Shown here piece by piece: positions 1 to 64,000 of a DNA stretch of 64,000 nucleotides (position 1 is the first letter of the stretch; every line of letters begins with the position of its first letter). Made by a program: the position numbers and the translations under genes. The notes under the pieces were generated by a model. The model was not told the DNA's origin. It did not search any database and saw only the letters and a program-made list of their open reading frames with translations. The stretch is from Elusimicrobiota bacterium (GTDB lineage: Bacteria; Elusimicrobiota; UBA8919). The stretch spans positions 467,186 through 531,185 of the forward strand of contig JAQUMH010000001.1 in NCBI GenBank assembly GCA_028718185.1. Direction: 5' to 3'.

Positions 1-1093
1 CCACAAATTGCCACATTAGCTTACCTTTCCCTGAATTCTCCGTAGAATCGGCATTGCCTATATAAAATTTATAATTCGGAAGAAACAGGTTCCATTCAGT
101 CGCTGATAGCGAATCATCCGGAATCATTTTACCACCCGATGCTTCTTCCAATATTTTATCATATGTATTTGACATTACAGAATCAAGATTTGTAATATAC
201 CATTCCGGTGCAGTTGAACCCTCGCTATGGAACATATTCTTTGTTACATCATTTAAATTTGCCGGTAACTCCTTATTAAAGGTAAAAAGAATTTTACCAA
301 AATCAAAACGATTTTCTCTCTCGTTTAGAACAACATACTTGAACTGATTCTTATTTTCTGCCGGGCGATAAACATATTCCTCAAGACGAACCCGGTTACC
401 GGAAACATCAACTAACGCCTTGCCATTTTGATATTCCGCTAATTTTATTTCTTCGGCGGCTCGCCCCATAACCGATTCACGGGATATTTCCATAAATATT
501 TCCCGCTGTGCTTCCGATTTTATATCATCTTTCTGCTCTTCCGATTTCTCACCTGTTTTCCCGTTATCCATTTTTTCAGGCTCTTTTGGTGCTTCACCTT
601 TTTGTATCGTTGTAAATTCACCGGGGTTTACAAAAACCTCACTGCCGGTTGTTTCTTCTTTTACAGCAACAACACCCTCATAGACTTCAAGCCGTGTTTT
701 CGAATCATCCGCAACGTCAACAGCAAAATCAGTTCCTCTTACAGCGCAAATAGCAGTCGGTGTTTTTACTTCAAATTTCTGCCTTACTTGAAGTTTTTTA
801 ACCAGTGCCCGAATCTTACCGACTAACACGACAAACACTGACGTATTATCGGTGATTTCCAGAAGCTTTCCCTGTGTTTTTTCTGAAATAGAAACCTTAT
901 GACCATTAATTAAAACCACAGCTGATGATTTAGTCGATGTCTTTACTATATCATTGGGATTGAGTTGTTGCCCGGGAACTGCAGAAACACCGTTAATGGT
1001 TACACCGCCGTTTACAGTATTAATTTTAGCAGAAGCAAAACTTAAAGATGATAAAGAAAACACACACAGTGCACATAAAAATATTTTTTTCAT
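1..1093 (-). CDS. Secreted FecR-domain protein (3' end outside window)
   Basis: Reading inward from an ATG at 1093 with a GGAGGTG ribosome site 6 nt upstream gives an open frame that leaves the window, so the C-terminus is missing. Residues 1-22 are a clear signal peptide (MKKIFLCALCVFSL...). Then comes a FecR-type beta domain of about 120 residues, containing the characteristic VKTPTAICAVRGTDFAVDV core and a VYEGVVAVK strand. A Glu/Lys-rich linker and an unrecognised region follow. In classical FecR this domain is the periplasmic part of a TM anti-sigma factor; here no TM helix or sigma gene is adjacent, so it is better called an exported FecR-fold protein. A related protein lies at 23693-24799. 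The role is unknown; the FecR fold call is firm. Confidence 0.85.
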   Translation of the reverse strand, partial: MKKIFLCALCVFSLSSLSFASAKINTVNGGVTINGVSAVPGQQLNPNDIVKTSTKSSAVVLINGHKVSISEKTQGKLLEITDNTSVFVVLVGKIRALVKKLQVRQKFEVKTPTAICAVRGTDFAVDVADDSKTRLEVYEGVVAVKEETTGSEVFVNPGEFTTIQKGEAPKEPEKMDNGKTGEKSEEQKDDIKSEAQREIFMEISRESVMGRAAEEIKLAEYQNGKALVDVSGNRVRLEEYVYRPAENKNQFKYVVLNERENRFDFGKILFTFNKELPANLNDVTKNMFHSEGSTAPEWYITNLDSVMSNTYDKILEEASGGKMIPDDSLSATEWNLFLPNYKFYIGNADSTENSGKGKLMWQFV

Positions 1094-1110
1094 AAAACAC
1101 CTCCACAAAC

Positions 1111-1138
1111 ATAGTTAATAGTTGATAGTTCATAGTTA
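1111..1138. repeat. Heptamer array, 4 x 7 bp, intergenic
   Basis: Four consecutive 7-bp units: ATAGTTA, ATAGTTG, ATAGTTC, ATAGTTA. They lie in the leader of the FecR-domain gene between its promoter and its ribosome site. This is one of at least ten short arrays in the window with a 7- or 8-bp period. Confidence 0.9.
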
Positions 1139-1207
1139 TTTTAATTTTAACATTATGATGTCAGACAGGAATTTTTAAAGTAAAATAATCATAAAACATC
1201 TATAAAA

Positions 1208-1236
1208 TATATAACACAATTGAAATATATTGTCAA
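1208..1236 (-). promoter_or_regulatory. Promoter of the first FecR-domain gene
   Basis: On the minus strand TTGACA (1231-1236) is separated by 17 bp from TATATA (1208-1213). The predicted leader is about 108 nt and contains the heptamer array at 1111-1138. Confidence 0.6.
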
Positions 1237-1355
1237 GCAGTTTTTTATCGCGAGAACCATTAAAACAATATGTCCTTATATTTTATCGTCAATAAAATTT
1301 TTTTTGGATATTATTTTGTGATTTTTTACACAATAAGCGGTTTACACGCTTTTGG

Positions 1356-3464
1356 CTATTTTTTCAGTTCTTTTATTTCAGTTGGAACAAGTTTTGAAAA
1401 ATCAGCAATCTGTATAAATTGATTATAAATAGCAGAAAGAAGCAATAACCGGTTATTTTTAACTTCTTCGTCTTTATCCATAATAAGAATCTTTTCAAAA
1501 AAACTATCCACCGGTTTTCTTAATGAAACTAGATATTGAAGTACGGTTTTATAATCATTTATTCCAATTGCTTTATCAATTTCCGATTTAATATCTAAAA
1601 ATACTTTATAAAGTGTTTTTTCTTCATTTTCTTTTAGCAACTCTTCTCTGACCTCTGATTTTTCATATCCTTTTTCTGATATTCTCGCTTGTTTCAGTAT
1701 ATTCCCTATCCGCTTAAATGAAGTGGCAATGGGTTCAAAATCAGGGAGAGTCCTTATTGAATGAACAGCAACAACACGGTTATATGAATCGTAAATATCA
1801 TCAAATTTAACTGATAAAACAGCATCTATTTCATCATTTTTAATATCTTTATTAGAAAAATATGTTGAAAGTCTTTGTTTTAAAAAATCCTTAACTTGTA
1901 ATATAATTTTTTCATTATTTTCAAACTTCAAAGGTTTATCATCTATTAACATATTTTCAATTGCCTGACTGGTTATTTCACTTAATGAAAAAGATAACTC
2001 TTTTTCAATTGCAATTCTTATAATGCCGACTGCTGTCCGCCTTAAACCATGCGGGTCAGCAGAACCTGTAGGAATTATTCCTATTGCAATATTACTTACA
2101 AGAGTGTCAATTTTATCAGCGACAGAAACAATTGATGCCTCACTCGAAACAGGTATTTTCCCGTCATATAGTATCGGCCACCAGTGTTGTTCAATTCCTT
2201 CAGCAACAAGTTCATCTTCCTTGTCCTGAATTGCACAAATTGACCCAAAAATACCCTGAAGTTCCGGAAATTCCGATACTGTTTCTGTAGCTAAATCTGC
2301 CTTGCATAAAAGGCAAAGGCGTTCAAGTGTTGATGTGTTAACATGTTGATGTGTTGAGGTGTTATTATTTAACCACATTGATAATTTTTTAATGCGCTGG
2401 GTTTTATCGTAAATTGTGCCTAATTTTTCCTGAAAAATAATTCCTTTTAACTTTTCAACTTTTTCTTCTAATTTTGTCTTTGTATCATTTTTGAAATAGA
2501 ACTCAGCATCTTCAAGACGGGCAGTGACCACCTTTTCATAACCCTCACGAATTGTTTCAACGTTTGTTGAAATACCGTCTTTAACTCCTATAAAAAATGA
2601 AATAATGTTTTTTGTTTTGTTATTATCAACAACAACAAAATTCTTTTGTCTTTTTAAGGTATTAGCTATTATTTCTTTTGGCAATTTTAAAAACTGCTCA
2701 TCGAATTTACAAAGAATAGCAGATGGGAATTCAATGAGATTGTTAACTGTTCCTAAAATTTCATTACTTTCCAAAATTTCACCTTTGTTTTTTACTTGCG
2801 AAAATACCGCTTTTTTAAGCATCTCTAACCGCAAATTCTGTTCTACTATAACGCTTTTGTTCCTTAAAATATCAACATACTTTTTAGGTTCAGTGATTTT
2901 TACTTTTTTATAGTAACGGATATATGTAATATTAGATGATTTTACATCTGCTATCTGGAATTTTATTACCTTTTTTCCATAAAGAGCCAAAACCCATCTA
3001 ACAGGACGAACAAACCTGAACCCGGATGATTCCCACTTCATTGTTTTAGGAAAAGTTAAAGAAGAAATTATTTTTTTTAAAATTGCAGGAAGGACTTCCT
3101 CGGTTTTTAACGCTAACTCATTTTTTATTGCACAAACCTTACCATTTTTCACTACCAGATTTGATACTTCAACACCGTATTTTTTCGCAAATCCTATTGC
3201 TGCAGGAGTAGGTTTACCTTCAGAAAATGCTGCGCTTTCAGAAGGTCCGGAAATTTCAGTTTTCAATATCTTCTGCTGTTCTGAAATATCTTCAACATAT
3301 AAAACCAAACGACGCAACGTTGCACAGACATTTATTTCCCTGAACTCCAACCGTGCAGTTTTTAATTCCTGTTCTGAAACTGCTTTTATCTGTTCAATAG
3401 CAGCCGGTAAATACCCTGCCGGTATTTCTTCACAACCAATTTCCAATAGAATATCCCTGCTCAT
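1356..3464 (-). CDS. glyS: Glycyl-tRNA synthetase beta subunit
   Basis: The beta subunit of the bacterial alpha2-beta2 GlyRS carries tRNA recognition and works with GlyQ to charge tRNA-Gly in the cytoplasm. The 702-residue length fits the family, with the N-terminal signature EIGCEEIPAGYLPAA, the conserved DPHGLRRTAVGIIRI block near residue 470 and a DALR-type anticodon-binding helical domain at the C-terminus. Its start overlaps the stop of the transposase ORF at 3461 by 4 bp (ATGA). Residues about 366-379 (TSTHQHVNTST) are not part of the family pattern. They are encoded by a 5 x 8-bp array at 2327-2366, which adds a short loop just before the conserved LERLCLLCKADLATE segment. The gene is otherwise intact. 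Confidence 0.96.
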   Translation of the reverse strand: MSRDILLEIGCEEIPAGYLPAAIEQIKAVSEQELKTARLEFREINVCATLRRLVLYVEDISEQQKILKTEISGPSESAAFSEGKPTPAAIGFAKKYGVEVSNLVVKNGKVCAIKNELALKTEEVLPAILKKIISSLTFPKTMKWESSGFRFVRPVRWVLALYGKKVIKFQIADVKSSNITYIRYYKKVKITEPKKYVDILRNKSVIVEQNLRLEMLKKAVFSQVKNKGEILESNEILGTVNNLIEFPSAILCKFDEQFLKLPKEIIANTLKRQKNFVVVDNNKTKNIISFFIGVKDGISTNVETIREGYEKVVTARLEDAEFYFKNDTKTKLEEKVEKLKGIIFQEKLGTIYDKTQRIKKLSMWLNNNTSTHQHVNTSTLERLCLLCKADLATETVSEFPELQGIFGSICAIQDKEDELVAEGIEQHWWPILYDGKIPVSSEASIVSVADKIDTLVSNIAIGIIPTGSADPHGLRRTAVGIIRIAIEKELSFSLSEITSQAIENMLIDDKPLKFENNEKIILQVKDFLKQRLSTYFSNKDIKNDEIDAVLSVKFDDIYDSYNRVVAVHSIRTLPDFEPIATSFKRIGNILKQARISEKGYEKSEVREELLKENEEKTLYKVFLDIKSEIDKAIGINDYKTVLQYLVSLRKPVDSFFEKILIMDKDEEVKNNRLLLLSAIYNQFIQIADFSKLVPTEIKELKK
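2327..2366. repeat. Octamer array inside glyS, 5 x 8 bp
   Basis: Units GTGTTGAT, GTGTTAAC, ATGTTGAT, GTGTTGAG and GTGTTATT run without a gap on the plus strand. They are read in frame as the loop TSTHQHVNTST of GlyS. The flanking protein sequence is ordinary GlyS on both sides. Confidence 0.9.
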
Positions 3465-3889
3465 TTATCTAACTCTTCCCAGTTTGGTTTTTCGACATCA
3501 GTATTATTATCAATATACTTGCGGATTTCATCCAATACTTTTTCATTACGAATAATGTGTTCATAATAGTTCAATTGCCAGAACCTTTTTCCGACAAAAT
3601 TATTTTTCTTTATCTCTAATGTTGTCTTTGATTTGAAATCCTGAATGTAGCGGCAAAGCGATAGCTTTGCTTCTTCTAAAACTAAAATAAAATGTAAATG
3701 ATTAGGTGTTATTTTAAAATAATCTAATTTTACATTTTCATGATTTTCTAAATTTTTCAGGTGTTTCTCAATTATCTCTCTATATTCAGAGCAGAGCTTC
3801 GCTCTGCAGCTACAACATATAGTGACAAAATAATATCCATTTATTGAATAATCATAATCTTTTAACCTGATGTGTTTCCTAAATATCAC
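3461..3889 (-). CDS. REP-associated tyrosine transposase (Y1/HUH family)
   Basis: This 142-residue single-domain Y1 transposase has the RAYT pattern: N-terminal [22 protein letters not shown], the HUH motif in TPNHLHFI, and the catalytic tyrosine region [24 protein letters not shown]. Such enzymes cut single-stranded DNA next to hairpins carrying a GTAG/GGAG foot and spread REP sequences. The start is a GTG overlapping the glyQ stop by 4 bp (GTGA), and the stop overlaps the glyS ATG by 4 bp. The gene is therefore translationally coupled inside an essential operon. Two REP-like hairpins lie within its own reading frame (3647-3670 and 3791-3813). The second encodes an unusual CSCRAKLC segment where relatives have a CTxxRxxLF-like stretch. 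All catalytic residues that can be recognised are present, so it may be active. Confidence 0.9.
3647..3670 (+). repeat. REP-like element inside the transposase ORF
   Basis: GTAG foot (3647-3650) followed by the hairpin GCAAAGC-GATA-GCTTTGC, plus orientation. It faces the copy at 3791-3813, so the pair has its GTAG feet on the outside. Confidence 0.7.
3791..3813 (-). repeat. REP-like element inside the transposase ORF
   Basis: Hairpin GCAGAGC-TTC-GCTCTGC followed by AGCTAC. Read on the minus strand this is GTAGCT plus the hairpin. The same stem occurs at 19460, 47520 and, in part, at 55712. Confidence 0.75.
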
Positions 3890-4728
3890 TTTTGGTTTTC
3901 CAGATACTTTTTTGCAACCCCTACTGCTAAATTTCTTACTCTTGTAATATAGGAAACTCTCTGACTTACTGAAATTGCACGACGGGCATCCAGCAAATTA
4001 AACGTATGGGATGTCTTCAAAACAAAATCATATGCAGGAAGAACCAGTCCCCTGTCAAGCAAATGTCTGCATTCCTTCTCATATTTATCAAAAAGTTCTC
4101 TTAAAAGTTCCACATCAGCTTCTTCAAAATTATATTTTGAAAATTGTTTTTCATCTTCAAGATGAATTTCACCATATTTTAATTCATCATTCCATAAAAT
4201 ATCATAAACCGACTTTTTTTTCTGAATATACATAGACAGCCGTTCAAGCCCGTATGTAATTTCTACGGTAATAGGATTTAATTCTATCCCTGCCATTTGC
4301 TGAAAATATGTAAACTGAGTTATTTCCATCCCGTCACACCATACTTCCCAGCCAAGACCGGAAGCACCGAGCGTTGGACTTTCCCAGTCGTCTTCAACAA
4401 ATCTAATATCATGTTTTTCAGGATTTAGTTCTATCGCCTTTAAAGAAGAAAGGTATAATCTTTGTATATTTTTAGGAGCAGGTTTAATAACAACTTGATA
4501 CTGGTAATACCGTTGAAGACGATTAGGATTTTCGCCATATCTCCCGTCAGCAGGTCTTCGGCATGGCTCCACATATGCAGCTGCCCATGGTTTCTCTCCA
4601 AGACATCTTAAAAAAGTAGCAGGATTGAATGTACCGGCACCTTTTTCCATGTCATAGGGTTGAGTTATTATGCAGCCTTGCTTTGACCAAAATTTTTCCA
4701 ACCGGAAAATAATTTCCTGAAAGTTCAT
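3886..4728 (-). CDS. glyQ: Glycyl-tRNA synthetase alpha subunit
   Basis: Class II aminoacyl-tRNA synthetase catalytic subunit that activates glycine, partner of GlyS. The 280 residues contain the invariant GlyQ stretches [38 protein letters not shown] (motif 2 region) and [23 protein letters not shown]. The length is normal for the family (about 290-300). No good ribosome site precedes the ATG, because the 20-bp gap to the upstream S23 gene, together with that gene's last codons, is made of octamer repeats (4730-4777). The stop overlaps the GTG start of the transposase by 4 bp. The product looks fully functional. Confidence 0.97.
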
Positions 4729-4729
4729 A

Positions 4730-4777
4730 AAAATAGTGCGATAGTCCTTTAGTGCGATGGTGCGATGGAGCGAATCA
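4730..4777. repeat. Octamer array (plus orientation) downstream of the S23 gene
   Basis: Six 8-bp registers: AAAATAGT, GCGATAGT, CCTTTAGT, GCGATGGT, GCGATGGA, GCGAATCA. The consensus GCGAT(A/G)GT matches the array at 5118-5180 in the opposite orientation. The last residues of the S23 protein (SIAPSH) and its stop codon are encoded by this array. Confidence 0.85.
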
Positions 4778-5111
4778 TTCCACTAACTAACTTTCCAACA
4801 ATATCTATTTGCTTAATTATTGAATCGACCTCAATCTGAATAACCATATTTAAATCCAAAGTAGCATAAAAATGACTTTTTAATTCTGCCAGTGAACTTC
4901 TTGATATCGTATAAAATTGTTTTCTATCTTTATATCCATAACGGGCAAAACCTTCAGCAATATTTGCCATTACCGATATAGATGCTCTCCGGATTTGCCT
5001 TACCAAATCCTTGTCTCTACCAATAAATTTATTTGCATTTTCATAAATAATTTTATTTAATTTTCTATCTTCTTGCCAAGCAATCAAATCCTCAAACTTT
5101 TTTATTCTCAT
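4749..5111 (-). CDS. Four-helix-bundle protein (S23 / IVS-protein family, Avd-like fold)
   Basis: The 120 residues match the small four-helix-bundle family first seen inside 23S rRNA intervening sequences: [19 protein letters not shown] at the N-terminus, [20 protein letters not shown] in the second helix, then [21 protein letters not shown]. Structurally the family resembles Avd, the accessory protein of diversity-generating retroelements, but no reverse transcriptase is present here. The molecular function is not established. The gene lies between recO and glyQ and is bracketed by octamer arrays of the same consensus in inverted orientation (4730-4777 and 5118-5180). Those arrays supply its leader and its last codons, which suggests that gene and repeats arrived as one unit. 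No strong ribosome site is visible. Confidence 0.85.
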
Positions 5112-5117
5112 TCTCTA

Positions 5118-5180
5118 TCTATCCCGCTATCGCACTATCCCACCATCCCACTATCCCACCACCATCCTGCTATCTCGCTG
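5118..5180. repeat. Octamer array (minus orientation) upstream of the S23 gene
   Basis: Units on the plus strand: TCTATCCC, GCTATCGC, ACTATCCC, ACCATCCC, ACTATCCC, a 3-bp interruption, ACCATCCT, GCTATCTC, GCTG. The reverse complement has the consensus G(C/G)GAT(A/G)GT, the same as the array at 4730-4777. The array fills the whole gap between recO and the S23 gene and overlaps the recO stop codon. Confidence 0.9.
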
Positions 5181-5697
5181 TTTTTAACGGATATGCCAAA
5201 TGTTCCTGCAAAATGTTTTCTAAAGGTACGTCCTCTTTTATTCCAAAACCCGTAAGATGCAAAAGCTTTTCGACAAAATCATCTTTCTTATTTGAGGTAT
5301 CTTTATTATTAAAAGCACTCTTACTGATTATAGAAAGACTTTCTTTTAATAAAAGAAACTTTTCGGTATTAGGTTGTCTAGCCGGCGTTAATGCATCCAT
5401 AACCTCACAAATGTATGACGCTTCGTAAAATTTTTTTATATTATATCTTATTAAAGAATTAGAATCTACAATAACACCACCGACAATTTTACCAAAATCA
5501 GCAGTTTCTCTTAAAAAAACACGAAATTCACAAACCACAAAAAGCTCAGTCAGGGAAGTAAGTTTTGCTTTTGACTTTCTTACACTTTTTGCAACTACTT
5601 TTATTTTACCGAAATCACTCGTGTATAGCGTCAAAACACGGTCGTAATCTCTAAAATCATTCTTTTTTATTACAATTCCTACAGTATTATGAATCAT
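5170..5697 (-). CDS. recO: DNA repair protein RecO (short form)
   Basis: RecO loads RecA onto SSB-coated DNA with RecR in the RecFOR pathway. The N-terminal OB fold is recognisable (GIVIKKNDFRDYDRVLTLYTSDFGKIKVVAKSVRK, residues 7-41), followed by the helical region with FYEASYICEVMDALTPARQPNTEKFLLL. The protein has only 175 residues against about 240 in typical members and has no CxxC zinc site. It ends with HLAYPLKTAR, resembling a shortened family C-terminus. The stop codon lies inside the octamer array at 5118-5180, so part of the C-terminal domain may have been replaced or lost when that array arose. Its position in the ybeY-CorC-recO-glyQ order supports the call. Confidence 0.85.
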   Translation of the reverse strand: MIHNTVGIVIKKNDFRDYDRVLTLYTSDFGKIKVVAKSVRKSKAKLTSLTELFVVCEFRVFLRETADFGKIVGGVIVDSNSLIRYNIKKFYEASYICEVMDALTPARQPNTEKFLLLKESLSIISKSAFNNKDTSNKKDDFVEKLLHLTGFGIKEDVPLENILQEHLAYPLKTAR

Positions 5698-5712
5698 AAA
5701 ATCACCAAGTTA

Positions 5713-5739
5713 GGCACACCAAGGATCTACGACAACTAC
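5713..5739 (-). repeat. Degenerate REP-like element
   Basis: A hairpin-like GGCACACC-type sequence ending in AACTAC, that is, GTAGTT on the minus strand. It is paired tail-to-tail with the element at 5757-5778, and a similar degenerate copy is at 55764-55793. Confidence 0.45.
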
Positions 5740-5756
5740 AAACCTATAATTAAATT

Positions 5757-5778
5757 GTAGTTTCACGCCCTCGGCGTG
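5757..5778 (+). repeat. REP-like element, CACGCC stem
   Basis: GTAG foot followed by TTT and the hairpin CACGCC-CTC-GGCGTG. Just beyond it the string ATTCCTATAC runs up to the end of the CNNM gene and recurs beside the repeat cluster at 55746. Confidence 0.7.
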
Positions 5779-5799
5779 ATAACATTCAAATTCCTATAC

Positions 5800-6840
5800 T
5801 TACCTCATTTTACTCATTTCTTCTCTTCTAAACAACTCAGTTATATCAAACTCATCTAAAATTTCGCCAAAAACCTCTTCAACAATATCTTCAATGGTAA
5901 TTAAGCCTACAATTTTACTCTGGCTATTTTTTACTATTGCAAGATGTGACTCGCCTTTTTTGAACTGTCTCATAAGTTCATTAACTTTTCTTTCTTCTTC
6001 AATAAACATAATAGGTCTCAGCAAATCATCAATTGTAAACACCGTACCGCTTCGCCACATATCCATAAGATCCCACGCATAAATTACACCTATTATATTA
6101 TCGGCGTTTCCCTGATAAATTGGAACACGTGAATGACCGCTTTCGACAACTAAATCAATAAATGTTTCCTTGTCCAAGTCTATATTTACAATAGTCATCT
6201 TTTCACGCGGGGTCATTATTGATTTAGCAGTAATCTGAGAAAAATTCAAAACGGAATGCATCATCTGTTTGGTTTCAATCCCGAAAACACCCATTTCATG
6301 ACCGACACTTATAGTTGTTTTAATATCATCGTAAGTTAAAATAGGAATTTCTTTTTTACCGGATTTACCTGTTACCAAACTTGCGAACCACATAAATAGT
6401 TTAGATACCGGGGAAATAAACTTATCAAAGCGATATAGCGAATTTATAAAGAAAAGTGTGATTTTTTCCGAGTTGCGCACTCCTAAAACTTTTGGGACTA
6501 TCTCACCAAGAACTAAAAAAACCGCCCAAACGATAATTGCAGTCACTGCAACCAGAAATGCTTCACTTATATGATATTTTCTGCTTATCGCTGTTGCAAG
6601 TGATGTGGCAACTGCAGTCCCTATAATTGTTACCGCGTCATTTCCTAAAAGAAGGGTAGTTAGATATTTATTCGGATTTTCAAGCCATACCTTAAAACCA
6701 TTTGCTTTTTTTGGATATTCCACAAGATATTTTTTTATTTTTACTCTTGATAGTGTTACGAGAGCTGCTTCTAACATAGAAAAAAAAGCAGCTATCAAAA
6801 AAAGTACAACCATTAATAATATTTCAGCTAACGCAAACAT
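5800..6840 (-). CDS. CNNM/DUF21 plus CBS-pair membrane protein (HlyC/CorC type, short)
   Basis: The N-terminal DUF21 domain has four membrane segments within residues 1-150 (MFALAEILLMVVLFLIAAFFSMLEAALVTLSRVK... and a GEIVPKVLG motif). A CBS-domain pair (about 205-335) follows, with SIMTPREKMTIVNID and GLITIEDIVEEVFGEILDEFD. The family is implicated in Mg2+/Co2+ export or resistance. Most members (about 420 residues) carry a C-terminal CorC_HlyC domain. This one stops at residue 346, directly after the second CBS domain, and a REP-like repeat begins about 20 bp beyond the stop, which suggests loss of the tail. The start overlaps ybeY by 13 bp, so the two genes are co-translated. Confidence 0.88.
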   Translation of the reverse strand: MFALAEILLMVVLFLIAAFFSMLEAALVTLSRVKIKKYLVEYPKKANGFKVWLENPNKYLTTLLLGNDAVTIIGTAVATSLATAISRKYHISEAFLVAVTAIIVWAVFLVLGEIVPKVLGVRNSEKITLFFINSLYRFDKFISPVSKLFMWFASLVTGKSGKKEIPILTYDDIKTTISVGHEMGVFGIETKQMMHSVLNFSQITAKSIMTPREKMTIVNIDLDKETFIDLVVESGHSRVPIYQGNADNIIGVIYAWDLMDMWRSGTVFTIDDLLRPIMFIEEERKVNELMRQFKKGESHLAIVKNSQSKIVGLITIEDIVEEVFGEILDEFDITELFRREEMSKMR

Positions 6841-7235
6841 TTAAGAATATTCTCCTGTTTTTTCCACATACGTTTTTTTGTTTTTTCAGAATAATCGGTA
6901 AAATCCAGAGAATGCAAAATACCATGGATAATTAACCGCATAATTTCAGTAGAAAATCTCTCTTTGTAAAATATTGAATTACTCTTTGCTGTTTCAACAG
7001 ATATAAAAACATCTGCGGTCTTTTGAGAGTACTTGAACGACAAAACATCTGTCGGGTAATCTGTTTTATGATATTTTTTATTAAGTTCCCTTATATTTTT
7101 ATCATCCAGAAAAATTATATTATATACGGCATTTCCTGATAATTGTAACTTTTTTATAATCTGTGGTAAACTATCACTAATCTTCCGGATATCCAATTTA
7201 ATTTTATTTTGCCTATCAAAAACTTTTATCGACAT
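6828..7235 (-). CDS. ybeY: Endoribonuclease YbeY (third metal ligand altered)
   Basis: YbeY is a zinc-dependent RNase needed for 16S rRNA 3'-end maturation and ribosome quality control. The 135-residue protein has the family blocks IRELNKKYHKTDYPTDVLSFKY and the metal motif region IIHGILHSLDFTDYSE. The canonical motif is HGxLHLxGYDH; here the first two histidines are present, but the third falls on Asp (D-F-T-D-Y). Whether Asp coordinates the metal, as in some metzincins, or activity is lost cannot be told from sequence. The gene follows the phoH and pgpH-like genes, the usual neighbours. Confidence 0.9.
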   Translation of the reverse strand: MSIKVFDRQNKIKLDIRKISDSLPQIIKKLQLSGNAVYNIIFLDDKNIRELNKKYHKTDYPTDVLSFKYSQKTADVFISVETAKSNSIFYKERFSTEIMRLIIHGILHSLDFTDYSEKTKKRMWKKQENILKCLR

Positions 7236-7252
7236 TTATTTCTCAGCACCCC

Positions 7253-7312
7253 AAGAATTCACACTGGTATTTTCTGCGTTAATCAGCGTTAATATCCGCG
7301 TTTATCCGCTTC
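7253..7312. repeat. Intergenic repeat of the 'TCTGCGTTAATC' family
   Basis: Contains TTTTCTGCGTTAATC, AGCGTTAATATCCGCG and TTATCCGC, resembling the repeats at 9730-9865 and 38290-38386. It lies between the pgpH-like gene and ybeY. Confidence 0.5.
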
Positions 7313-8781
7313 TACTTCTTCTCTACTTCTTCAGGATATTTTATTCTCGAGTGATAGATTCCCATAAGAACACTAACAAATTTTTCAGCAATTTTATGTA
7401 AATCAGCAAGTTTAAGTTCTGTTTCGTCAAACTGACCGTCTGTAAATTTATTGTTTATTATTTTATAAACCATTTCCTGCAAATGGGAAAAACTCGGTTC
7501 TTCTAATGTACGAGATGCTGCTTCAACGGAATCCGCAAGCATTATTATTGCCGACTCTTTTGTTCTTGGACGGGGTCCGGAATATCTATACACTGATTTT
7601 TCGGCGTCTGCTGTCCCATTTTGAAGCGCTTTCATGTAGAAATAATAAACTAAAGAGGTCCCGTGGTGCTGCTGAATAATATCAACGACAACTTTATCAA
7701 TACCATATTCATTTGCTAACCTGACACCTTCTTTTACATGTGATATAACTATAAAAGATGACATCCGTGATTGTAAATCCTCATGTTTTGATATAACAGC
7801 TGACTGGTTTTCTATAAAATACTCCGGAGTTGCAATCTTCCCGATATCGTGGTAATAGGCACCTACCCTGCAAAGAAGCGGATTAGCATCAACGACAGCA
7901 GCTGCAGTTTCTGCAAGTGATGCTACCATAAGTGAATGATGATAACTTCCCGGCGCCTCAAGCATTAACCGCTTCAGAAGCGGTTGATTAAAATCTCCGA
8001 GTTCAAGAAGCCGTATTGAGGTCGTCTTATAAAAAAATCTCTCCAGATAAGGTAAAAAAGCCGATACAATCATAACAGAAAAAACACCGTTACCGGCTCC
8101 CCATAATATAGATGATAAGAATATATTTGCCTTCCATCCCTCAAGCAGACCTATGGAAACAATAACAATTACATTTGTAAAAATTATATAATATCCGACC
8201 TTTACAAGGTCTTGCCTGTTTTTAACCTTAATCGCAGAAAATATCCCGACAATACTTCCAAAAAAAGAGACAGAAAATGCTGAAATTGAAAAATAAAATA
8301 AAATTGCCAGGAAAATACTTACCACGAGACCGACAACACTGGCAACCGAAGGTGAGATAAGAAGTGTTATTAAAACTGATGCAGCCGCAGTAGGTATAAA
8401 CCACACCGGAACATCATATGTTTTTAAAGCTCCTGAAAGGAAAATCATGAAAATTGCAACAATACCTGTTAACATTACCGCTTCATCATCAAAAATAAAA
8501 TCAAAAGTAATATTCTTTAAGTAAATAATGGCAAGTACCATGACTACAGCGAGAAAAATAGTAATCCCGAAAATATTGGACAAAGATAATTTAAGTTCAA
8601 AGGAAACTGTTAAAATTAAACTAATGTAAATGAAAATAGCTATTACAAAGGTAGGTATATGAACGTTTTTATTAAGGACTTCCGGTGTAAATTTTACCCT
8701 GGTAGAAGTAGTTGTTTTTTCAGTCCACTGCAAAATCCTTTTAACCGGTTTTTTAATGGTTTTTTTAATTAAATTAATCAT
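7312..8781 (-). CDS. Membrane HD-domain phosphohydrolase, PgpH/7TMR-HD type lacking the extracellular domain
   Basis: Seven or so membrane segments fill residues 45-245. A cytosolic HD domain follows with SYHHSLMVASLAETAAA, the HDIG-type motif YYHDIGKIATPEYF and a distal MLADSVEAASR. In Listeria, PgpH is a c-di-AMP phosphodiesterase of this architecture, so c-di-AMP hydrolysis is the likely role. Typical members are about 700 residues, with an extracellular 7TMR-HDED domain between the first helix and the rest. This protein has 489 residues and that domain is missing, so any external signal input is lost. It sits 13 bp downstream of phoH, the standard neighbour. Confidence 0.88.
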   Translation of the reverse strand: MINLIKKTIKKPVKRILQWTEKTTTSTRVKFTPEVLNKNVHIPTFVIAIFIYISLILTVSFELKLSLSNIFGITIFLAVVMVLAIIYLKNITFDFIFDDEAVMLTGIVAIFMIFLSGALKTYDVPVWFIPTAAASVLITLLISPSVASVVGLVVSIFLAILFYFSISAFSVSFFGSIVGIFSAIKVKNRQDLVKVGYYIIFTNVIVIVSIGLLEGWKANIFLSSILWGAGNGVFSVMIVSAFLPYLERFFYKTTSIRLLELGDFNQPLLKRLMLEAPGSYHHSLMVASLAETAAAVVDANPLLCRVGAYYHDIGKIATPEYFIENQSAVISKHEDLQSRMSSFIVISHVKEGVRLANEYGIDKVVVDIIQQHHGTSLVYYFYMKALQNGTADAEKSVYRYSGPRPRTKESAIIMLADSVEAASRTLEEPSFSHLQEMVYKIINNKFTDGQFDETELKLADLHKIAEKFVSVLMGIYHSRIKYPEEVEKK

Positions 8782-8794
8782 AATGAACTAAACT

Positions 8795-9700
8795 CTATTT
8801 TTTATTCCACTTTTCAAATGCCCTTACGATTTTCTTTACAATACCATGCCTAAGAACGTCTTCTTCAGTAAAATTTACAAATTTTATCTGGTCAATAGAA
8901 GACAATATTTCGGAAATCAATACTAACCCTGACAACCTTTTATTTTCAAAATCAATTTGTGTTACATCTCCCGTAATTACCGCTTTTGAACCGCTTCCCA
9001 AACGTGTTAAAAACATCTTCATCTGTTCAAGCGACGTATTTTGTGCCTCATCTAAAATTATAAACGCATCTTCCAGTGTCCGTCCTCGCATGTAAGCAAG
9101 CGGGACAATATCTATAACACCCTCACTTTTATATCTTGTAAAATGGTGAGGTCCTAAAATAGTGTAAAATGCATCAAAAAGCGGGGTAAGATACGGATTA
9201 ACTTTTTCGTAAAAATCACCCGGTAAAAAACCTAATTTTTCACCTGCTTCAACAATCGGTCTTGAAAGTACTATCCTGGAAATTTTATTTTCTTTAAATA
9301 ATCTTATTGCCTCGGCAACAGCAAGGAATGTTTTGCCGGTACCGGCAGGACCTATCGCAAAAACCATATCATATTTACCCATTGCTTTAATATATTTTTC
9401 CTGATTACTTGTCCTGGGTCTTATAGGTTTTCCCCTGTCAGTAACCACAATTGTATCCGAAGGAGACGCAATAATTGATTGCATATCCGTAACTCCGTTC
9501 TTAAGTTTACAAATAATATTATTCACTGCATTTTCAGTATTTTCAACATTTTTCCTGCGACCTTTTATTGTAATTTCATCCCCCCGTGCAAATATCTCTA
9601 CTTTAAATCTTTTCTCTAAAAGTTTAAGATTAGAATCGTACTCGCCAAAAACAGAAACTGCATCTTTTGAATCAGCGATACATATTTTTTTAGTAAACAT
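8795..9700 (-). CDS. phoH: PhoH-family ATPase
   Basis: A P-loop ATPase of the PhoH/YbeZ family, a partner of YbeY in RNA metabolism. The 301 residues show Walker A GPAGTGKT (near residue 117), SRPIVEAGEKLGFLPGD, the Walker B segment FIILDEAQNTSLEQMKMFLTRLG and a C-terminal RHGIVKKIVRAF. An N-terminal KH-like region (residues 1-70) is typical of the long form. Gene order phoH-pgpH-ybeY is the conserved one. About 190 bp of repeats separate it from the upstream LysM gene. Confidence 0.95.
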   Translation of the reverse strand: MFTKKICIADSKDAVSVFGEYDSNLKLLEKRFKVEIFARGDEITIKGRRKNVENTENAVNNIICKLKNGVTDMQSIIASPSDTIVVTDRGKPIRPRTSNQEKYIKAMGKYDMVFAIGPAGTGKTFLAVAEAIRLFKENKISRIVLSRPIVEAGEKLGFLPGDFYEKVNPYLTPLFDAFYTILGPHHFTRYKSEGVIDIVPLAYMRGRTLEDAFIILDEAQNTSLEQMKMFLTRLGSGSKAVITGDVTQIDFENKRLSGLVLISEILSSIDQIKFVNFTEEDVLRHGIVKKIVRAFEKWNKK

Positions 9701-9729
9701 ATTTTTTATTGTTAAAATAAGAGACTTTA

Positions 9730-9865
9730 TCGCAGATTACACAGATTTTTAAAAGAGATTCCGCAGATAAAAAACTGTGTTTTTATTCAACTTTATTCAA
9801 TGTGGTGAACTTATCGAACCATAATCTGCGTAATCTGCTGTTTATTCTGCGTAATCAGTGTCTGT
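9730..9865. repeat. Intergenic inverted repeat of the 'GCAGATTAC' family
   Basis: CGCAGATTACACAG at the left and CTGCGTAATCTGC plus CTGCGTAATCAG at the right are inverted copies of the same motif. The element fills the gap between phoH and the LysM gene. Related motifs occur at 7253-7312 and 38290-38386. Confidence 0.65.
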
Positions 9866-9890
9866 TGAGACTTTTCCAACAGATACCATA

Positions 9891-10271
9891 TTAGGGTATT
9901 ATAAGTTCCTGCTTTGGATATATTTTTCCGGGGTCTTGTATTTTATCTTTATTTGCTTCATAAATAATCTTCCATTTTCTGCCGTCTCCATAAAACTTTT
10001 CAGCTATTTTCCAAAGACAATCCCCGTTCTCCTGCCAAACCCAAACACGGTATGTTTTAGGTTCCTGCTGAGTTATAACCGTCGTGGAACTCCCGGCGAC
10101 ATCTGCCCCGTCTTCTGCAAACACCTCGCCAAAAAATGCTGATACATATTCATTCCACCAATGGACACCGACGGGAGACATTTTGCCTGTTTCATGGTAA
10201 GACATACGTAGGCGGGTAAAAAAAAGAGTAATCAGGAAAATGAAAATAATAAATATTTTTCTTATGTTCAT
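9891..10271 (-). CDS. Small exported LysM-domain protein
   Basis: 126 residues: an N-terminal hydrophobic signal/anchor (residues 5-20, [13 protein letters not shown]), a linker, then one LysM domain at the C-terminus ([22 protein letters not shown]...[27 protein letters not shown]). LysM binds peptidoglycan glycans, so this is probably a small cell-wall-binding periplasmic protein. Its ATG overlaps the aspS stop by 4 bp, so it is co-translated with aspS. No catalytic domain is visible. Confidence 0.85.
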
Positions 10272-12034
10272 TTAGACACTTTTATATTATCTATTTTTAT
10301 TTTTAATTCTTTTAATTGTTTTTCTGATACTTCTGACGGTGCGTTACTCAAAAGACAACTGCCTGACTGCGTTTTCGGGAATGCAATAACATCTCTTATG
10401 GATTCGGAATTTGTGAGCATTGCCAAAATCCTGTCAACTCCCAAAGCAAGCCCACCGTGCGGGGGAGCGCCGTATTCCAATGCTTCAAGTAAAAACCCGA
10501 ATTTTTTCTGTGCATCTTCTTTTGTAATTTTTAATATTTCAAAAATCTTTTCTTGTACACTTTCCTTATGAATTCTTATTGAACCGCCGCCAAGTTCAAC
10601 ACCGTTTAAGACAATGTCATAAGCACGTGACTTTAAAGCAGGAAGTTGGGAGTCGGAAGTAGGAAGTTGTAAAATATCATCAACAGGAGAAGTAAACGGG
10701 TGATGGACTGCGTTCCATTTTTTATCTTCTTCGCTATACTCAAAAAGCGGGAAATCTACAACCCATAAAAAATTGAACTTATCTTGCGGGATAATCTTCA
10801 ATTCTTCCGCCATATGTATACGCAAATTACCCAGTATATTACATACCAGCTTCTCTTTTCCCGCTGCAAAAAAGACTATATCGCCGGGTTTTGGGGCAAA
10901 ACAAGTTCTTATGTTCTCAAGTTCTGATGTTCCGAAAAATTTTACTATATTTGATTCAAAACCGTTTGCAGTCATCTTCATCCATGCAAGCCCTCTGGCA
11001 CCATATTTTTTTGCAAATTCAATAGTATTATCAATTTGCTGCCTGGAAAAACTTTCACCGGCAGGAACACAAATCCCCCTTACAACCCCGCCGTCTTTTA
11101 TTACTTCACTAAAAACCTTAAATTTTGTTTCTTTAAGGATTTCCGTTAAATCGGATATTTCCAGCCCGAATCTCGTGTCCGGACGGTCAACCCCGTATTT
11201 TAACATTGCGATTTCATAAGGTATTCTGACAATAGGAATTTTAACATCTATACCCGCTTTTTTGAATACCTCGCAAATAAGTTTCTCTGTTACATCAATA
11301 ATGTCATTTTCATCTATAAAAGACATTTCTATGTCAATTTGCGAGAATTCCGGCTGGCGGTCTGCCCGCAAATCCTCATCCCTGAAACATTTAGCAATTT
11401 GAAAATACCTGTCAAAACCCGAAACCATCAAAATTTGCTTGAAAAGCTGGGGTGATTGCGGAAGTGCAAAAAACTTACCGGGTTCATACCTGGACGGGAC
11501 AAGAAAATCGCGTGCTCCCTCCGGAGTAGATTTAGTAAGCAACGGTGTTTCTATTTCAACAAAATTATTTTCACTTAAATAATTTCTTACTGCAAGATTT
11601 ATTTCATGCCTTAAAAGAAGATTTTTTTTCATCCTTTCACGGCGTAAATCAATATACCTGTATTTAAGACGGATTTCTTCGGACGGAAGGTTTTCAGAGT
11701 CAATTTCAAACGGAGGCGTCTTAGATGTATTAAGTACTTCCAATTTTTCAGTAACAACTTCTATTTCACCTGTCGGGAGAGCCGGATTAACTGTTCCTTC
11801 AGGTCTCTTCCTGACTGTTCCGGTAACGGTCAGGACATATTCGGGTTTTAATCCCTTTGCCTGTTCCAATATTTCACCACTATCAAAAACAATTTGTGTA
11901 AGCCCGTACCTGTCCCGTAAATCAACAAAAATAATACCGCCATGGTCACGGCGTGAATGTACCCACCCGCAAAGTACTATTTTTTTCGATATCTCGGAAC
12001 TTCGCAGCTGCCCGCAATTATGTGTTCTAATCAT
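10268..12034 (-). CDS. aspS: Aspartyl-tRNA synthetase, bacterial type
   Basis: A class II synthetase charging tRNA-Asp (or Asp/Asn if non-discriminating). The 588 residues show the N-terminal OB anticodon-binding fold ([20 protein letters not shown]), motif 2 [20 protein letters not shown], the bacterial GAD insertion (about 290-400) and motif 3 [13 protein letters not shown]. Residues about 455-464 ([10 protein letters not shown]) sit between VDDIL and the conserved [17 protein letters not shown]. They are encoded by a 4 x 7-bp array (10641-10668), an in-frame expansion in a surface loop. The likely promoter (12046-12072) leaves almost no leader. aspS heads the long operon running to glyS. 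Confidence 0.97.
10641..10668. repeat. Heptamer array inside aspS, 4 x 7 bp
   Basis: Units GGAAGTT, GGGAGTC, GGAAGTA, GGAAGTT on the plus strand, translated from the minus strand as the loop LPTSDSQLP of AspRS. Confidence 0.9.
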
Positions 12035-12045
12035 TTATTGAATAT

Positions 12046-12072
12046 ATTATAAAAAAAAGACCGGAAAGTCAA
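12046..12072 (-). promoter_or_regulatory. Promoter of the aspS operon
   Basis: TTGACT (12067-12072) and TATAAT (12046-12051) on the minus strand, with a short 15-bp spacer. The -10 box ends 11 nt before the aspS ATG, so the leader can be only a few bases long. Confidence 0.55.
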
Positions 12073-12158
12073 TAAAAATTGATTGGAAAATTGATTGGAA
12101 GGATTATATTGTTATGTTGTTTTCTCAGAAAACGGTCGTTTTTTGAAAACTTATAAAT

Positions 12159-13871
12159 TTATTTTTCACTGAACTGAGAAGCCATTTTTATTGCCATATT
12201 TGTTATTGCAATAGATAAATCTCTGGGACTCCCACATTCTGCTTTGTCGGCATAAATAATTTTTCCTGTTTCCACATCTGTCATACTAATATTCACATAA
12301 TAAACACCGATTAACTTGGATAAAGTTCCCGTCACTACTTTTTGAACATTTAAGATTTTTCCTATTTGAACTGCACATTCGGAAGTTGTGCAACCAGTTT
12401 GTTGGAATGCTGCTTCGGCGAGTATCTTTTCCATATTTCCCCTGTCCACAACATTAAAAACTTCAGTTTTCACTAAATCCGTCCGTAAAAAATCTGAAAC
12501 GATATCAGCATCAGCGGAGGACATATTTTTCCCTTCAAAACTTGTAATTGCAAGATTGGTTTTTTCTTTTGGCGGCTTAATTTGATATTGTATTGGTTCG
12601 CTTTGTGATACTGGTTGTGTTGGACTTGTTTCAAGCGATTGTGAAGGAGAAACACCAGTCGTACCTCCTTTTGGATGTTTCCTATTCCATTCTTGCAAAA
12701 GTTCAGCAAATAGAGTCGCAGATTCACGCCCTTTGATTAATTGCTGTTCCTCTTTTTGTTGTTTTTGTTGTTCATCTTTATATTCCCCTTTTGTTCCATT
12801 TATTCTTTCTTCTGTCTGAACATAATCCGATTCCCTTTTTGTTTCATTTATTCTTTTTTCTGCCTGAGCATAATCCGGCTCCCCTTTGTCTATTTTTGAC
12901 CAATAAGATATTGCACGGTTATACATACCTTTATCATAATATTTTTCGGCTATATCATATAATTCCACAGAACCAAATTTCATAGAAAATGAAACTTTAT
13001 GAGTTGTCTCTCCAAGCATTGGCACATAACTATAATCAAGTTGTCCTTTTAGCATATTTAATCCAAGTCCAAAAGTAATACTATCAGAAATTTTATACCC
13101 AACCCGTAATGCTAAAAGTTGAGAGAACCAATATTCAGAACCTAAATTGAATTTTACATCCTCACTTTTATTTTTTACAGTATCAAATGCTAAAAGCAAC
13201 GAATGTCTTTTCAAATCAACTACTTTATAGGCAATACCAGAGCGTATGGTCATAGGTAGTGATTCACTCACTTTGTTATATTTTAATTCACCGACTAAAT
13301 TCAAAAAAGATACTCCTATTGAAAGTCTGTCATCCACAGGTCTAAATATTACACCCAAATCCCCAGTAATAGTTGAGGCAGAATATTTCTCACCAAGTTC
13401 ACTACTGATAAATTTTCCATTGAAACCAAAGAAAAATTCTTCGCTTAAATTAGAACCTGCCCCCAGTATAAAAGTGGAATCGCTTTCTGCCTTAACTTTT
13501 TCGGATGTGCCATCAAGATGATTTATTTCAATATTCCCACCATCATATCTGAGATAACTAAATCCAAGCGTGCAGTTTTGTAGCGGTAAAACAGCACCTA
13601 AAAAACCATAATAAGTATCAATTATACTTTTATTATACATAGTTGCAATTTCAGGACTGGTAATATAATTCAAACCGGCAGGATTGACAAAAATAAGATT
13701 AGTATCATCGGCGACAGCAGAAAAAGCAGATCCCATTCCAGACATTCTTGCCCCGATATCTTCTTTAAGAAATGCAGCGGTATTAGTTCCCACACCTGCA
13801 TAGAGAGGATGGAATATAAAAGTGAAATACACTACTGTCATTGCGAGGGCTTTAGCCCGTGGCAATCTCAT
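12159..13871 (-). CDS. PorV/PorQ-like outer-membrane barrel fused to a CsgG-like domain
   Basis: Residues about 25-310 are a PorV/PorQ (UPF0164-like) barrel: LKEDIGARMSGMGSAFSAVADDTNLIFVNPAGLNYITSPEI is the family signature. Then comes a TPR-like stretch KYYDKGMYNRAISYWSKID, a linker with two 18-residue direct repeats (ESDYVQTEERINGTKGE type) and a Gln-rich part. Residues about 435-570 form a CsgG/LpoB-like domain (LAITSFEGKNMSSADADIVSDFL, VVDRGNMEKILAEAAFQQTG, VVTGTLSKL). PorV shuttles type IX secretion cargo in Bacteroidota; this fusion is unusual. The gene starts 11 bp after the large secreted protein encoded upstream. Its first 13 codons (RLPRAKALAMT) derive from a dispersed repeat. An internal ATG at 13841 gives a shorter signal peptide and may be the true start. 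Confidence 0.85.
   Translation of the reverse strand: MRLPRAKALAMTVVYFTFIFHPLYAGVGTNTAAFLKEDIGARMSGMGSAFSAVADDTNLIFVNPAGLNYITSPEIATMYNKSIIDTYYGFLGAVLPLQNCTLGFSYLRYDGGNIEINHLDGTSEKVKAESDSTFILGAGSNLSEEFFFGFNGKFISSELGEKYSASTITGDLGVIFRPVDDRLSIGVSFLNLVGELKYNKVSESLPMTIRSGIAYKVVDLKRHSLLLAFDTVKNKSEDVKFNLGSEYWFSQLLALRVGYKISDSITFGLGLNMLKGQLDYSYVPMLGETTHKVSFSMKFGSVELYDIAEKYYDKGMYNRAISYWSKIDKGEPDYAQAEKRINETKRESDYVQTEERINGTKGEYKDEQQKQQKEEQQLIKGRESATLFAELLQEWNRKHPKGGTTGVSPSQSLETSPTQPVSQSEPIQYQIKPPKEKTNLAITSFEGKNMSSADADIVSDFLRTDLVKTEVFNVVDRGNMEKILAEAAFQQTGCTTSECAVQIGKILNVQKVVTGTLSKLIGVYYVNISMTDVETGKIIYADKAECGSPRDLSIAITNMAIKMASQFSEK
12786..12897. repeat. Two-copy 54-bp direct repeat within the PorV/CsgG gene
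   Basis: Two adjacent, slightly diverged copies of about 54 bp encode the 18-residue units DYAQAEKRINETKRES and DYVQTEERINGTKGEY. They form the charged linker between the barrel and the CsgG-like domain. Confidence 0.75.
13837..13869. repeat. Dispersed repeat 'GTCATTGCGAGG' at the 5' end of the PorV/CsgG gene
   Basis: GTCATTGCGAGGGC then TTTAGCCCGTGGCAATCTC matches the widespread GTCATTGCGAGG/GGCAATCTC repeat. A relative is at 20910-20990. It encodes the first residues of the protein and supplies an ATG. Confidence 0.7.
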
Positions 13872-13882
13872 AATTATAATCC

Positions 13883-16558
13883 TTATTTAATCACCAATAT
13901 TTTTTTTCTATCTTTGAAACTTCCCGCTTGAATATAAACGATATACAACCCGCTTGCAACAACTTCATTATCAATATTTAAGCCGTTCCATTCTGCTATG
14001 TAAAATCCTGCTGATTTTCTTTCATCAACAATTTTTTTTATTTCTGCGCCAGTTACATCGCAAATAGTTATTTTTACATTTGATTCCTCTTGTAAATTAT
14101 ATGTTATCAATGCTTTTTCGTTTTTGTTTGGGTCAAAAAGATTGTTATAAAGTTTGAACTGTTGAGAAATCTCAACAACAGGGACATCAGGTGCATCTAT
14201 TGCTGTTGTTGGTATTCCTGTTGCAGAACTGTTCCAAACATCATATGCTTCAAAATAATATGTATAGTCGGTTCCAGTAGAGAGAGTTGTTGAATAGGTA
14301 TAGAGTTTGCCATCGGTATATGTCGTATCGCCGGTGTCAACCTCTGACATCGCAAATGGACTACTACTTATATTTATTCCACTTTTTTTAATATGAATCT
14401 TTGGATAACCACTTTTAGGGACATCATTATCTGCATCTGTGTAATTTACACGATAAATAAATGTTGTTGAAATATTACCTACTTCGGGGTGGAGCCCATC
14501 TGAAATATAATTTCCTTCCCCAATCCATGACAAAGTTGGAGCAGTATTAGCAGGTATCACAGGTACTGAGACATCAGGTGCATCAACCGTAGTTATTGGT
14601 GTCCCGGTTGCAGAAGCACTCCATACATCATACCCTTCAAAATAGTAAGTATAATCTGTCCCAGCTGCCAATGTCATTGATGAAAAATAAAGTTTGCCAT
14701 CTGTATATGTGGTATCAGCAGGGTCAAGTGCTGTCATAGTGAATGGGCTACCAGTTATATTTGTTCCGCCTTTCTTAACATACAATTTTGGATAACCACT
14801 TGCAGGTGCATCATTATCAGCATCGGTATATTTTATACGATAAGTATATGTTGTTGTTGAATATCCTGTTTCAGGGTCAAGACCATCAGAAGTATAATTT
14901 GTCTCACCTATCCATGATAATGTTGGTGCACTATTAGCAGGAATACTAGGTACTGAAACATCAGGTGCATCAATTGAATTTGTCGGTGATCCAATGGCAG
15001 AAGCACCCCAAACATCATATGCCTCAAAATAATAAGTATAATCCGTTCCAGCTGCCAATGTCATTGATGAAAAATAAACTTTGCCATCAGTATATGTCGT
15101 ATCTGTTAAGTCAACACCTATCATCACAAACGGACTGCCCGTAATATTCGTTCCACCCTTTTTGACATATAATTTTGGATACCCACTTGCAGGAGCATTA
15201 TTATCTAAATCTGTATATTTTATTCTATAAGTAAAGGTCGTTGTTGAAGTTCCCGTTCCTAGGTCAAGCCCATCAGTAGTATAATTTGTTTCACCCGTCC
15301 AAGATAATATGGAATTCGTTATATCAGGTGCATTTATTGATAATGTTGGAGTTCCAGTGGCAGGTGCGTTATTAACATCATATGCTTCAAAATAATAGGT
15401 AAAATCTATGCCAGTGGAAAGCGTTATTGAATAAGAGAAAATAACACCTACATCCCAGTAACTCCCTGAAACATAATTCATTGTAAATGGACTACCATTT
15501 ATTTCTACCCCGTTTTTTTTAATATGTACCTTAGGATAATTAGATTTTGGGGCTTCTGTATCTGCATCTGCATATTTTACTCTATAAGTAAATGTCATCG
15601 TTGAAGTCCCAATTTCTGGATTAAGACCATCATTATTATAATTCGTTTCAGCCGTCCAAAAAAGTGTAGGGTACTGTGTTACAATTGGTGCAGCAATTAA
15701 GTTTGTAGGTATTCCCGTCGCAGAGGCATTCCATCCATCGTAAGATTCAAAGTTATATGTATAATTATTTCCGATAGAAAGCGTTTTTGAATAAGTATAA
15801 AGTTTGCCATCGGTATACGTCGTGTCTGCAGGGTCAACTGCAGTCATTGGAAAAGGGCTTCCAGATATTTCAGTCCCACCTTTTTTAATGTGAACTTTAG
15901 GAAACCCACTTCTTGGTGCATCATTATCTGCATCTGAATATTTTACACGATAAACAAATGTTGTTGAAGTATTACCCATCTCAGGGTCAAGTCCATCAGA
16001 AGTATAACTTGTCTCGTCTGTCCAAGATAATACAGGATTATTAAGATTATTTCCAGCAACAAGATCGACATCATCAATATATGCACCTTCATAAGCAACA
16101 CTGCTATTACTATAAAATCTAAATCTAATCTTAAAAGAATTTGTAGAAATATTTACAGACACCTGTTGCCAAGATTGATGACTTCCTTCTTGTGTCCATA
16201 CTGTTGTTGTGCCGACGGAAGTAACATATTGAACTGTAACAAAATCGAAACCTGGTTCAGTAACTTGCCAAACACTAAATGTCATAGATGAAGCTGAATA
16301 ACCAGTTAAATTCACTGCTTTTTCTATATAGACATCAACATTGTTACCATATGTTGAATTTGGTGTACATTTCGCACTATAAGAAGCACTATTGTAATTT
16401 GCTGATGATTTTGTCCAATAATTACTTGCCGTACCCGAAAGCGTCCATCCAGTTGGGAAATTTGACATATCATCGCTGAAAATTGTAATAGCAGATACAA
16501 TTTTAAGAAAAGAAATAACTATAAGAGAAATTATAAATATTTTTCTAATTATTTTCAT
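13883..16558 (-). CDS. Secreted multi-repeat protein with FlgD-like C-terminal domain
   Basis: 891 residues. Residues 1-25 are a signal peptide. About 26-170 form a jelly-roll-like domain (FSDDMSNFPTGWTLSG...GAYIDDVDLVAG). Five repeats of about 110-120 residues follow (starting near 175, 290, 408, 525, 645), each beginning LSWxGETNYxSDGLDPExG and containing YRxKYxDADNDAPxSGYPKxxxKK and GTDYTYYFEAYDVW. The last about 90 residues (LYNNLFDP...VKITICDVTGAEIKKI...AEWNGLNIDNEVVASGLYIVYIQAG...KKILVIK) are the FlgD-like Ig fold that serves as a type IX secretion signal in related phyla. Repeats 3 and 4 are very similar in DNA, so duplication is recent. The same repeat occurs once in the protein at 25896-29183. 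Both genes are followed at once by a PorV-like gene. The ligand is unknown. Confidence 0.85.
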   Translation of the reverse strand: MKIIRKIFIISLIVISFLKIVSAITIFSDDMSNFPTGWTLSGTASNYWTKSSANYNSASYSAKCTPNSTYGNNVDVYIEKAVNLTGYSASSMTFSVWQVTEPGFDFVTVQYVTSVGTTTVWTQEGSHQSWQQVSVNISTNSFKIRFRFYSNSSVAYEGAYIDDVDLVAGNNLNNPVLSWTDETSYTSDGLDPEMGNTSTTFVYRVKYSDADNDAPRSGFPKVHIKKGGTEISGSPFPMTAVDPADTTYTDGKLYTYSKTLSIGNNYTYNFESYDGWNASATGIPTNLIAAPIVTQYPTLFWTAETNYNNDGLNPEIGTSTMTFTYRVKYADADTEAPKSNYPKVHIKKNGVEINGSPFTMNYVSGSYWDVGVIFSYSITLSTGIDFTYYFEAYDVNNAPATGTPTLSINAPDITNSILSWTGETNYTTDGLDLGTGTSTTTFTYRIKYTDLDNNAPASGYPKLYVKKGGTNITGSPFVMIGVDLTDTTYTDGKVYFSSMTLAAGTDYTYYFEAYDVWGASAIGSPTNSIDAPDVSVPSIPANSAPTLSWIGETNYTSDGLDPETGYSTTTYTYRIKYTDADNDAPASGYPKLYVKKGGTNITGSPFTMTALDPADTTYTDGKLYFSSMTLAAGTDYTYYFEGYDVWSASATGTPITTVDAPDVSVPVIPANTAPTLSWIGEGNYISDGLHPEVGNISTTFIYRVNYTDADNDVPKSGYPKIHIKKSGINISSSPFAMSEVDTGDTTYTDGKLYTYSTTLSTGTDYTYYFEAYDVWNSSATGIPTTAIDAPDVPVVEISQQFKLYNNLFDPNKNEKALITYNLQEESNVKITICDVTGAEIKKIVDERKSAGFYIAEWNGLNIDNEVVASGLYIVYIQAGSFKDRKKILVIK

Positions 16559-16561
16559 TTT

Positions 16562-17302
16562 CTAATAAAGGCGTTCTTTAAATATTTTTTCTACCTCTTT
16601 TTTATATTTGTCATATTCATCAATGTTTTTAATTTTATTAGCAGATGGATTTCTTCCGCTCGGATGGAATAAAGGGAAAAATATAACTTTTTTATTAAAT
16701 ATTTTAATTTTATAATCGTTCTTTTTTTCTTTGATCATCCTATTTATAACGTCGGTTATATTTTTTGCTTTTTCTTGTTCTTGTGTCTTGATAATTTCAT
16801 TGTAAACATACAGTCCTGATTTACCAAAAGCAATCACATATTTCAATTCTTTTTCAGCAAAATATTCGATTTCTTTATTCAAATGTTTTTTTGCGCAGTA
16901 TCCATCTAATTTTGCCCTTGGACACTTAACAAAATGAGTCCAATAAATAAGTCCTACTTCTAAACCGTTAAAAAATCTTTTATTTAGAAGTTTATTAATC
17001 CTCCATGGTGATGAATTTTTCTTTTCCCATCTCCTAATACAACAATTGCTCTTTATTTTTTCCTCACATTTTTCATAATCATTTCTTTCTTTTCTATTAC
17101 AATATTTTTCCCACTCTTTATAGCATTTGTTCAAATCTTCCAACATAAAATGAGCATTTGGTTGTTCAGTAATAATCATAATTTTTGCTTTTTTAGTAGC
17201 ATTAGTAAAAAGCAACACTGGTTTACAACAACAGTCATTACAAACACTAATCAATTTTTTAATTTCTTGCATAAAATCGAAATCGGGGAAATCGGGGGAC
17301 AA
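16562..17302 (-). CDS. Uracil-DNA-glycosylase-superfamily protein
   Basis: 246 residues with the UDG-fold landmarks in order: IMIITEQPN (motif A region, residues 41-49), GLIYWTHFVKCPRAK, KELKYVIAFGKSG and the C-terminal motif PLFHPSGRNPSA. Cysteine pairs (CNDC near residue 21; VKCP...GYC) are spaced as in the iron-sulfur UDG family 4, so a 4Fe-4S cluster is plausible. Whether it removes uracil is not shown: the water-activating residue cannot be assigned, and several UDG-fold proteins are not glycosylases. The start may be the inner ATG at 17272. It is flanked by small accessory ORFs, and the secreted repeat gene starts 3 bp after its stop codon. Confidence 0.7.
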   Translation of the reverse strand: MSPDFPDFDFMQEIKKLISVCNDCCCKPVLLFTNATKKAKIMIITEQPNAHFMLEDLNKCYKEWEKYCNRKERNDYEKCEEKIKSNCCIRRWEKKNSSPWRINKLLNKRFFNGLEVGLIYWTHFVKCPRAKLDGYCAKKHLNKEIEYFAEKELKYVIAFGKSGLYVYNEIIKTQEQEKAKNITDVINRMIKEKKNDYKIKIFNKKVIFFPLFHPSGRNPSANKIKNIDEYDKYKKEVEKIFKERLY

Positions 17303-17375
17303 TACCTATTTCCCTTTCTTCTTGCAACCCACCTTTTTCTTTTTAAAGTTTTATCTTAAAAATAGATCCAGTACA

Positions 17376-17727
17376 TTAAACAATAACTCTTGTTATCATG
17401 CCACAAACACATTTAGTAATTTCTCTTTTCTCTATCGGGATAATCAGTATTGTATCCCCTGATTTATAATTTTTATATGCTTCCCAGACTCCACTTTATT
17501 TCTCGCCCATTACAAATTGCTTCACCACACCACATTTTTTGACTATTATTATATTTTGCTTTATTAATGATTTTTACTTTAGAAAAACGGTTTTTTAAAA
17601 CAATTCTTGCTTTTCTTTTTATACTATCTGAACAATAATATGGAAGATGATCTTTGTTAACACTTACTTCTTCTCTCGTTTTCATTTTTATATTACCAAT
17701 ACTAAAAATTACACCATTGTTTTTCAT
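17376..17727 (-). pseudogene. Small hypothetical gene, probably frameshifted
   Basis: The first 84 codons (17473-17727; containing NNSQKMWCGEAICNGREIKW) end at a stop at 17473. Just before this, another frame opens and encodes SGVWEAYKNYKSGDTILIIPIEKREITKCVCGMITRVIV, up to a stop at 17376, with no start of its own. A one-base change near 17495-17505 would join the two into a protein of about 117 residues. The family is not recognised. A sequencing error would look the same. Confidence 0.5.
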
Positions 17728-17732
17728 GTCAT

Positions 17733-17915
17733 TTACCTCCCGCTAGTTTCAAAATCATCTTTTGATTTAAAATATTTACTTTCACATTTGTGATTCATAT
17801 CCGCCGTAACTTTTTCTCCTTTCATTTCCGGATGTTCACAAACTTCATCTGCTCTATTGAAAAAACGACAGTCAGCACAAAGTTGGTTTGGTCGTGCTTG
17901 TTTTATAAAACCCAT
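17733..17915 (-). CDS. Small cysteine-rich hypothetical protein
   Basis: 60 residues with CADCRFFNRADEVCEH...CESKYF, a CxxC-x9-C pattern plus a further Cys and several His that could bind a metal. The family is not recognised, but similar short proteins occur in phage and accessory regions. It lies in the run of small minus-strand ORFs started by the promoter at 18164-18192. Confidence 0.55.
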   Translation of the reverse strand: MGFIKQARPNQLCADCRFFNRADEVCEHPEMKGEKVTADMNHKCESKYFKSKDDFETSGR

Positions 17916-18156
17916 ATATCATCCGTTTTTCTAAAAACAAAAAAGCAGACGTAGTTTTAATACGCTCCACTTGTATGACAAACTTATTTACTGTGGTCAA
18001 AACAACAGCGAGATATTTCGCTATGCTCAATATGACTGCAATGTAACGGGATTGCTTCGGTAAACCTGCAATAACAAAATTGAATATATCGATAATTCCT
18101 CCCACAACTTCCCGTACTAAGACTTTTATAAAATCAAAAAACCAGCTTTCTTTCAT
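17872..18156 (-). CDS. Small hypothetical protein, leaderless start
   Basis: The frame is open from an ATG at 18192, but that codon lies inside the promoter, so the ATG at 18156 (MKESWFFDF) is the likely start, 7 nt after the -10 box. 94 residues: an amphipathic or membrane segment (FIKVLVREVVGGIIDIFNFVIAGLP), then a segment (GLPKQSRYIAVILSIAKYLAV) encoded by a dispersed repeat of the 'GAAGCAATCCCG' type. The repeat content suggests the C-terminal half is an accidental extension. No function assigned. Confidence 0.4.
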   Translation of the reverse strand: MKESWFFDFIKVLVREVVGGIIDIFNFVIAGLPKQSRYIAVILSIAKYLAVVLTTVNKFVIQVERIKTTSAFLFLEKRMIYGFYKTSTTKPTLC

Positions 18157-18163
18157 TATTATA

Positions 18164-18192
18164 ATTATAAAGCATATTATCCTGTTTGTCAA
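18164..18192 (-). promoter_or_regulatory. Perfect sigma70-type promoter, minus strand
   Basis: TTGACA (18187-18192), 17-bp spacer, TATAAT (18164-18169). The -10 box ends 7 nt before the ATG at 18156. Its -35 box overlaps that of the plus-strand promoter at 18186. Confidence 0.8.
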
Positions 18193-18213
18193 GTCTTATT
18201 TTTGACTTATAGA
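18186..18213 (+). promoter_or_regulatory. Promoter of the XRE regulator
   Basis: TTGTCA (18186-18191), 16-bp spacer, TATAGA (18208-18213). The -35 boxes of the two divergent promoters are the same bases read on both strands, so one bound regulator could control both. Confidence 0.55.
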
Positions 18214-18260
18214 TTGTTCATTTTTGGCAAGGATTTATGTATTATCTCTCAGGGGTTTTT

Positions 18261-18599
18261 ATGGAAAACATACATAAATTTGTTGGGAAAAGAATAAGGG
18301 AAGAACGACTAAAACGAGAATTAACTCAGCAGGAAGTCGCTGATTTATCAGGTATTACTAATAATTTCCTTTCTTATATTGAAAGTGGTAAGAAACAGGC
18401 AAGTTTAGATACTATTCACAAAATAGCGGATGCTTTACATATTTCACTTTCTGAACTTTTCTTAGAGATAGCTATTAGAAAAAACGATTATTCGCTTAAT
18501 GAGCAAATACTACCTCTCCTAAAAGACAAACCTAAAAAAGACAGAGAATTCATTTTGGATTTGGTAAGGTTGGTTTCAAAAAAGATGAAAAAGAAATGA
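18261..18599 (+). CDS. XRE-family transcriptional regulator
   Basis: A Cro/C1-type helix-turn-helix fills residues 5-62 (VGKRIREERLKRELTQQEVADLSGITNNFLSYIESGKKQASLDTIHKIADALHISLSELF), with a short helical tail. The likely start is the ATG at 18261 (MENIHKF); a frame-continuous ATG lies at 18237. It is transcribed away from the small-ORF run with which it shares overlapping -35 boxes, so autoregulation and control of those ORFs is the simplest reading. This is one of very few plus-strand genes in the window. Confidence 0.85.
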   Translation: MENIHKFVGKRIREERLKRELTQQEVADLSGITNNFLSYIESGKKQASLDTIHKIADALHISLSELFLEIAIRKNDYSLNEQILPLLKDKPKKDREFILDLVRLVSKKMKKK

Positions 18600-18611
18600 A
18601 CTTATGTCTCT

Positions 18612-18782
18612 TTATTTGTTCACTGCTGTTAAAACTTTAAGATTATACTTTCTTATTATTTCTTCCGCTTTGCTCTGTGTCTCATACATTCTTTCTTTTG
18701 CAGATAATTCCTTTGTGCTTGAATAATGCCTTGCTCTAATTTTATGTATTTCTTCCATCACTTTTGGTTCTTTATTTTTCAT
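18612..18782 (-). CDS. Small acidic/basic helical protein, possibly antitoxin-like
   Basis: A 56-codon ORF read directly from the sequence: MKNKEPKVMEEIHKIRARHY..., then a helical ELSAKERMYETQSKAEEIIRKYNLKV tail. A GGGGACA stretch precedes the ATG. Very small proteins with the pattern xxIHKIRxxxY...KAEEIIxKYxLKV are often found as the upstream gene of PIN-domain toxins, but no toxin gene is adjacent here. It may be an orphan antitoxin. Call based on pattern only. Confidence 0.45.
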   Translation of the reverse strand: MKNKEPKVMEEIHKIRARHYSSTKELSAKERMYETQSKAEEIIRKYNLKVLTAVNK

Positions 18783-18817
18783 GGATGTCCCCTGATTTTT
18801 GACAACTGATATACAAG

Positions 18818-18866
18818 CAGAGCTAACGCTTTCGCCTCAGGCGAACCTACTCGGCTGCAGCTACAA
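18818..18866 (-). repeat. Composite REP-like element
   Basis: GCAGAGCTAACGC, then an inner hairpin TTCGCC-TCA-GGCGAA, then GGCTGCAGCTAC. Read on the minus strand it starts GTAGCTGCAG. It lies between the small helical ORF and the zincin gene. Confidence 0.6.
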
Positions 18867-18879
18867 AGGATATGGGGGA

Positions 18880-19242
18880 TTAATATCCTTTTGTTCTTAT
18901 TTCCGATTCATTGAATCCGAAGTAATGGGCAAGTTCATGAATTACTGTCTTGCTGATCTGTTTTTTCATTTCGGTTTCGTTATCAATATTTTTATCAAAA
19001 CTTTCTTTATATATTTCTATGCGGGTCGGTTCGTTTTGAATAGAAAATACACGGCCTTTTCCAAAGGGGAAACCGACAAAAATACCAAAAACATCCTTAT
19101 TAGGGAATCGTTCTTTAACTGCTGCCGGTACCTGTTCACGCACCAGAACGTTTATTCCTTCTTTTTGGATAATTCGTTTAAATTTCTTGGGGATATTCTT
19201 TAGAGAATCCTCAACTATCATTTCAAATTGTTCAAGGGTCAT
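18880..19242 (-). CDS. Zincin-like metallopeptidase family protein (COG3824-type)
   Basis: 120 residues, matching the small metallopeptidase family with a C-terminal HExxHxxGxxE motif, here HELAHYFGFNESEI, preceded by the conserved IEIYKESF region (typically 'I.IY...I'). The N-terminus (LEQFEMIVEDSLKNIPKKF) is typical. No signal peptide is seen, so it is cytoplasmic. The substrate is unknown for the family. Confidence 0.85.
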   Translation of the reverse strand: MTLEQFEMIVEDSLKNIPKKFKRIIQKEGINVLVREQVPAAVKERFPNKDVFGIFVGFPFGKGRVFSIQNEPTRIEIYKESFDKNIDNETEMKKQISKTVIHELAHYFGFNESEIRTKGY

Positions 19243-19262
19243 AAGTAAAATATAAACATGAC

Positions 19263-19311
19263 GATTTAAGAATTAAGAATAAAGATTCAAGATTTAAGAT
19301 TGAGGAATAAG
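19263..19311. repeat. Heptamer array, 7 x 7 bp, intergenic
   Basis: Seven contiguous units: GATTTAA, GAATTAA, GAATAAA, GATTCAA, GATTTAA, GATTGAG, GAATAAG. Longest of the 7-bp arrays; it lies upstream of the zincin gene. Confidence 0.9.
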
Positions 19312-19351
19312 CAGAGTTGACAAGACTGTGTCGCAATACTATTTTTCGGTT

Positions 19352-19433
19352 TTGTCATTCCCGAATGCCTAAATCGGGAATCCAATCTCTGACGATAACA
19401 CAACCTTATAGATTCCCGTTTTCACGGGAATGA
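19352..19433. repeat. Palindromic dispersed repeat 'GTCATTCCCG'
   Basis: GTCATTCCCGAATG at the left and CACGGGAATGAC at the right form an inverted repeat of about 80 bp, with a second CGGGAATC pair inside. Noncoding, between tldD and the zincin gene. Confidence 0.7.
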
Positions 19434-19459
19434 CAAATTTTTTAACAATTGTGAAACAA

Positions 19460-19483
19460 GCAGAGCTTTCGCTCTGCGGCTAC
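19460..19483 (-). repeat. REP-like element, GCAGAGC stem
   Basis: Hairpin GCAGAGC-TTTC-GCTCTGC followed by GGCTAC, that is, GTAGCC plus the hairpin on the minus strand. Same stem as at 3791 and 47520. Confidence 0.75.
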
Positions 19484-19496
19484 AATTACTGCTTAA

Positions 19497-20864
19497 CTAC
19501 ACACCGCCGATTGTGATTTTGGGGATTCTTAAGGTTGGTTGGCCGTCAAGAACGGGGACGCCCTGGCCGTCTTTACCGCAGGTGCCGGGTTGCCAGCCAA
19601 TGTCAGTCCCTACCATGTCAATTGAATTTAATATTTCAGGACCGTTGCCGATAAGCGATGCGTTCCTCAGCATTTTACCGATTTTACCATCATTAAGTTC
19701 ATACCCTTCTTCCACTTCAAATATAAAATCACCGTTCGCGGTATTTACCTGCCCGCCACCCATTTTCTTTACAAAAATACCTTTCTTTATACTTTTTATA
19801 ATATCATCGGGGTTGTCTTTGCCGGGTGCTATGTAAGTATTAGACATTCTCGGTATCGGTTTATTATTGTACGATTCCCGCCTGCCGTTACCTGTTGATT
19901 TTGCATTGTCTTTTTTTGCAGTAAATAAATCATATAAATAATTTTTAAGAACCCCGTTTTCAACAAGTGTTGTTTTTTGTGCAGGCGTACCTTCATCGTC
20001 ATATTGGTAAGTACCTCGCGCACCTTCTATTGTGGCGTTATCAAAAACTGTTATTTTTTCTGACGCGACTTTTTTACCAATTTTACCAAGATAAACCGGT
20101 GAAATCCCTTTTTGAACCAAATCCGCCTCAAGCGAATGTCCTATTGCCTCATGTATCATAGTACCGCCTGCAGAAGATGAAATAACAATCGGCATCTCGC
20201 CGGCAGGCGAAGGAGAAGCCATATTCAATAAATCAGCCGCTCTTTGATACGCAATTTCGGATACTTTCATAATATCTTCAAGTTTTATTTTTTGAAGCGT
20301 ATTTGTTGCAATAACTTCGTGAGATGTCTGGGTTATTTTACCGTCTGAAACAATAATCGATATAATAAAAATGGCTGATTGTCTCTTGTTTAACGCTTTT
20401 ATCTTATTAGAGTTTGCAACATAAAAATCTTTTCTACCTGCTGAAACACGAAATGAAATTTGTTTTACCTGTGATGTTTTCCGGTGAAGCAATTTGTCGG
20501 CATTTTCAACAATTTCCAGATAAGATTCCAAATCCTTTGTTAGTTTGGCAACTGACGGCGATTCTATTTTTATTGATTCCGTTTGTCTATTTAATACTCC
20601 ACCGGTCCCGGCAAGTTTTTCAGAAAGAGAGATAATTGTAGCAATTGACGGATTGGATTGTGAAGCAAAATATGTTTCTTCTTTCTTAATAAGCCGTAAC
20701 CCACAGCCGCTGACTGTTCCCGAAGACGCTGTTTCAACTTTACCGTCAATAAAGCTAAAACCGGCAGTATCGCTTTCTTCAAAATATATTTCAGCAAAAT
20801 TCCCGCCGTTTGATAACATTTTGTTAATTATTAAATCAATATCTTCCTGATTGATAATATCCAT
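19497..20864 (-). CDS. tldD: Metalloprotease TldD
   Basis: The metal-containing subunit of the TldD/TldE (PmbA) protease, which degrades unfolded peptides and matures some modified peptides. The 455 residues carry the metal-binding motif MIHEAIGHSLEAD, followed by GTYQYDDEGTPAQKTTLVENGVLKNYLYD and the C-terminal GTDIGWQPGTCGKDGQGVPV...PTLRIPKITIGG. An AAGGAG ribosome site precedes the ATG. Its PmbA partner is encoded separately at 44641-45978. The downstream region is filled with repeats. Confidence 0.95.
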   Translation of the reverse strand: MDIINQEDIDLIINKMLSNGGNFAEIYFEESDTAGFSFIDGKVETASSGTVSGCGLRLIKKEETYFASQSNPSIATIISLSEKLAGTGGVLNRQTESIKIESPSVAKLTKDLESYLEIVENADKLLHRKTSQVKQISFRVSAGRKDFYVANSNKIKALNKRQSAIFIISIIVSDGKITQTSHEVIATNTLQKIKLEDIMKVSEIAYQRAADLLNMASPSPAGEMPIVISSSAGGTMIHEAIGHSLEADLVQKGISPVYLGKIGKKVASEKITVFDNATIEGARGTYQYDDEGTPAQKTTLVENGVLKNYLYDLFTAKKDNAKSTGNGRRESYNNKPIPRMSNTYIAPGKDNPDDIIKSIKKGIFVKKMGGGQVNTANGDFIFEVEEGYELNDGKIGKMLRNASLIGNGPEILNSIDMVGTDIGWQPGTCGKDGQGVPVLDGQPTLRIPKITIGGV

Positions 20865-20908
20865 ATTTACAAAACTCCTTTTAAACTTAGCTTCTTATCT
20901 TTACAGAA

Positions 20909-20992
20909 GTCATTGCGAGGTGAAACCGAAGCAATCTTATTTTAGTGACGGGACTGCCGCGCCCTGCGGGCTCGCAGTGACAACAAAACCAT
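20909..20992. repeat. Dispersed inverted repeat 'GTCATTGCGAGG...CTCGCAGTGACA'
   Basis: AGTCATTGCGAGGTG at the left is the inverse of CTCGCAGTGACA at the right, with GAAGCAATC and a GCCC-TGC-GGGC hairpin inside. It lies between tldD and the histidine kinase. Confidence 0.75.
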
Positions 20993-21035
20993 GTCGGGTA
21001 ATTATACAAATATCAATAAATAGATTATACTTGGT

Positions 21036-22565
21036 TCATGATTTTGGAAACGTTATTGTAAATTTAGAACCAATACCTAATTTTGAAATGACATTTATAC
21101 TGCCGCCGTGAGACTCAATAATTCGCATGGCAAGAGCAAGTCCGAGACCGGCACCTTCAACTTGACCCGTGAACGATTCTTCTATCTGATAAAATTTCTC
21201 AAATATTTTCTCTTTTTCAGAAAGTGAAATTCCGACACCATTGTCTTCTATATTTATCATTACCATATTATCCTTTAACTCGCCGGAAATATTTATAATC
21301 TTTTCGGGACTCTTGTTAAACTTAACAGCGTTCTCTAAAATGCAGCCAATGGCTTCTTTCACTTTTTCTTTATCCACAATGATATTTCCGAGTTTTGTTA
21401 AATCCGCAACATTTACTGTTGCTTTCTTATCGCTAAATTTCATTTTCATTGATTCTACCGCTTCGGAAATTATTTTATCAACTACATTTTCTCTTTTTTC
21501 AAGCTTAAGAACCTCTGATTCAACCTCCGTAAACCTGAGCAAATCCTCAACCAAATCAGCTAACCTATCAGTCTGTTTTTTCATCGATTCAATCGCTTTT
21601 TTAAATGTAGAATTAGCATTTTCTGCCATCAAAATAGGAATATAACCGGTAATAGTTACAAGTGGTGTTTTTAGTTTATGCGAAACCAAGGATAGAAACG
21701 TCCTTTTTAAAAGCTCTTCTTTTTTTTCTTCTGTTATATCTCTAATTACAAAAATATATCCGGTTATTTCATTAATTTCATTGGTTATCTTGGTAACCAT
21801 GCAGCTAAGAAACACTTGTTTTTCAGACTTTCTCGTAAGTTCAAAAACTTTTGCTTGCCCTTCATACTGAAGAAAACTTTCCGAGAAATTAAAACCGATA
21901 TCATTCATTATTTTATAAAAAAAACTGCCGTTAATATCCTCAGAATTTATCAAGTTACAGGCATATTTATTTGACTGAATTATTATTCCGTCTTTATCAG
22001 TTACGAAAACAGCTTCTGTCATACCGTTAAATGCAGCAGATATTTTTTCTTTTTCCTGAATTAACCTGGTAAAAAGCCTTGCATTTTCCAATGCAATTGC
22101 AGACTGGTTGGCAAATGCTTCAAAAAAAGGCAGGTCATCTTCATTAAAAGATTTTTTATCTATTGAATTTATGCCTTCAATAACTCCAAGAACTTTCCCT
22201 TTATATCTCATTGGAGCACAAATTATTGATTTTGTCTTAAAACCGGAAGCATCATCGGACCGGCTGGTCCACCTTGAATCTTGAGCGACGTCTTCAATTA
22301 CCAGAGACCTATTATAAGCTGCACACCATCCGGCAATCCCCTCACCTGATTTGAGACGCACCCTTTTTACTTCATCTGCTTTTTCACCTATGGCAACATC
22401 AAAATAAAGTTCACCGGTGTTTTCATCAATTAATAGAAGTGATGATGCATCTGCATTTACAACTTTACGGGCAAGTTCCATTATAATAGAAAGAAGCTTA
22501 CTTATATCAAGCGTAGAAGTTAAAATATTATTGGCATCTAATAAAAGCTGGAATTTATCGTTCAT
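21036..22565 (-). CDS. Cytoplasmic GAF-PAS sensor histidine kinase
   Basis: 509 residues without membrane segments. A GAF domain (about 15-165; GEGIAGWCAAYNRSLVIEDVAQDSRW) is followed by a PAS domain (about 175-280; AVFVTDKDGIIIQSN). A HisKA domain has the phospho-acceptor in LVSHKLKTPLVTITGY (near residue 295), and the HATPase domain has N box ILENAVKFN, G1 DNGVGISL and G2 GAGLGLALAM. It should sense a cytoplasmic ligand or redox state and pass phosphate to a response regulator. No response regulator is adjacent, so it is an orphan kinase. It is a single-gene transcript with its own promoter at 22620-22648. Confidence 0.93.
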   Translation of the reverse strand: MNDKFQLLLDANNILTSTLDISKLLSIIMELARKVVNADASSLLLIDENTGELYFDVAIGEKADEVKRVRLKSGEGIAGWCAAYNRSLVIEDVAQDSRWTSRSDDASGFKTKSIICAPMRYKGKVLGVIEGINSIDKKSFNEDDLPFFEAFANQSAIALENARLFTRLIQEKEKISAAFNGMTEAVFVTDKDGIIIQSNKYACNLINSEDINGSFFYKIMNDIGFNFSESFLQYEGQAKVFELTRKSEKQVFLSCMVTKITNEINEITGYIFVIRDITEEKKEELLKRTFLSLVSHKLKTPLVTITGYIPILMAENANSTFKKAIESMKKQTDRLADLVEDLLRFTEVESEVLKLEKRENVVDKIISEAVESMKMKFSDKKATVNVADLTKLGNIIVDKEKVKEAIGCILENAVKFNKSPEKIINISGELKDNMVMINIEDNGVGISLSEKEKIFEKFYQIEESFTGQVEGAGLGLALAMRIIESHGGSINVISKLGIGSKFTITFPKS

Positions 22566-22619
22566 TTTGGTTAGCTTGGTTAGCAGGCAGAAGAATTACA
22601 AAAAACTCTGCTAATAAGT

Positions 22620-22648
22620 ATTATATAACTAAATTTAGTCACTGTCAA
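22620..22648 (-). promoter_or_regulatory. Promoter of the histidine kinase gene
   Basis: TTGACA (22643-22648), 17-bp spacer, TATAAT (22620-22625) on the minus strand: full consensus. Leader about 47 nt. The -35 box lies right beside the terminator of the upstream gene. Confidence 0.85.
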
Positions 22649-22649
22649 G

Positions 22650-22684
22650 AAAAAAAGCCCCGAAATGAAATTCGGAGCTTTTTA
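22650..22684 (-). terminator. Rho-independent terminator
   Basis: On the minus strand: AAAAGCTCCGAA, loop TTTCAT, TTCGGGGC, then TTTTTTTCTT. It ends the transcript of the secreted protein at 22710-23096. Confidence 0.85.
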
Positions 22685-22709
22685 TTCTGAAAAATTTGTC
22701 TTTGTCTTA

Positions 22710-23096
22710 TTATTTTTTAGGTTGTTCAACTGGTTTAGCAACTATCGCCATAATAGATTTTGCAATCTTCTTGCCATCAACTATTTCATAGCGAACTGAT
22801 ACTTTCTCGCCTGCAGCTATTTCTGCCAATGTAATTTTCTTACCGGCTTTAGATATGGTTGCATTAGCATCAATAGCAAATGTCTCGTCGACATTTTTCT
22901 TATCTTTTTTTGATAATATTGATACAACAATCTGGTTATTAGCAGCATCTACGGATACCACCAAACCAGTTGCTTTCATCATTGCGACTTTCTTTGCCAC
23001 CGGTGCCTTTGGTTTCGCGGGTGCTGTTGCAGGTGCTTCACAAAACGCTGATACTGACAATCCCAAAACAAACAAAACAGCTATAATTTTTTTCAT
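22710..23096 (-). CDS. Small exported protein of unknown function
   Basis: 128 residues: signal peptide (MKKIIAVLFVLGLSVSAFC), an Ala/Pro/Lys linker, then a beta-rich domain of about 75 residues (ATGLVVSVDAANNQIVVSI...FAIDANATISKAGKKITLAEIAAGEKVSVRYEIVDGKKIAKSI). The pattern resembles small OB/DUF5666-like secreted modules. GGGAG lies 6-8 nt before the ATG. Monocistronic, with a terminator at 22650-22684. No function inferred. Confidence 0.75.
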   Translation of the reverse strand: MKKIIAVLFVLGLSVSAFCEAPATAPAKPKAPVAKKVAMMKATGLVVSVDAANNQIVVSILSKKDKKNVDETFAIDANATISKAGKKITLAEIAAGEKVSVRYEIVDGKKIAKSIMAIVAKPVEQPKK

Positions 23097-23172
23097 TTTT
23101 TTCTCCCATTTTAGTCTTAATTCAGCCCATTCCTCTAAATATCTAATTTTTAAATTAAATGATTGAAATGAA

Positions 23173-23514
23173 TTAAAGAAGAAGAGGAAACAAATGAGAA
23201 TTGTTACTAAAAAAGGTACGGTACTGCTTATTTTCTATATAGTACATATTATCAAAAATATTAATATCTTTAACATCATTGCTTATTCCTATTGATATCA
23301 ATTTTACAATTTTAGATTTTAAACTCCTATCCTTAATAAAGTAATCGGTATCAAAATATGCAACTAAATATAATATATCAGTATTTAAATTGGATAATGA
23401 TTTTTGTGAAATGGAAGTAATATTATTATCCAAATCCTCAGAATAAATAATATAATGACAAAATACAGTAACAACAACTAATATGATTATTACAATTAGA
23501 AAATGTTTTTTCAC
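23173..23514 (-). CDS. Hypothetical single-pass membrane protein, leaderless GTG start
   Basis: The frame is open from 23592, but that ATG sits inside a terminator hairpin. A GTG at 23514 starts VKKHFLIVIIILVVVTVFCHYIIY, a lysine-led membrane helix, and lies 7 nt after a perfect -10 box. The 113 residues continue as a soluble domain (DNNITSISQKSLSNLNTDILYLVAYFDTDYF...) with no recognised family. It is probably an anchored periplasmic protein. Confidence 0.5.
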   Translation of the reverse strand: MKKHFLIVIIILVVVTVFCHYIIYSEDLDNNITSISQKSLSNLNTDILYLVAYFDTDYFIKDRSLKSKIVKLISIGISNDVKDINIFDNMYYIENKQYRTFFSNNSHLFPLLL

Positions 23515-23521
23515 AGGTATT

Positions 23522-23550
23522 ATTATATAAATAAAATTTATAAATGTCAA
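23522..23550 (-). promoter_or_regulatory. Perfect promoter 7 nt before a GTG start
   Basis: TTGACA (23545-23550), 17-bp spacer, TATAAT (23522-23527) on the minus strand, directly after a terminator. The GTG at 23514 lies 7 nt downstream of the -10 box. Confidence 0.8.
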
Positions 23551-23552
23551 GA

Positions 23553-23585
23553 TAAAAAGCCCTGAACTTATTTCAGGGCTTTTTA
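23553..23585 (-). terminator. Rho-independent terminator of the FecR-repeat gene
   Basis: AGCCCTGAA, 5-nt loop, TTCAGGGCT, then TTTTTATC on the minus strand. Stops the transcript of the gene at 23616/23693-24799. Confidence 0.85.
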
Positions 23586-23689
23586 CTTTCATATCAGATA
23601 GCTTTAAATATTTTATTATTTAACTTGTTGTGGTGCAGGAACAGTAATATTATCAGACTTATCCGGTTGCTGAACTGCAGGTGCCGGTT

Positions 23690-23895
23690 GTACTATTGTT
23701 GGCTGTACCGTTTTGCTGGCTGTACCGTTGTTGGTTGTTCCTTTATTGGTTGTACTGTTCCCGGTTGTACCGTTATTGGTTGTACTGTTTCCGGTAGTAC
23801 CCTTGTTGGTTGTACTGTTTCCGGTTGTACCGTTGTCGGCTGTACAGTTGCCGGTTGTACCGTTGTCGGCTGTATTGTTGCTGGTTGTACCGTTG
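23690..23895. repeat. 15-bp tandem repeats (TVQPx)
   Basis: Degenerate 15-bp units (plus strand GGTTGTACCGTTGTT type) encode the pentapeptide repeat of the FecR-domain protein. This is where the reading frame breaks. Confidence 0.85.
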
Positions 23896-24799
23896 TTGGT
23901 TGTATTGTTTGTTTATCAGTTTGGACTTGCTGTGAATCCACCGGTTCCGTTTTCTTCATCGGCAACTGCTGGGGTTGCTGCTGTTGTATATTATCAGGGA
24001 CATTATTCCTTCTTAATCCCTGCCTTTTCATTTTCAACTGCTTCATTTGTTCAGAACGCCTTTCTTTCATCTTTTGAAATCTACCCATTGCAAGTTGTCT
24101 CATTTTTGTCCGTCTTTCAGGTGATTCTTTCTTCAGGCGTTCCCTAAGTATCTCCAACCTTCCCTTAAGCACCTTATTGCGTTCTTTATATCTCTCCATT
24201 ACTTCTGTTAACTTATACGGTCGTGAGGGATTTTGATCTTTTAAAACAGTAGTTTGTTCATCCGGTTTTACGCTTACTTCTTCCTTAATTGAATCATTCC
24301 CGCTTTTTACTGCAACTTCACCTTCAAATACGCCAACATCTGTTTTATCTGCAGCAGCTTCCACTGCAAACTCTGTACCTCTTACAGCGACAACAGAAGT
24401 AAGAGAGTGAACTTCCATTTTAGTATTTTTTAGCTTAGCTATATTTGCTATGATTTTACCTAACCACAAAGATATTTTTGAATTGTGTTTTTCTTTACCA
24501 ATCTCAAGCGCATCAACTGATGCCTCAGTATTTTCGCCTATATATATAAGTGAACCGTCATCCAACTCCAAATTACAGGATGAATTCTTTGCAGTTTTTA
24601 TCCTGTCTTTTAACTGTACAGGCATTTCTTCAACTGCAGGTATGTATTCAGTTTCACCATTCTTAAGTATCTCCACTACACCCTTTACTTCTCCCACTTC
24701 TCCCGGATAATTCTGTTTATCTTCAGCATATGCATAAATTGAAGCCATAAAAACTATTCCTAAAATACAGCCAAACAAACGTTTTAAACTTTTTCCCAT
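23693..24799 (-). CDS. Secreted FecR-domain protein with TVQPx repeats (3' frameshift)
   Basis: The start is taken at 24799 (MGKSLKRL), 4 nt after GGAGGTG; an upstream ATG at 24817 is unlikely. A signal peptide (about 1-25) is followed by a FecR-type beta domain (about 30-160; LDDGSLIYIGENTEASVDALEIG, VHSLTSVVAVRGTEFAVEAA, VGVFEGEVAV). Next is a Lys/Arg/Glu-rich helical part (LERLKKES-like), a Gln-rich part and about eleven TVQPx pentapeptides. The frame ends in KRYSQQ at 23693. One added base in the A4 run at 23712-23715 would continue the TVQP repeats and add about 28 residues to a stop at 23616, close to the terminator. So the end is probably frameshifted or variable. Confidence 0.85.
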   Translation of the reverse strand: MGKSLKRLFGCILGIVFMASIYAYAEDKQNYPGEVGEVKGVVEILKNGETEYIPAVEEMPVQLKDRIKTAKNSSCNLELDDGSLIYIGENTEASVDALEIGKEKHNSKISLWLGKIIANIAKLKNTKMEVHSLTSVVAVRGTEFAVEAAADKTDVGVFEGEVAVKSGNDSIKEEVSVKPDEQTTVLKDQNPSRPYKLTEVMERYKERNKVLKGRLEILRERLKKESPERRTKMRQLAMGRFQKMKERRSEQMKQLKMKRQGLRRNNVPDNIQQQQPQQLPMKKTEPVDSQQVQTDKQTIQPTTVQPATIQPTTVQPATVQPTTVQPETVQPTRVLPETVQPITVQPGTVQPIKEQPTTVQPAKRYSQQ

Positions 24800-24839
24800 A
24801 TTCACCTCCGAATACATTTTGCTTCTTTTACTCGTAATT

Positions 24840-24868
24840 ATACTACTAAATTTGTTTTATTCTGTCAA
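24840..24868 (-). promoter_or_regulatory. Promoter of the second FecR-domain gene
   Basis: TTGACA (24863-24868), 17-bp spacer, TAGTAT (24840-24845) on the minus strand; leader about 33 nt with a GGAGGTG ribosome site. Confidence 0.7.
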
Positions 24869-24930
24869 GAAAAAAGGTGACTCGATGCCGAGCATTGGGA
24901 TTTGTCACTAACCTGTCAAGCTAACACACC

Positions 24931-25890
24931 CTAATGTGCACTCCCAAACCTATAGCCAATTGATATTCTTTGATTTGGATTAAGCGTATCAACCAAACCA
25001 ATCCCATAATCAACCTTCAGTCCTTGCATTTGAAAACCTGCACCAAGAGTTATCTTATCAATATCATAACCCACTTTGTAGCCAACTCGCAAAGATATAA
25101 TCCTTTTAAAACAATACTCAATACCTATGTTTTCTCTGATGTTACTTTCATTTGATTTAATTGTGTCAATGGCGATTAAAAAATTGTGGTTTTGCAATAT
25201 CGCCTTTTTGTATGCTATTCCTAATCTTATGTTCATAGGGAGTGCGTCTGCTTCTTCTATATATTTAAGTTTTGTCCCTATATTTTGAATAGAAAGTCCG
25301 GTTGAAAACCCATCAACACCAGTTTTGTATAAAACACCAAAGTCCCCTGCATATGCTGTACCCTTATATGTTTCTACAAGTTTGGATGAAAGATATTTTG
25401 CATTTATCCCCAGTGAAAAATTATTAAATATTTCCCTGCCATAACCAATTGTTCCAACTATATCTTGCTGTGCCTTAACATTTCTTGAAGTACCATCCAG
25501 ATTATTCCATTCAAAATTACCACCATCATAATAAAGAAAACTTGCTCCAAAACTGCCTATTCTTACTGACGGTGTCCCTACCCACCCGATTAAGCCATAA
25601 TTTTCATCTACCCTGCCTCTCAAATACATACTCGATATTTCATTGTTTTCTATATTCACCAAACCTGCAGGGTTATAATAAAGTGCATTTGCATCATCAC
25701 ATACAGCGACAAATGCCTCGCCCATACCTGCAACCCTGGCACTTATTGTCTGATTCAGAATCCTTGCGCCGGATGTTCCAGCAGCAGCGGAAAAACAGGA
25801 AGTAGGGATTAGAAAGTAGAAAGTAATAAAGATAAAAACTAAAAAGTGAAATTGCTTCTTATATCCTATAAATAATAATTTTTTTATCAT
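24931..25890 (-). CDS. PorV/PorQ-family outer-membrane protein
   Basis: 319 residues. After a signal region (about 1-36), residues 40-319 follow the PorV/PorQ signature: ARILNQTISARVAGMGEAFVAVCDDANALYYNPAGLVNIENNEIS, then alternating barrel strands up to the C-terminal strand QRISIGYRFGSA. It aligns end-to-end with the barrel part of the fusion at 12159-13871 but has no CsgG-like domain. It starts 5 bp after the large secreted protein at 25896, so the two are co-expressed; PorV proteins bind type IX cargo signals. The signal peptide (residues 19-31) is encoded across a 7-bp array. Confidence 0.88.
   Translation of the reverse strand: MIKKLLFIGYKKQFHFLVFIFITFYFLIPTSCFSAAAGTSGARILNQTISARVAGMGEAFVAVCDDANALYYNPAGLVNIENNEISSMYLRGRVDENYGLIGWVGTPSVRIGSFGASFLYYDGGNFEWNNLDGTSRNVKAQQDIVGTIGYGREIFNNFSLGINAKYLSSKLVETYKGTAYAGDFGVLYKTGVDGFSTGLSIQNIGTKLKYIEEADALPMNIRLGIAYKKAILQNHNFLIAIDTIKSNESNIRENIGIEYCFKRIISLRVGYKVGYDIDKITLGAGFQMQGLKVDYGIGLVDTLNPNQRISIGYRFGSAH
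25798..25832. repeat. Heptamer array in the PorV signal-peptide region
   Basis: GGAAGTA, GGGATTA, GAAAGTA, GAAAGTA, ATAAAGA on the plus strand; read in frame as part of the TFYFLIPTS stretch of the signal peptide. Confidence 0.85.
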
Positions 25891-25895
25891 AATGT

Positions 25896-28800
25896 TTATT
25901 TAACAATGCAAATCTTTTTTGTCTGTTTGAATCCTGGTCCTTCTATATGAACATAATAAATTCCCGAAGCAACAACATCTTCGCCACTGTTTTTACCATA
26001 CCAATCTACTGAATATGTTCCTGCAACCACATCATTATCAACAAGGCTTTTTATGAATATTCCGTCTATTGTATAAAGTTTTATTGTTATATGTCCCGGT
26101 ATAGTAGTATTGTAATACACCCTGCATATATCACCTTTTGTTGGATTAATTACATTATTTACCGGTAATATATGGTCCTGTTCCAATCTCGTCTTAAATG
26201 CAGAACTTATTGTTGCAAAACATATATCTCTTCCATGCAAGTAAAATACCCGTTTCCCATCATAAGAAAACTTTGGACTTCCATACCCATAAACATAACT
26301 GGCTGGTGCAAGCTGCTTCCTTTCTGTGCCATCAGGATTTGACATAACTATTGCATATATATTCCGCCCTTGATACAAATCCTCATTATAAACTATTTTT
26401 AAACCATACCAGTCTATATCAGTAAAAGTATTTAATCCGTTTACGGAACCACTTACAATATCAACGATTTTATAACTTGTATCATCCGAATCCCGGCATA
26501 TTATTTTTGTTCCGTCTTCAGACCATGATTTTAGAGAATACAAATCACCTGCCGTGGTTACCTGCTGGTTTAATCCATTTTCATATACCCATAAGTTTCT
26601 TCCGTTTATATACGCTAATCTTTGCCCAACCGGTGAATAAAGCGGGGTAGAACCTGAAGCAATCCTTTGCTTATTTGTACCGTCCGGGTTCATTATATAT
26701 AATCCAGAAACGCCATTTATAGTTCCATTGAACACAACTTTTGTTCCATCCGCTGAAAACGCCGATATACCGGAAAGAATATCCGGACTCAGAACAAGTT
26801 CGACAAGTGTAGAAAAATCGCTCAAATAAAGTTCGGTACCTGAATTAAAAACAATCCCCTTACTTTCATGTGACCATGATATATTAGTAGTAGAACTAGA
26901 ACTGCTATTGCTCCACATTGCAGAGCCATAAATATCTTTCACTTTAACCCGATATTGACCGTCGTATAAATATGAATATGCTATTTTTGTACCGTCCGGA
27001 GAAAGTTTTGTAATCGTATAATTAGTTGTTGTCATTTCAATAAGAGTATCATTTTTACTGTTCTGGTCAATTGTTCTTAATTCCTTTTTACCTTCAAAAT
27101 CAGCTATATAAACAACTTTTTCACTAATATCAACCAATTCAAAACCATATGGCAGAATATTATTCGTAAGATTTTTATTGCCGGTCCCATCTGTTTTTAG
27201 CGTGTATATATTCTGAACTGAAGCATAACCTATTTGATCACTTTCAGGTGAAAAACCAAAAAAATTAAAAGTATTATATTCACTATAATCTAATATATTA
27301 GTATCGCCTGTACCATCAGCATTGATTTCATAAATGCCATTGCTGTCCGTTTTATAATATATTTTTAAACCGTCAGGCGACCATTTCGGCCCGGAATAAC
27401 TTTTAGGTTCCAGCGTTAATTTTGAATTACCTGTACCATCAGGATTTATAGTATATAAATAATAATCCGGCGAAGAATTGTCCCTGTAAACAATCTTATT
27501 ATTAGATGACCAGTCAGGATATATACCATCACATAAATAAATTGAGGCACCGCCTGTTGATGTTATAATTCGTATTTCACTGGTTGAGGAACCAGTATCA
27601 TAATATACAATACTATTGCTGTCAGGTGCCCATGATAAATAATTTTCTAAAGATTCTGCAAGATAGATATGACCTGTTCCATCAGCATTTATTACTGAAA
27701 GTATCCCGGTATTTTCAACAATAGCTATTTTAGAACCATCAGGGGATACTTTAATAGAATTTATTGTTAATGTAGATGTATATATAACAGTTTTTCCTGA
27801 ACCACCCAAGCCCATAATACAAATAGATGAATTTGCATCTGTATCTGTTTTTCTAATATAGGCAATTTTATTTTGTCCGGGAACAAATTTCGCTCCTGAA
27901 TTAATATATTCATCATTCGTAAGCCTCTTTTTACTTGTACCGTCCGAATTCATAATATACAAATCCCTTTTACTTTCTGTATCGGAAAGATAAATAATAC
28001 CGGAATTAGACCAATCTAAACCGGTATATGCCAAACGATTTGTAATTAGTTCTGTTGTCCAGCCGGCACTTCCTTTTGGTGCGTCTTCTATTGGAATGCT
28101 TATATAATTCTGGTTTGTTTGGTTTGAGGAAAGATTCCCGTATGCTCTATTTGACGGAGTGAAGTTATAGTTACTTTTTGCAGGCATTATCGTGTAATCT
28201 CCGCCTTCTAAAACATTTTTAAATTCATAATAGCCGTTTATATCCGTTGTGGATGCTGATATTTGAGTTGTAGATTCCGTCAACCCTGCCAAGACATCGT
28301 TGGCCGGTGTTCCATTTGAATCCTTTATATAACCACTGATTGTAATTAGTTGAGGCGCTAAAACATCAGGCGCTTCAACAGATATTGTCGCACCGGTTGC
28401 AAGAGTACCCCATCTATCATATGCTACAAAATAATATTTATATCCTGTTCCCGAAGACAAACGGGTGGAATATGTATAAAGTTTTCCATCACTGTATGTT
28501 ATATCATTTATATCAACTTCGTTCATTAGATACGAATTCCATGCTCCTCCTGTCGCTGTCGTTATATAAACTCTCGGATACGGATTCCGTGGAGCATCGT
28601 TGTTGGTATCTGAATATTTTACCCTGTATATAAATATTGTTGAAGGACCGCCTGTTTCAGGATTTAAACCATCTGAAGCATAATCTGTCTCTTCAGTCCA
28701 TGAAATAACAGGTGCGGTATTGGTAGAACGATAATTAAGATATCCCGTCCAACTGATATTTGAAGGTTTAAGTTTCAAATAATATGTCTGTGATAATGCT

Positions 28801-29183
28801 GCAGTGTATTTAAACGGATTCCCGGATAACTTGAATGTTACTAGATTTGTCCCGGTAGAATCGCTATATAAATAAGCATTACAATTATTTAAATAGTTAG
28901 TAAAAGAAAAATAATATGCTGTACCTGATGTCATTGATATTTTAAACCAATCTGTTGTATCTGTAGCAGCTAAATCATGAGGTCCGTGTGATTGGGTTTC
29001 AGAAGTGGGTGTTATAACTGTTCCATTTTCTGCGCTGTCATCTGTAGAATCCCACGCATCTGCGCAAAGGCAGGTAAGCAATAAAACCTGAAATAAAAAA
29101 ATAAATATTACAAATATGAAACTGCGAAACCTTGAGTGAATGTTCATTGTTTTATTAAATGTTACTGTTTCCAAATACTTCAA
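25896..29183 (-). CDS. Large secreted TolB-like beta-propeller protein with FlgD-like tail
   Basis: 1095 residues. Signal peptide within 1-45 (the start may be the inner ATG at 29147). Residues about 48-150 form a PPC-like domain (DTTDWFKISMTSGTAYYFSFTN). About 155-275 are one copy of the repeat found five times in 13883-16558 (ISWTEETDYASDGLNPETGG). About 280-365 form a carboxypeptidase-regulatory-like fold (SGYIKDSNGTPANDV). About 370-1000 are many PD40/TolB-type blades (SPDGSKIAIV, WSPDGLKIYY, MNPDGTNKQR). The last about 85 residues form a FlgD-like Ig domain ending GIYYVHIEGPGFKQTKKICIVK. A PorV gene follows after 5 bp. It is probably a surface or exported protein; ligand unknown. Confidence 0.88.
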   Translation of the reverse strand: MKYLETVTFNKTMNIHSRFRSFIFVIFIFLFQVLLLTCLCADAWDSTDDSAENGTVITPTSETQSHGPHDLAATDTTDWFKISMTSGTAYYFSFTNYLNNCNAYLYSDSTGTNLVTFKLSGNPFKYTAALSQTYYLKLKPSNISWTGYLNYRSTNTAPVISWTEETDYASDGLNPETGGPSTIFIYRVKYSDTNNDAPRNPYPRVYITTATGGAWNSYLMNEVDINDITYSDGKLYTYSTRLSSGTGYKYYFVAYDRWGTLATGATISVEAPDVLAPQLITISGYIKDSNGTPANDVLAGLTESTTQISASTTDINGYYEFKNVLEGGDYTIMPAKSNYNFTPSNRAYGNLSSNQTNQNYISIPIEDAPKGSAGWTTELITNRLAYTGLDWSNSGIIYLSDTESKRDLYIMNSDGTSKKRLTNDEYINSGAKFVPGQNKIAYIRKTDTDANSSICIMGLGGSGKTVIYTSTLTINSIKVSPDGSKIAIVENTGILSVINADGTGHIYLAESLENYLSWAPDSNSIVYYDTGSSTSEIRIITSTGGASIYLCDGIYPDWSSNNKIVYRDNSSPDYYLYTINPDGTGNSKLTLEPKSYSGPKWSPDGLKIYYKTDSNGIYEINADGTGDTNILDYSEYNTFNFFGFSPESDQIGYASVQNIYTLKTDGTGNKNLTNNILPYGFELVDISEKVVYIADFEGKKELRTIDQNSKNDTLIEMTTTNYTITKLSPDGTKIAYSYLYDGQYRVKVKDIYGSAMWSNSSSSSTTNISWSHESKGIVFNSGTELYLSDFSTLVELVLSPDILSGISAFSADGTKVVFNGTINGVSGLYIMNPDGTNKQRIASGSTPLYSPVGQRLAYINGRNLWVYENGLNQQVTTAGDLYSLKSWSEDGTKIICRDSDDTSYKIVDIVSGSVNGLNTFTDIDWYGLKIVYNEDLYQGRNIYAIVMSNPDGTERKQLAPASYVYGYGSPKFSYDGKRVFYLHGRDICFATISSAFKTRLEQDHILPVNNVINPTKGDICRVYYNTTIPGHITIKLYTIDGIFIKSLVDNDVVAGTYSVDWYGKNSGEDVVASGIYYVHIEGPGFKQTKKICIVK

Positions 29184-29204
29184 TTAAAAACTTATAGTCC
29201 TTCA

Positions 29205-29241
29205 GGTTCTATTGTTATGAAAGAATTTTGACAATAGAACC
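29205..29241 (-). terminator. Inverted repeat, possible terminator
   Basis: GGTTCTATTGT (29205-29215) and ACAATAGAACC (29231-29241): an 11-bp perfect stem with a 15-nt loop, downstream of the EF-hand gene. No immediate T-run, so the role is uncertain. Confidence 0.5.
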
Positions 29242-29264
29242 CGAAGAAGCCATAAAAATATTTT

Positions 29265-30194
29265 TTATTTTCCACCACGCTGGTTGCGTTCTGCCCGATT
29301 CTGTATTCTTTCCCCGCGGTTGTCCATCCTTTCTCCGCGCTTTTGCATTTTTTCCCCGCGGTTTTGCATCTTTTCGCCTTTATTCTGGAGAGCTTCTCCT
29401 TTTTTTTCAAAACCTTTTTTTTCAAGAACATCGCCTTTTTTTTCTACTTTTTCACCTTTATTTTCAAGTTTTTCACCGCGTTTCTCTAAACCTTCTCCTC
29501 TCTTTTCAATTCGTTCACCAATTCTTTCTGCTGCATACGGGTGATCTTTTATAAATTTTTCTCTTTCTGCGGGCTTCATATCTAACCACTTTTTATGCCC
29601 TCTTTCTAAATCTTTTGCCCATTCAGGGTGCTGTGTAACCCATTTAACATAATTCGAATTTTTGAAAAAATAATTAGCAGCTTGCGGATGTCGGATAATT
29701 TCCTTTACTAATATAGGATGTTCGTTAACCCACTTTACGAAGTTAGGATGTTTTACAAACCATGCAGCCTCATCTTCTGAGAATCCTTTTCCCTCATTGA
29801 CTTCTTTTTTTCTTGCTAACTTTGTTTCATCCTTTGAAATCTTACCATCTTTATTGATATCTGCTTTTTTAAACGCTTTTTTATCTGCAAACCTTTCAAA
29901 ACCTTTTTCTTTATTAGCTACCTCATCCTTTTCAAGTACGCCATTGCCGTTTTTATCGGCATCTTTAAACCTTTCATCATCATATTCGTTGAGAATTTTT
30001 TCCTTTGTTTCCTTTTCTTTTTTATCAGATGATACCGAATTGTCTGACGGTGTTGCCGGTGTCGCAGGAGTCGCCGGTGAAACCCCCGGTTCTGCCGGAG
30101 TTGCGGGTGTAGCAGGATTGGCTGCATTATCTGATTTTGCAAAAACACTAACTCCTATAAACAACATTACTACTAACAAAATAACTTTTTTCAT
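29265..30194 (-). CDS. Exported EF-hand protein with Lys/Glu-rich repeats
   Basis: 309 residues: signal peptide (MKKVILLVVMLFIGVSVFA), a PATPATPAEP linker, and two EF-hand loops (DADKNGNGVLEKDEV near residue 80 and DINKDGKISKDE near 112). A middle region has repeated HPxxxKWVxxHP motifs (FVKHPNFVKWVNEHPILVKEIIRHPQAANYFF). The tail consists of degenerate seven-residue repeats (EKRGEKLENKGEKVEKKG type). The EF-hands predict calcium binding in the periplasm. It has a GGAGG ribosome site and lies downstream of the DUF3106-like and sigma-factor genes. The HP-repeat family is not recognised. Confidence 0.8.
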   Translation of the reverse strand: MKKVILLVVMLFIGVSVFAKSDNAANPATPATPAEPGVSPATPATPATPSDNSVSSDKKEKETKEKILNEYDDERFKDADKNGNGVLEKDEVANKEKGFERFADKKAFKKADINKDGKISKDETKLARKKEVNEGKGFSEDEAAWFVKHPNFVKWVNEHPILVKEIIRHPQAANYFFKNSNYVKWVTQHPEWAKDLERGHKKWLDMKPAEREKFIKDHPYAAERIGERIEKRGEGLEKRGEKLENKGEKVEKKGDVLEKKGFEKKGEALQNKGEKMQNRGEKMQKRGERMDNRGERIQNRAERNQRGGK

Positions 30195-30410
30195 TTTTTA
30201 TTCCTCCTTTTTGTATTTAGGATGGTCAAACCATACCCTGTTTTATGAAACCTGCATTACCTACTGCTTAATCAAATCCACAAACTCACCCCCCTTTTTT
30301 AATTTTTCATTAGTGATTCCCGTTCTCCACTTAGTTAAACCCTGTTTCACGAAAAAAGTTCCGCTTGTTTAATGGTTAATCTTTTAAAACTAACATCGGA
30401 ATCTTTTATT

Positions 30411-31163
30411 TTATGGTTTGCTCTGCCGGTTAAAATCCCGAATAACTTCTTCCTTGTTACGAAGATTTCCCTTGCGATTACGAATATTCTTCTGCATTTC
30501 CTGCCTTTCTTTCCTGCGGTTGCGAATATATTCTTTTTGGTCAAAGTCACTTTCTTTTGAATCATCAGGTTTCCTGTCCCTTGGAACAAAATTTTTATCT
30601 TCGAGCGGACGATCTTTGCCCGGCTTAAGATAGGAATCCTTTTTATTTAACTGCTGACCTTCTTTTTTTTCTATGGATTCTTCTCGCTTTTTTAAATCTT
30701 CTTCTGAATCACCCAAAAATATTTTTCTTTTTTTTAAAAATGCCCGCCGCAATTCTTCTCTTTTTTCCGGTGAAAGTTTCTCAAATCTTAAATATTTCTG
30801 TTTTAATATTTCTTTTTTTTCCGGAAGAAACTTTTCGTATCTTTGATAATTATCTTTTATTTTATTTTGCTCTTTTTTAGGCATACTTTTAAATTTTATT
30901 GATTCCTTTTTAAGTTCCTTTATTTGTTCCGGGCTTATTCTTTTTGCTCTTTCCCTTATTATTTGGCGTTCCTTTTCAGAAAGATTTTGCCAGCGCCTGA
31001 GATTTTCTTTATAAGTATCATTGGAATCCTCTTTCGTTTTAACGGCGACTATTTCAACTTTTGAATTTTCCTGAGCATAAATCACCGAACTGAATAGAAA
31101 AACAACAACCAGCTGAAAAACAATAATATTAATCCTTATATTTATTCTCATTTCTTTATCCAT
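30411..31163 (-). CDS. Exported DUF3106-like protein
   Basis: 250 residues: signal peptide (IIVFQLVVVFLFSSVIYA), then three to four helical repeats of the pattern RWxxLSxExRQxIRxxxKxxSPExxxELKK...KYLRFEKLSPEKREELRRAF, which is the DUF3106 pattern. A highly charged Lys/Arg/Asp tail follows. Function unknown; the similarity to Spy/CpxP-type helical periplasmic proteins is only general. It begins directly after the anti-sigma gene, so it belongs to that operon. Confidence 0.75.
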   Translation of the reverse strand: MDKEMRINIRINIIVFQLVVVFLFSSVIYAQENSKVEIVAVKTKEDSNDTYKENLRRWQNLSEKERQIIRERAKRISPEQIKELKKESIKFKSMPKKEQNKIKDNYQRYEKFLPEKKEILKQKYLRFEKLSPEKREELRRAFLKKRKIFLGDSEEDLKKREESIEKKEGQQLNKKDSYLKPGKDRPLEDKNFVPRDRKPDDSKESDFDQKEYIRNRRKERQEMQKNIRNRKGNLRNKEEVIRDFNRQSKP

Positions 31164-31164
31164 T

Positions 31165-31680
31165 TTAAAACTTGTTATCTAAACTTTCGACGACTTCAAG
31201 TTCGCTTACTAATTTGTAATTTTTCAGTAATTCAGTGTTTTCGTATAAATCCAGATTCCTAATAATATCTTCATCCGTAATTGTAGTTACCGCTTGTTGT
31301 GCAGCATTATTATTTATTTTATCTAATTGCTCTTTGCTTATCCGTCTTTTCCAAATTATAGAAAAAGTAAATACCATAATTATAAACGAAGCTAAAGCCG
31401 GAACTAAACGCCAAAAAATAAATTTAGGCGTTTTATAACTAACCTTTACTATCTTTGTCCGCTCTGAATGAATTTTTTGCATCAATGAGGCAGTAAAACC
31501 ATCGTTTAACTTTGGCGTAACATAACTATCTAATATCTGCCATGATTTAGAAATTAACTCTCTCTCTTTTTTGCAATAAATACACGCATTAATATGTACC
31601 TCAACCTTTTCTTTACATTTTCCGGAAAGGTCACCTTCCAAAAGAGGAACCATTAATTTCTTTACTTTCTTACAATTCAT
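31165..31680 (-). CDS. Anti-sigma factor with zinc-finger (zf-HC2) domain
   Basis: 171 residues. N-terminal zinc finger of the anti-sigma type (MNCKKVKKLMVPLLEGDLSGKCKEKVEVHINACIYCKKE), with the H-x3-C-x2-C core. A single membrane helix (FWRLVPALASFIIMVFTFSIIW, about 88-110) and a periplasmic tail follow. It should hold the sigma factor encoded just upstream (31739-32320) at the membrane. Together with DUF3106-like and EF-hand genes it forms a stress-type operon. Confidence 0.88.
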   Translation of the reverse strand: MNCKKVKKLMVPLLEGDLSGKCKEKVEVHINACIYCKKERELISKSWQILDSYVTPKLNDGFTASLMQKIHSERTKIVKVSYKTPKFIFWRLVPALASFIIMVFTFSIIWKRRISKEQLDKINNNAAQQAVTTITDEDIIRNLDLYENTELLKNYKLVSELEVVESLDNKF

Positions 31681-31738
31681 TTTCTACCCCTCCACTTAAT
31701 ATAACACAAGTAACACAAAAAAGTTTCGCATAAATCGA

Positions 31739-32320
31739 TCATTTATTAAAATACTCTGTTAAGTTTTCTTTTAAATTTATCTTTGCCCTGTGTAAAAGTG
31801 ATTTTACAGCTTTAACCGAGCAATCCATTATTTTTGCTATATCTTCATACGGCAGTTGATCATACCGGCATAATATTACGGTCATTTTTTGATTAGGCGG
31901 TAAAGAATCAATTGCTTTTTTAACAATCATAACTTGTTCATTATTTAGCATAGAATCTAAAGGAGTGGGAGTTTTCGAATCGTTGATCTGATTAGTAACA
32001 GTATCATTCTTTAATTCCGTATCACTGTCTATTGATACTGTTTTCAGTCTCTTTTTACGCAATTTATTAAGGCAAGTATTCTTACATATAGTGTAAAACC
32101 ATGTGGTAAACTTTGCTTTTGATTTATATGTATCTTTTGCATTATAAATCTTTATAAATATTTCCTGTGCTGTATCTTCTGCTTCCTGGTAATTTCCTAA
32201 AAACCTGTAAGCAATATTAAAAACCCGGGTTTTGTGGCGTTCTACCAGTTTTTCAAAACACGATTCTTCGCCATTTTGAAAACGCACCATCAACTGAATA
32301 TCTTCGTCAAAAATGTCCAT
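31739..32320 (-). CDS. ECF-type RNA polymerase sigma factor (first)
   Basis: 193 residues from the ATG at 32320 (MDIFDEDIQLMVRFQNGEE); an upstream in-frame ATG at 32380 lies in the preceding terminator region. Region 2 reads RVFNIAYRFLGNYQEAEDTAQEIFIKIY and KAKFTTWFYTICKNTCLNKLRKKR. Region 4 reads LPPNQKMTVILCRYDQLPYEDIAKIMDCSVKAVKSLLHRAKINLKENL. The membrane anti-sigma gene follows after 58 bp. Confidence 0.92.
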   Translation of the reverse strand: MDIFDEDIQLMVRFQNGEESCFEKLVERHKTRVFNIAYRFLGNYQEAEDTAQEIFIKIYNAKDTYKSKAKFTTWFYTICKNTCLNKLRKKRLKTVSIDSDTELKNDTVTNQINDSKTPTPLDSMLNNEQVMIVKKAIDSLPPNQKMTVILCRYDQLPYEDIAKIMDCSVKAVKSLLHRAKINLKENLTEYFNK

Positions 32321-32368
32321 TTTATTATAAATAACAATCTTTTGGCTTGCCTCAAGACAGGCAGAAAA

Positions 32369-32416
32369 CCCCCAATACATGTTCCAATAAAATCAAAACG
32401 ATGCGGGGGTTTTCAT
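32369..32416 (-). terminator. Inverted repeat / terminator after the Spy-like gene
   Basis: AAAACCCCC and GGGGGTTTT form a 9-bp stem with a loop of about 30 nt between the Spy-like gene and the first sigma gene; TTTT follows on the minus strand. Confidence 0.6.
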
Positions 32417-32467
32417 TAATATAATAATATTTCAACAAATTGTCAAGTTGTGAATTTATTTAATATG

Positions 32468-32986
32468 CTACTCTTTTTTATTATTAGTTTCGGATCCTTT
32501 TTTCATCATTTTTTCTTTTCTTTCCCCTTTTAACTGCAAGAGTTTCTCCTGTTGTTCTTTAGTTAAAACATTATAACCTTTCTCCATTGCATCTATCATC
32601 GCAATTTTTGAATCTAACTGAAGCGAGGAAACCTGCTTAATCTTTGAACGGGCAGCAGAAAAATCCGGTTTATCCTGCCTGACAATTTCACGCAAATCCA
32701 AACCGGCAAGTTTTATATCCGCATTTCTTTTAATAGTTTCTTTTGTGTAATCTAAAACAATTTTTTCCAGTGCTTTTACCTGTTCATCCGTGAGATTCAG
32801 TTTCTGCTTGATACTTAAATATCTCTTTATATTGCCTATTTCTTCATTATTGTTCTCTTTTCTTTGTTGCCTTAACTCCCTATTCGGCATCCCCTGTTCA
32901 TTACCCTGAGGCGCCTCTGCAAAACCATACTCCACCCCCAACATCAAACAAGCACAAACAACTGCCAAGCCAAAAAACCTTTTCAT
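32468..32986 (-). CDS. Spy/CpxP-like periplasmic protein
   Basis: 172 residues from the ATG at 32986, which follows GGGAGG (the upstream ATG at 32998 has no ribosome site). Signal peptide (MKRFFGLAVVCACLMLGVEYGFA), then helices with LSIKQKLNLTDEQVKALEKI and NVLTKEQQEKLLQLKGE, the paired LTxEQ motifs of the Spy/CpxP/CnrX group. Such proteins act as periplasmic chaperones or metal/stress sensors that feed ECF sigma systems. It lies between two ECF/anti-sigma pairs. Confidence 0.82.
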   Translation of the reverse strand: MKRFFGLAVVCACLMLGVEYGFAEAPQGNEQGMPNRELRQQRKENNNEEIGNIKRYLSIKQKLNLTDEQVKALEKIVLDYTKETIKRNADIKLAGLDLREIVRQDKPDFSAARSKIKQVSSLQLDSKIAMIDAMEKGYNVLTKEQQEKLLQLKGERKEKMMKKGSETNNKKE

Positions 32987-33050
32987 AAAACCTCCCATAT
33001 ATACCCCGCTGTTGCGAGGCTATAAATTTACCACCAATCAAAGATGTAAT

Positions 33051-33467
33051 TTACTGATACAATTCCGGAATGCTGAAATCCGTTAAATAAGAAACTAGTT
33101 TTTCATCGTCATTTTCATAAGAAATATTAACTTTCTGATAATTTTTTAATTGATAATATTTGTATCCTAAAATAAAAAAGAAAAAACTTAAGGCAACCAC
33201 AATAGCGGGTTTCAAAAAATTAAATTGCCGTTTAGCATGGATTTTCCCCAATACTTTTTCGCTGAAGTAATACCAGTTTTTTTGCGGGACAGTATGCTCA
33301 ACTTTATCGACAACTTTAAGTGTTCCTGAGAATTCTTTAAGTAGTTTTTGGCAGGCAGGACAATCGGAAATATGTTTTTCTATTTCTGATTTTAACGGTA
33401 ATTCAACTTCACCTTTTATATAAAAGTATAAATCTTTTTTTAACTCACTGCACTTTATCAATTTCAT
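33051..33467 (-). CDS. Anti-sigma factor with zinc-finger (zf-HC2) domain (second)
   Basis: 138 residues: zinc finger with KHISDCPACQKLLKEF (H-x3-C-x2-C), one membrane helix (FLKPAIVVALSFFFFILGYKYY) and a short periplasmic tail. It overlaps the end of the upstream sigma gene by 23 bp, as is usual for sigma/anti-sigma pairs. Confidence 0.88.
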   Translation of the reverse strand: MKLIKCSELKKDLYFYIKGEVELPLKSEIEKHISDCPACQKLLKEFSGTLKVVDKVEHTVPQKNWYYFSEKVLGKIHAKRQFNFLKPAIVVALSFFFFILGYKYYQLKNYQKVNISYENDDEKLVSYLTDFSIPELYQ

Positions 33468-33978
33468 TGAAATCCTCCAGATATTTTTTAAGGTTATTAA
33501 TTGCTTTAAAAATGTTTGATTTTACGCTGCCTTCAGCAATTGAAAGAACCTGTGAAATTTCAGAAATACTCATTCTATTTATATGTTTCATAACAAATAC
33601 TTCTTTTTGGCGTTCCGGAAGCTTTTTAATAGCCTTACTTACCACTTTTGCTATTATATTATCCTCAATAGTCTTTTCAGTATTTTGTGCAGCATCCCTA
33701 ATCTCACTTATTTCATCACCATTTCCAAAAACATAAAAAAGTGATAAAAATTTTCTCTTACGAAAATGAATCCTTACATTATTGACAGCAATCTTTATGA
33801 GCCAGGTGTCTATTAAAGATTTTTCTTTGAAATAATTAATGTTCTTAAACGCGTTAACGAATGTTTTCTGAACAATTTCATCCGTGTCTGCTTCGTTCCC
33901 TACAAGAGAAAAAACTATTCTATATATTTTTTGCTGATATTTTTTTATGATTTCTTCAAAATTAGTTTCCACTTGCAT
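33445..33978 (-). CDS. ECF-type RNA polymerase sigma factor (second)
   Basis: 177 residues. Region 2: YRIVFSLVGNEADTDEIVQKTFVNAFKNINYFKEKSLIDTWLIKIAVNNVRIHFRKRK. Region 4: LPERQKEVFVMKHINRMSISEISQVLSIAEGSVKSNIFKAINNLKKYL. Distinct in sequence from the sigma at 31739-32320. It starts the sigma/anti-sigma/Spy run; upstream is mltG, about 65 bp away. Confidence 0.92.
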   Translation of the reverse strand: MQVETNFEEIIKKYQQKIYRIVFSLVGNEADTDEIVQKTFVNAFKNINYFKEKSLIDTWLIKIAVNNVRIHFRKRKFLSLFYVFGNGDEISEIRDAAQNTEKTIEDNIIAKVVSKAIKKLPERQKEVFVMKHINRMSISEISQVLSIAEGSVKSNIFKAINNLKKYLEDFNEIDKVQ

Positions 33979-34043
33979 AAGTATAGATGCACAACATTAA
34001 AAAAGGTTTACCTTTACATAAGTGTTTTTAACAATTATTGCTT

Positions 34044-34979
34044 TTATTTTCTGTTTTTTTTGTTTTTATTGTGTTCTTCAAAATACTTTGAGAATTTGTG
34101 AGTACCTGACCCGTCCGCTATAAAAAACATGTCGTCGCTATTAGCAGGATAGAGTGCGGCTTTTATGGAGGCAAGTCCCGGATTGCTGATAGGTGAAGGC
34201 GGCAATCCCGGGTGAATATATGTATTGTAGATTGAATCAACTTTTATATCTTTATATGTTAAAAAATCCTTGTGTTTTCCCAAAGCATATAAAACCGTAA
34301 CACACGATTCTAAATTCCAACCCTTCTTTAAACGATTATGAAACACGGCGGATATTAAAGGTCTCTCTTCATTTTTTTTTGCCTCTTTTTCAATTATCGA
34401 AGCAAGAATAACAATATTTTCATCTGTCATTTTTAATTCTTTTGCTCTTTTCGAAAACTCACCGGTAAAAATCTTCTTATACTGATTATAAAACATTTGA
34501 GCGATTTTTCCCGCATCGGAACCTGGTTCAAAAAAATATGTTTCCGGAAAAAGATAGCCTTCCAGTTTTTTATTCTTTACAATTTCCAGAAATTTTTTAC
34601 TGTCGCATATACCTTTTTTCTCCAAAAGCTCCCCTATTTCTTTTGCCGTAAAACCTTCCGGTATTGTAATTTTTATTTTATAAGTATTACCTTTCACGAT
34701 ATTGTTAATAATTCCCAAATCCAACGAGTGACTATTTAATTTGTAGGTTCCCGGCTTAAATTTTTTTTCTGTTCTTAAAAGCCAGACATAAGTTAAAAAA
34801 ACATTTTCACTTCTTATTATTCCGTCGTTCTTTAACATCTTCGCAATTTGCTTTGGCGTAGAACCTTCAGGAATTTTTATAAATACCTCTTTATACGGCA
34901 ATGTCAAAAAAGCAATCACGACAACAACAATTGTCACAATAATAATTATATTCCGCCGTAGTTTGTTTTCAGCACTCAT
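34044..34979 (-). CDS. mltG: Endolytic murein transglycosylase MltG
   Basis: MltG cleaves nascent peptidoglycan strands and sets glycan length. The 311 residues show an N-terminal membrane helix (10-27), a LysM-like part (IPEGSTPKQIAKMLKNDGII) and the catalytic YceG core with KLEGYLFPETYFF, ILASIIEKEAKKNEERPLISAVFHNRLKKGWNLESCVTVLYALG and HPGLPPSPISNPGLASIKAAL. The catalytic Glu is in IIEKEA. It overlaps ruvX by 11 bp. Confidence 0.95.
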   Translation of the reverse strand: MSAENKLRRNIIIIVTIVVVVIAFLTLPYKEVFIKIPEGSTPKQIAKMLKNDGIIRSENVFLTYVWLLRTEKKFKPGTYKLNSHSLDLGIINNIVKGNTYKIKITIPEGFTAKEIGELLEKKGICDSKKFLEIVKNKKLEGYLFPETYFFEPGSDAGKIAQMFYNQYKKIFTGEFSKRAKELKMTDENIVILASIIEKEAKKNEERPLISAVFHNRLKKGWNLESCVTVLYALGKHKDFLTYKDIKVDSIYNTYIHPGLPPSPISNPGLASIKAALYPANSDDMFFIADGSGTHKFSKYFEEHNKNKKNRK

Positions 34980-35379
34980 TTTTTTTCCTTAAATAACTTT
35001 CCAGGATTAAGCAGGCAGCAGCACTGTCAATTTTCTTTTTTCTTTTTTGCCAGCTTTTTTCAAATATTGCCAGTTTTTCTTCAGCTTCCCTTGATGTGAG
35101 CCGTTCATCAACCAGAGAAACCTTTAATCCAAATTTTCTTTCAAGTTTAACAGCAAAACATCTTACCTCTTTTGTCATTTCACTTTCTGTACCATCCATG
35201 TTCAGGGGAAGTCCAAGTACTATTTCAGAAACCTCATATTCAATTATTATTTTAGAAATACTTATTAACAAGTTTTCTGAATTAACTACTAAAACCGGTT
35301 TAAGCGGGGTAGAAATAAATGTCGAAGAGACTGCTACACCTATTCGTTTTTTACCGTAATCAATCGCGAGGATAGACAA
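34969..35379 (-). CDS. ruvX: RuvX/YqgF pre-16S rRNA nuclease
   Basis: 136 residues: ILAIDYGKKRIGVAVS (first acidic site), EIVLGLPLNMDGTESEMTKEV, VSLVDERLTSREAEEKL and IDSAAACLILESYL (last acidic site). The RNase-H-like fold trims the 16S rRNA 5' end. It overlaps the deacetylase upstream by 20 bp and mltG downstream by 11 bp. Confidence 0.95.
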   Translation of the reverse strand: MSILAIDYGKKRIGVAVSSTFISTPLKPVLVVNSENLLISISKIIIEYEVSEIVLGLPLNMDGTESEMTKEVRCFAVKLERKFGLKVSLVDERLTSREAEEKLAIFEKSWQKRKKKIDSAAACLILESYLRKKNEC

Positions 35380-36082
35380 TGTGTTTTCCTTTGTTTTTTG
35401 AAAGTAATTCCGAAAGCGTTGTAAACGTAAATCCCCTGGCTTTCAATTTCTCTATAATTTTCGGAAGTGCATCTATTGTATCCGGAGGACCGTTATGCAA
35501 AAGCACTACGCTGCCATCCTGTGAGTCAGAAACTACTTTTTCATAAATTACAGGCGACGGGTTTCTATGATCTTCCGGGAAAACAGACCAAAGCGCCATT
35601 TTATAACCGCATGAATTAGCATCGCTTATCACTTTTGCATTGTAATGCCCGCCCGGAGGGGTAAAAAGATAGGTATTTACACCTGTAATTTCTTTTATTA
35701 AAAGCCGGGTTCTTGAAAGTTCAGAAATTACCTCAATAGTTGAAAGCGTGTTAAGATTTTTATGATCATATGTATGATTGGCTATTTGATGACCCCTTTT
35801 ATATATTTCTTTTACTAACCCGGGATATTTTTCCGCCATTTTACCGACAACAAAAAATGTCGCTTTGACATTTGCATCATCAAGAATTTTCAGCAATTGA
35901 GGCGTAGATTTCGGATTTGGACCATCGTGAAAAGTAAGCGATATTATTTTTTCAGAAGAATGACAGTCCGAAGTCCAAGGTCCGAAGTCCAAGGTCAATA
36001 ACATGGCAAATAAAATAAAAACAAACAATTTGTTTTTAAAAAAGACATTGGACACAGGACATCGGACATTCTTTTTTCTCAC
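35360..36082 (-). CDS. Exported polysaccharide deacetylase (NodB fold), repeat-built signal peptide
   Basis: 240 residues. NodB motifs: ISLTFHDGPNPKSTPQLLKIL (motif 1, the usual TFDDGP with the first Asp as His), HQIANHTYDH (motif 2), PPGGHYNAKV (motif 3) and VVLLHNGP. It probably deacetylates cell-wall or exported glycans. The signal region (FVFILFAMLLTLDFGPWTSDC) and the N-terminal RCPVSNVF are encoded by two 7-bp arrays (36044-36071, 35965-35999). The His for Asp change removes the usual catalytic base, so activity is uncertain. Compare the second deacetylase at 55826, which has TFDDGP. Confidence 0.85.
   Translation of the reverse strand: MRKKNVRCPVSNVFFKNKLFVFILFAMLLTLDFGPWTSDCHSSEKIISLTFHDGPNPKSTPQLLKILDDANVKATFFVVGKMAEKYPGLVKEIYKRGHQIANHTYDHKNLNTLSTIEVISELSRTRLLIKEITGVNTYLFTPPGGHYNAKVISDANSCGYKMALWSVFPEDHRNPSPVIYEKVVSDSQDGSVVLLHNGPPDTIDALPKIIEKLKARGFTFTTLSELLSKNKGKHIVYPRD
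35965..35999. repeat. Heptamer array in the deacetylase signal-peptide region, 5 x 7 bp
   Basis: AGTCCGA, AGTCCAA, GGTCCGA, AGTCCAA, GGTCAAT on the plus strand; encodes LDFGPWTSDC on the minus strand. Confidence 0.92.
36044..36071. repeat. Heptamer array at the deacetylase N-terminus, 4 x 7 bp
   Basis: GACATTG, GACACAG, GACATCG, GACATTC on the plus strand; encodes the RCPVSNV part of residues 4-13. Confidence 0.92.
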
Positions 36083-36084
36083 TT

Positions 36085-36639
36085 CTACCTCAATTGAAAC
36101 TCTTCTATTATATTATAAACAGGACCGTTTGCCGTTAGGGTACTTCTGATTAAAAATACCGACTCGACAATATCCTCATATTTTTCAACAGAAACTTTCT
36201 TAATTATATCTTTTAACTTTTCCTTATTCTTGCCGCTTCTAAATCTTCCAATAGTGAGATGTACTGAAAATAGCTTTTTTTCTTTTTCAAACCCTATTTC
36301 TTCCAGTGATGTTTCAATATTTTGTGAAAGGTTTTTTAATTCAGTTTCACCTTTTTCCACACCTATCCATAAAACACGCGGGAATTCTATATTAGGGAAA
36401 ACACCTGTCCGGCAAAAATCTATTTCGAACTTTTTTATACCGGAAACAAGCTGTTTTATTTTTTCCTTAAGCGGATTTACCTTTTCTTCTGCAATCTCAC
36501 CTAAAAACTTTAATGTCAAATGCAGATTTTCGCTTTCAACCCATTTTATATCAAAAAAACTTTCTTTGAATGTTGACTGTATCTTTAAAACTTCTTTTTT
36601 ATTTTCTTCTTTGATATTAACAGCAATAAATAATCGCAT
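36085..36639 (-). CDS. thpR: RNA 2',3'-cyclic phosphodiesterase
   Basis: 184 residues of the 2H phosphoesterase family, with the two HxTx motifs HLTLKFLGEI (near residue 41) and HLTIGRFRSG (near residue 126). LPR/ThpR enzymes open 2',3'-cyclic phosphates on RNA ends. The stop lies 2 bp before the deacetylase gene, so it is in the same operon. Confidence 0.92.
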   Translation of the reverse strand: MRLFIAVNIKEENKKEVLKIQSTFKESFFDIKWVESENLHLTLKFLGEIAEEKVNPLKEKIKQLVSGIKKFEIDFCRTGVFPNIEFPRVLWIGVEKGETELKNLSQNIETSLEEIGFEKEKKLFSVHLTIGRFRSGKNKEKLKDIIKKVSVEKYEDIVESVFLIRSTLTANGPVYNIIEEFQLR

Positions 36640-36640
36640 T

Positions 36641-36684
36641 ATATGAGATTGTTAAATATCCTTCGGACAACAATCTCATTATAT
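36641..36684. repeat. Inverted repeat at the cinA 3' end
   Basis: GAGATTGTT (36645-36653) and AACAATCTC (36669-36677), extended by AT pairs, form a hairpin that includes the cinA stop codon. It may be a weak terminator or processing site; no clean T-run. Confidence 0.5.
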
Positions 36685-37923
36685 CAGTTTTCTTCTCAAA
36701 ATGTCAAGCGCAGCAGCAGCAACTCTGTCTTTTATCTCCACTCTTGAGCCAAAAAAATTAAATTGTTTAACAATAGTTCCTTCATCGGAGGCAAAACCAA
36801 TATAAACAAGACCGGCAGGTTTACCAGTTGATGACGGCTTAGAACCCACGATTCCAGTTGTTGAAAGCCCGAAATCCACTTTTGCAGTTGTTCTTATCCC
36901 TTCAGCCATTTCTTTTGCCACTTCTTCCGATACTGCACCATATTTATTTAACGTTTCATCTTTAACACCCAATATCCGTTTTTTACTTATGTCGGAATAT
37001 GTAACAACTCCTTCCTTAAAATATAGCGAACTTCCATCCACGTTAGTAATTATATTGGCAATTAATCCGCCTGTACACGATTCCGCAATAGCAAGGGTTT
37101 TCCTTTTCTTAGCAAGTAATTCACCGACAACACCTTCCAGTGTTTGGTTATCTTCACCATAAATGGTCTCTTTAAGTACCTCATAAAATTCAGTTTTTAT
37201 GTTTTTTATTGTTTTATCGATAATCATTTCGTCCGTTCCGGAAACCATTATCCGCATATCAACCCCTGTATGTTTTGCCAGGATTGTAAACGTTACTTCT
37301 CCTCCTTCCAATTCTCTTTCCACATCAATAATATTTTTTATTTTCTCATTAACAGCAGATTCTCCAAGACCCGTTATATGAAGAATTTTTGCTCTTAAAA
37401 TGCCTTTTTCAAATAGTTTCTTCAGGTACGGAAGAACCGTATTTTCGAACATCGGTTTGATTTCTTTCGGGGGACCCGGTAGAAGAATTATAATTTTTTC
37501 ATTTAACTCCAAAATTTGACCCGGTGCTGTTCCGAAGTTATTAGGAATAATTTGCGCTCCGTCAAGAATATATGCCTGTTTTTCATTTTCCTTCGGCATT
37601 TTTGAATTTCTTTTAAAAAAACGTTCAGCAACAATTTTCATTACATCTTTATCAAAAATAAGTTTCTTTTTTGTAACTTTTGAAACAACTTCACGGGTAA
37701 TGTCGTCAAACGTCGGACCTAATCCGCCTGTAACAATAATAATATTGGAACGATTTATTGATTCCGAAAAGATATTTTCCAGTTCCTGTGAATCATCGCC
37801 TGCAGTAATCTCTCTGCTGACCTTTAAACCGATAGCTGCAAGTTTCTCTGAAATATAAACATTGTCCGTATTAACAGAATCGAATAACAGCTCTGATCCG
37901 ATACAAATTATTTCTATTCGCAT
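36679..37923 (-). CDS. cinA: CinA-family protein (NMN deamidase / ADP-ribose pyrophosphatase type)
   Basis: 414 residues with both CinA parts: the N-terminal MoaB-like domain (IICIGSELLFDSVNTDNVYISEKLAAIG, VTGGLGPTFDDITREVV, LLPGPPKEIKPMF) and the C-terminal CinA amidase domain (TLAIAESCTGGLIANIITNVDGSS, GVVTYSDISKKRILGV, FGLSTTGIVG). The C-terminal domain recycles nicotinamide mononucleotide. It lies just downstream of the que genes. Confidence 0.95.
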   Translation of the reverse strand: MRIEIICIGSELLFDSVNTDNVYISEKLAAIGLKVSREITAGDDSQELENIFSESINRSNIIIVTGGLGPTFDDITREVVSKVTKKKLIFDKDVMKIVAERFFKRNSKMPKENEKQAYILDGAQIIPNNFGTAPGQILELNEKIIILLPGPPKEIKPMFENTVLPYLKKLFEKGILRAKILHITGLGESAVNEKIKNIIDVERELEGGEVTFTILAKHTGVDMRIMVSGTDEMIIDKTIKNIKTEFYEVLKETIYGEDNQTLEGVVGELLAKKRKTLAIAESCTGGLIANIITNVDGSSLYFKEGVVTYSDISKKRILGVKDETLNKYGAVSEEVAKEMAEGIRTTAKVDFGLSTTGIVGSKPSSTGKPAGLVYIGFASDEGTIVKQFNFFGSRVEIKDRVAAAALDILRRKLI

Positions 37924-37924
37924 A

Positions 37925-38281
37925 TTACCTCTTTTTATAATCAGTTCTGACTGTTGTTTTTAAACCGCCCCGTATGTTAAAAATCGCCTCTATGAACATT
38001 TTTCTCGGTTTGGCAAGTTTTACTAAATCGGAAAGGACCCTATTAACAACACTTTCATGTACAATCCCGACATTCCTGTAACTTTGTAAATAAAGTTTAA
38101 GCGATTTAAGTTCTATACAAAGTTTGTCGGGTATATAAGATATTTTAAGATGGGCAAAATCCGGAAGACCGGACCACGGACACAGGCAAGTAAATTCGTC
38201 GGTCTCAACCACAACTTCAATTTCTTTACCAGCATATTCATAATCCATTGATACTAAAAGTTTTGAATCAATTTTATTCAT
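37925..38281 (-). CDS. queF: NADPH-dependent 7-cyano-7-deazaguanine reductase
   Basis: 118 residues of the single-domain QueF type from the ATG at 38281 (MNKIDSKLLVS); an upstream ATG at 38317 lies in repeat DNA. It has the catalytic FTCLCPWSGLPDFAHLKISYIPD (thioimide Cys and Asp), LKSLKLYLQSYRNVGIVHESVVNRV and a GGLKTTVR end. It reduces preQ0 to preQ1, the last free-base step of queuosine synthesis. A 100-bp repeat separates it from queE. Confidence 0.93.
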   Translation of the reverse strand: MNKIDSKLLVSMDYEYAGKEIEVVVETDEFTCLCPWSGLPDFAHLKISYIPDKLCIELKSLKLYLQSYRNVGIVHESVVNRVLSDLVKLAKPRKMFIEAIFNIRGGLKTTVRTDYKKR

Positions 38282-38289
38282 ATTATAAA

Positions 38290-38386
38290 TCATTCGCAGA
38301 TTACGCAAAATAAACATAGATTACACAGAAAGAAGAGACTTTTCTGCGTTTTCTGAATTTTTTCTGCGTCCTCTGCAATTCCTACT
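38290..38386. repeat. Intergenic repeat of the 'GCAGATTACGC' family
   Basis: CGCAGATTACGC and AGATTACACAG at the left, with TTTTCTGCG and TTCTGCGTCCTCTGC at the right, form inverted, degenerate copies between queE and queF. Confidence 0.6.
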
Positions 38387-39083
38387 TAATTCCTAATTTC
38401 TTATGCATTTGCGGAATTATTGAAACATTTTCCAACTTTTCCTCAGCGAGTTTCTTGAGCGCCCGAATCATATCAAATGGCATTGATTTTACGTTTCCAA
38501 TAGGAGTTACCGGTTGAAGCACAAGTGGAATTGATTTATCAATTCCTTCGATCAGGTCGACTGCTTTTTTAAATTCTTCATAATTTGATTTTGCAGTTAA
38601 TACAATTTTTATAAAAATATTTTTATGTGTTGTTTTTAAAAATTCCTTGTGCTCTTTCCAATACTCCTTACCACAAGCAGAAGGAAGTTTAATATCCATA
38701 GCAACATAATCCATTGTTCTTGCTAATTTTGAAAATTTTTCATGAAGCACTCCATTTGTATCAAGATACATTTTTATATTTTTGTTTTTAAATAAAGAAA
38801 TAACATCTGAAATTATTTCATCTTGCAAAAGCGGCTCACCGCCGGTAAAAGAAATTATTGAAATGTTTTTTACTTTTTTTATTTCTTCGTCAATTTTGCC
38901 CGCAATTTCTTTTACAGTTAATATTTTTATTTTTTTATCTACAACAGAACGGCTTTCCGGAGTATCACAATAATCACATTGCAAGTTACAACCGGCAAAT
39001 CTTACAAAAACCATAGGCGTCCCGGCATAAATCCCTTCACCTTGAATTGATGAAAATATCTCTGATACTTTTCCAGTCATCAT
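38382..39083 (-). CDS. queE: 7-carboxy-7-deazaguanine synthase (radical SAM)
   Basis: 233 residues. N-terminal EIFSSIQGEGIYAGTPMVFVRFAGCNLQCDYCDTPES gives the CxxxCxxC cluster site (here CNLQCDYC); SFTGGEPLLQ and LDTNG are the SAM-binding regions. It converts carboxytetrahydropterin to CDG. The ATG overlaps the queC stop by 4 bp. Confidence 0.95.
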   Translation of the reverse strand: MMTGKVSEIFSSIQGEGIYAGTPMVFVRFAGCNLQCDYCDTPESRSVVDKKIKILTVKEIAGKIDEEIKKVKNISIISFTGGEPLLQDEIISDVISLFKNKNIKMYLDTNGVLHEKFSKLARTMDYVAMDIKLPSACGKEYWKEHKEFLKTTHKNIFIKIVLTAKSNYEEFKKAVDLIEGIDKSIPLVLQPVTPIGNVKSMPFDMIRALKKLAEEKLENVSIIPQMHKKLGIK

Positions 39084-39739
39084 AATAACGGGTCTTCCAT
39101 ATTTGCTTCTGAAAAACCTTTAGCCCTTAAAACGCAGGCATCGCACTTGCCGCATGGTTTCTTTTCTCCTGAATAACATGACCATGTCAGCTCAAGAGGA
39201 ACTGCATATTTCAACCCTAACTTTACAATATCTTTTTTTGTTTTATATATAATGGGTGTTTCAATCTTTATGTTCCTGTCCCTTGTTCCTACTGAAAGCA
39301 TTTTATTAAAGTATTTGTAATATTCAGGGCGGCAATCCGGATAACCTGAATAATCCACAGCATTTACTCCTATTAAAATCTTTTTTGCACCTATTGTTTC
39401 TGCAAAAGAAAGTGCATAACTTAAAAAAACCGTATTTCTACCGGGAACGTATGTCGAAGGAATAGACTTGCCGATTCCCGATGAATCATTATACGGAATT
39501 TTTTTACTTTTATCAATAAGCGGGCTTCCTTTCCAGGGAAAAGATATTCTTACAATCTTATAATCACAGCCTGCAATTGCAGCAATTTTTTCTGCACTTT
39601 TAATTTCCCTATTATGCCGTTGCCCATAATCATACCCGAGACAATGGCACTCGTATTTTTCCTTATTAGTAAATAGCACAACAGAGGAATCTAACCCTCC
39701 TGACAAAAGCACAATAGCTTTATCTCGTTTCATTTTCAT
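39080..39739 (-). CDS. queC: 7-cyano-7-deazaguanine synthase
   Basis: 219 residues from an ATG overlapping the queD end. PP-loop ATPase motif VLLSGGLDSSV; C-terminal zinc site TWSCYSGEKKPCGKCDACVLR. It makes preQ0 from CDG and ammonia. The queD-queC-queE-queF genes are consecutive, but no folE/GTP cyclohydrolase is present in the window. Confidence 0.95.
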   Translation of the reverse strand: MKMKRDKAIVLLSGGLDSSVVLFTNKEKYECHCLGYDYGQRHNREIKSAEKIAAIAGCDYKIVRISFPWKGSPLIDKSKKIPYNDSSGIGKSIPSTYVPGRNTVFLSYALSFAETIGAKKILIGVNAVDYSGYPDCRPEYYKYFNKMLSVGTRDRNIKIETPIIYKTKKDIVKLGLKYAVPLELTWSCYSGEKKPCGKCDACVLRAKGFSEANMEDPLL

Positions 39740-40100
39740 AATACGTTGCACAATTTTTTTCTGTTTCCCAGACAGAAACCTTATTTAAGCTGTACTCTGC
39801 TCGATTAGTATTATTTCTTAATTTTTCGTAAATATATTTTGCAATATTTTCAGCAGAAGGGTTGATTTTATCAAACGGCTTAATTTCATTCAAATATTTA
39901 TGATCCAGCTTCAGAATGGTTCTTCTTAATTGTTTCTTTAGAATAGTAAAATCAAAAAGTATGCCGGTTTTATCCAGTTTTTCTCCGGAAACATAAACCC
40001 TTACCATATAATTGTGCCCGTGAAGATGCTCGCATTTCCCGTGATAATTTCTCAACTTGTGTGCTGCCGAAAAAACATCTTCAATAAAAATCTCAAACAT
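39720..40100 (-). CDS. queD: 6-carboxytetrahydropterin synthase
   Basis: 126 residues from the ATG at 40100, which has a GGAGAG ribosome site 3-8 nt upstream (an in-frame ATG at 40115 is less likely). Motifs: VFSAAHKLRNYHGKCEHLHGHNY with the zinc His and catalytic Cys, LDHKYLNE and VSVWET. It makes carboxytetrahydropterin in the queuosine route. It overlaps murI upstream by 8 bp. Confidence 0.94.
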   Translation of the reverse strand: MFEIFIEDVFSAAHKLRNYHGKCEHLHGHNYMVRVYVSGEKLDKTGILFDFTILKKQLRRTILKLDHKYLNEIKPFDKINPSAENIAKYIYEKLRNNTNRAEYSLNKVSVWETEKNCATYYENETR

Positions 40101-40947
40101 ATCTCTCCTCAACATTTACTTTCGACACTACCAATATTTTTCTTCTAAGAAATATCCTGCCAAGTTTTTTAAACTTCGCAGGCGCATCTGAAACAAAAAA
40201 TTTTCTATATCCAAACCGTTTCCGGTTATTAAGCAACTTCTTATTTTCCAGAATCTTTTTTACATTTCTCGCTACTTCTACCCCGGAATCTACCAGTTTT
40301 ATTTTTTTACCTAATATTTTGCCAATAACATTTTTTAAAAGCGGGTAATGAGTGCATCCTAATATTACCGTGTCGACACCGGATTTTTTCATAAATTTTA
40401 AATATTCGCCGGCTACAATTTTGTTTACTTTTTTATCAACCCATCCCTCTTCAACAAGCGGTACAAAAAGCGGGCAGGCACGATTAATAACTTTACAATT
40501 TCCGGCTGCTTTTCTTATAGCTTTTTCATAAGCACCGCTTCTTATCGTGGCCTCTGTTCCTATCACACCGATTTTTTTCCTGCTGCTCGAAGAAAGAGCT
40601 GCTGTGACGCCGGATTCAATAACACCCACAACCGGTATTTTTACTTCTTTGCGAAGTATATTTAACGCAACTGCGGATGCAGTATTACATGCTACAAGTA
40701 TTAACTTTACATTTTTTTCGGTCAGAAAACCAACAATTTCCTTTGAAAATCTTACAACTGAATCTTTAGATTTCGTGCCGTATGGTACCCTTGCCGTGTC
40801 GCCAAAATAAATTATATCTTCATTTGGTAAAACTTTTATTAATTCTTTTATAACTGTTAGCCCTCCGACACCGGAATCAAAAACACCGATTGGATTGGCG
40901 TTGCTATTTATAAAAGTCCTGGATTTACTTTGTTGTTTGTTTTTCAT
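40093..40947 (-). CDS. murI: Glutamate racemase
   Basis: 284 residues: IGVFDSGVGGLTVIKELIK, IYFGDTARVPYG, LVACNTASAVAL (first catalytic Cys) and VILGCTHYPLL (second catalytic Cys). Makes D-glutamate for peptidoglycan. It starts within the last 23 bp of the amidase gene, so the two are coupled. Confidence 0.95.
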   Translation of the reverse strand: MKNKQQSKSRTFINSNANPIGVFDSGVGGLTVIKELIKVLPNEDIIYFGDTARVPYGTKSKDSVVRFSKEIVGFLTEKNVKLILVACNTASAVALNILRKEVKIPVVGVIESGVTAALSSSSRKKIGVIGTEATIRSGAYEKAIRKAAGNCKVINRACPLFVPLVEEGWVDKKVNKIVAGEYLKFMKKSGVDTVILGCTHYPLLKNVIGKILGKKIKLVDSGVEVARNVKKILENKKLLNNRKRFGYRKFFVSDAPAKFKKLGRIFLRRKILVVSKVNVEERYV

Positions 40948-42505
40948 ATAATTCTATCCCGTTAAAAATTGATTGTACCATCTTTTTCTGAAATTTCTTT
41001 TGATTTAAAAGTTTTTCTTCTTTTACATTTGATAGAAAGGCAATTTCGACAAGAATTGCCGGCATTGTAGCTCCTCTTAAAACATAAAAGTTTGCCTGTT
41101 TTATGCCAAGACTGCATAAATTTTCAAAGTTTGTACAAACCTCTTTATTTATAACCCCGCATAAAGAAGAAGATTCGTTCATAAATTCATTTACTGCCAT
41201 TGAACGGAGCAATTTCCCTATGTCTCCTTTAACGACAGCATTGTGTTTCTCCATGGCAATAACCGAATTCTCCATATTTGCAACTGCTTCAGCAGCACTA
41301 TCACTTGCTTTTTCAGATAAAAAATATATTTCAAATCCTGATGTATTATTGGATATAGATGCATTACAGTGAATGCTTATAAAAAGATCAGCCATAACCT
41401 TATTGGCAAATTTTGTTCTGTCAGAAAGCGGGATGAAAGTATCATCTTCTCTTGTCATATAAACTTCATAACCGTTTTCTTTTAAAACTTCCGCTAACCT
41501 CTTAGCGACTGAAAGATTTATATCTTTTTCTTTAGTATCCCTTGGTCCTATTGCACCCGGGTCTTCACCGCCATGCCCGGCATCAATAACTATCTTTTTT
41601 GCCTTATGCGATAAGACAGGTGAAGATACTGCCGGAACTATTTTTTCTTTTTCTTCCTGTGATGATATAACTTCGGGAGCAGCACTTGCTTCCGAAAAAC
41701 CTGTAACAGAAGGAGCAAGTCCCAAAACATAACCTGGAAGAACTGATTCTGTTTCAACTGTCCTTTCAATGTCAACTATAAGACGAAAAGGAGACGATAA
41801 TGTAAAAGTTTCACATTTACCGGAATACGTACCAAGTTCTATATTAAACAAAACATCCCGCTCTAAGTTGGTTGCAGTAATATTATTAACTACTCCGTCA
41901 TTTATAGTAATTGAAGATTTTTCAGCGTCAATTTTACTCTTATAAGTCTTTATTAAAATATTTTTTTCTTTCGAAAAGTCCAGCTGCATTTCTTTTTTTT
42001 CTGCCGCCTGAATCACAATCCGTGTTTTGTCCCGGTAAGAATAATGTCTGGGTGGAAATATATCGGGCATCACAATTATTCTAAAACTTAAACGCCTGTA
42101 ATCCCACTCGTTGAAAAAACCTGAAATCTGTGAAAAGCCCTTAGTAAGCAAAAACTCCAGCGGAATCAAAAGCTTTCCTTTCTCTAATCTCGCAGGCTTC
42201 TTCATCAACCGTTCAGTATTATCAATAATTACTTTCTGGGAACCAATTTTGAAAATCACTTCTTTGCTATTAAGGGTAAGTATTACTTTCTTTGAGGTTG
42301 GATACCAGTTTATTTTAGCATTATAGATATTGGCGATATCATCAGTTGATACATACCCCATCCCATCTATTAAAAAAAGATCTAATGTGCATGCCGGTTT
42401 ATCTTCTTTTATAACATTAACTTTTTTTATTTCTGTTGAAGCAAAAACGCAATTATTAAAAATATGAAAACCTAAATAGAAAAAAACAAGAAAAAATCGG
42501 CGCAT
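40925..42505 (-). CDS. N-acetylmuramoyl-L-alanine amidase with N-terminal copper-amine-oxidase-like/AMIN region
   Basis: 526 residues: signal peptide (1-23), a copper-amine-oxidase-N-like domain (about 30-125; DLFLIDGMGYVSTDDIANIYNAKINWYPTSKKVILT), an AMIN domain (about 145-255) and a linker. The Amidase_3 catalytic domain has KIVIDAGHGGEDPGAIG, KDINLSVAKRLAEVLKENGYEVYMTREDD, DLFISIHCNAS and PAILVEIAFLSN. It is periplasmic and cleaves stem peptides from glycan during division. No EF-hand or LysM. Confidence 0.93.
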   Translation of the reverse strand: MRRFFLVFFYLGFHIFNNCVFASTEIKKVNVIKEDKPACTLDLFLIDGMGYVSTDDIANIYNAKINWYPTSKKVILTLNSKEVIFKIGSQKVIIDNTERLMKKPARLEKGKLLIPLEFLLTKGFSQISGFFNEWDYRRLSFRIIVMPDIFPPRHYSYRDKTRIVIQAAEKKEMQLDFSKEKNILIKTYKSKIDAEKSSITINDGVVNNITATNLERDVLFNIELGTYSGKCETFTLSSPFRLIVDIERTVETESVLPGYVLGLAPSVTGFSEASAAPEVISSQEEKEKIVPAVSSPVLSHKAKKIVIDAGHGGEDPGAIGPRDTKEKDINLSVAKRLAEVLKENGYEVYMTREDDTFIPLSDRTKFANKVMADLFISIHCNASISNNTSGFEIYFLSEKASDSAAEAVANMENSVIAMEKHNAVVKGDIGKLLRSMAVNEFMNESSSLCGVINKEVCTNFENLCSLGIKQANFYVLRGATMPAILVEIAFLSNVKEEKLLNQKKFQKKMVQSIFNGIELYEKQTTK

Positions 42506-42566
42506 AATTTACGGAAAATGTAGTAAGAAATCAATACTATTAAAAAATGGAAATTTCCAACAAAAT

Positions 42567-43730
42567 TTATTTGTCCTTTATCATTCTAACGTAATTTGAA
42601 TAATTAAGCTTTGTTTCTTCAATTGAGTCACCGCCGAATTTTTCACTAAAAGCTTTTGCAATTTCAACAGATACAACGGCTTCCCCTATGACACCGGCAG
42701 AAGGAACTGCACAAACGTCAGAACGAACAATCTGAGCATTTACTTCCACTTTAGTTTTAATATCAACAGAATGCAGAGGCTTTCCTAAAGAGGGAATAGG
42801 TTTCATAGCAGCACTTATAACTATCTGTTCACCATTGGAAATACCGCCTTCAATTCCGCCTGCGTTATTTGATTTTCTCAAATAACCGGTACTTTCATTA
42901 TAAAATATTTCATCATGGACCCGGGAACCCGGCCTTTTAGCGATCTCAAAACCCAGTCCTATTTCCACTCCTTTTATCGCCTGAATCGACATGACAGCAT
43001 ATGCTAGCCTGGCATCTAATTTTAAATCCCACTGAGTATGACTGCCAAGACCTACCGGAATACCGTCTACTATAACCGTAAATATCCCGCCTACCGTATC
43101 ACCGTTTTTTTTAGCTTTTTCAATTACTTTCATCATCAATTTTTCTGATTTTCCGTTAAGACATCTGACAGGTGAATCTTCGGCCAACTTTATAATATCT
43201 TCAATTCCAAGTTTAACAGCAGGCGCACAAATACCGCCAATTTCTTTTGTAAAGGAAACAATCTTTATATTGAACTCATTTAAATATTTTTTACAAACAG
43301 CACCAACCGCAACACGGGCAGCAGTTTCTCTTGCAGAAGCCCTTTCCAGAATATTACGTATGTCATCACTATTATATTTAATAACCCCTGCTAAATCAGC
43401 ATGACCGGGACGGGGACGGCTTAATCTGAATTTTTCGTCATAATCATTAATATCAAGCGACATTATGGTCTTCCAGTTCTCCCAGTCCTTGTTTAAAATA
43501 GTCATAGCAATCGGAGAACCTATTGTTTTACCATGACGGATACCTGAGGTAACCAGAATCTTGTCTTTTTCAATAGACTGCATTCTTTTGCCTCTTCCAA
43601 AACCTTTTTGCCTGCGGAAAAGTTCGCTATTTATAAAATCTTCAGTTAATTCAAGCCCGGATGGAATCCCTTCCAAAATAGCAGTTAAAGATTTACCATG
43701 GGATTCACCGGCAGTTACATATCTAATCAT
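42567..43730 (-). CDS. aroC: Chorismate synthase
   Basis: 387 residues: [60 protein letters not shown], and C-terminal [18 protein letters not shown]. Uses reduced FMN for the last shikimate-pathway step. It overlaps aroE by 8 bp. Confidence 0.96.
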
Positions 43731-44568
43731 TCAACGCCTCCTTCAAGATATCTCTCATTAAATCAACCGGCGGCTTTTTGCCGGTCCATAATTCAAGTGA
43801 TTTAGCACCCTGGTAAACAAGCATGTTTAAACCGCTTATAAAATTTGCACCGATTTTTCCGGCATCTTTTAATAGTTGTGTTTCTCTGTTATAAACAACA
43901 TCATAAACAAACATTTCTTTTCTAAGTAATTTTTTATTTATAGGAGATGGGTCGTTTTCCCTCATCCCTACCGGAGTGGCGTTTATAAAAATATCCGACT
44001 TTTCTATTAAACACGGACTTTCTTCTGTTTTTACAAATTCAATTTTTGAAACCGCCCACCTGCAGCTTAAAAGTTCTTTAACTTTTTTAATGTCAATGTC
44101 CGATACAACGAGTTTTTTAATTTTAGAGTTAACCAGTGCAAGCGCGATTGCTTTTGAAACTCCTCCACAACCAAGCATAAAAACGTTTTTATTTTTTAAA
44201 GAGATTTTTTCTTCAATTGAATGGGTAAATCCGTAATAATCGGTATTATATCCGGACAAAACACCGTCTTTATTGATAATAGTATTTACCGCACCTATTT
44301 TCGCCGCTTCACCGGATATTTTATCCAGATATTTCATTACATTTTGTTTGTGCGGTATTGTAACGTTGACACCACTGATGCCAAGGGCACGGATTGAATC
44401 AACAGCATTTTCAAGGGCTTGCGGTTTTACTTCAAAAGGAACATAGACATAATCCAATCCCATTTTTTTTATCGCTGCGTTTTGCATCAACGGCGAAAGA
44501 GAATGCCCTATTGGATAAGCAAACAATCCTAAAATTTTTGTTTTTGATGAAATCATCCAGACCGCCAT
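43723..44568 (-). CDS. aroE: Shikimate dehydrogenase
   Basis: 281 residues (start may be the inner ATG at 44556, MISSKTK). [18 protein letters not shown] (shikimate site), [21 protein letters not shown], the NADP-binding [13 protein letters not shown] and TPVGM. It lies directly upstream of aroC. The gap to pmbA carries a repeat with a GGGGAGAA hairpin (44575-44640). Confidence 0.95.
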
Positions 44569-44574
44569 TTCCCC

Positions 44575-44640
44575 CTCATCCCTGCCTGCCGGCAGACAGG
44601 TTTCATTTTCTCCCCCGAGGGGAGAAAAAAGTGGGGGTGT
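44575..44640. repeat. Intergenic repeat: CCTGCCTGCC palindrome plus TCTCCCC/GGGGAGAA hairpin
   Basis: CCTGCCTGCCGGCAGACAGG (44581-44600) is followed by TCTCCCCC-GAG-GGGAGA and GTGGGGGTG. The second half is shared with the repeat at 50015-50070. Confidence 0.7.
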
Positions 44641-45978
44641 TTATTCTCCTGCGACTGCTACCTTGCTTATTAACAAGGATGGGCTCCCAACACTTCCATA
44701 AAACCTCAAATCACTGCCCGCCTCGACAATATTACTGAATAAATCTAAAATATTACCGGCAATTGTTATTCCGTGAACAGGAAATTTTATATCGCCGTTT
44801 TCTATAAAAAAACCGTTTACCCCTACTGAAAACTCACCTGAAATCGAATCGGCATTATGCATGCCCATCGTTTCTGTAATATAAATCCCTGTATTCATAT
44901 TTTTTTTTAAATTTTCAAAAGTTGTTAAGCCGTGTTGAATGTAAATATTACTTACATCGGGAACCGGATTACCTGAATAACCTCTCGATGCATTACCGGT
45001 AGATTTTGTATTATCTTTATTTGCAGTATATATATCATATATGTAGTTTTTCAAAATTCCATTTTCTATAATTATTGTTTTTTGTGTCGGTGTCCCCTCG
45101 TCATCATAAGAAGAAGTCGCAATGCCGTCTTTCAGAGTCCCGTCATCAATAATATTAACCTTCGCTGAACATACTTTTTGATTTAGTTTCCCTTTTAAAA
45201 GTGAAATATTTTTCTGAACAGCAAATGCAGAAAAAGAAGATTCAAGCAGCCCCAAAAACTCACAACCGACGTTTTGGTTAAAAATCACGGGATAGTTTCC
45301 GGTTTTTATTCTTTTTGCTCCTAAAAGGTCAACAGAATTCTTTACGGCTTCACTTGTTGTCTTTTCAAAATTCAACTGGTTATAAATTCTTTTTACTGTC
45401 GATTCGCCGCCAACCTGCGTTTCGCCTTTATCATAAGCAACACAGGAAATACCATACGAAAAGACAGTTCCTGCAGAAGAAATTTCGAGCCCGTTACTAT
45501 TAATAATAAAAACCTCTCCTAATGATTCTGAATAACCTATTTTTATTACACTTTTTATTTTCTTGTTTGAAAGTGCCGACTGTTCCATATTTTTAAGTAT
45601 GGATATCTTTTGTTCGGTTTTTCCTTTACCAAAATATTCATCTTTAACATCCAGTTCAGGATTTCCTTTTGAAGAACGGGCAAGAGAAACATATTTGTCA
45701 GCAGGCAGGAATTCCGAGTTCTTTTCCGCAGAAGAGATTAAATCGTTAATTGCATACTCGTTAAAATTATTGGAATAAGAAAATCCCACTTTACCGTCTT
45801 TTATAATCCTGAGTCCTATACCCTGCAGCTCTGAAATATAAAAATCTTCCAGTTTGCCCTCTGACCACGTAATTGTCGTATCATTCGTTTTACCGGCGTA
45901 AATCTCTATACCGGCAGACGAACCCGCCGCTTTTTGCACTTTCATGAAAATATTTTTAAAAATATTTATATTGTTCAT
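44641..45978 (-). CDS. pmbA: TldE/PmbA-type protease subunit
   Basis: 446 residues from the ATG at 45978, which overlaps the stop of the small upstream gene by 4 bp (ATGA). It has the TldD/PmbA fold: SYDDEGTPTQKTIIIENGILKNYIYDIYTA and SGEFSVGVNGFFIENGDIKFPVHGITIAG, but no HExxxH motif, which marks it as the non-metal subunit. Partner of TldD at 19497-20864, though unlinked. Confidence 0.93.
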   Translation of the reverse strand: MNNINIFKNIFMKVQKAAGSSAGIEIYAGKTNDTTITWSEGKLEDFYISELQGIGLRIIKDGKVGFSYSNNFNEYAINDLISSAEKNSEFLPADKYVSLARSSKGNPELDVKDEYFGKGKTEQKISILKNMEQSALSNKKIKSVIKIGYSESLGEVFIINSNGLEISSAGTVFSYGISCVAYDKGETQVGGESTVKRIYNQLNFEKTTSEAVKNSVDLLGAKRIKTGNYPVIFNQNVGCEFLGLLESSFSAFAVQKNISLLKGKLNQKVCSAKVNIIDDGTLKDGIATSSYDDEGTPTQKTIIIENGILKNYIYDIYTANKDNTKSTGNASRGYSGNPVPDVSNIYIQHGLTTFENLKKNMNTGIYITETMGMHNADSISGEFSVGVNGFFIENGDIKFPVHGITIAGNILDLFSNIVEAGSDLRFYGSVGSPSLLISKVAVAGE

Positions 45979-46190
45979 CGCATTAAGCTTGCCCATGCCA
46001 TATAAAAAGCAATAAGGGAAAGCACTATAAAAAATATTCCAATCTTTTTCCTGCGCAAAAGCACATATGTATCATTGAACAAAAACTCTTTTGCATAATA
46101 ATTTATCCTCATAACTAATTTTGGCTTATATAAATAAATAATACCCAGAAACAAAAGAATTATCCCGCAAACCAGTTTAAAATTGTTCAT
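45975..46190 (-). CDS. Small two-helix membrane protein
   Basis: 71 residues with two hydrophobic segments (LVCGIILLFLGIIYLY and IGIFFIVLSLIAFYMAWASL) around a basic middle (RINYYAKEFLF...LLRRKKIG). Function not recognised. It is the first gene after the promoter at 46240-46267, coupled to pmbA. Confidence 0.75.
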   Translation of the reverse strand: MNNFKLVCGIILLFLGIIYLYKPKLVMRINYYAKEFLFNDTYVLLRRKKIGIFFIVLSLIAFYMAWASLMR

Positions 46191-46239
46191 AAACTTATCT
46201 CCTTAGAACTTACACATATTCTGACTGTAAACACTTTAT

Positions 46240-46267
46240 ATTCTACTAAATTTATTTCTTTTGTCAA
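46240..46267 (-). promoter_or_regulatory. Promoter upstream of the small membrane protein / pmbA / aro operon
   Basis: TTGACA (46262-46267), 16-bp spacer, TAGAAT (46240-46245) on the minus strand. A second TTGACA lies directly before it (46268-46273). Leader about 45 nt. Confidence 0.65.
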
Positions 46268-46378
46268 TGTCAAGAATTTTTGGCGGGTTTTCTAATAAGG
46301 AAAGTTCCTATTCTTGCTTAAGCCGGTTAGATTTTTGGTGAAAATACTTATTACAGCTTCTGCTAACTATAAATATAT

Positions 46379-47479
46379 TTATTCAACATAGTACACATAT
46401 TTCGATTCACTTTCATCGCCTACTATAAGATATTCTTTTTTAGTTTGAGTATCAACATATTTTGAAATCTCTCTAATTCCTTCCAACAATTCGTAATAAA
46501 TAAGTTTACCGGAAGGCTCAATAATACACAAATAAGTGCACTGCAACGGCAATTTGAAAATAACTATCATTGCATAATAATTTCTCTCATCTTCCCCTAA
46601 TTTTATTTCGCATTCCTTTATATCATTTATAAACGATATTTCACCAAAATTGCGTTTAAATATTACCCTGTTTACAATATTGTTATATCTTGACAGATAA
46701 ACATTCTTTTTCTTATCTCGATTAAATTCCAGTATAATACTATTCTCTATCAAATAAATATTGCTTTTTTTATCATACCCGAACATTAACCTTTTTTCAT
46801 TCCAGAAAGTCTCTTTTAAAAATTTAACTGTGGTAAGATTATCTACATAATAATGGCTTTGATGGTCATTATTTGGTATTTCTATTTCATAATTTTTATA
46901 TTTTTCATTTGTTAAAATACCATTATTAATATTCAGATATGTAGTTCCAGCCCCGATATTATTGAACATGTATTTTACCATATTATAATCCCTTTTTATT
47001 ATTGAACTATTTGAAATAAATACTTTTGATTTAATGTTACTGTTATATTTTTTTGCAGAAAATAAACCATATATTCTGCCACCTATTATAGAAAACGTTA
47101 AAAAAACAATACTAATATAAAGTGCTTTCCAAAACCTTATTCCCTTTGTTTTAAATATCAGTTTATAAAAATATCCCGGAACTAATCCAATCGTGCCGAA
47201 AAGAACGCTATAAAGGATATTTATAATAGGTGCTTTTGGTAGGGTTAAAGTTGAATGTATATTATAGAAATAAATAAAAACAAATGAACTCACAAAAAAT
47301 ATTAAGCATGATAAGATATAAATATTTATTTCCTTATCAATCCATCTTAATAAATGTTTATTATTTGTCTGAGTGTCTACTTCCTTTAAATGCCAACCGC
47401 AATTTTCACAATAAACTGCGTCGCTGGTATTTTCGGTTCCGCATTTTCGGCAAATCATGTTAATTTTTTCAGAATCCAT
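46379..47479 (-). CDS. Zinc-ribbon membrane protein of unknown function
   Basis: 366 residues. An N-terminal zinc ribbon (MICRKCGTENTSDAVYCENCGWHL) is followed by three membrane helices (IYILSCLIFFVSSFVFIYFY; a GTIGLVPGYFYKLIF helix; ALYISIVFLTFSIIGG) and a C-terminal beta-rich domain of about 220 residues with no recognised family. The beta part should lie outside and the zinc ribbon inside. Stand-alone gene; it contains no cofactor motif that I can name. Confidence 0.75.
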   Translation of the reverse strand: MDSEKINMICRKCGTENTSDAVYCENCGWHLKEVDTQTNNKHLLRWIDKEINIYILSCLIFFVSSFVFIYFYNIHSTLTLPKAPIINILYSVLFGTIGLVPGYFYKLIFKTKGIRFWKALYISIVFLTFSIIGGRIYGLFSAKKYNSNIKSKVFISNSSIIKRDYNMVKYMFNNIGAGTTYLNINNGILTNEKYKNYEIEIPNNDHQSHYYVDNLTTVKFLKETFWNEKRLMFGYDKKSNIYLIENSIILEFNRDKKKNVYLSRYNNIVNRVIFKRNFGEISFINDIKECEIKLGEDERNYYAMIVIFKLPLQCTYLCIIEPSGKLIYYELLEGIREISKYVDTQTKKEYLIVGDESESKYVYYVE

Positions 47480-47519
47480 ATAAAATTTACAATAAGGTGC
47501 ACCAAAAACTCTTTCTTAG

Positions 47520-47543
47520 CAGAGCTACCGCTCTGCGGCTACT
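47520..47543 (-). repeat. REP-like element, GCAGAGC stem
   Basis: GCAGAGC-TACC-GCTCTGC then GGCTAC (GTAGCC plus hairpin on the minus strand). Lies between the zinc-ribbon gene and the NUDIX gene. Confidence 0.75.
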
Positions 47544-47648
47544 TATTTCAGGACTACAGCAAAGCTTATTCAAGGTGACCATAAAGAAAGTTTTATTATA
47601 CATAAATTTATGGTAAAAATACAAAAAAATTGCTACAATAAGACCATT

Positions 47649-48179
47649 ATGAAAGAAACAACATTAAGAGAGAAGCAAATCTATAGCGGAAAGATACTTA
47701 ATCTTTTTGTTGATGATATAATTCTTCCTAACGGCAAGAAAGCGACACGGGAATATATCCGGCAGCCGGATGCAGTCGCAATTATACCGTTTGTTGATAA
47801 GAAAAACATTGTTCTTGTAAGACAATACCGCTATCCTGTTCAAAAAATAACTTATGAAATTCCTGCCGGGAAAATATCGGAAAACGAAAACCAGATTGAC
47901 TGTGTGAAAAGAGAACTTGGAGAAGAAACCGGTTTTACTTCAAATAATATTAAAAAACTTGTTTCCTTTTATCCGTCAACTGCATTTTCTACGGAAATAC
48001 TCCACATATTCGTTGCTAAAAATCTTAAGAAAACCAAATTGTCACCGGATGAAGACGAATTTATAGAACCGGAAATTGTTGATTATTATAAAGCGTTAGA
48101 TTGGATAAAAAAAGGTAAAATCAAAGACGCGAAAACTCTTGTAGGATTACTCTACTACTTCATGAAAGTTCTTTCATAA
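47649..48179 (+). CDS. NUDIX hydrolase, ADP-ribose pyrophosphatase type
   Basis: 176 residues from the ATG at 47649 (MKETTLREKQIYSG). It has a full Nudix box G-x5-E-x7-RELGEETGF and the ADPRase context IPFVDKKNIVLVRQYRYPVQKITYEIPAGK. It probably hydrolyses ADP-ribose. Plus-strand gene; its 3' end overlaps the end of the convergent GNAT gene by 20 bp. Confidence 0.92.
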   Translation: MKETTLREKQIYSGKILNLFVDDIILPNGKKATREYIRQPDAVAIIPFVDKKNIVLVRQYRYPVQKITYEIPAGKISENENQIDCVKRELGEETGFTSNNIKKLVSFYPSTAFSTEILHIFVAKNLKKTKLSPDEDEFIEPEIVDYYKALDWIKKGKIKDAKTLVGLLYYFMKVLS

Positions 48180-48612
48180 CAGGTACTTCATTGCAATCCG
48201 GGAAAAGATGACACTTAATGCATTCAAACCATATCTTTTGAGGTAGAACTTCTTTTGATACAACCTTGAATCCAAGTTTCTGAAAAAATCCCGGTTTAAA
48301 GGTTAGCGCAAAGACCTTTTTTATGCCTAGCTGTTTGGCAGTTGATATGCATTTTTTTGTGAGCATTTTTCCGTAGCCCTTCCCTTTATAATTTGGTGAA
48401 ACCGCAAGTGCCTTTATTTCCGCCAAATCTTCCCATGTTATAAAAAGTTCGCAGCAACCGATAACTTTTTTATTAACTGCAAAAACGTAAAAATTCTGTA
48501 ATTCTTCATAAATCTGACTTATTGATCTCGGAAGCATCTCGCCGTTTTTAGCATAAAAATTAATAAGTTTTTGAATTTCCTTTGCATCTGAAATAATAGC
48601 TTTTCTCATCAT
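48160..48612 (-). CDS. GNAT N-acetyltransferase (ArgA-like)
   Basis: 150 residues: AIISDAKEIQKLINFYAKNGEMLPRSISQIYE and the acetyl-CoA loop VSPNYKGKGYGKMLTKKCI, then FALTFKPGFFQKLGFKVVSKEVLPQKIW. The pattern resembles the short ArgA/N-acetylglutamate-synthase-like group, so an arginine-pathway role is possible. It overlaps the korC-type gene by 4 bp and ends the operon. C-terminal CIKCHLFPDC is an extra Cys cluster typical of that group. Confidence 0.85.
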   Translation of the reverse strand: MMRKAIISDAKEIQKLINFYAKNGEMLPRSISQIYEELQNFYVFAVNKKVIGCCELFITWEDLAEIKALAVSPNYKGKGYGKMLTKKCISTAKQLGIKKVFALTFKPGFFQKLGFKVVSKEVLPQKIWFECIKCHLFPDCNEVPVMKELS

Positions 48613-49124
48613 AATTCTAATCCTCTCATAAACGCAGCTAAGTTAATATCCATCAATTTTTTTCTGTCTTTAAAAATTTCCTTTATGACAGCCGTAATTG
48701 TATTTGACGGGAACATTTTTGTTTTTGAAATAAATTTACCCAGCATAACCATATTTGCCGTACGAATGTCCCCTGCTTTAGACGCTATTTCAGTAGCAGG
48801 AACTGCAATAACACCTGACGGGACTACCTCCAAACAAGATGAATTAACAAAAAAAAGTCCGCCTTTTTTAATTTTTGACGAAAACTTTTTCATAGACGGT
48901 TCATTCATAATAATCATAATTGAAGGGCTGCTGATAACCGGTGAACCGATTTCGTCATCAGATATTACAACAGAACAATTAGCTGTGCCGCCCCTTATTT
49001 CAGCACCGTATGCAGGGAAAAAAGTCGTATATTTATCCTGCGATACCGCAGCATTACATATCAGGTTACCTAAAAACATTATACCCTGACCACCGGAACC
49101 AGCAATGATTATTTCTTCGTACAT
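48609..49124 (-). CDS. 2-oxoacid:ferredoxin oxidoreductase gamma subunit
   Basis: 171 residues: IIIAGSGGQGIMFLGNLICNAAVS, FFPAYGAEIRGGTANCSVVISDDEIGSPV and a C-terminal AVIKEIF region. Gamma subunit of the KorABCD/VorABCD class. A repeat of about 115 bp separates it from the beta subunit gene. Confidence 0.92.
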   Translation of the reverse strand: MYEEIIIAGSGGQGIMFLGNLICNAAVSQDKYTTFFPAYGAEIRGGTANCSVVISDDEIGSPVISSPSIMIIMNEPSMKKFSSKIKKGGLFFVNSSCLEVVPSGVIAVPATEIASKAGDIRTANMVMLGKFISKTKMFPSNTITAVIKEIFKDRKKLMDINLAAFMRGLEL

Positions 49125-49129
49125 CTATT

Positions 49130-49256
49130 CGCTCCGAGAACACGAATAACACATCACGAATGCTATCGCGAATGTTCACGAATAATGCCAATTAAATTTG
49201 ATTATTACAAATTCGTGATTTTTTCGTGATTTTTGCCTCTATTCGTGTTCCTTTAT
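49130..49256. repeat. Intergenic inverted repeat 'CACGAAT...ATTCGTG'
   Basis: CACGAATAACACATCACGAATG at the left and ATTCGTGATTTTTTCGTG plus ATTCGTGTTCC at the right form inverted copies in the gap between the beta and gamma subunit genes. Confidence 0.7.
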
Positions 49257-49994
49257 TTGTGATTTAACTACTCCAAGTGGAAATGTTTTTGAAAGGACTT
49301 CATCCACCCACTTTACCGATTCTACAGGTGTCATCTGCCAATCGGTAGGACATTGAGATAAAACTTCAACAAGCGAAAACCCGCGATTGTTTAGCTGGTT
49401 TTCAAATGCTTTTTTGATTGCTTTTTTTGCTTTTAAAACATTTTTTGGATTTGAAACTGAAACCCGTTCAAGATAACAGGCACCGTCTAATGAAGATAAA
49501 AGTTCACAAACCCTTATCGGATGCCCCTCTCTTTTTGCATCTCTGCCGAAAGGTGTCGTTGCTGTCTTCTGCCCCAGAATAGTAGTCGGTGCCATTTGAC
49601 CGCCTGTCATACCGTATGTAGCGTTATTTACGAAAATTGTCGTAATATTTTCACCGCGGTTGGCGGCATGAATAATTTCTGCTGTTCCAATTGCCGCAAG
49701 ATCGCCGTCACCCTGGTATGTAAAAACAACCTTGTCAGGAAGACATCTTTTTATACCGGTAGCAACTGCGGGCGGACGGCCGTGAGAAGCTTCAGTTACA
49801 TCAAAGTTCCAATAGTAATAAGCAAAAACAGCACAACCTACCGGTGCGATACCGATAGTTTTTTCCCTTATATCAAGTTCGTCAATAACTTCTGCAACCA
49901 AACGGTGAATTATACCATGCCCGCAACCGGGGCAATAACTGTGCTTTATTTCTTTTAAACTATAACATCTACCAAAAATCTTATTCATAATCAA
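49239..49994 (-). CDS. 2-oxoacid:ferredoxin oxidoreductase beta subunit (thiamine pyrophosphate)
   Basis: 251 residues: [65 protein letters not shown] (the TPP motif GDG) and [16 protein letters not shown]. Works with the alpha, gamma and ferredoxin subunits. A 79-bp gap with a TCTCCCC/GGGGAGA repeat separates it from the alpha gene. Confidence 0.93.
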
Positions 49995-50014
49995 ACTTAT
50001 CCGATAGAAACTTT

Positions 50015-50070
50015 ATAATTTTCCCCTCATCTTTCATCTTCTCCCCTATGGGGAGAAGAAAGAGTTGAGG
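50015..50070. repeat. Intergenic repeat: TCTCCCC/GGGGAGA hairpin
   Basis: CCCCTCAT, then TTCTCCCC-TAT-GGGGAGAA and GAGGGG. Same family as 44575-44640, here in the gap between the alpha and beta subunit genes. Confidence 0.7.
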
Positions 50071-50073
50071 GGT

Positions 50074-51132
50074 TCATAATATATCTTTTACTTTTTGGAT
50101 TATTTCTTCTTCGTTAAATATGCCGCCACCCGGTTTCCCCAAAAACTCAACCGGACAGGCGCCATTGACCGATAATCTTACATCCTCAACCATCTGCCCG
50201 AGATTCATCTCAACAACAAGAAACTTTTTTACTTTTTTGGAAATATCCGAAATTATCTTTTCCGGAAAAGGCCAAAGTGTTACAGGTCTTACTAACCCCA
50301 CTTTAACGTTCTGCTGCCTTAACTTTTTCACAGCTGATTTACAAATTCTTGCCGAAATACCGAACGCAACAATAGCTATCTCTGCATCATCCACAAGTTC
50401 AGTTTCGCACCTGGTTTCGTTTTTCTTTATTTCATCATATTTTTCTTTCAGGTGCCAATTGTGTTTTTCAAGCCCGCCTTCTTCCATAATGAGCGAGCGG
50501 ATTAATCTCGGTTCCCTTCCTTTGCACCCGCCAAGAGCCCAATCCTTCTTAATCTCTAATCTCTTATCTCTAATATCTGTATTTATTTCCACCGGTTCCA
50601 TCATTTGCCCTACAATACCATCGCTGAGTATCAACGCCGGATTTCTATATTTATCCGCTAAATCAAACGCCAAATATGTTAAATCGTACATCTCCTTAAC
50701 CGAATACGGGGCGAGTACTATAAGCCGGTAATCACCATGACCGCCGCCTTTTGTTGATTGGAAATAATCCCCCTGGCTACCGGAAATATTACCTAACCCG
50801 GGACCGCCCCTTTGGACATTTACAATTACACAGGGTAGCTCAGCTCCGCAAAGATATGAAATGCCCTCCTGTTTCAGTGAAATCCCCGGCGAAGAAGAAG
50901 ATGTCATTGCCCGTTTCCCGCAAGCAGCTGCACCAAAAACCATATTTATTGCCGCTAATTCCGATTCTGACTGTATAAAAACCCGCTTTAATTCCACCAT
51001 CTTCTTTGACATATAAGCAGGTATCTCGTTCTGCGGAGTTATCGGGTACCCGAAATAGGCATCACAACCGGCAGCAATTGCACCTTCACATACAGCAATA
51101 TTTCCTTTCATTAAAATTTTATTGGATTTCAC
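50074..51132 (-). CDS. 2-oxoacid:ferredoxin oxidoreductase alpha subunit (VorB/KorA type)
   Basis: 352 residues: KGNIAVCEGAIAAGCDAYFGYPITPQNEIPAYM, SSSPGISLKQEGISYL, QRGGPGLGNISGSQGDYFQ and a C-terminal LVRPVTLWPFPEK. The substrate class (2-oxoisovalerate or 2-oxoglutarate) cannot be fixed; the pattern is the VorB/KorA one. Residues about 185-194 (NTDIRDKRLE) are encoded by a 4 x 7-bp array in a loop between two conserved segments. It overlaps the ferredoxin subunit by 4 bp. Confidence 0.93.
   Translation of the reverse strand: MKSNKILMKGNIAVCEGAIAAGCDAYFGYPITPQNEIPAYMSKKMVELKRVFIQSESELAAINMVFGAAACGKRAMTSSSSPGISLKQEGISYLCGAELPCVIVNVQRGGPGLGNISGSQGDYFQSTKGGGHGDYRLIVLAPYSVKEMYDLTYLAFDLADKYRNPALILSDGIVGQMMEPVEINTDIRDKRLEIKKDWALGGCKGREPRLIRSLIMEEGGLEKHNWHLKEKYDEIKKNETRCETELVDDAEIAIVAFGISARICKSAVKKLRQQNVKVGLVRPVTLWPFPEKIISDISKKVKKFLVVEMNLGQMVEDVRLSVNGACPVEFLGKPGGGIFNEEEIIQKVKDIL
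50550..50577. repeat. Heptamer array inside the alpha-subunit gene, 4 x 7 bp
   Basis: TAATCTC, TAATCTC, TTATCTC, TAATATC on the plus strand; encodes a DIRDKRLEI-type stretch in frame. Confidence 0.9.
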
Positions 51133-51332
51133 TTAAATACCTCAATTGCCACGTCAGGACATACTAAAAAACAAAATCCGCATGACTTGCATTTATCATT
51201 GTCAGTAAATTCAACACATTTCTGACCGGATTTATTTATCTTTCCGGAAGACTTTATGCATTTACCCGGGCATACCGAAATACATAACTGACAGCCCTTA
51301 CATTTTTCAATATCAATATTAACCTTTTGCAT
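51129..51332 (-). CDS. Two-cluster ferredoxin subunit of 2-oxoacid oxidoreductase
   Basis: 67 residues with two 4Fe-4S sites: CKGCQLCISVCPGKC and CKSCGFCFLVCPDVA. The delta/ferredoxin subunit passes electrons to soluble ferredoxin. First gene of the alpha-beta-gamma operon, overlapping alpha by 4 bp. Confidence 0.93.
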   Translation of the reverse strand: MQKVNIDIEKCKGCQLCISVCPGKCIKSSGKINKSGQKCVEFTDNDKCKSCGFCFLVCPDVAIEVFK

Positions 51333-51371
51333 TGTATTAATTATACAAAATACATTTTTTTTGTCAAATAC

Positions 51372-53533
51372 TCAAAAGAAAATCAGAAATAAAATAAAAA
51401 GTGCTGCCAAAAAACAGGTATTTATAATTCCGAACATCGGTATCAAAATTAAACTTGCTGAAACTGAACCAAACATTGAACCAAGTAGATCTAATCCATA
51501 AAATTTTCCGACCTTTTCTCCGTGCATATCTGCCTGACCGACAGGTAGATTACTATCATTATTAACCACAATTGAAAAAATTAATCCCGTAAATAAACCG
51601 GCCGACAAAATTAAAACATAAAATATCGGCTCCACAAACTGCTTGTGATATAACATTTTGAATAAAAATGGAAGCATCAGAGAAAAAAACAGCATTGAAA
51701 AAAGGATTATTCTGACAATTGAAAACTTCTCTCTTTTTGTTAAAAACTTATTTGATAAATAACTGCCTGTTCCTATTCCCAGAAGACATAGCGATAGAAG
51801 AATTCCTATTTTATAATAAACATACCCGTAAATTGATTGAAAAGCAAAAATAATTAAAAGTTCTAAAACCATTGAAAAACAGCTAACAATAGTAATAACC
51901 GTTTCAAAATAATATTTTTTCAACTTAACAAAAAATATCAAAAAAACAACATAAATTAAAGAAACGCAAAAGTATATGAACCCAAAAGGAGGAGTAAATA
52001 ATTTCCCAGGCAGCTTTTTACCAAAATACGAAATCCAGTAATTTAAACCGTAAAAATAACAAATCGGATAAAAATCGTAATTGCACAGAACATCGTTCCG
52101 TTTTTCATTTATCCAATTAACTACCCTGTCAGTTCTATCATCCCTTAAAATATAACGGACATAATACGGATACAGGTATTTAGTTTTAATTTTCCCCCTT
52201 TCTAATTTTTTTATAAAAGTAACCGGGTTTATATCCCGCTTGCGGGACGAACAAATAAAATAGTTATAAGATGCCGGCATAACATAACAATATGGGAAAA
52301 CACTGTTTATTGTTTTATAAACTGAAGCGTTTAAATATTTTAACTCATCCGACATATAATTTTCTGATGACAAAAACGATATTATTACAATCCCGTCTTC
52401 TGAAAGAATATTTTTAATTTCACTGAAAAACTCAACTGTAAAATACCTGTTTGAAAGTCCGGTTACCGGAGGCGGAACATCCAGAATAATACAATCGTAT
52501 TTCTCTTTTGTTCTTTTAATAAAAAACCTGCCGTCTTCACGGACACTCACTATACGGGAATCATTTAAAACATCTCTTATTGTTTTGCCAGAATACTTTT
52601 TTGATAATTCATAAAAAACAGGGTTTGGTTCTACATAAACAACTTTTTTGACATTATGTTTTAATATCTCAGGCAGCTTATTCATACTGCCGCCGATAAC
52701 TAATACATTTTCAGGTTTATTTAGTAAAAGTAGCGGAATATGGACGATTTCCTCATTTTTAGAAAGTGGTTCAGTTGAAGTAATTTTATTAGAGTTCTCA
52801 TAAAAGTCGTATTCTTCATCATTTTTTAAAACTGTTACTTTCCCGTAAAATGAGTCCTTAGATTCAACCACGTTAAAGGGCCGCCATTGATATGATGTTG
52901 AATATTTTTCAATTGCCTGGGACTTAAACAGGCATAATAGAAATAACAACAAGAAAATAAAATATTTTTTTGAAGAAAAAACAACGAGAAATAAAAAACA
53001 TAAAAATGATAAAAACAAACTTACTTGTATAGAATTTACTTTATTAAAAAAATACTTGTGGCTAAACCGCCGACAACTGAACCGGTTGTTTCATATGTAT
53101 AAGATTTACCCGCTGTATTATAGTATTTTTCTTTTTTTGAATAAATCTCCGTTGCCAGGACAAACCAGCATCCGAACAATAACCCGATAACAAAAACAGC
53201 TATAAATGAAAAAGCAAACGTCGGAATTATGCCGATCATTTCAACAAGTGTCCTTTGGAAAAAATATCCTGCAAACCTGATAGAAAAAATCTCTAAGGGC
53301 ATAATAATACCTGTTAAAAGAATTAAAATATCTGAAAAACACGGTAGATTCTTGATTCGATAACTAAATCTTCCTGCAATATAGGAACCAAAGGCAACAA
53401 CCAGCATCCAGCTGGCAAGAAAAATCCCTATCGTAAGTTCGTTTTCAGAAAACAGTACTAATACTTCTCTTACAAGTATAATTTGAAAACCGAGAGAAAC
53501 AAACCCTAATAAAAATATACATATAATAATCAT
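51372..53533 (-). CDS. Spermidine-synthase-like membrane protein, split by a -1 frameshift site
   Basis: Two open frames make one gene. The upstream part (53036-53533, 165 residues) has membrane helices ending GGLATSIFLIK. The downstream part (51372 to about 53018, 548 residues) has no ATG near its start (only a TTG) but is open further upstream and continues the helices (NKVNSIQVSLFLSFL). It then has a spermidine-synthase-like domain (VLVIGGSMNKLPEIL, VVYVEPNPVFYEL, DSRIVSVREDGRFFIKRTKEKYDCIILDVPPP) and eight or so further helices. At 53045-53051 the heptamer T TTT TTA stands in the phase needed for a -1 shift, 9 nt before the stop of the first frame. The joined product is about 715 residues. 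The natural reading is either programmed frameshifting or a one-base deletion in a T run. The substrate is not known. Confidence 0.75.
51530..51548. repeat. CTGCCTG-ACCGA-CAGGTAG palindrome inside the spermidine-synthase-like gene
   Basis: Near-perfect palindrome encoding NLPVGQAD within a loop of the protein; matches the CCTGCCTGCCGGCAGACAGG element at 44581 in core sequence. Confidence 0.6.
53045..53051 (-). other. Candidate -1 slippery site T TTT TTA
   Basis: On the minus strand codons read AGT ATT TTT TTA ATA AAG TAA. The T TTT TTA heptamer is in the X XXY YYZ phase and is the same heptamer as that of HIV-1 gag-pol. The zero-frame stop is 9 nt further on. No stimulatory hairpin was examined. 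Confidence 0.5.
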
Positions 53534-54162
53534 AAGAGTAATTTTATTCCTAAATAAACAAGGATAACATTTGCAATAATTTTAAAAATTAAAGATATTT
53601 TCTGTGATTTAACAAGAACTTTATTAAGCAAACCCGCAAATAATCCTAAAAATATAAGCGGCGAAAAAAAAGTCCCTATTCCGAATACAAAACCATAAAA
53701 GGAACCATAAAATATATTTTTCGATTTGCAGACAATATATGTAAGAATACCGATAAGCGGGGCACAAGGCGAAAGCCCGACCAGAAGCCCGACAGCAAAA
53801 ACACTTATGTTTGTTTTACTATCACTGATTCTGCTTAAAATATTGCAGAATTTAAAATTATCTTTCCCAAGATTATAAACAGGCAAAATAAGAAGTATTA
53901 ATATACCTGCTACACGCTTAAAAATATTTCCCTGAATACCAAGCGTATTTATAAAATATACCGACACCAGTCCCAAAATACTGTAAGCAATTATACGGCC
54001 CAGTGAGAAAATAACAGTAACCCTTAGTCCTTCCTTCTGATTAAAACCATTTGCAAAAATATATGATGATATTATCGGGGCACAAAATAAAAAACAGGGA
54101 CCGAAACCCAATCCAATCCCTGCAACAAATAACTCGAAAATAACAGTTTTATCTATTCCCAT
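53530..54162 (-). CDS. CcdA/DsbD-type membrane protein
   Basis: 210 residues from the ATG at 54162 (the ATG upstream at 54195 lies within amrS). Six helices; cysteine motifs GFGPCFLFCAP in helix 1 and GLSPCAPL in helix 4, as in DsbD/CcdA thiol-electron carriers. Such proteins move reducing power across the inner membrane. It overlaps amrS by 10 bp and the next gene by 4 bp, so the three are coupled. Confidence 0.8.
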   Translation of the reverse strand: MGIDKTVIFELFVAGIGLGFGPCFLFCAPIISSYIFANGFNQKEGLRVTVIFSLGRIIAYSILGLVSVYFINTLGIQGNIFKRVAGILILLILPVYNLGKDNFKFCNILSRISDSKTNISVFAVGLLVGLSPCAPLIGILTYIVCKSKNIFYGSFYGFVFGIGTFFSPLIFLGLFAGLLNKVLVKSQKISLIFKIIANVILVYLGIKLLL

Positions 54163-55262
54163 ACGCCGTTTATTTTCTGACCGCAAAACCTGCACTTGCC
54201 CTTAGAAACGTTGTTTTCAACAACTTCAAATCCCAGCCGTTTAATAAGAAGTTTTTTACAATTCGGGCAATAAGTATTTTCCCCTTCATTTCCGGGCGGG
54301 ACATTACCTACATAAACATACTTCAACCCTTCGCTCATAGCTATTTTTCTTAAATTTTCTACGGTAGAAACAGGCGTGGAAGGATAATTCATCATTTTAT
54401 AATCAGGATGGAATCTTGTGAAGTGAAGCGGGACTTCCGTACCGACATTCTGTACAAGCCACTTACTCATATTTTTGACTTCTTCCGGGTTATCGTTCAG
54501 TGTAGGAACAACAAGATAAACAATCTCCAAATGCACACCGGATTTTTTTATTGTTTTTATGGTTTCCAAAACCGGCCCTAATTTAGCTCCGACAACATCT
54601 TCATAATATTTTTCATTGAACGATTTTAAGTCAATTTTATAGGCATCAACATACTTTAAAAGTTTCTTTAATGGTTCGGGATTAATAAAACCGCATGATA
54701 CAACAACATTTTTCAGTCCTTCTTTTTTTGCAATCGAGGATATTTCAATCATATACTCGTAAAAAATGGTCGGTTCCACGTATGTATATGCAATAACTTT
54801 TGCTTTTGATTTTTTGGCAGCTTTTACAATATCTTCCGGCGGAATATAAAACGCATCACTTTCTTCCGGTGTAATTTTGGAAATTTGCCAGTTCTGGCAG
54901 AATTTACAGCCAACGTTACAACCGGCAGTAGCAATTGAAAACGCCTGCTCACCGGGCAGGAAATGAAAGAACGGTTTTTTCTCTATGGGGTCGATATTGA
55001 TTGAACAGGGACGGGCGTATGTACGCGTGTATAACTTACCGTCTATATTTTCTCTTGTCCTGCAAAAACCTCTTTGATTCGGCGATATCATACATCGCCA
55101 GGGACATAAGCCGCATCTTACAAAATCGTTTGGAAGTTTCTCCCAAAATTGCGCTTCTTTTGGCGGGACATTAACATCTTTGTACTTTTTAAATAAATCA
55201 TCAGCATTCAAAAATGATAAAAATATTAAAATAATTATAAAAATACTAAATTTTAATTTCAT
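54153..55262 (-). CDS. AmrS-like radical SAM protein with N-terminal signal sequence
   Basis: 369 residues. Cys-rich N-terminal site CGLCPWRCMISPNQRGFCRTRENIDG, then the radical SAM cluster CNVGCKFCQNW and the rest of the AmmeMemoRadiSam radical SAM (AmrS) pattern, with a C-terminal CxxC-x14-CxxC-like zinc site (CPNCKKLL...CRFCGQKI). Unlike typical AmrS it begins with a cleavable-looking signal (MKLKFSIFIIILIFLSFLNA). AMMECR1 and Memo genes are not adjacent. The next two genes encode a CcdA-like and a spermidine-synthase-like membrane protein. An exported oxygen-sensitive radical SAM enzyme would be unusual; it may be membrane-anchored. Confidence 0.88.
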   Translation of the reverse strand: MKLKFSIFIIILIFLSFLNADDLFKKYKDVNVPPKEAQFWEKLPNDFVRCGLCPWRCMISPNQRGFCRTRENIDGKLYTRTYARPCSINIDPIEKKPFFHFLPGEQAFSIATAGCNVGCKFCQNWQISKITPEESDAFYIPPEDIVKAAKKSKAKVIAYTYVEPTIFYEYMIEISSIAKKEGLKNVVVSCGFINPEPLKKLLKYVDAYKIDLKSFNEKYYEDVVGAKLGPVLETIKTIKKSGVHLEIVYLVVPTLNDNPEEVKNMSKWLVQNVGTEVPLHFTRFHPDYKMMNYPSTPVSTVENLRKIAMSEGLKYVYVGNVPPGNEGENTYCPNCKKLLIKRLGFEVVENNVSKGKCRFCGQKINGVWE

Positions 55263-55271
55263 TTTATGTTC

Positions 55272-55293
55272 GGGTGGGCAAGCCCGCCCCTAC
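55272..55293 (-). repeat. REP-like element, GGGCGGGC stem
   Basis: Hairpin GGGTGGGC-AA-GCCCGCCC followed by CTAC: GTAG plus hairpin on the minus strand. Stem unlike the other copies; only the GTAG foot is shared. Confidence 0.6.
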
Positions 55294-55373
55294 GCGGACA
55301 AGGCAAGGGTGGGTATAATACCTAAGACATACCACCTTTGTGCATCTTCTCATTTTGAAATAGTACGGTTTTA

Positions 55374-55524
55374 GAAAATCAAGTTTTTGAACGATTTAGA
55401 AACATTTAGGCTAATAAACCGTTAAAAAATTTCAATGTTTGAACGAACGTAGTGAGTGAGTTTTGAAATTTTAGGTTTATAAGCCGTTAATAATGTTTCG
55501 TTTAGTGAAAAAACTCGATTTTCA
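55374..55524. repeat. Large imperfect palindrome
   Basis: The left arm (GAAAATCAAG...TTTCAATG, 55374-55438) is matched by the inverted right arm (TTTTGAAATTTTAG...CTCGATTTTC, 55461-55524). Between them is GAACGAACGTAGTGAGTGAG. Confidence 0.7.
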
Positions 55525-55539
55525 GAATAACTAGCTTAC

Positions 55540-55567
55540 TTGACATTTTAGCTTTTTTGTGTATAAT
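55540..55567 (+). promoter_or_regulatory. Promoter of tRNA-Leu
   Basis: TTGACA (55540-55545), 16-bp spacer, TATAAT (55562-55567); 10 nt to the tRNA start. Confidence 0.85.
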
Positions 55568-55577
55568 TTTCAACATC

Positions 55578-55663
55578 GCCGGAGTGGCGAAACTGGCAGA
55601 CGCAGCAGACTCAAAATCTGCCGACTCTAAGGAGTCGTGTGGGTTCAACTCCCTCCTCCGGCA
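55578..55663 (+). tRNA. tRNA-Leu (anticodon CAA)
   Basis: 86 nt with acceptor GCCGGAG/CTCCGGC, discriminator A, D-arm TGGCGAAACTGGCAGACGC, anticodon stem GCAGA/TCTGC with loop CTCAAAA (anticodon CAA at positions 3-5) and a long variable arm CGACTCTAAGGAGTCG. The T-stem is nearly paired: GTGGG with CCCTC, one mismatch. CCA is not encoded. Class II (leucine type) by its variable arm. Confidence 0.93.
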
Positions 55664-55673
55664 TATAAGTTAA

Positions 55674-55696
55674 GCAAAGCTTCGCTTTGCAGCTAC
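55674..55696 (-). repeat. REP-like element, GCAAAGC stem
   Basis: GCAAAGC-TTC-GCTTTGC then AGCTAC. Together with 55712-55734 it forms a tail-to-tail pair, the feet facing each other. Confidence 0.7.
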
Positions 55697-55711
55697 AAAC
55701 CAATTGATATT

Positions 55712-55734
55712 GTAGCCACAGAGCGTTAGCTCTG
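55712..55734 (+). repeat. REP-like element, CAGAGC stem
   Basis: GTAG foot, CCA, then CAGAGC-GTTA-GCTCTG. Second half of the pair at 55674. Confidence 0.7.
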
Positions 55735-55763
55735 CTAAACATTGAAATTCCTATACATCAAGT

Positions 55764-55793
55764 CAGGCATGCCGAGGGTCTAGCGACAACTAC
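55764..55793 (-). repeat. Degenerate REP-like element
   Basis: Starts CAGGCATGCC and ends GACAACTAC (GTAGTTGTC on the minus strand). Similar in outline to the copy at 5713-5739, and flanked by ATTCCTATAC, as at 5788. Confidence 0.45.
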
Positions 55794-55825
55794 AAAAACT
55801 GAAATTACTATACAATAAAATAAAT

Positions 55826-56521
55826 TTACTTACTGATTCCTAAAATTACTCTCAAGGGCACTATTTTGTAGCCCTTTTTCTTTATCCCTTCTATTATTTC
55901 AGGTAGCGCTTCTGCGGTAAGTTTCTTATCGTGGAACAAGAAGATAGCACCCGATTCCACACTTCTCAAGTATTTTTTCACCAAATCATCTTTAGTATTT
56001 TGCTGCCAATCACAGCCAAATGTCCAGTTGACAACTATATAATTTTTATCTTTTGCAACTTTTTTTACCATTGGTGAAATAAACCCGTTTGGCATTCTCA
56101 TGAAAAGCGGTCTTACACCTGTTGCGTTTTTTATCAGCACTTCATTATCATCTAATTCCTGCCTGAGTATTTTTTCTATCTCGTCAAGCCCCATCTTCTC
56201 TTTTAACTGATAATAATTCCGGTGCGAGTATGTATGGTTGCCTATTTCATGTCCCAACTCTATATATTTTTTCATATATTCCGGGTGTAGTTTTACGTTC
56301 ATACCTACAACAAAAAAAGTCGCTTTAACATCCTCCTTTTTAAGTGTTTCAAATATTTTGTCCAGCGCTTCGGGTCTTGGTCCGTCATCAAATGTCAAGG
56401 CAACCCATTTCTCACTTCTTATCCCGTCAGCATAAAATCTTCCGTAATCAAGCTTATCCTCAACTTTTTTACTACCACAACCCGTAAAAAGCAAAATCAA
56501 AACCATCAATATTCTAAACAT
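55826..56521 (-). CDS. Lipoprotein polysaccharide deacetylase (NodB fold)
   Basis: 231 residues from the ATG at 56521, which overlaps the ABC permease end by 8 bp. The signal ends in a lipobox (LLFTGCG), so the protein is lipid-anchored. NodB motifs: VALTFDDGPRPEALD, HEIGNHTYSH, RMPNGFISP and IFLFHDK. All metal-binding residues are present, unlike in the paralogue at 35360. It probably deacetylates peptidoglycan or exported glycan. Confidence 0.9.
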   Translation of the reverse strand: MFRILMVLILLFTGCGSKKVEDKLDYGRFYADGIRSEKWVALTFDDGPRPEALDKIFETLKKEDVKATFFVVGMNVKLHPEYMKKYIELGHEIGNHTYSHRNYYQLKEKMGLDEIEKILRQELDDNEVLIKNATGVRPLFMRMPNGFISPMVKKVAKDKNYIVVNWTFGCDWQQNTKDDLVKKYLRSVESGAIFLFHDKKLTAEALPEIIEGIKKKGYKIVPLRVILGISK

Positions 56522-58154
56522 CAAGTACCTCCAGGTTTCTCTTTCCGAAATACATCGGAAGAAAAACAGCAATTAAATTAAGTATGAACAAAGATATTAT
56601 TACAATAACAACTGTTCCCGAATACGCAATATTTTTATTATGAAGCCTTGCTAAAAACCAAAGCCGTACCGGGATTGCTTCAAGGGAAATTACTAAAGCT
56701 ATATAAAAAAGCGAAAATATCATATATATCATCCCGCCCGAGGAACTTTCAATTTGAGAAATACTTTCAACTTTTAATTTCGGGAACATCGCCCCGAAAC
56801 CGACTGCCATACCGGTCAAAGAAATCGAAATAAAAATAATTGTTATGAAAGAAAGATAATTCATAAACCTTCCGCCTGCAAGCAGATAATTAGATATGCC
56901 AATGAGCAACCCGCCCAAGAAAACAAGCGGGATAAACGCCATAAGTACTTTTTCCCATAAAAAATCCCATATTTTTATCGGTGCCGATTTAATTATCCAA
57001 AAACTTTCGCCTTCAAGCGAAACCAGAGGAAAGATAAACCTTAAAGAAACAGACGCAAGTACGAAACCGGCGAAACATATATTCAAAAATGAAATGAGCG
57101 ATTTAAGAAAAAATGTATCCAACGGAAGCTTATAGATGTTGAAAAGATAAACAACGATTAAGGTAAAAAGCAGTAGTAACTGGGACCATTGACCCGTATC
57201 CCTGAAAAATATTTTTATATCTTTTACAAAAACTGAAAAAATTCCTTTGTTCTTTATATTTAACTTCGGCAAAAACCTGTAGCTTGACGATTCCTGGGTG
57301 GTACTCCAGGCAGAATAATATGAATTTTTAGACAAGTAAATTGCTAAAAATACTAAAGCAGAAGATACGCTTAGAAGCAAAAAAACATATAACGAAAAAT
57401 TACCCCATTGCTTTGAAATATACATGAACATTGCCGAAGTAAACCACCACGAAGGTAAATATTTAGCAGTCGGCACCTGTATAACCGTTATATACTGGAC
57501 AACTTCATTCAGCTTATCTGCTTTTAAAAAATCTTCAGGCTGTATAAATCTTGCAAATAGATAGGCAGCGCCGATAAATACAACTCCCAAAATTATAAAA
57601 ATATCTCTTATCTTCTGTGAAGGAAACAACCGTATAAAAACCGTGCTTACTACTGTCCCGATTGCCGAGGCGATAAGAAAAAACGGAATCAGTAGCGGTA
57701 AAACCACAATGTAAAAACTATTATCCACAAATTTTATTCTTCCATACGCAAATATAAACGGCAAAAAAACTAAAAGAACCATCCATGACGAATAAAAAGT
57801 AGTTTTAATAAACTTGTAAGTAAATATTTGTCTTGAAGAAACCGGCAATGACATAAGAAAATTCAAATCATTTGAAAAAAATATAGTTGAAAAAGAGATT
57901 ATCAGATTTGAAAAAATAAGCATTGCGAAAAAGGTGAGCATCATCATAGACATGAGTTTTATAATAAGCAACCCGCCTATAAACTCTATAGTGTTCAAGT
58001 ATATAAGTACCCTGAAAAACCCCTGGTACAAAAGCCACAGGAATATAAAACCTATAATTAAAAGAAATGAGGTTTTAAATGAATCAGCCCAGGAAACAAA
58101 TTTTATCCTGTTAGAGAAAATTCTTTTTTCAAGTTTAAATAAATTTTTAACCAT
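56514..58154 (-). CDS. ABC-2-type transporter permease
   Basis: About 546 residues from the ATG at 58154, overlapping the ATPase gene by 8 bp. It has about twelve membrane helices and a central soluble region (about 275-330). Family of large fused permeases with the pattern SFSTIFFSNDLNFLMSLPVSSRQIFTYKFIKTTFYSSW. Substrate unknown. Confidence 0.85.
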   Translation of the reverse strand: MVKNLFKLEKRIFSNRIKFVSWADSFKTSFLLIIGFIFLWLLYQGFFRVLIYLNTIEFIGGLLIIKLMSMMMLTFFAMLIFSNLIISFSTIFFSNDLNFLMSLPVSSRQIFTYKFIKTTFYSSWMVLLVFLPFIFAYGRIKFVDNSFYIVVLPLLIPFFLIASAIGTVVSTVFIRLFPSQKIRDIFIILGVVFIGAAYLFARFIQPEDFLKADKLNEVVQYITVIQVPTAKYLPSWWFTSAMFMYISKQWGNFSLYVFLLLSVSSALVFLAIYLSKNSYYSAWSTTQESSSYRFLPKLNIKNKGIFSVFVKDIKIFFRDTGQWSQLLLLFTLIVVYLFNIYKLPLDTFFLKSLISFLNICFAGFVLASVSLRFIFPLVSLEGESFWIIKSAPIKIWDFLWEKVLMAFIPLVFLGGLLIGISNYLLAGGRFMNYLSFITIIFISISLTGMAVGFGAMFPKLKVESISQIESSSGGMIYMIFSLFYIALVISLEAIPVRLWFLARLHNKNIAYSGTVVIVIISLFILNLIAVFLPMYFGKRNLEVLDV

Positions 58155-58857
58155 TTTCAGTAAGTTTGAAAAAAACATCTTCTAAATTTGATTCTGAAAC
58201 TGCATGTTTTTTCAATTCTTCAAGTGTTCCGAGAGCTATGATATTGCCTTTATCAATTATAGCAAGACGTGTGCAAAGTTTTTCGGCAATCTCAAGTATA
58301 TGCGTTGACAGAAATACGGTAGTTCCTTTTTTTGATTCTTCCAGATAAATGTTCTTTACGAGACGCGCTGACTTCGGGTCTAGTCCCACTAGCGGTTCAT
58401 CAAGTAAAATTACTTTCGGCGACCTTATAAGAATACTCGCCAAAACTAATTTCTGCTGCATACCATGCGAATAAGATTCGATAATTTCATCGGAATGGTT
58501 TTTAAGGTCAAATAATCCCAGCAACTCGTCAATCCTGTCACAACCGACGTTATAAATCCCGCATATAAATTCAAGAAATTCTCGGCCCGTTAGTTTCTGG
58601 TAAATGAAAGGCGTGTCAGGCAGAAGACCTGTAATCTTTTTTGATTCAATAGGATTTTTCTGGACATCGTAATCACCGACAATTATACTACCCGATGTAG
58701 GTCTAAGAAGCCCCGCTATCAGTTTTATGGTTGTAGTTTTACCCGCCCCGTTTGGTCCCAAAACACCGAATATTTCCCCGGGTTTTATTTCCAAACTGAT
58801 ATTATTAATAGCTATTTTATCTTTGAATTTTTTGGTAAGATTAGTTATTTTTATCAC
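58147..58857 (-). CDS. ABC transporter ATP-binding protein
   Basis: 236 residues: Walker A GPNGAGKTT, signature YSHGMQQKLVLAS, Walker B VILLDEPLVGLD, H-loop STHILE. GTG start at 58857 lies 6 nt after a perfect -10 box, so the mRNA should be leaderless. Powers the permease encoded downstream. Confidence 0.94.
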   Translation of the reverse strand: MIKITNLTKKFKDKIAINNISLEIKPGEIFGVLGPNGAGKTTTIKLIAGLLRPTSGSIIVGDYDVQKNPIESKKITGLLPDTPFIYQKLTGREFLEFICGIYNVGCDRIDELLGLFDLKNHSDEIIESYSHGMQQKLVLASILIRSPKVILLDEPLVGLDPKSARLVKNIYLEESKKGTTVFLSTHILEIAEKLCTRLAIIDKGNIIALGTLEELKKHAVSESNLEDVFFKLTENG

Positions 58858-58863
58858 GGCAAA

Positions 58864-58892
58864 ATTATACTACTTTAGAAAAGGAATGTCAA
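58864..58892 (-). promoter_or_regulatory. Promoter of the ABC transporter operon, 6 nt before GTG
   Basis: TTGACA (58887-58892), 17-bp spacer, TATAAT (58864-58869) on the minus strand. Confidence 0.85.
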
Positions 58893-59007
58893 ACCCAATC
58901 AATAAAAGGGTTATATAGTAAATATATTTCTCTGAATATATTTTTCTTGATTTTTTTGTTGCATTTTGTTATTATTTTATAAAATTGTACTTTTTAAGGA
59001 GGTTGTA

Positions 59008-60699
59008 ATGATTGCGTTTGTTGTGATTGGGTCTGCACTTATACTGCTGGCAGGTTATATTTTTTATGGAAAATTCTTAATGAAAAGATTTATGTTAGAT
59101 GCTTCTTGCAAAACTCCTGCTTGCGAGATAAACGACGGCGTTGACTATGTTCCGGCAAAACCTGTTTTGCTTCTGGGACAGCATTTTTCCGCTATCGCTG
59201 CTGCGGGTCCGATTGTCGGTCCTATTCTTGCTGCAATATTGTTCGGCTGGCTGCCGACATTACTATGGATATTATTAGGGTCAATATTTATCGGCGGTGT
59301 CCATGATTTTTCCAGTTTAGTCGCCTCATTAAGACATAAAGCTTCGTCTATAGGTGAGATAATTAAAGAAAATATGTCGGAAACTTCCCGTTTATTATTC
59401 TTAATTTTTGTCTGGTTCTGTCTTGTTTACGTAATAATCGCTTTTACCGATATTACAGCCCAGACATTCAAAACAGTTTCGGCAGGAGAAGCATACGGAC
59501 CCGGAGTTGCCGCATCATCCATATTATATATATTTATAGGTATGCTGATGGGTATCTGTTTATATAAATTTAATCTTAAGGTCGGTTTAGCAACAATGAT
59601 ATTCCTGCCGATAGTTTTATTCATAATCTGGCTAGGTCCAAGACTGCCGCAGTCAATTCTTTATTACTTTACAGATGTACCTACCAAAAAATGGGACGTG
59701 TTTCTCCTTATATACTGTTTTATCGCTTCTATAATCCCCATGTGGTTACTGCTTCAGCCAAGAGGATATCTCGGAGGATGGTTATTATATCTTGTTATCG
59801 CTATAGGTTTAATCGGTGCTTTGTTTGGAGGTTTTCAAGTTCAATATCCTGCTATAAATACTTTGGGTTTGAAAAGTATTATTAACGGAAAATTAATTTT
59901 CCCTTTTCTTTTCATTACGGTAGCCTGCGGTGCATGTTCTGGTTTTCACGGGATTGTCAGTTCCGGTACTACATCAAAACAAATATCCAGTGAAACAGAT
60001 GCAAAAATTGTCGGTTACGGAGCAATGCTTCTTGAGGCGCTGGTAGCAGTTCTGGCACTGGCAACAGTAATGATGTTACCTAAAGGTTCGGAAATGCTTA
60101 AAATGGACCCTAATCTGATATATGCTAACGGAATCGCCAACTATTTAGGTTTGGTCGGAGTAGGGTTCAGCGTAGCTTTCCCGTTTGCCCTGCTTGCATT
60201 TTCAACATTTGTTTATGACACGCTTGACGTCTGCACAAGGTTAGCAAGATATATTTTCCAGGAAATTTTTGGAATAACAAGTATTTTCGGTGGCATTGTA
60301 GCAACATTGCTTACTCTTACTGTTCCAATGATTTTCCTTCTACTGACACAAGAAAAAGGTTATCTTGTTGCATGGCCTATTTTCGGGACGAGCAACCAAT
60401 TGCTGGCAAGTTTAATACTGCTTGCAATATCTGTCTGGATGATAAAAAACGGTAAGAAAGCCGTATTTGTAATAATACCGATGTTCTTTATGTTGATAAC
60501 AGCACTGTTTGCTTTAATATTGCAGATTTTACCGTTTATAAACATTGTTTTGGGACGGACTGACTCTAAAACAGCAACACCCGATACTATAATATCAGGT
60601 GTTTGCGGGATAATACTGCTTATTCTGAGCCTGTGGCTGATTGTTGAATCTGTCAATGTTTTGTTCTTAAAGAAAAAAATTAGGGAAGTACATATATAG
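59008..60699 (+). CDS. cstA: CstA-family carbon starvation protein (peptide/pyruvate transporter)
   Basis: 563 residues from the ATG at 59008 with AAGGAGG upstream; an ATG at 58966 lacks a ribosome site. Many helices; conserved LGQHFSAIAAAGPIVGPILAAILFGWLP, IFIGGVHDFSSLVASLRHKASSIGEII and ACGACSGFHGIVSSGTTSKQISSETDAKIVGYGAML. Family takes up peptides or pyruvate during starvation. Length is typical of the short CstA group. The stop overlaps the REP-like repeat at 60699. Confidence 0.93.
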   Translation: MIAFVVIGSALILLAGYIFYGKFLMKRFMLDASCKTPACEINDGVDYVPAKPVLLLGQHFSAIAAAGPIVGPILAAILFGWLPTLLWILLGSIFIGGVHDFSSLVASLRHKASSIGEIIKENMSETSRLLFLIFVWFCLVYVIIAFTDITAQTFKTVSAGEAYGPGVAASSILYIFIGMLMGICLYKFNLKVGLATMIFLPIVLFIIWLGPRLPQSILYYFTDVPTKKWDVFLLIYCFIASIIPMWLLLQPRGYLGGWLLYLVIAIGLIGALFGGFQVQYPAINTLGLKSIINGKLIFPFLFITVACGACSGFHGIVSSGTTSKQISSETDAKIVGYGAMLLEALVAVLALATVMMLPKGSEMLKMDPNLIYANGIANYLGLVGVGFSVAFPFALLAFSTFVYDTLDVCTRLARYIFQEIFGITSIFGGIVATLLTLTVPMIFLLLTQEKGYLVAWPIFGTSNQLLASLILLAISVWMIKNGKKAVFVIIPMFFMLITALFALILQILPFINIVLGRTDSKTATPDTIISGVCGIILLILSLWLIVESVNVLFLKKKIREVHI

Positions 60700-60721
60700 C
60701 ACGCCAAGGGCGTGCAACTAC
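60699..60721 (-). repeat. REP-like element, GCACGCC stem
   Basis: GCACGCC-AAG-GGCGTGC then AACTAC (GTAGTT plus hairpin on the minus strand), at the end of cstA. Confidence 0.75.
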
Positions 60722-60777
60722 AATTATATAAATTTGGCTATAAATTGTTTAGATAGTACAGCTGTCCGCTAAAAATC

Positions 60778-62304
60778 TTATAATCTCCTACTCTTCCGTA
60801 ACTTTATAAATTCCTGCAATTGTTGTATTTCTTTTACTCTAAAAATAAAGCAGAAAATACCGTATGATAATATTCCCACAGAAATTACCAGAAACAAATT
60901 AAATGACTTGAAAAAATAAATCACAGCACCCATACAAATACTTGCTAAAAGAATATGCAGGAAAGATGAATTTATTTCTTTAGTATCAAACGGGTGGATT
61001 TTCTTTTTGAGTCTCGAGAACAGCACAAGAAAACTGATAATACCCGATACAGATGTAGCTAACGCTATTCCTCTCAGCTTCATCGGGTAAATGAGCAGAG
61101 AATTTAAAATTATATTCAGGATTAAAGTCAAAATAGCGTTTTTTGTAGGAGTTACCGTATCTTTCAAAGCAAAAAAACACGCCTGTAATATTCTTGACGC
61201 TCCGTAAGCGAACAAACCGATACTATAATAAAATAAAATATCTGCGGTCATATTAGAGGCATAGGCATCGAACTTCCCGCCTCTAAATATAGTGGTAATT
61301 ATACGGTTAGCCAAAACCATAAAACCAACTGATGCCGGCAACATAACAAAATATGTCGCACGGATACCGAAAGAGAGCGTATGTTTCAGGTTATCATGAT
61401 TATCCTCCAAGACCTGAGTGGAAAACGTCGGCAGTATAGCCTGCGACAGCGCGGTACTGAAAATACCCAGCGGGAAAAGAATCAGCCTGTAAGCAAAATA
61501 TAATCCTGCAACCCCGCCCTCCCCTACTATGAAGAACAAAGACCCGAATATGGAATCTATAAAATTATTTAACTGGTAAACAGAAGAACTCAAAATCCTT
61601 GGCAACATCAGTTTACCTATTATATTTGCCGCCGGATGTTTAAAACTCCTGAACAAATGAAGCCGGAATCCTTTTTTATAAAGAATAGGTATTTGGATTA
61701 GAAGTTGAAGAATCCCTCCTACGAGAACTCCAAGCGATAAACCTTTAATACCTTCCCCAAAGATAAGAGCGAATATAATTATTGAAATATTCAAAAAACA
61801 TGGACCAAAAGCCGGAATAGTAAAATGTTTCAGCGAATTAAGAATTGCCATGGCATATGCGGCAAGACCTATTAAAATAATATACGGAAATATTATCCGG
61901 TTTAATGTTATTGTGGTTTGCAGTTTAAAGGGGTCAGCGGTAAAACCCGGTGCAACTAACCGAACAATTATCGGGGAAAATATTATACCAAGAACCGTAA
62001 TTGCTGTCAGAACCACAAGAAGCAGGTTCAAAACAACATTTGCCAATTCCCAGAACTCTTCTTTGGTATGTTTTGTGGTATACTCGCTAAACACGGGAAC
62101 AATTGCAGCATTTGCCGCTCCCTCGCCGATAAAATCCCGGAACAGATTGGGTATTTTAAATGCAATAACAAAAGCCTGGGCATAAACATAAACCCCGAAT
62201 AAACGCGCTATAATAATATCACGGATAAATCCCAGAATACGCGAAATCAATGTTGCAATACTTATAATTCCGGCTGATTTGGTAACAGTTTTGTTTGTTG
62301 ACAT
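60778..62304 (-). CDS. murJ: Lipid II flippase MurJ
   Basis: 508 residues, 14 membrane helices, with ISIATLISRILGFIRDIIIARLFG, KIPNLFRDFIGEGAANAAIVPVFSEY, and a GVAGLYFAYRLILFPLGIFSTALSQAILPTFS block. Moves lipid II to the periplasm for peptidoglycan synthesis. Confidence 0.95.
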   Translation of the reverse strand: MSTNKTVTKSAGIISIATLISRILGFIRDIIIARLFGVYVYAQAFVIAFKIPNLFRDFIGEGAANAAIVPVFSEYTTKHTKEEFWELANVVLNLLLVVLTAITVLGIIFSPIIVRLVAPGFTADPFKLQTTITLNRIIFPYIILIGLAAYAMAILNSLKHFTIPAFGPCFLNISIIIFALIFGEGIKGLSLGVLVGGILQLLIQIPILYKKGFRLHLFRSFKHPAANIIGKLMLPRILSSSVYQLNNFIDSIFGSLFFIVGEGGVAGLYFAYRLILFPLGIFSTALSQAILPTFSTQVLEDNHDNLKHTLSFGIRATYFVMLPASVGFMVLANRIITTIFRGGKFDAYASNMTADILFYYSIGLFAYGASRILQACFFALKDTVTPTKNAILTLILNIILNSLLIYPMKLRGIALATSVSGIISFLVLFSRLKKKIHPFDTKEINSSFLHILLASICMGAVIYFFKSFNLFLVISVGILSYGIFCFIFRVKEIQQLQEFIKLRKSRRL

Positions 62305-62369
62305 ATATATTTTGTTGACTTATGTCCTTTATCTTTTTTTTACACTTTTTTAGAAAATTTTCAAGTTAT

Positions 62370-63647
62370 CTACTTTCGGGGTTCAATATGCGGGTTTTTG
62401 TCATAAATGATTTTTATGGTTTCACCATCGCCTAATATTGACATTCTGGCTGCTTCGACAACCAATTCATTTATATAACTGTTTGCAGGTGTGGCAATTA
62501 TTCCTTTCTTATCAATTTCTTTAATTATCTCTTTTCTTTTATTCATTGCTTTATCTTCAGTCAAAGACGTAACTTCATTTTCAATTCTATTAATTGTATT
62601 TAACGTTGCTGCGACAGAATCAAAACCGTATCCTACCGGCTTATATCCGATACCTTCCCACGGAACCAATTTATAAAAATCAGGACTGACAAAATTGAAA
62701 TGCGAACCCGCACAGCCTATACCTTCAAGATAACAATGGCTTACTCCCCTAAACTGGTCGTCATGCTTGACCAGACCGCTCTTTCCATTACCTTCAAAAA
62801 ACATAGACAAGCATTGTTCGTTGCTGCCGGCAGCTTCATCCGGATAACCTAACCCGTCAGTTACAGACAATAAAGCGCCGTTCTCATACTTTACCCGCCC
62901 GTTAGCCCACATATAGCCTTCATTACCGTTAGGAAATTTACCTTTGATGCCGGATACTGAAACTTCAACCGGTTTAAGTCCTGTAATAAAATAGACAAGG
63001 TCTACATAATGACATCCTACATAAACAAAAGGGTCGGTGTTTTTTGTTGTAAACCAGTTTTGGAAATTAGAAGACCTGTAATAATATGGTTCTATCATTT
63101 TAGCTTCACCCATGACAAATTCTCCGAAATGACCTAATTCATAACTGCGTTTTGCCATAAGCGACCTGCGGTCGAACCGTTTATGATATTCTACACCTAC
63201 AAATAGTCCTTTACTCAAAGCAAGTTTCTCTATTTCTAATGTTTGTTCGTATTTTAATACTAAAGGTTTAACGCAAAGTACATGCTGGTTGTTACGCAAT
63301 GCTTCCATAACTACTTCATAGTGAAGCTGGTCGGGCATTGCAACTATAACTGCCTGATAAGGCATCATTTTAGATATCACTTCTTTGTATAAATCAGGCA
63401 AATTTTTAGCCGGTGATTCGGATAGTGACGGATTAGCGGTAAAATCCTGTCCTGGGAAAGCTTCTTTGATTTCTTTATTTTCTTTAAGTGCTTTAAGGGG
63501 TCCGTTATTCAAAGCACAAATGTTTATATCCCCAACTATCCCGGTCCTTTGTAAATGATAAACTGAAGGCAATATTAAATCGTTGGTAATCATACCCCCG
63601 CCAACTATAGTCACATCAACAGCTTTAAATGAATTAGAATTTTTCAT
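62370..63647 (-). CDS. Gfo/Idh/MocA-family oxidoreductase
   Basis: 425 residues: an N-terminal Rossmann-type region (VDVTIVGGGMITNDLILPS), VIVAMPDQLHYEVVMEALRNNQHVLCVKPLVL (the EKP-like KP motif) and GVEYHKRFDRRSL. Sugar/inositol-type dehydrogenase; substrate unknown. The aminotransferase gene ends 4 bp upstream, so both are one operon, perhaps for an amino-sugar or inositol derivative. Confidence 0.88.
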   Translation of the reverse strand: MKNSNSFKAVDVTIVGGGMITNDLILPSVYHLQRTGIVGDINICALNNGPLKALKENKEIKEAFPGQDFTANPSLSESPAKNLPDLYKEVISKMMPYQAVIVAMPDQLHYEVVMEALRNNQHVLCVKPLVLKYEQTLEIEKLALSKGLFVGVEYHKRFDRRSLMAKRSYELGHFGEFVMGEAKMIEPYYYRSSNFQNWFTTKNTDPFVYVGCHYVDLVYFITGLKPVEVSVSGIKGKFPNGNEGYMWANGRVKYENGALLSVTDGLGYPDEAAGSNEQCLSMFFEGNGKSGLVKHDDQFRGVSHCYLEGIGCAGSHFNFVSPDFYKLVPWEGIGYKPVGYGFDSVAATLNTINRIENEVTSLTEDKAMNKRKEIIKEIDKKGIIATPANSYINELVVEAARMSILGDGETIKIIYDKNPHIEPRK

Positions 63648-63651
63648 AATT

Positions 63652-64000
63652 TTATTTCCCTAAAACCTCATCACACGCTTCTTCAAGAACTTTTATGCCT
63701 TCTATCAGCGCTTCTCTGTTTATTATAAGAGGCGGACATATTTTTATACATTCACCGTTTACTCCTACAGGTGAAAACATTAAAAGTCCTTTTTGAAAAC
63801 ATTTTTCATTGATTTTTGTAGCAGTATCGGGGTCCGGTTCTTTGGTACCTTTCTTAACTACCTGGATACCTCCGACAAGCCCTTTACCCTGAACACAACC
63901 AAGAACATGCGGATATTTTTCTCTTATCCTTCTAAGCTCAGGTATAAGTATTTCACCGAGTTTTTTTGATTTCTCAGCAAGTTTCTCTTTTTTAAGTATT
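63652..64000 (-). CDS. Class III aminotransferase, C-terminal part
   Basis: 116 codons to the window end, 5' end outside. LGEILIPELRRIREKYPHVLGCVQGKGLVGGIQVVK, then KCFQKGLLMFSPVGVNGECIKICPPLIINREALIEGIKVLEEA is the C-terminal domain of fold-type I class III (GabT/ArgD-like) PLP enzymes. The substrate cannot be told. Confidence 0.85.
   Translation of the reverse strand, partial: ILKKEKLAEKSKKLGEILIPELRRIREKYPHVLGCVQGKGLVGGIQVVKKGTKEPDPDTATKINEKCFQKGLLMFSPVGVNGECIKICPPLIINREALIEGIKVLEEACDEVLGK

What the first reader, a model, noticed from the sequence alone, without database searches (positions are those of the whole stretch)
4730..5180. S23 four-helix-bundle gene bracketed by inverted arrays of one 8-bp repeat
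The arrays at 4730-4777 and 5118-5180 share the consensus GCGAT(A/G)GT/GGGAT(A/G)GT but lie in opposite orientation, like the ends of a mobile unit. They supply the leader and the last codons (SIAPSH plus stop) of the S23 protein and the last codons of recO. The unit sits in the conserved recO-glyQ junction. The family fold is Avd-like but no retroelement is present. This suggests the gene and the repeats form one element with an unknown way of spreading.
Basis: partly seen in the sequence, partly recalled or inferred. Interest (0 to 1): 0.82.

Follow-up and report, generated by a model that had tools for sequence, protein, structure and literature searches.

The report
Mobile gene between mirrored repeat arrays
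A small gene of the 23S-rRNA-intervening-sequence (S23) family and the mirrored arrays of 7-8-letter DNA repeats on both sides of it form one small mobile element found across many bacterial phyla and some archaea; this links two long-standing puzzles, how rRNA intervening sequences move and how heptamer repeat arrays spread.

Summary
The PF05635 (S23) gene at 4749-5111 lies between opposite arrays of one 8-bp unit, between recO and glyQ. It is not local: 102 of 151 PF05635 genes sampled (68%) are bracketed by inverted 7-8-bp tandem arrays. Same-orientation pairs occur at 11%, mismatched loci at 0.8%, and other genes of the same loci at 1.3%. The unit differs between loci, and its G-rich strand almost always reads inward. 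In cyanobacterial plasmids the same S23-plus-arrays unit sits at three unrelated sites, with homology ending at the outer edge of the arrays. Near-identical plasmids lack it cleanly: a 428-bp insert with 5-bp duplications GTAAT and TTCTA at two sites, probably TAATG/TTATG at a third, all over the upstream gene's stop codon. S23 is under purifying selection, and similar S23 proteins carry similar units. Published rRNA intervening sequences share the plan. Four of seven same-family relatives keep an inverted-array hairpin at recO-glyQ with another unit and no S23 gene, and arrays also occur alone, so the link is strong but not obligate. How it moves is inferred: no known transposase is encoded, and most S23-bearing relatives have no reverse transcriptase.

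The parts
4749..5111 (-). S23 / 23S_rRNA_IVP gene (120 aa, four-helix-bundle family)
   Evidence: PF05635 E=9e-25; closest solved structure 2GSC / XCC0516, E=1.4e-11
4736..4775 (-). 3' arm (S23 sense): tandem array of ACTATCGC / CCATCGCA units; encodes the last codons SIAPSH*
   Evidence: pairs with the other arm, score 14 inverted vs 7.5 direct
5116..5172 (-). 5' arm (S23 sense): tandem array of GGGATAGT / GCGATAGT units; carries the recO stop codon and the S23 leader
4733..5175 (.). Inferred whole element at the recO-glyQ junction, about 440 bp, outer ends uncertain by about 10 bp
   Evidence: Junction compared in G000-G008; same size as the 428-bp insert defined precisely in Trichormus
5170..5697 (-). 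recO, upstream neighbour; stop codon inside the array
   Evidence: PF11967 and PF02565
3886..4728 (-). glyQ, downstream neighbour
   Evidence: PF02091; matches in 59 of 60 relatives

Best explanation
This is one copy of a widespread small mobile element. It consists of a single S23 (PF05635) gene between two inverted arrays of a 7-8-bp unit that serve as its ends. It inserts as a unit at the ends of genes inside operons, often over a stop codon, making a 5-bp duplication that leaves both neighbours usable. It is the same kind of thing as the S23-encoding intervening sequences of 23S rRNA, but outside rRNA. Shown: the arrays are tied to S23 genes; gene and arrays move together; precise filled and empty sites exist in relatives; S23 is selected as a protein. 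Inferred: S23 (a pentamer of four-helix bundles in its solved relative) binds its own repeat unit through several subunits, pairs or loads the two ends, and supplies or recruits the strand-joining activity; and in RNA the arms pair into a stem, as in rRNA intervening sequences, which softens the effect on the host operon.
For: Inverted same-locus score >=15 in 67.5% of 151 loci, against 10.6% direct, 0.8% cross-locus and 0% shuffled; 45/66 S23 genes against 6/469 control ORFs in the same loci; 56/84 in named genomes of more than 20 phyla or major groups. The G-rich strand reads inward in 96 of 100 polar cases. Similar S23 proteins at non-homologous sites carry similar units (Mantel r=0.16; largest of 500 permutations 0.077). 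The same element sits at three plasmid sites with homology ending at the arrays. Clean filled/empty pairs: GTAAT and TTCTA duplicated exactly, TAATG/TTATG with one mismatch, each over the upstream stop codon. dN/dS 0.08-0.19 between S23 copies that differ enough to measure, including the recO-glyQ ones. Window RNA folds with the arms paired, z=-4. The Coxiella intervening sequence has an S23 ORF, a 28-bp terminal inverted repeat and GACAGAT heptamers before the ORF (PMC4990558).
Against: About a third of S23 genes have no clear inverted arrays and about 10% have direct ones. Array hairpins without S23 are common and occur in G018, where no S23 gene was found. Over 101 loci, duplicated 5-mers outside the arms are only weakly enriched (0.396 vs 0.324, z=1.6), so the duplication rests on three plasmid sites. 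No catalytic domain is known for S23. At recO-glyQ no clean empty site was found within the family.
Confidence: 0.72

Rival explanations
1. Passenger model: the inverted-array hairpins are independent, non-autonomous mobile elements moved by a host or IS200/IS605-type enzyme, and S23 genes settle in their loops or are swapped in by recombination between arrays.
For: Array hairpins without S23 exist in many places, including four relatives at recO-glyQ. A 182-183-bp S23-less element with the same arms, in the same unit order, and a structured loop occurs at many sites in Nostocales plasmids; one copy inserted precisely into an S23 gene of Nostoc N6 with no duplication, next to GATAA. 19 of 23 S23-bearing relatives have a Y1_Tnp gene against 6 of 37 without S23.
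Against: S23-array elements enter naive sites as one unit (428 bp at site 1) with duplications, unlike that S23-less element. Four S23-bearing genomes, one a single contig, have no detected Y1_Tnp. Units follow the S23 protein. Other genes are almost never bracketed.
Confidence: 0.3
2. Retroelement model: S23 acts like Avd of diversity-generating retroelements and the unit spreads by reverse transcription.
For: Same protein family; two weak PF05635 hits in the phylum lie next to a reverse transcriptase (G034:C20, G044:C17).
Against: 18 of 23 S23-bearing relatives have no RVT_1 match.
Confidence: 0.04
3. Arrays are ordinary slippage repeats made palindromic by fold-back template switching, and S23 is an ordinary host gene by chance in such regions.
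For: Units and copy numbers vary quickly; at recO-glyQ the unit differs between relatives in both arms together.
Against: Control genes in the same loci are bracketed in only 1.3% of cases. Precise filled and empty sites, and the same element at different sites, show insertion of the whole unit.
Confidence: 0.05

Closest known systems
23S rRNA intervening sequences with an S23 ORF (Coxiella, Leptospira and others; PMC4990558 and works cited there)
   Same: S23 ORF inside, terminal inverted repeats forming a stem, about 430 bp, sporadic distribution; heptameric GACAGAT repeats before the ORF in Coxiella
   Different: Those lie in rRNA helices and are excised by RNase III; this one lies between protein genes, and no sampled S23 locus was found in 23S rRNA. 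The arrays as general, unit-variable ends and the clean insertion sites were not found described.
Heptamer arrays: TAACTGA repeats (PMC4679880), GGGAATC repeats of Xanthomonas and Nostoc (PMC4692102), cyanobacterial STRR sequences
   Same: Intergenic 7-bp tandem arrays near stop or start codons; 70-75 convergent (inverted) GGGAATC pairs reported in two Xanthomonas genomes
   Different: No mobile element or S23 gene was linked to them; MacGregor states that no transfer mechanism is evident, and Rehm et al. generally found no link to mobile elements
Avd of diversity-generating retroelements
   Same: Homologous four-helix-bundle family (PMC10053308)
   Different: No reverse transcriptase next to the gene here; template and variable repeats not looked for
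IS/MITE elements with terminal inverted repeats
   Same: Inverted ends, target duplication, precise empty sites, S23-less short versions with the same arms
   Different: Ends are tandem arrays with a unit that differs between elements; no recognised transposase

Membership tests
23S rRNA intervening sequence (IVS) | Encodes an S23 protein | tested here: met
   PF05635, E=9e-25
23S rRNA intervening sequence (IVS) | Inserted in an rRNA helix | tested here: not met
   Lies between recO and glyQ; no 23S motif in any of the sampled S23 loci
23S rRNA intervening sequence (IVS) | Terminal inverted repeats able to form a stem | tested here: met
   28-bp stem reported for Coxiella (PMC4990558)
23S rRNA intervening sequence (IVS) | Excised from RNA by RNase III | not testable with these tools
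   Needs RNA data
Diversity-generating retroelement (Avd) | Reverse transcriptase next to the gene | tested here: not met
   Nearest RVT_1 match is about 37 kb outside the window
Diversity-generating retroelement (Avd) | Template repeat and variable repeat | not tested
   Not searched for, as no reverse transcriptase is near
DNA transposon / insertion sequence | Terminal inverted repeats | tested here: met
   As tandem arrays
DNA transposon / insertion sequence | Target-site duplication and precise empty site | tested here: inconclusive
   Met at plasmid sites 1 and A, probably at A2; not shown at the window locus; weak over 101 loci
DNA transposon / insertion sequence | Encodes a recognised transposase | tested here: not met
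   Only PF05635 matches
REP/RAYT system | Depends on a Y1 (RAYT) transposase in the genome | tested here: not met
   G016, G024, G047 and G053 carry S23 genes but gave no PF01797 match
CRISPR array | Repeats separated by unique spacers | tested here: not met
   Head-to-tail 7-8-bp units without spacers

The most novel reading that the evidence does not exclude
S23 proteins are a new class of mobility protein: a small pentameric helical bundle with no known nuclease fold that recognises its own 7-8-nt repeat in tandem arrays, brings the two inverted ends together and carries out or recruits insertion with a 5-bp duplication. Protein and unit co-evolve, S23-less array hairpins move in trans, and rRNA intervening sequences are the rRNA-inserted branch.
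Probability: 0.35. Interest if true: 0.95.

Novelty: new variant of a known kind. Interest (0 to 1): 0.85.

Why it matters
PF05635 genes are annotated in many bacteria as 'S23 ribosomal protein' or 'four helix bundle protein' without a function. Showing that most carry inverted heptamer arrays and move as one unit gives them a role to test. It explains at least part of the unexplained heptamer arrays of cyanobacteria, Bacteroidota and others, and it recasts rRNA intervening sequences as one branch of a general element. If S23 drives the movement, it would be a mobility protein unlike the known transposase folds.

Tried and rejected
Truncation of recO: rejected, relatives without S23 have the same length. 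Reverse-transcriptase dependence: rejected. Strict dependence of empty hairpins on S23 in the same genome: 0 hairpins in 380 kb of S23-negative against 8 in 379 kb of S23-positive relatives looked promising, but G018 has hairpins and no S23. Duplications outside the arms over 101 loci: not significant. Phage carriage: no match in 50,697 phage records with one query.

Full report
What is there. The S23 gene at 4749-5111 (- strand) lies between recO and glyQ. On each side is a tandem array of one 8-bp unit (GCGATAGT/GGGATAGT), the two in opposite orientation. One array supplies the S23 C-terminus SIAPSH* and the other the recO stop codon. Pfam gives PF05635; the closest solved structure is XCC0516, 2GSC.

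It is a rule, not an accident. The window's genome has four PF05635 genes, and all four sit between inverted arrays, each with its own unit: GCGATAGT, GGAAGTA, GCGGATAA, GTTATAGA. In 60 relatives 45 of 66 S23 genes score 15 or more for left flank against reverse complement of right flank; 4 of 66 do so in direct orientation, and 6 of 469 control ORFs do so inverted. In 80 loci from named genomes of more than 20 phyla or major groups, including archaea, 56 of 84 do. Over all 151 usable loci: same-locus inverted 67.5%, direct 10.6%, left flank of one locus against right flank of another 0.8%, shuffled 0%. So the two arms match each other and not a common motif. Periods are mostly 7 (or 14) and 8. 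The G-rich strand reads inward in 96 cases and outward in 4.

The recO-glyQ junction. G000, G002 and G005 carry S23 with related units. G001, G003, G006 and G007 have an inverted-array hairpin at the same place without S23, each with another unit; the region upstream of glyQ in G004 is different, and G008 of another family has no array. Arrays can therefore persist or arise without S23, and the unit changes in both arms together. Unlinked arrays of the GCGATAGT unit occur at other places in the genome.

It moves as one unit. In Nostocales plasmids a Trichormus plasmid has AAAAA[GTAAT]AAATCAGAATTCAG...S23...TTCTTCTTT[GTAAT]TAACAAA, while related plasmids (about 97% identical over the matched flanks) read AAAAAGTAATTAACAAA: an insert of 428 bp with duplication. 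At site A, Nostoc ATCC 53789 pNsp_a reads GG[TTCTA]AATCAGGAG...TTCTGGA[TTCTA]GTTATGC; pNsp_c reads GGTTCTAGGTTATGC (a 1-nt difference remains beside the duplication). At site A2, pNsp_c carries another S23 element, with another unit, in GGTGAGGTAATGGGATTTG; the flanks read GAGGTAATG and AATTATGGG, that is ATG, or TAATG/TTATG with one mismatch. Each lies over the upstream gene's stop codon. Sites at cas10-cmr3, nrdB-nrdA and Aulosira p2 also show presence and absence, but their junctions are too diverged to read a duplication. S23 copies 76-82% identical in DNA sit at three unrelated sites and homology falls to background at the outer end of the arrays.

S23 is selected and tracks its unit. dN/dS is 0.10-0.15 between copies at different plasmid sites and 0.08-0.19 at recO-glyQ. 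Among pairs without homologous flanks, protein similarity and unit similarity correlate (r=0.16, largest of 500 permutations 0.077), mostly above 60% protein identity.

What it needs. 18 of 23 S23-bearing relatives have no RVT_1 match. Y1_Tnp is commoner in S23-bearing relatives but missing in four of them, one assembled as a single contig. S23-less elements with the same arms exist: a 182-183-bp family in Nostocales plasmids has the same unit order in both arms, a structured loop and its own outer ends; in Nostoc N6 one copy interrupts the S23 gene without duplication, beside GATAA. This could be moved by an IS200/IS605-type enzyme (inference) and keeps the passenger model alive.

Relation to known things. 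rRNA intervening sequences carry an S23 ORF and terminal inverted repeats; in Coxiella heptameric GACAGAT repeats of variable number precede the ORF, and earlier authors proposed that the ORF encodes a mobility component (PMC4990558). Heptamer arrays were described without a carrier in Beggiatoaceae, cyanobacteria and Bacteroidetes (PMC4679880) and, including inverted pairs and closeness to stop codons, in Xanthomonas and Nostoc (PMC4692102). No paper found in the open-access library links the arrays to S23 genes outside rRNA.

Limits. The genome-contig scan used one peptide pattern; relatives are not independent samples; about a third of S23 genes lack detectable inverted arrays and some lie between direct arrays; the 5-bp duplication rests on three sites; the biochemical role of S23 is inferred. 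Subscription papers and preprints were not searched.

Noticed in passing
window 3461-3889 (-): A Y1_Tnp (RAYT-like) transposase gene sits between glyQ and glyS; G006 has one next to glyQ as well (C115:20529-20924).
   Followed up: partly
window 2327-2363: An 8/16-bp tandem array lies in frame inside glyS (protein ...NNNTSTHQHVNTSTLERL...), as if a single array had entered coding sequence.
   Followed up: no
L299, L309, L316 vs L323: S23 elements sit inside cas operons of cyanobacterial plasmids (cas6-cas4 twice with different units, cas10-cmr3 once); this may explain why '23S rRNA IVP' appears among CRISPR-linked proteins in PMC10910872.
   Followed up: partly
L313:295-485, L326: A 182-183-bp S23-less family with the same arms and a loop of stem-loops, at many sites in Nostocales plasmids; one copy interrupts an S23 gene.
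   Followed up: partly
G034:C20 and G044:C17: Weak PF05635 hits lie next to reverse transcriptases, probably true Avd genes of retroelements.
   Followed up: no
L134, L168: Some S23 genes lie between direct rather than inverted arrays.
   Followed up: no
L005, L009, L014, L016, L022, L025: GCGATAGT arrays precede several similar genes in the window's genome (proteins with ...SGVTDTTPP...), perhaps copied with them.
   Followed up: no
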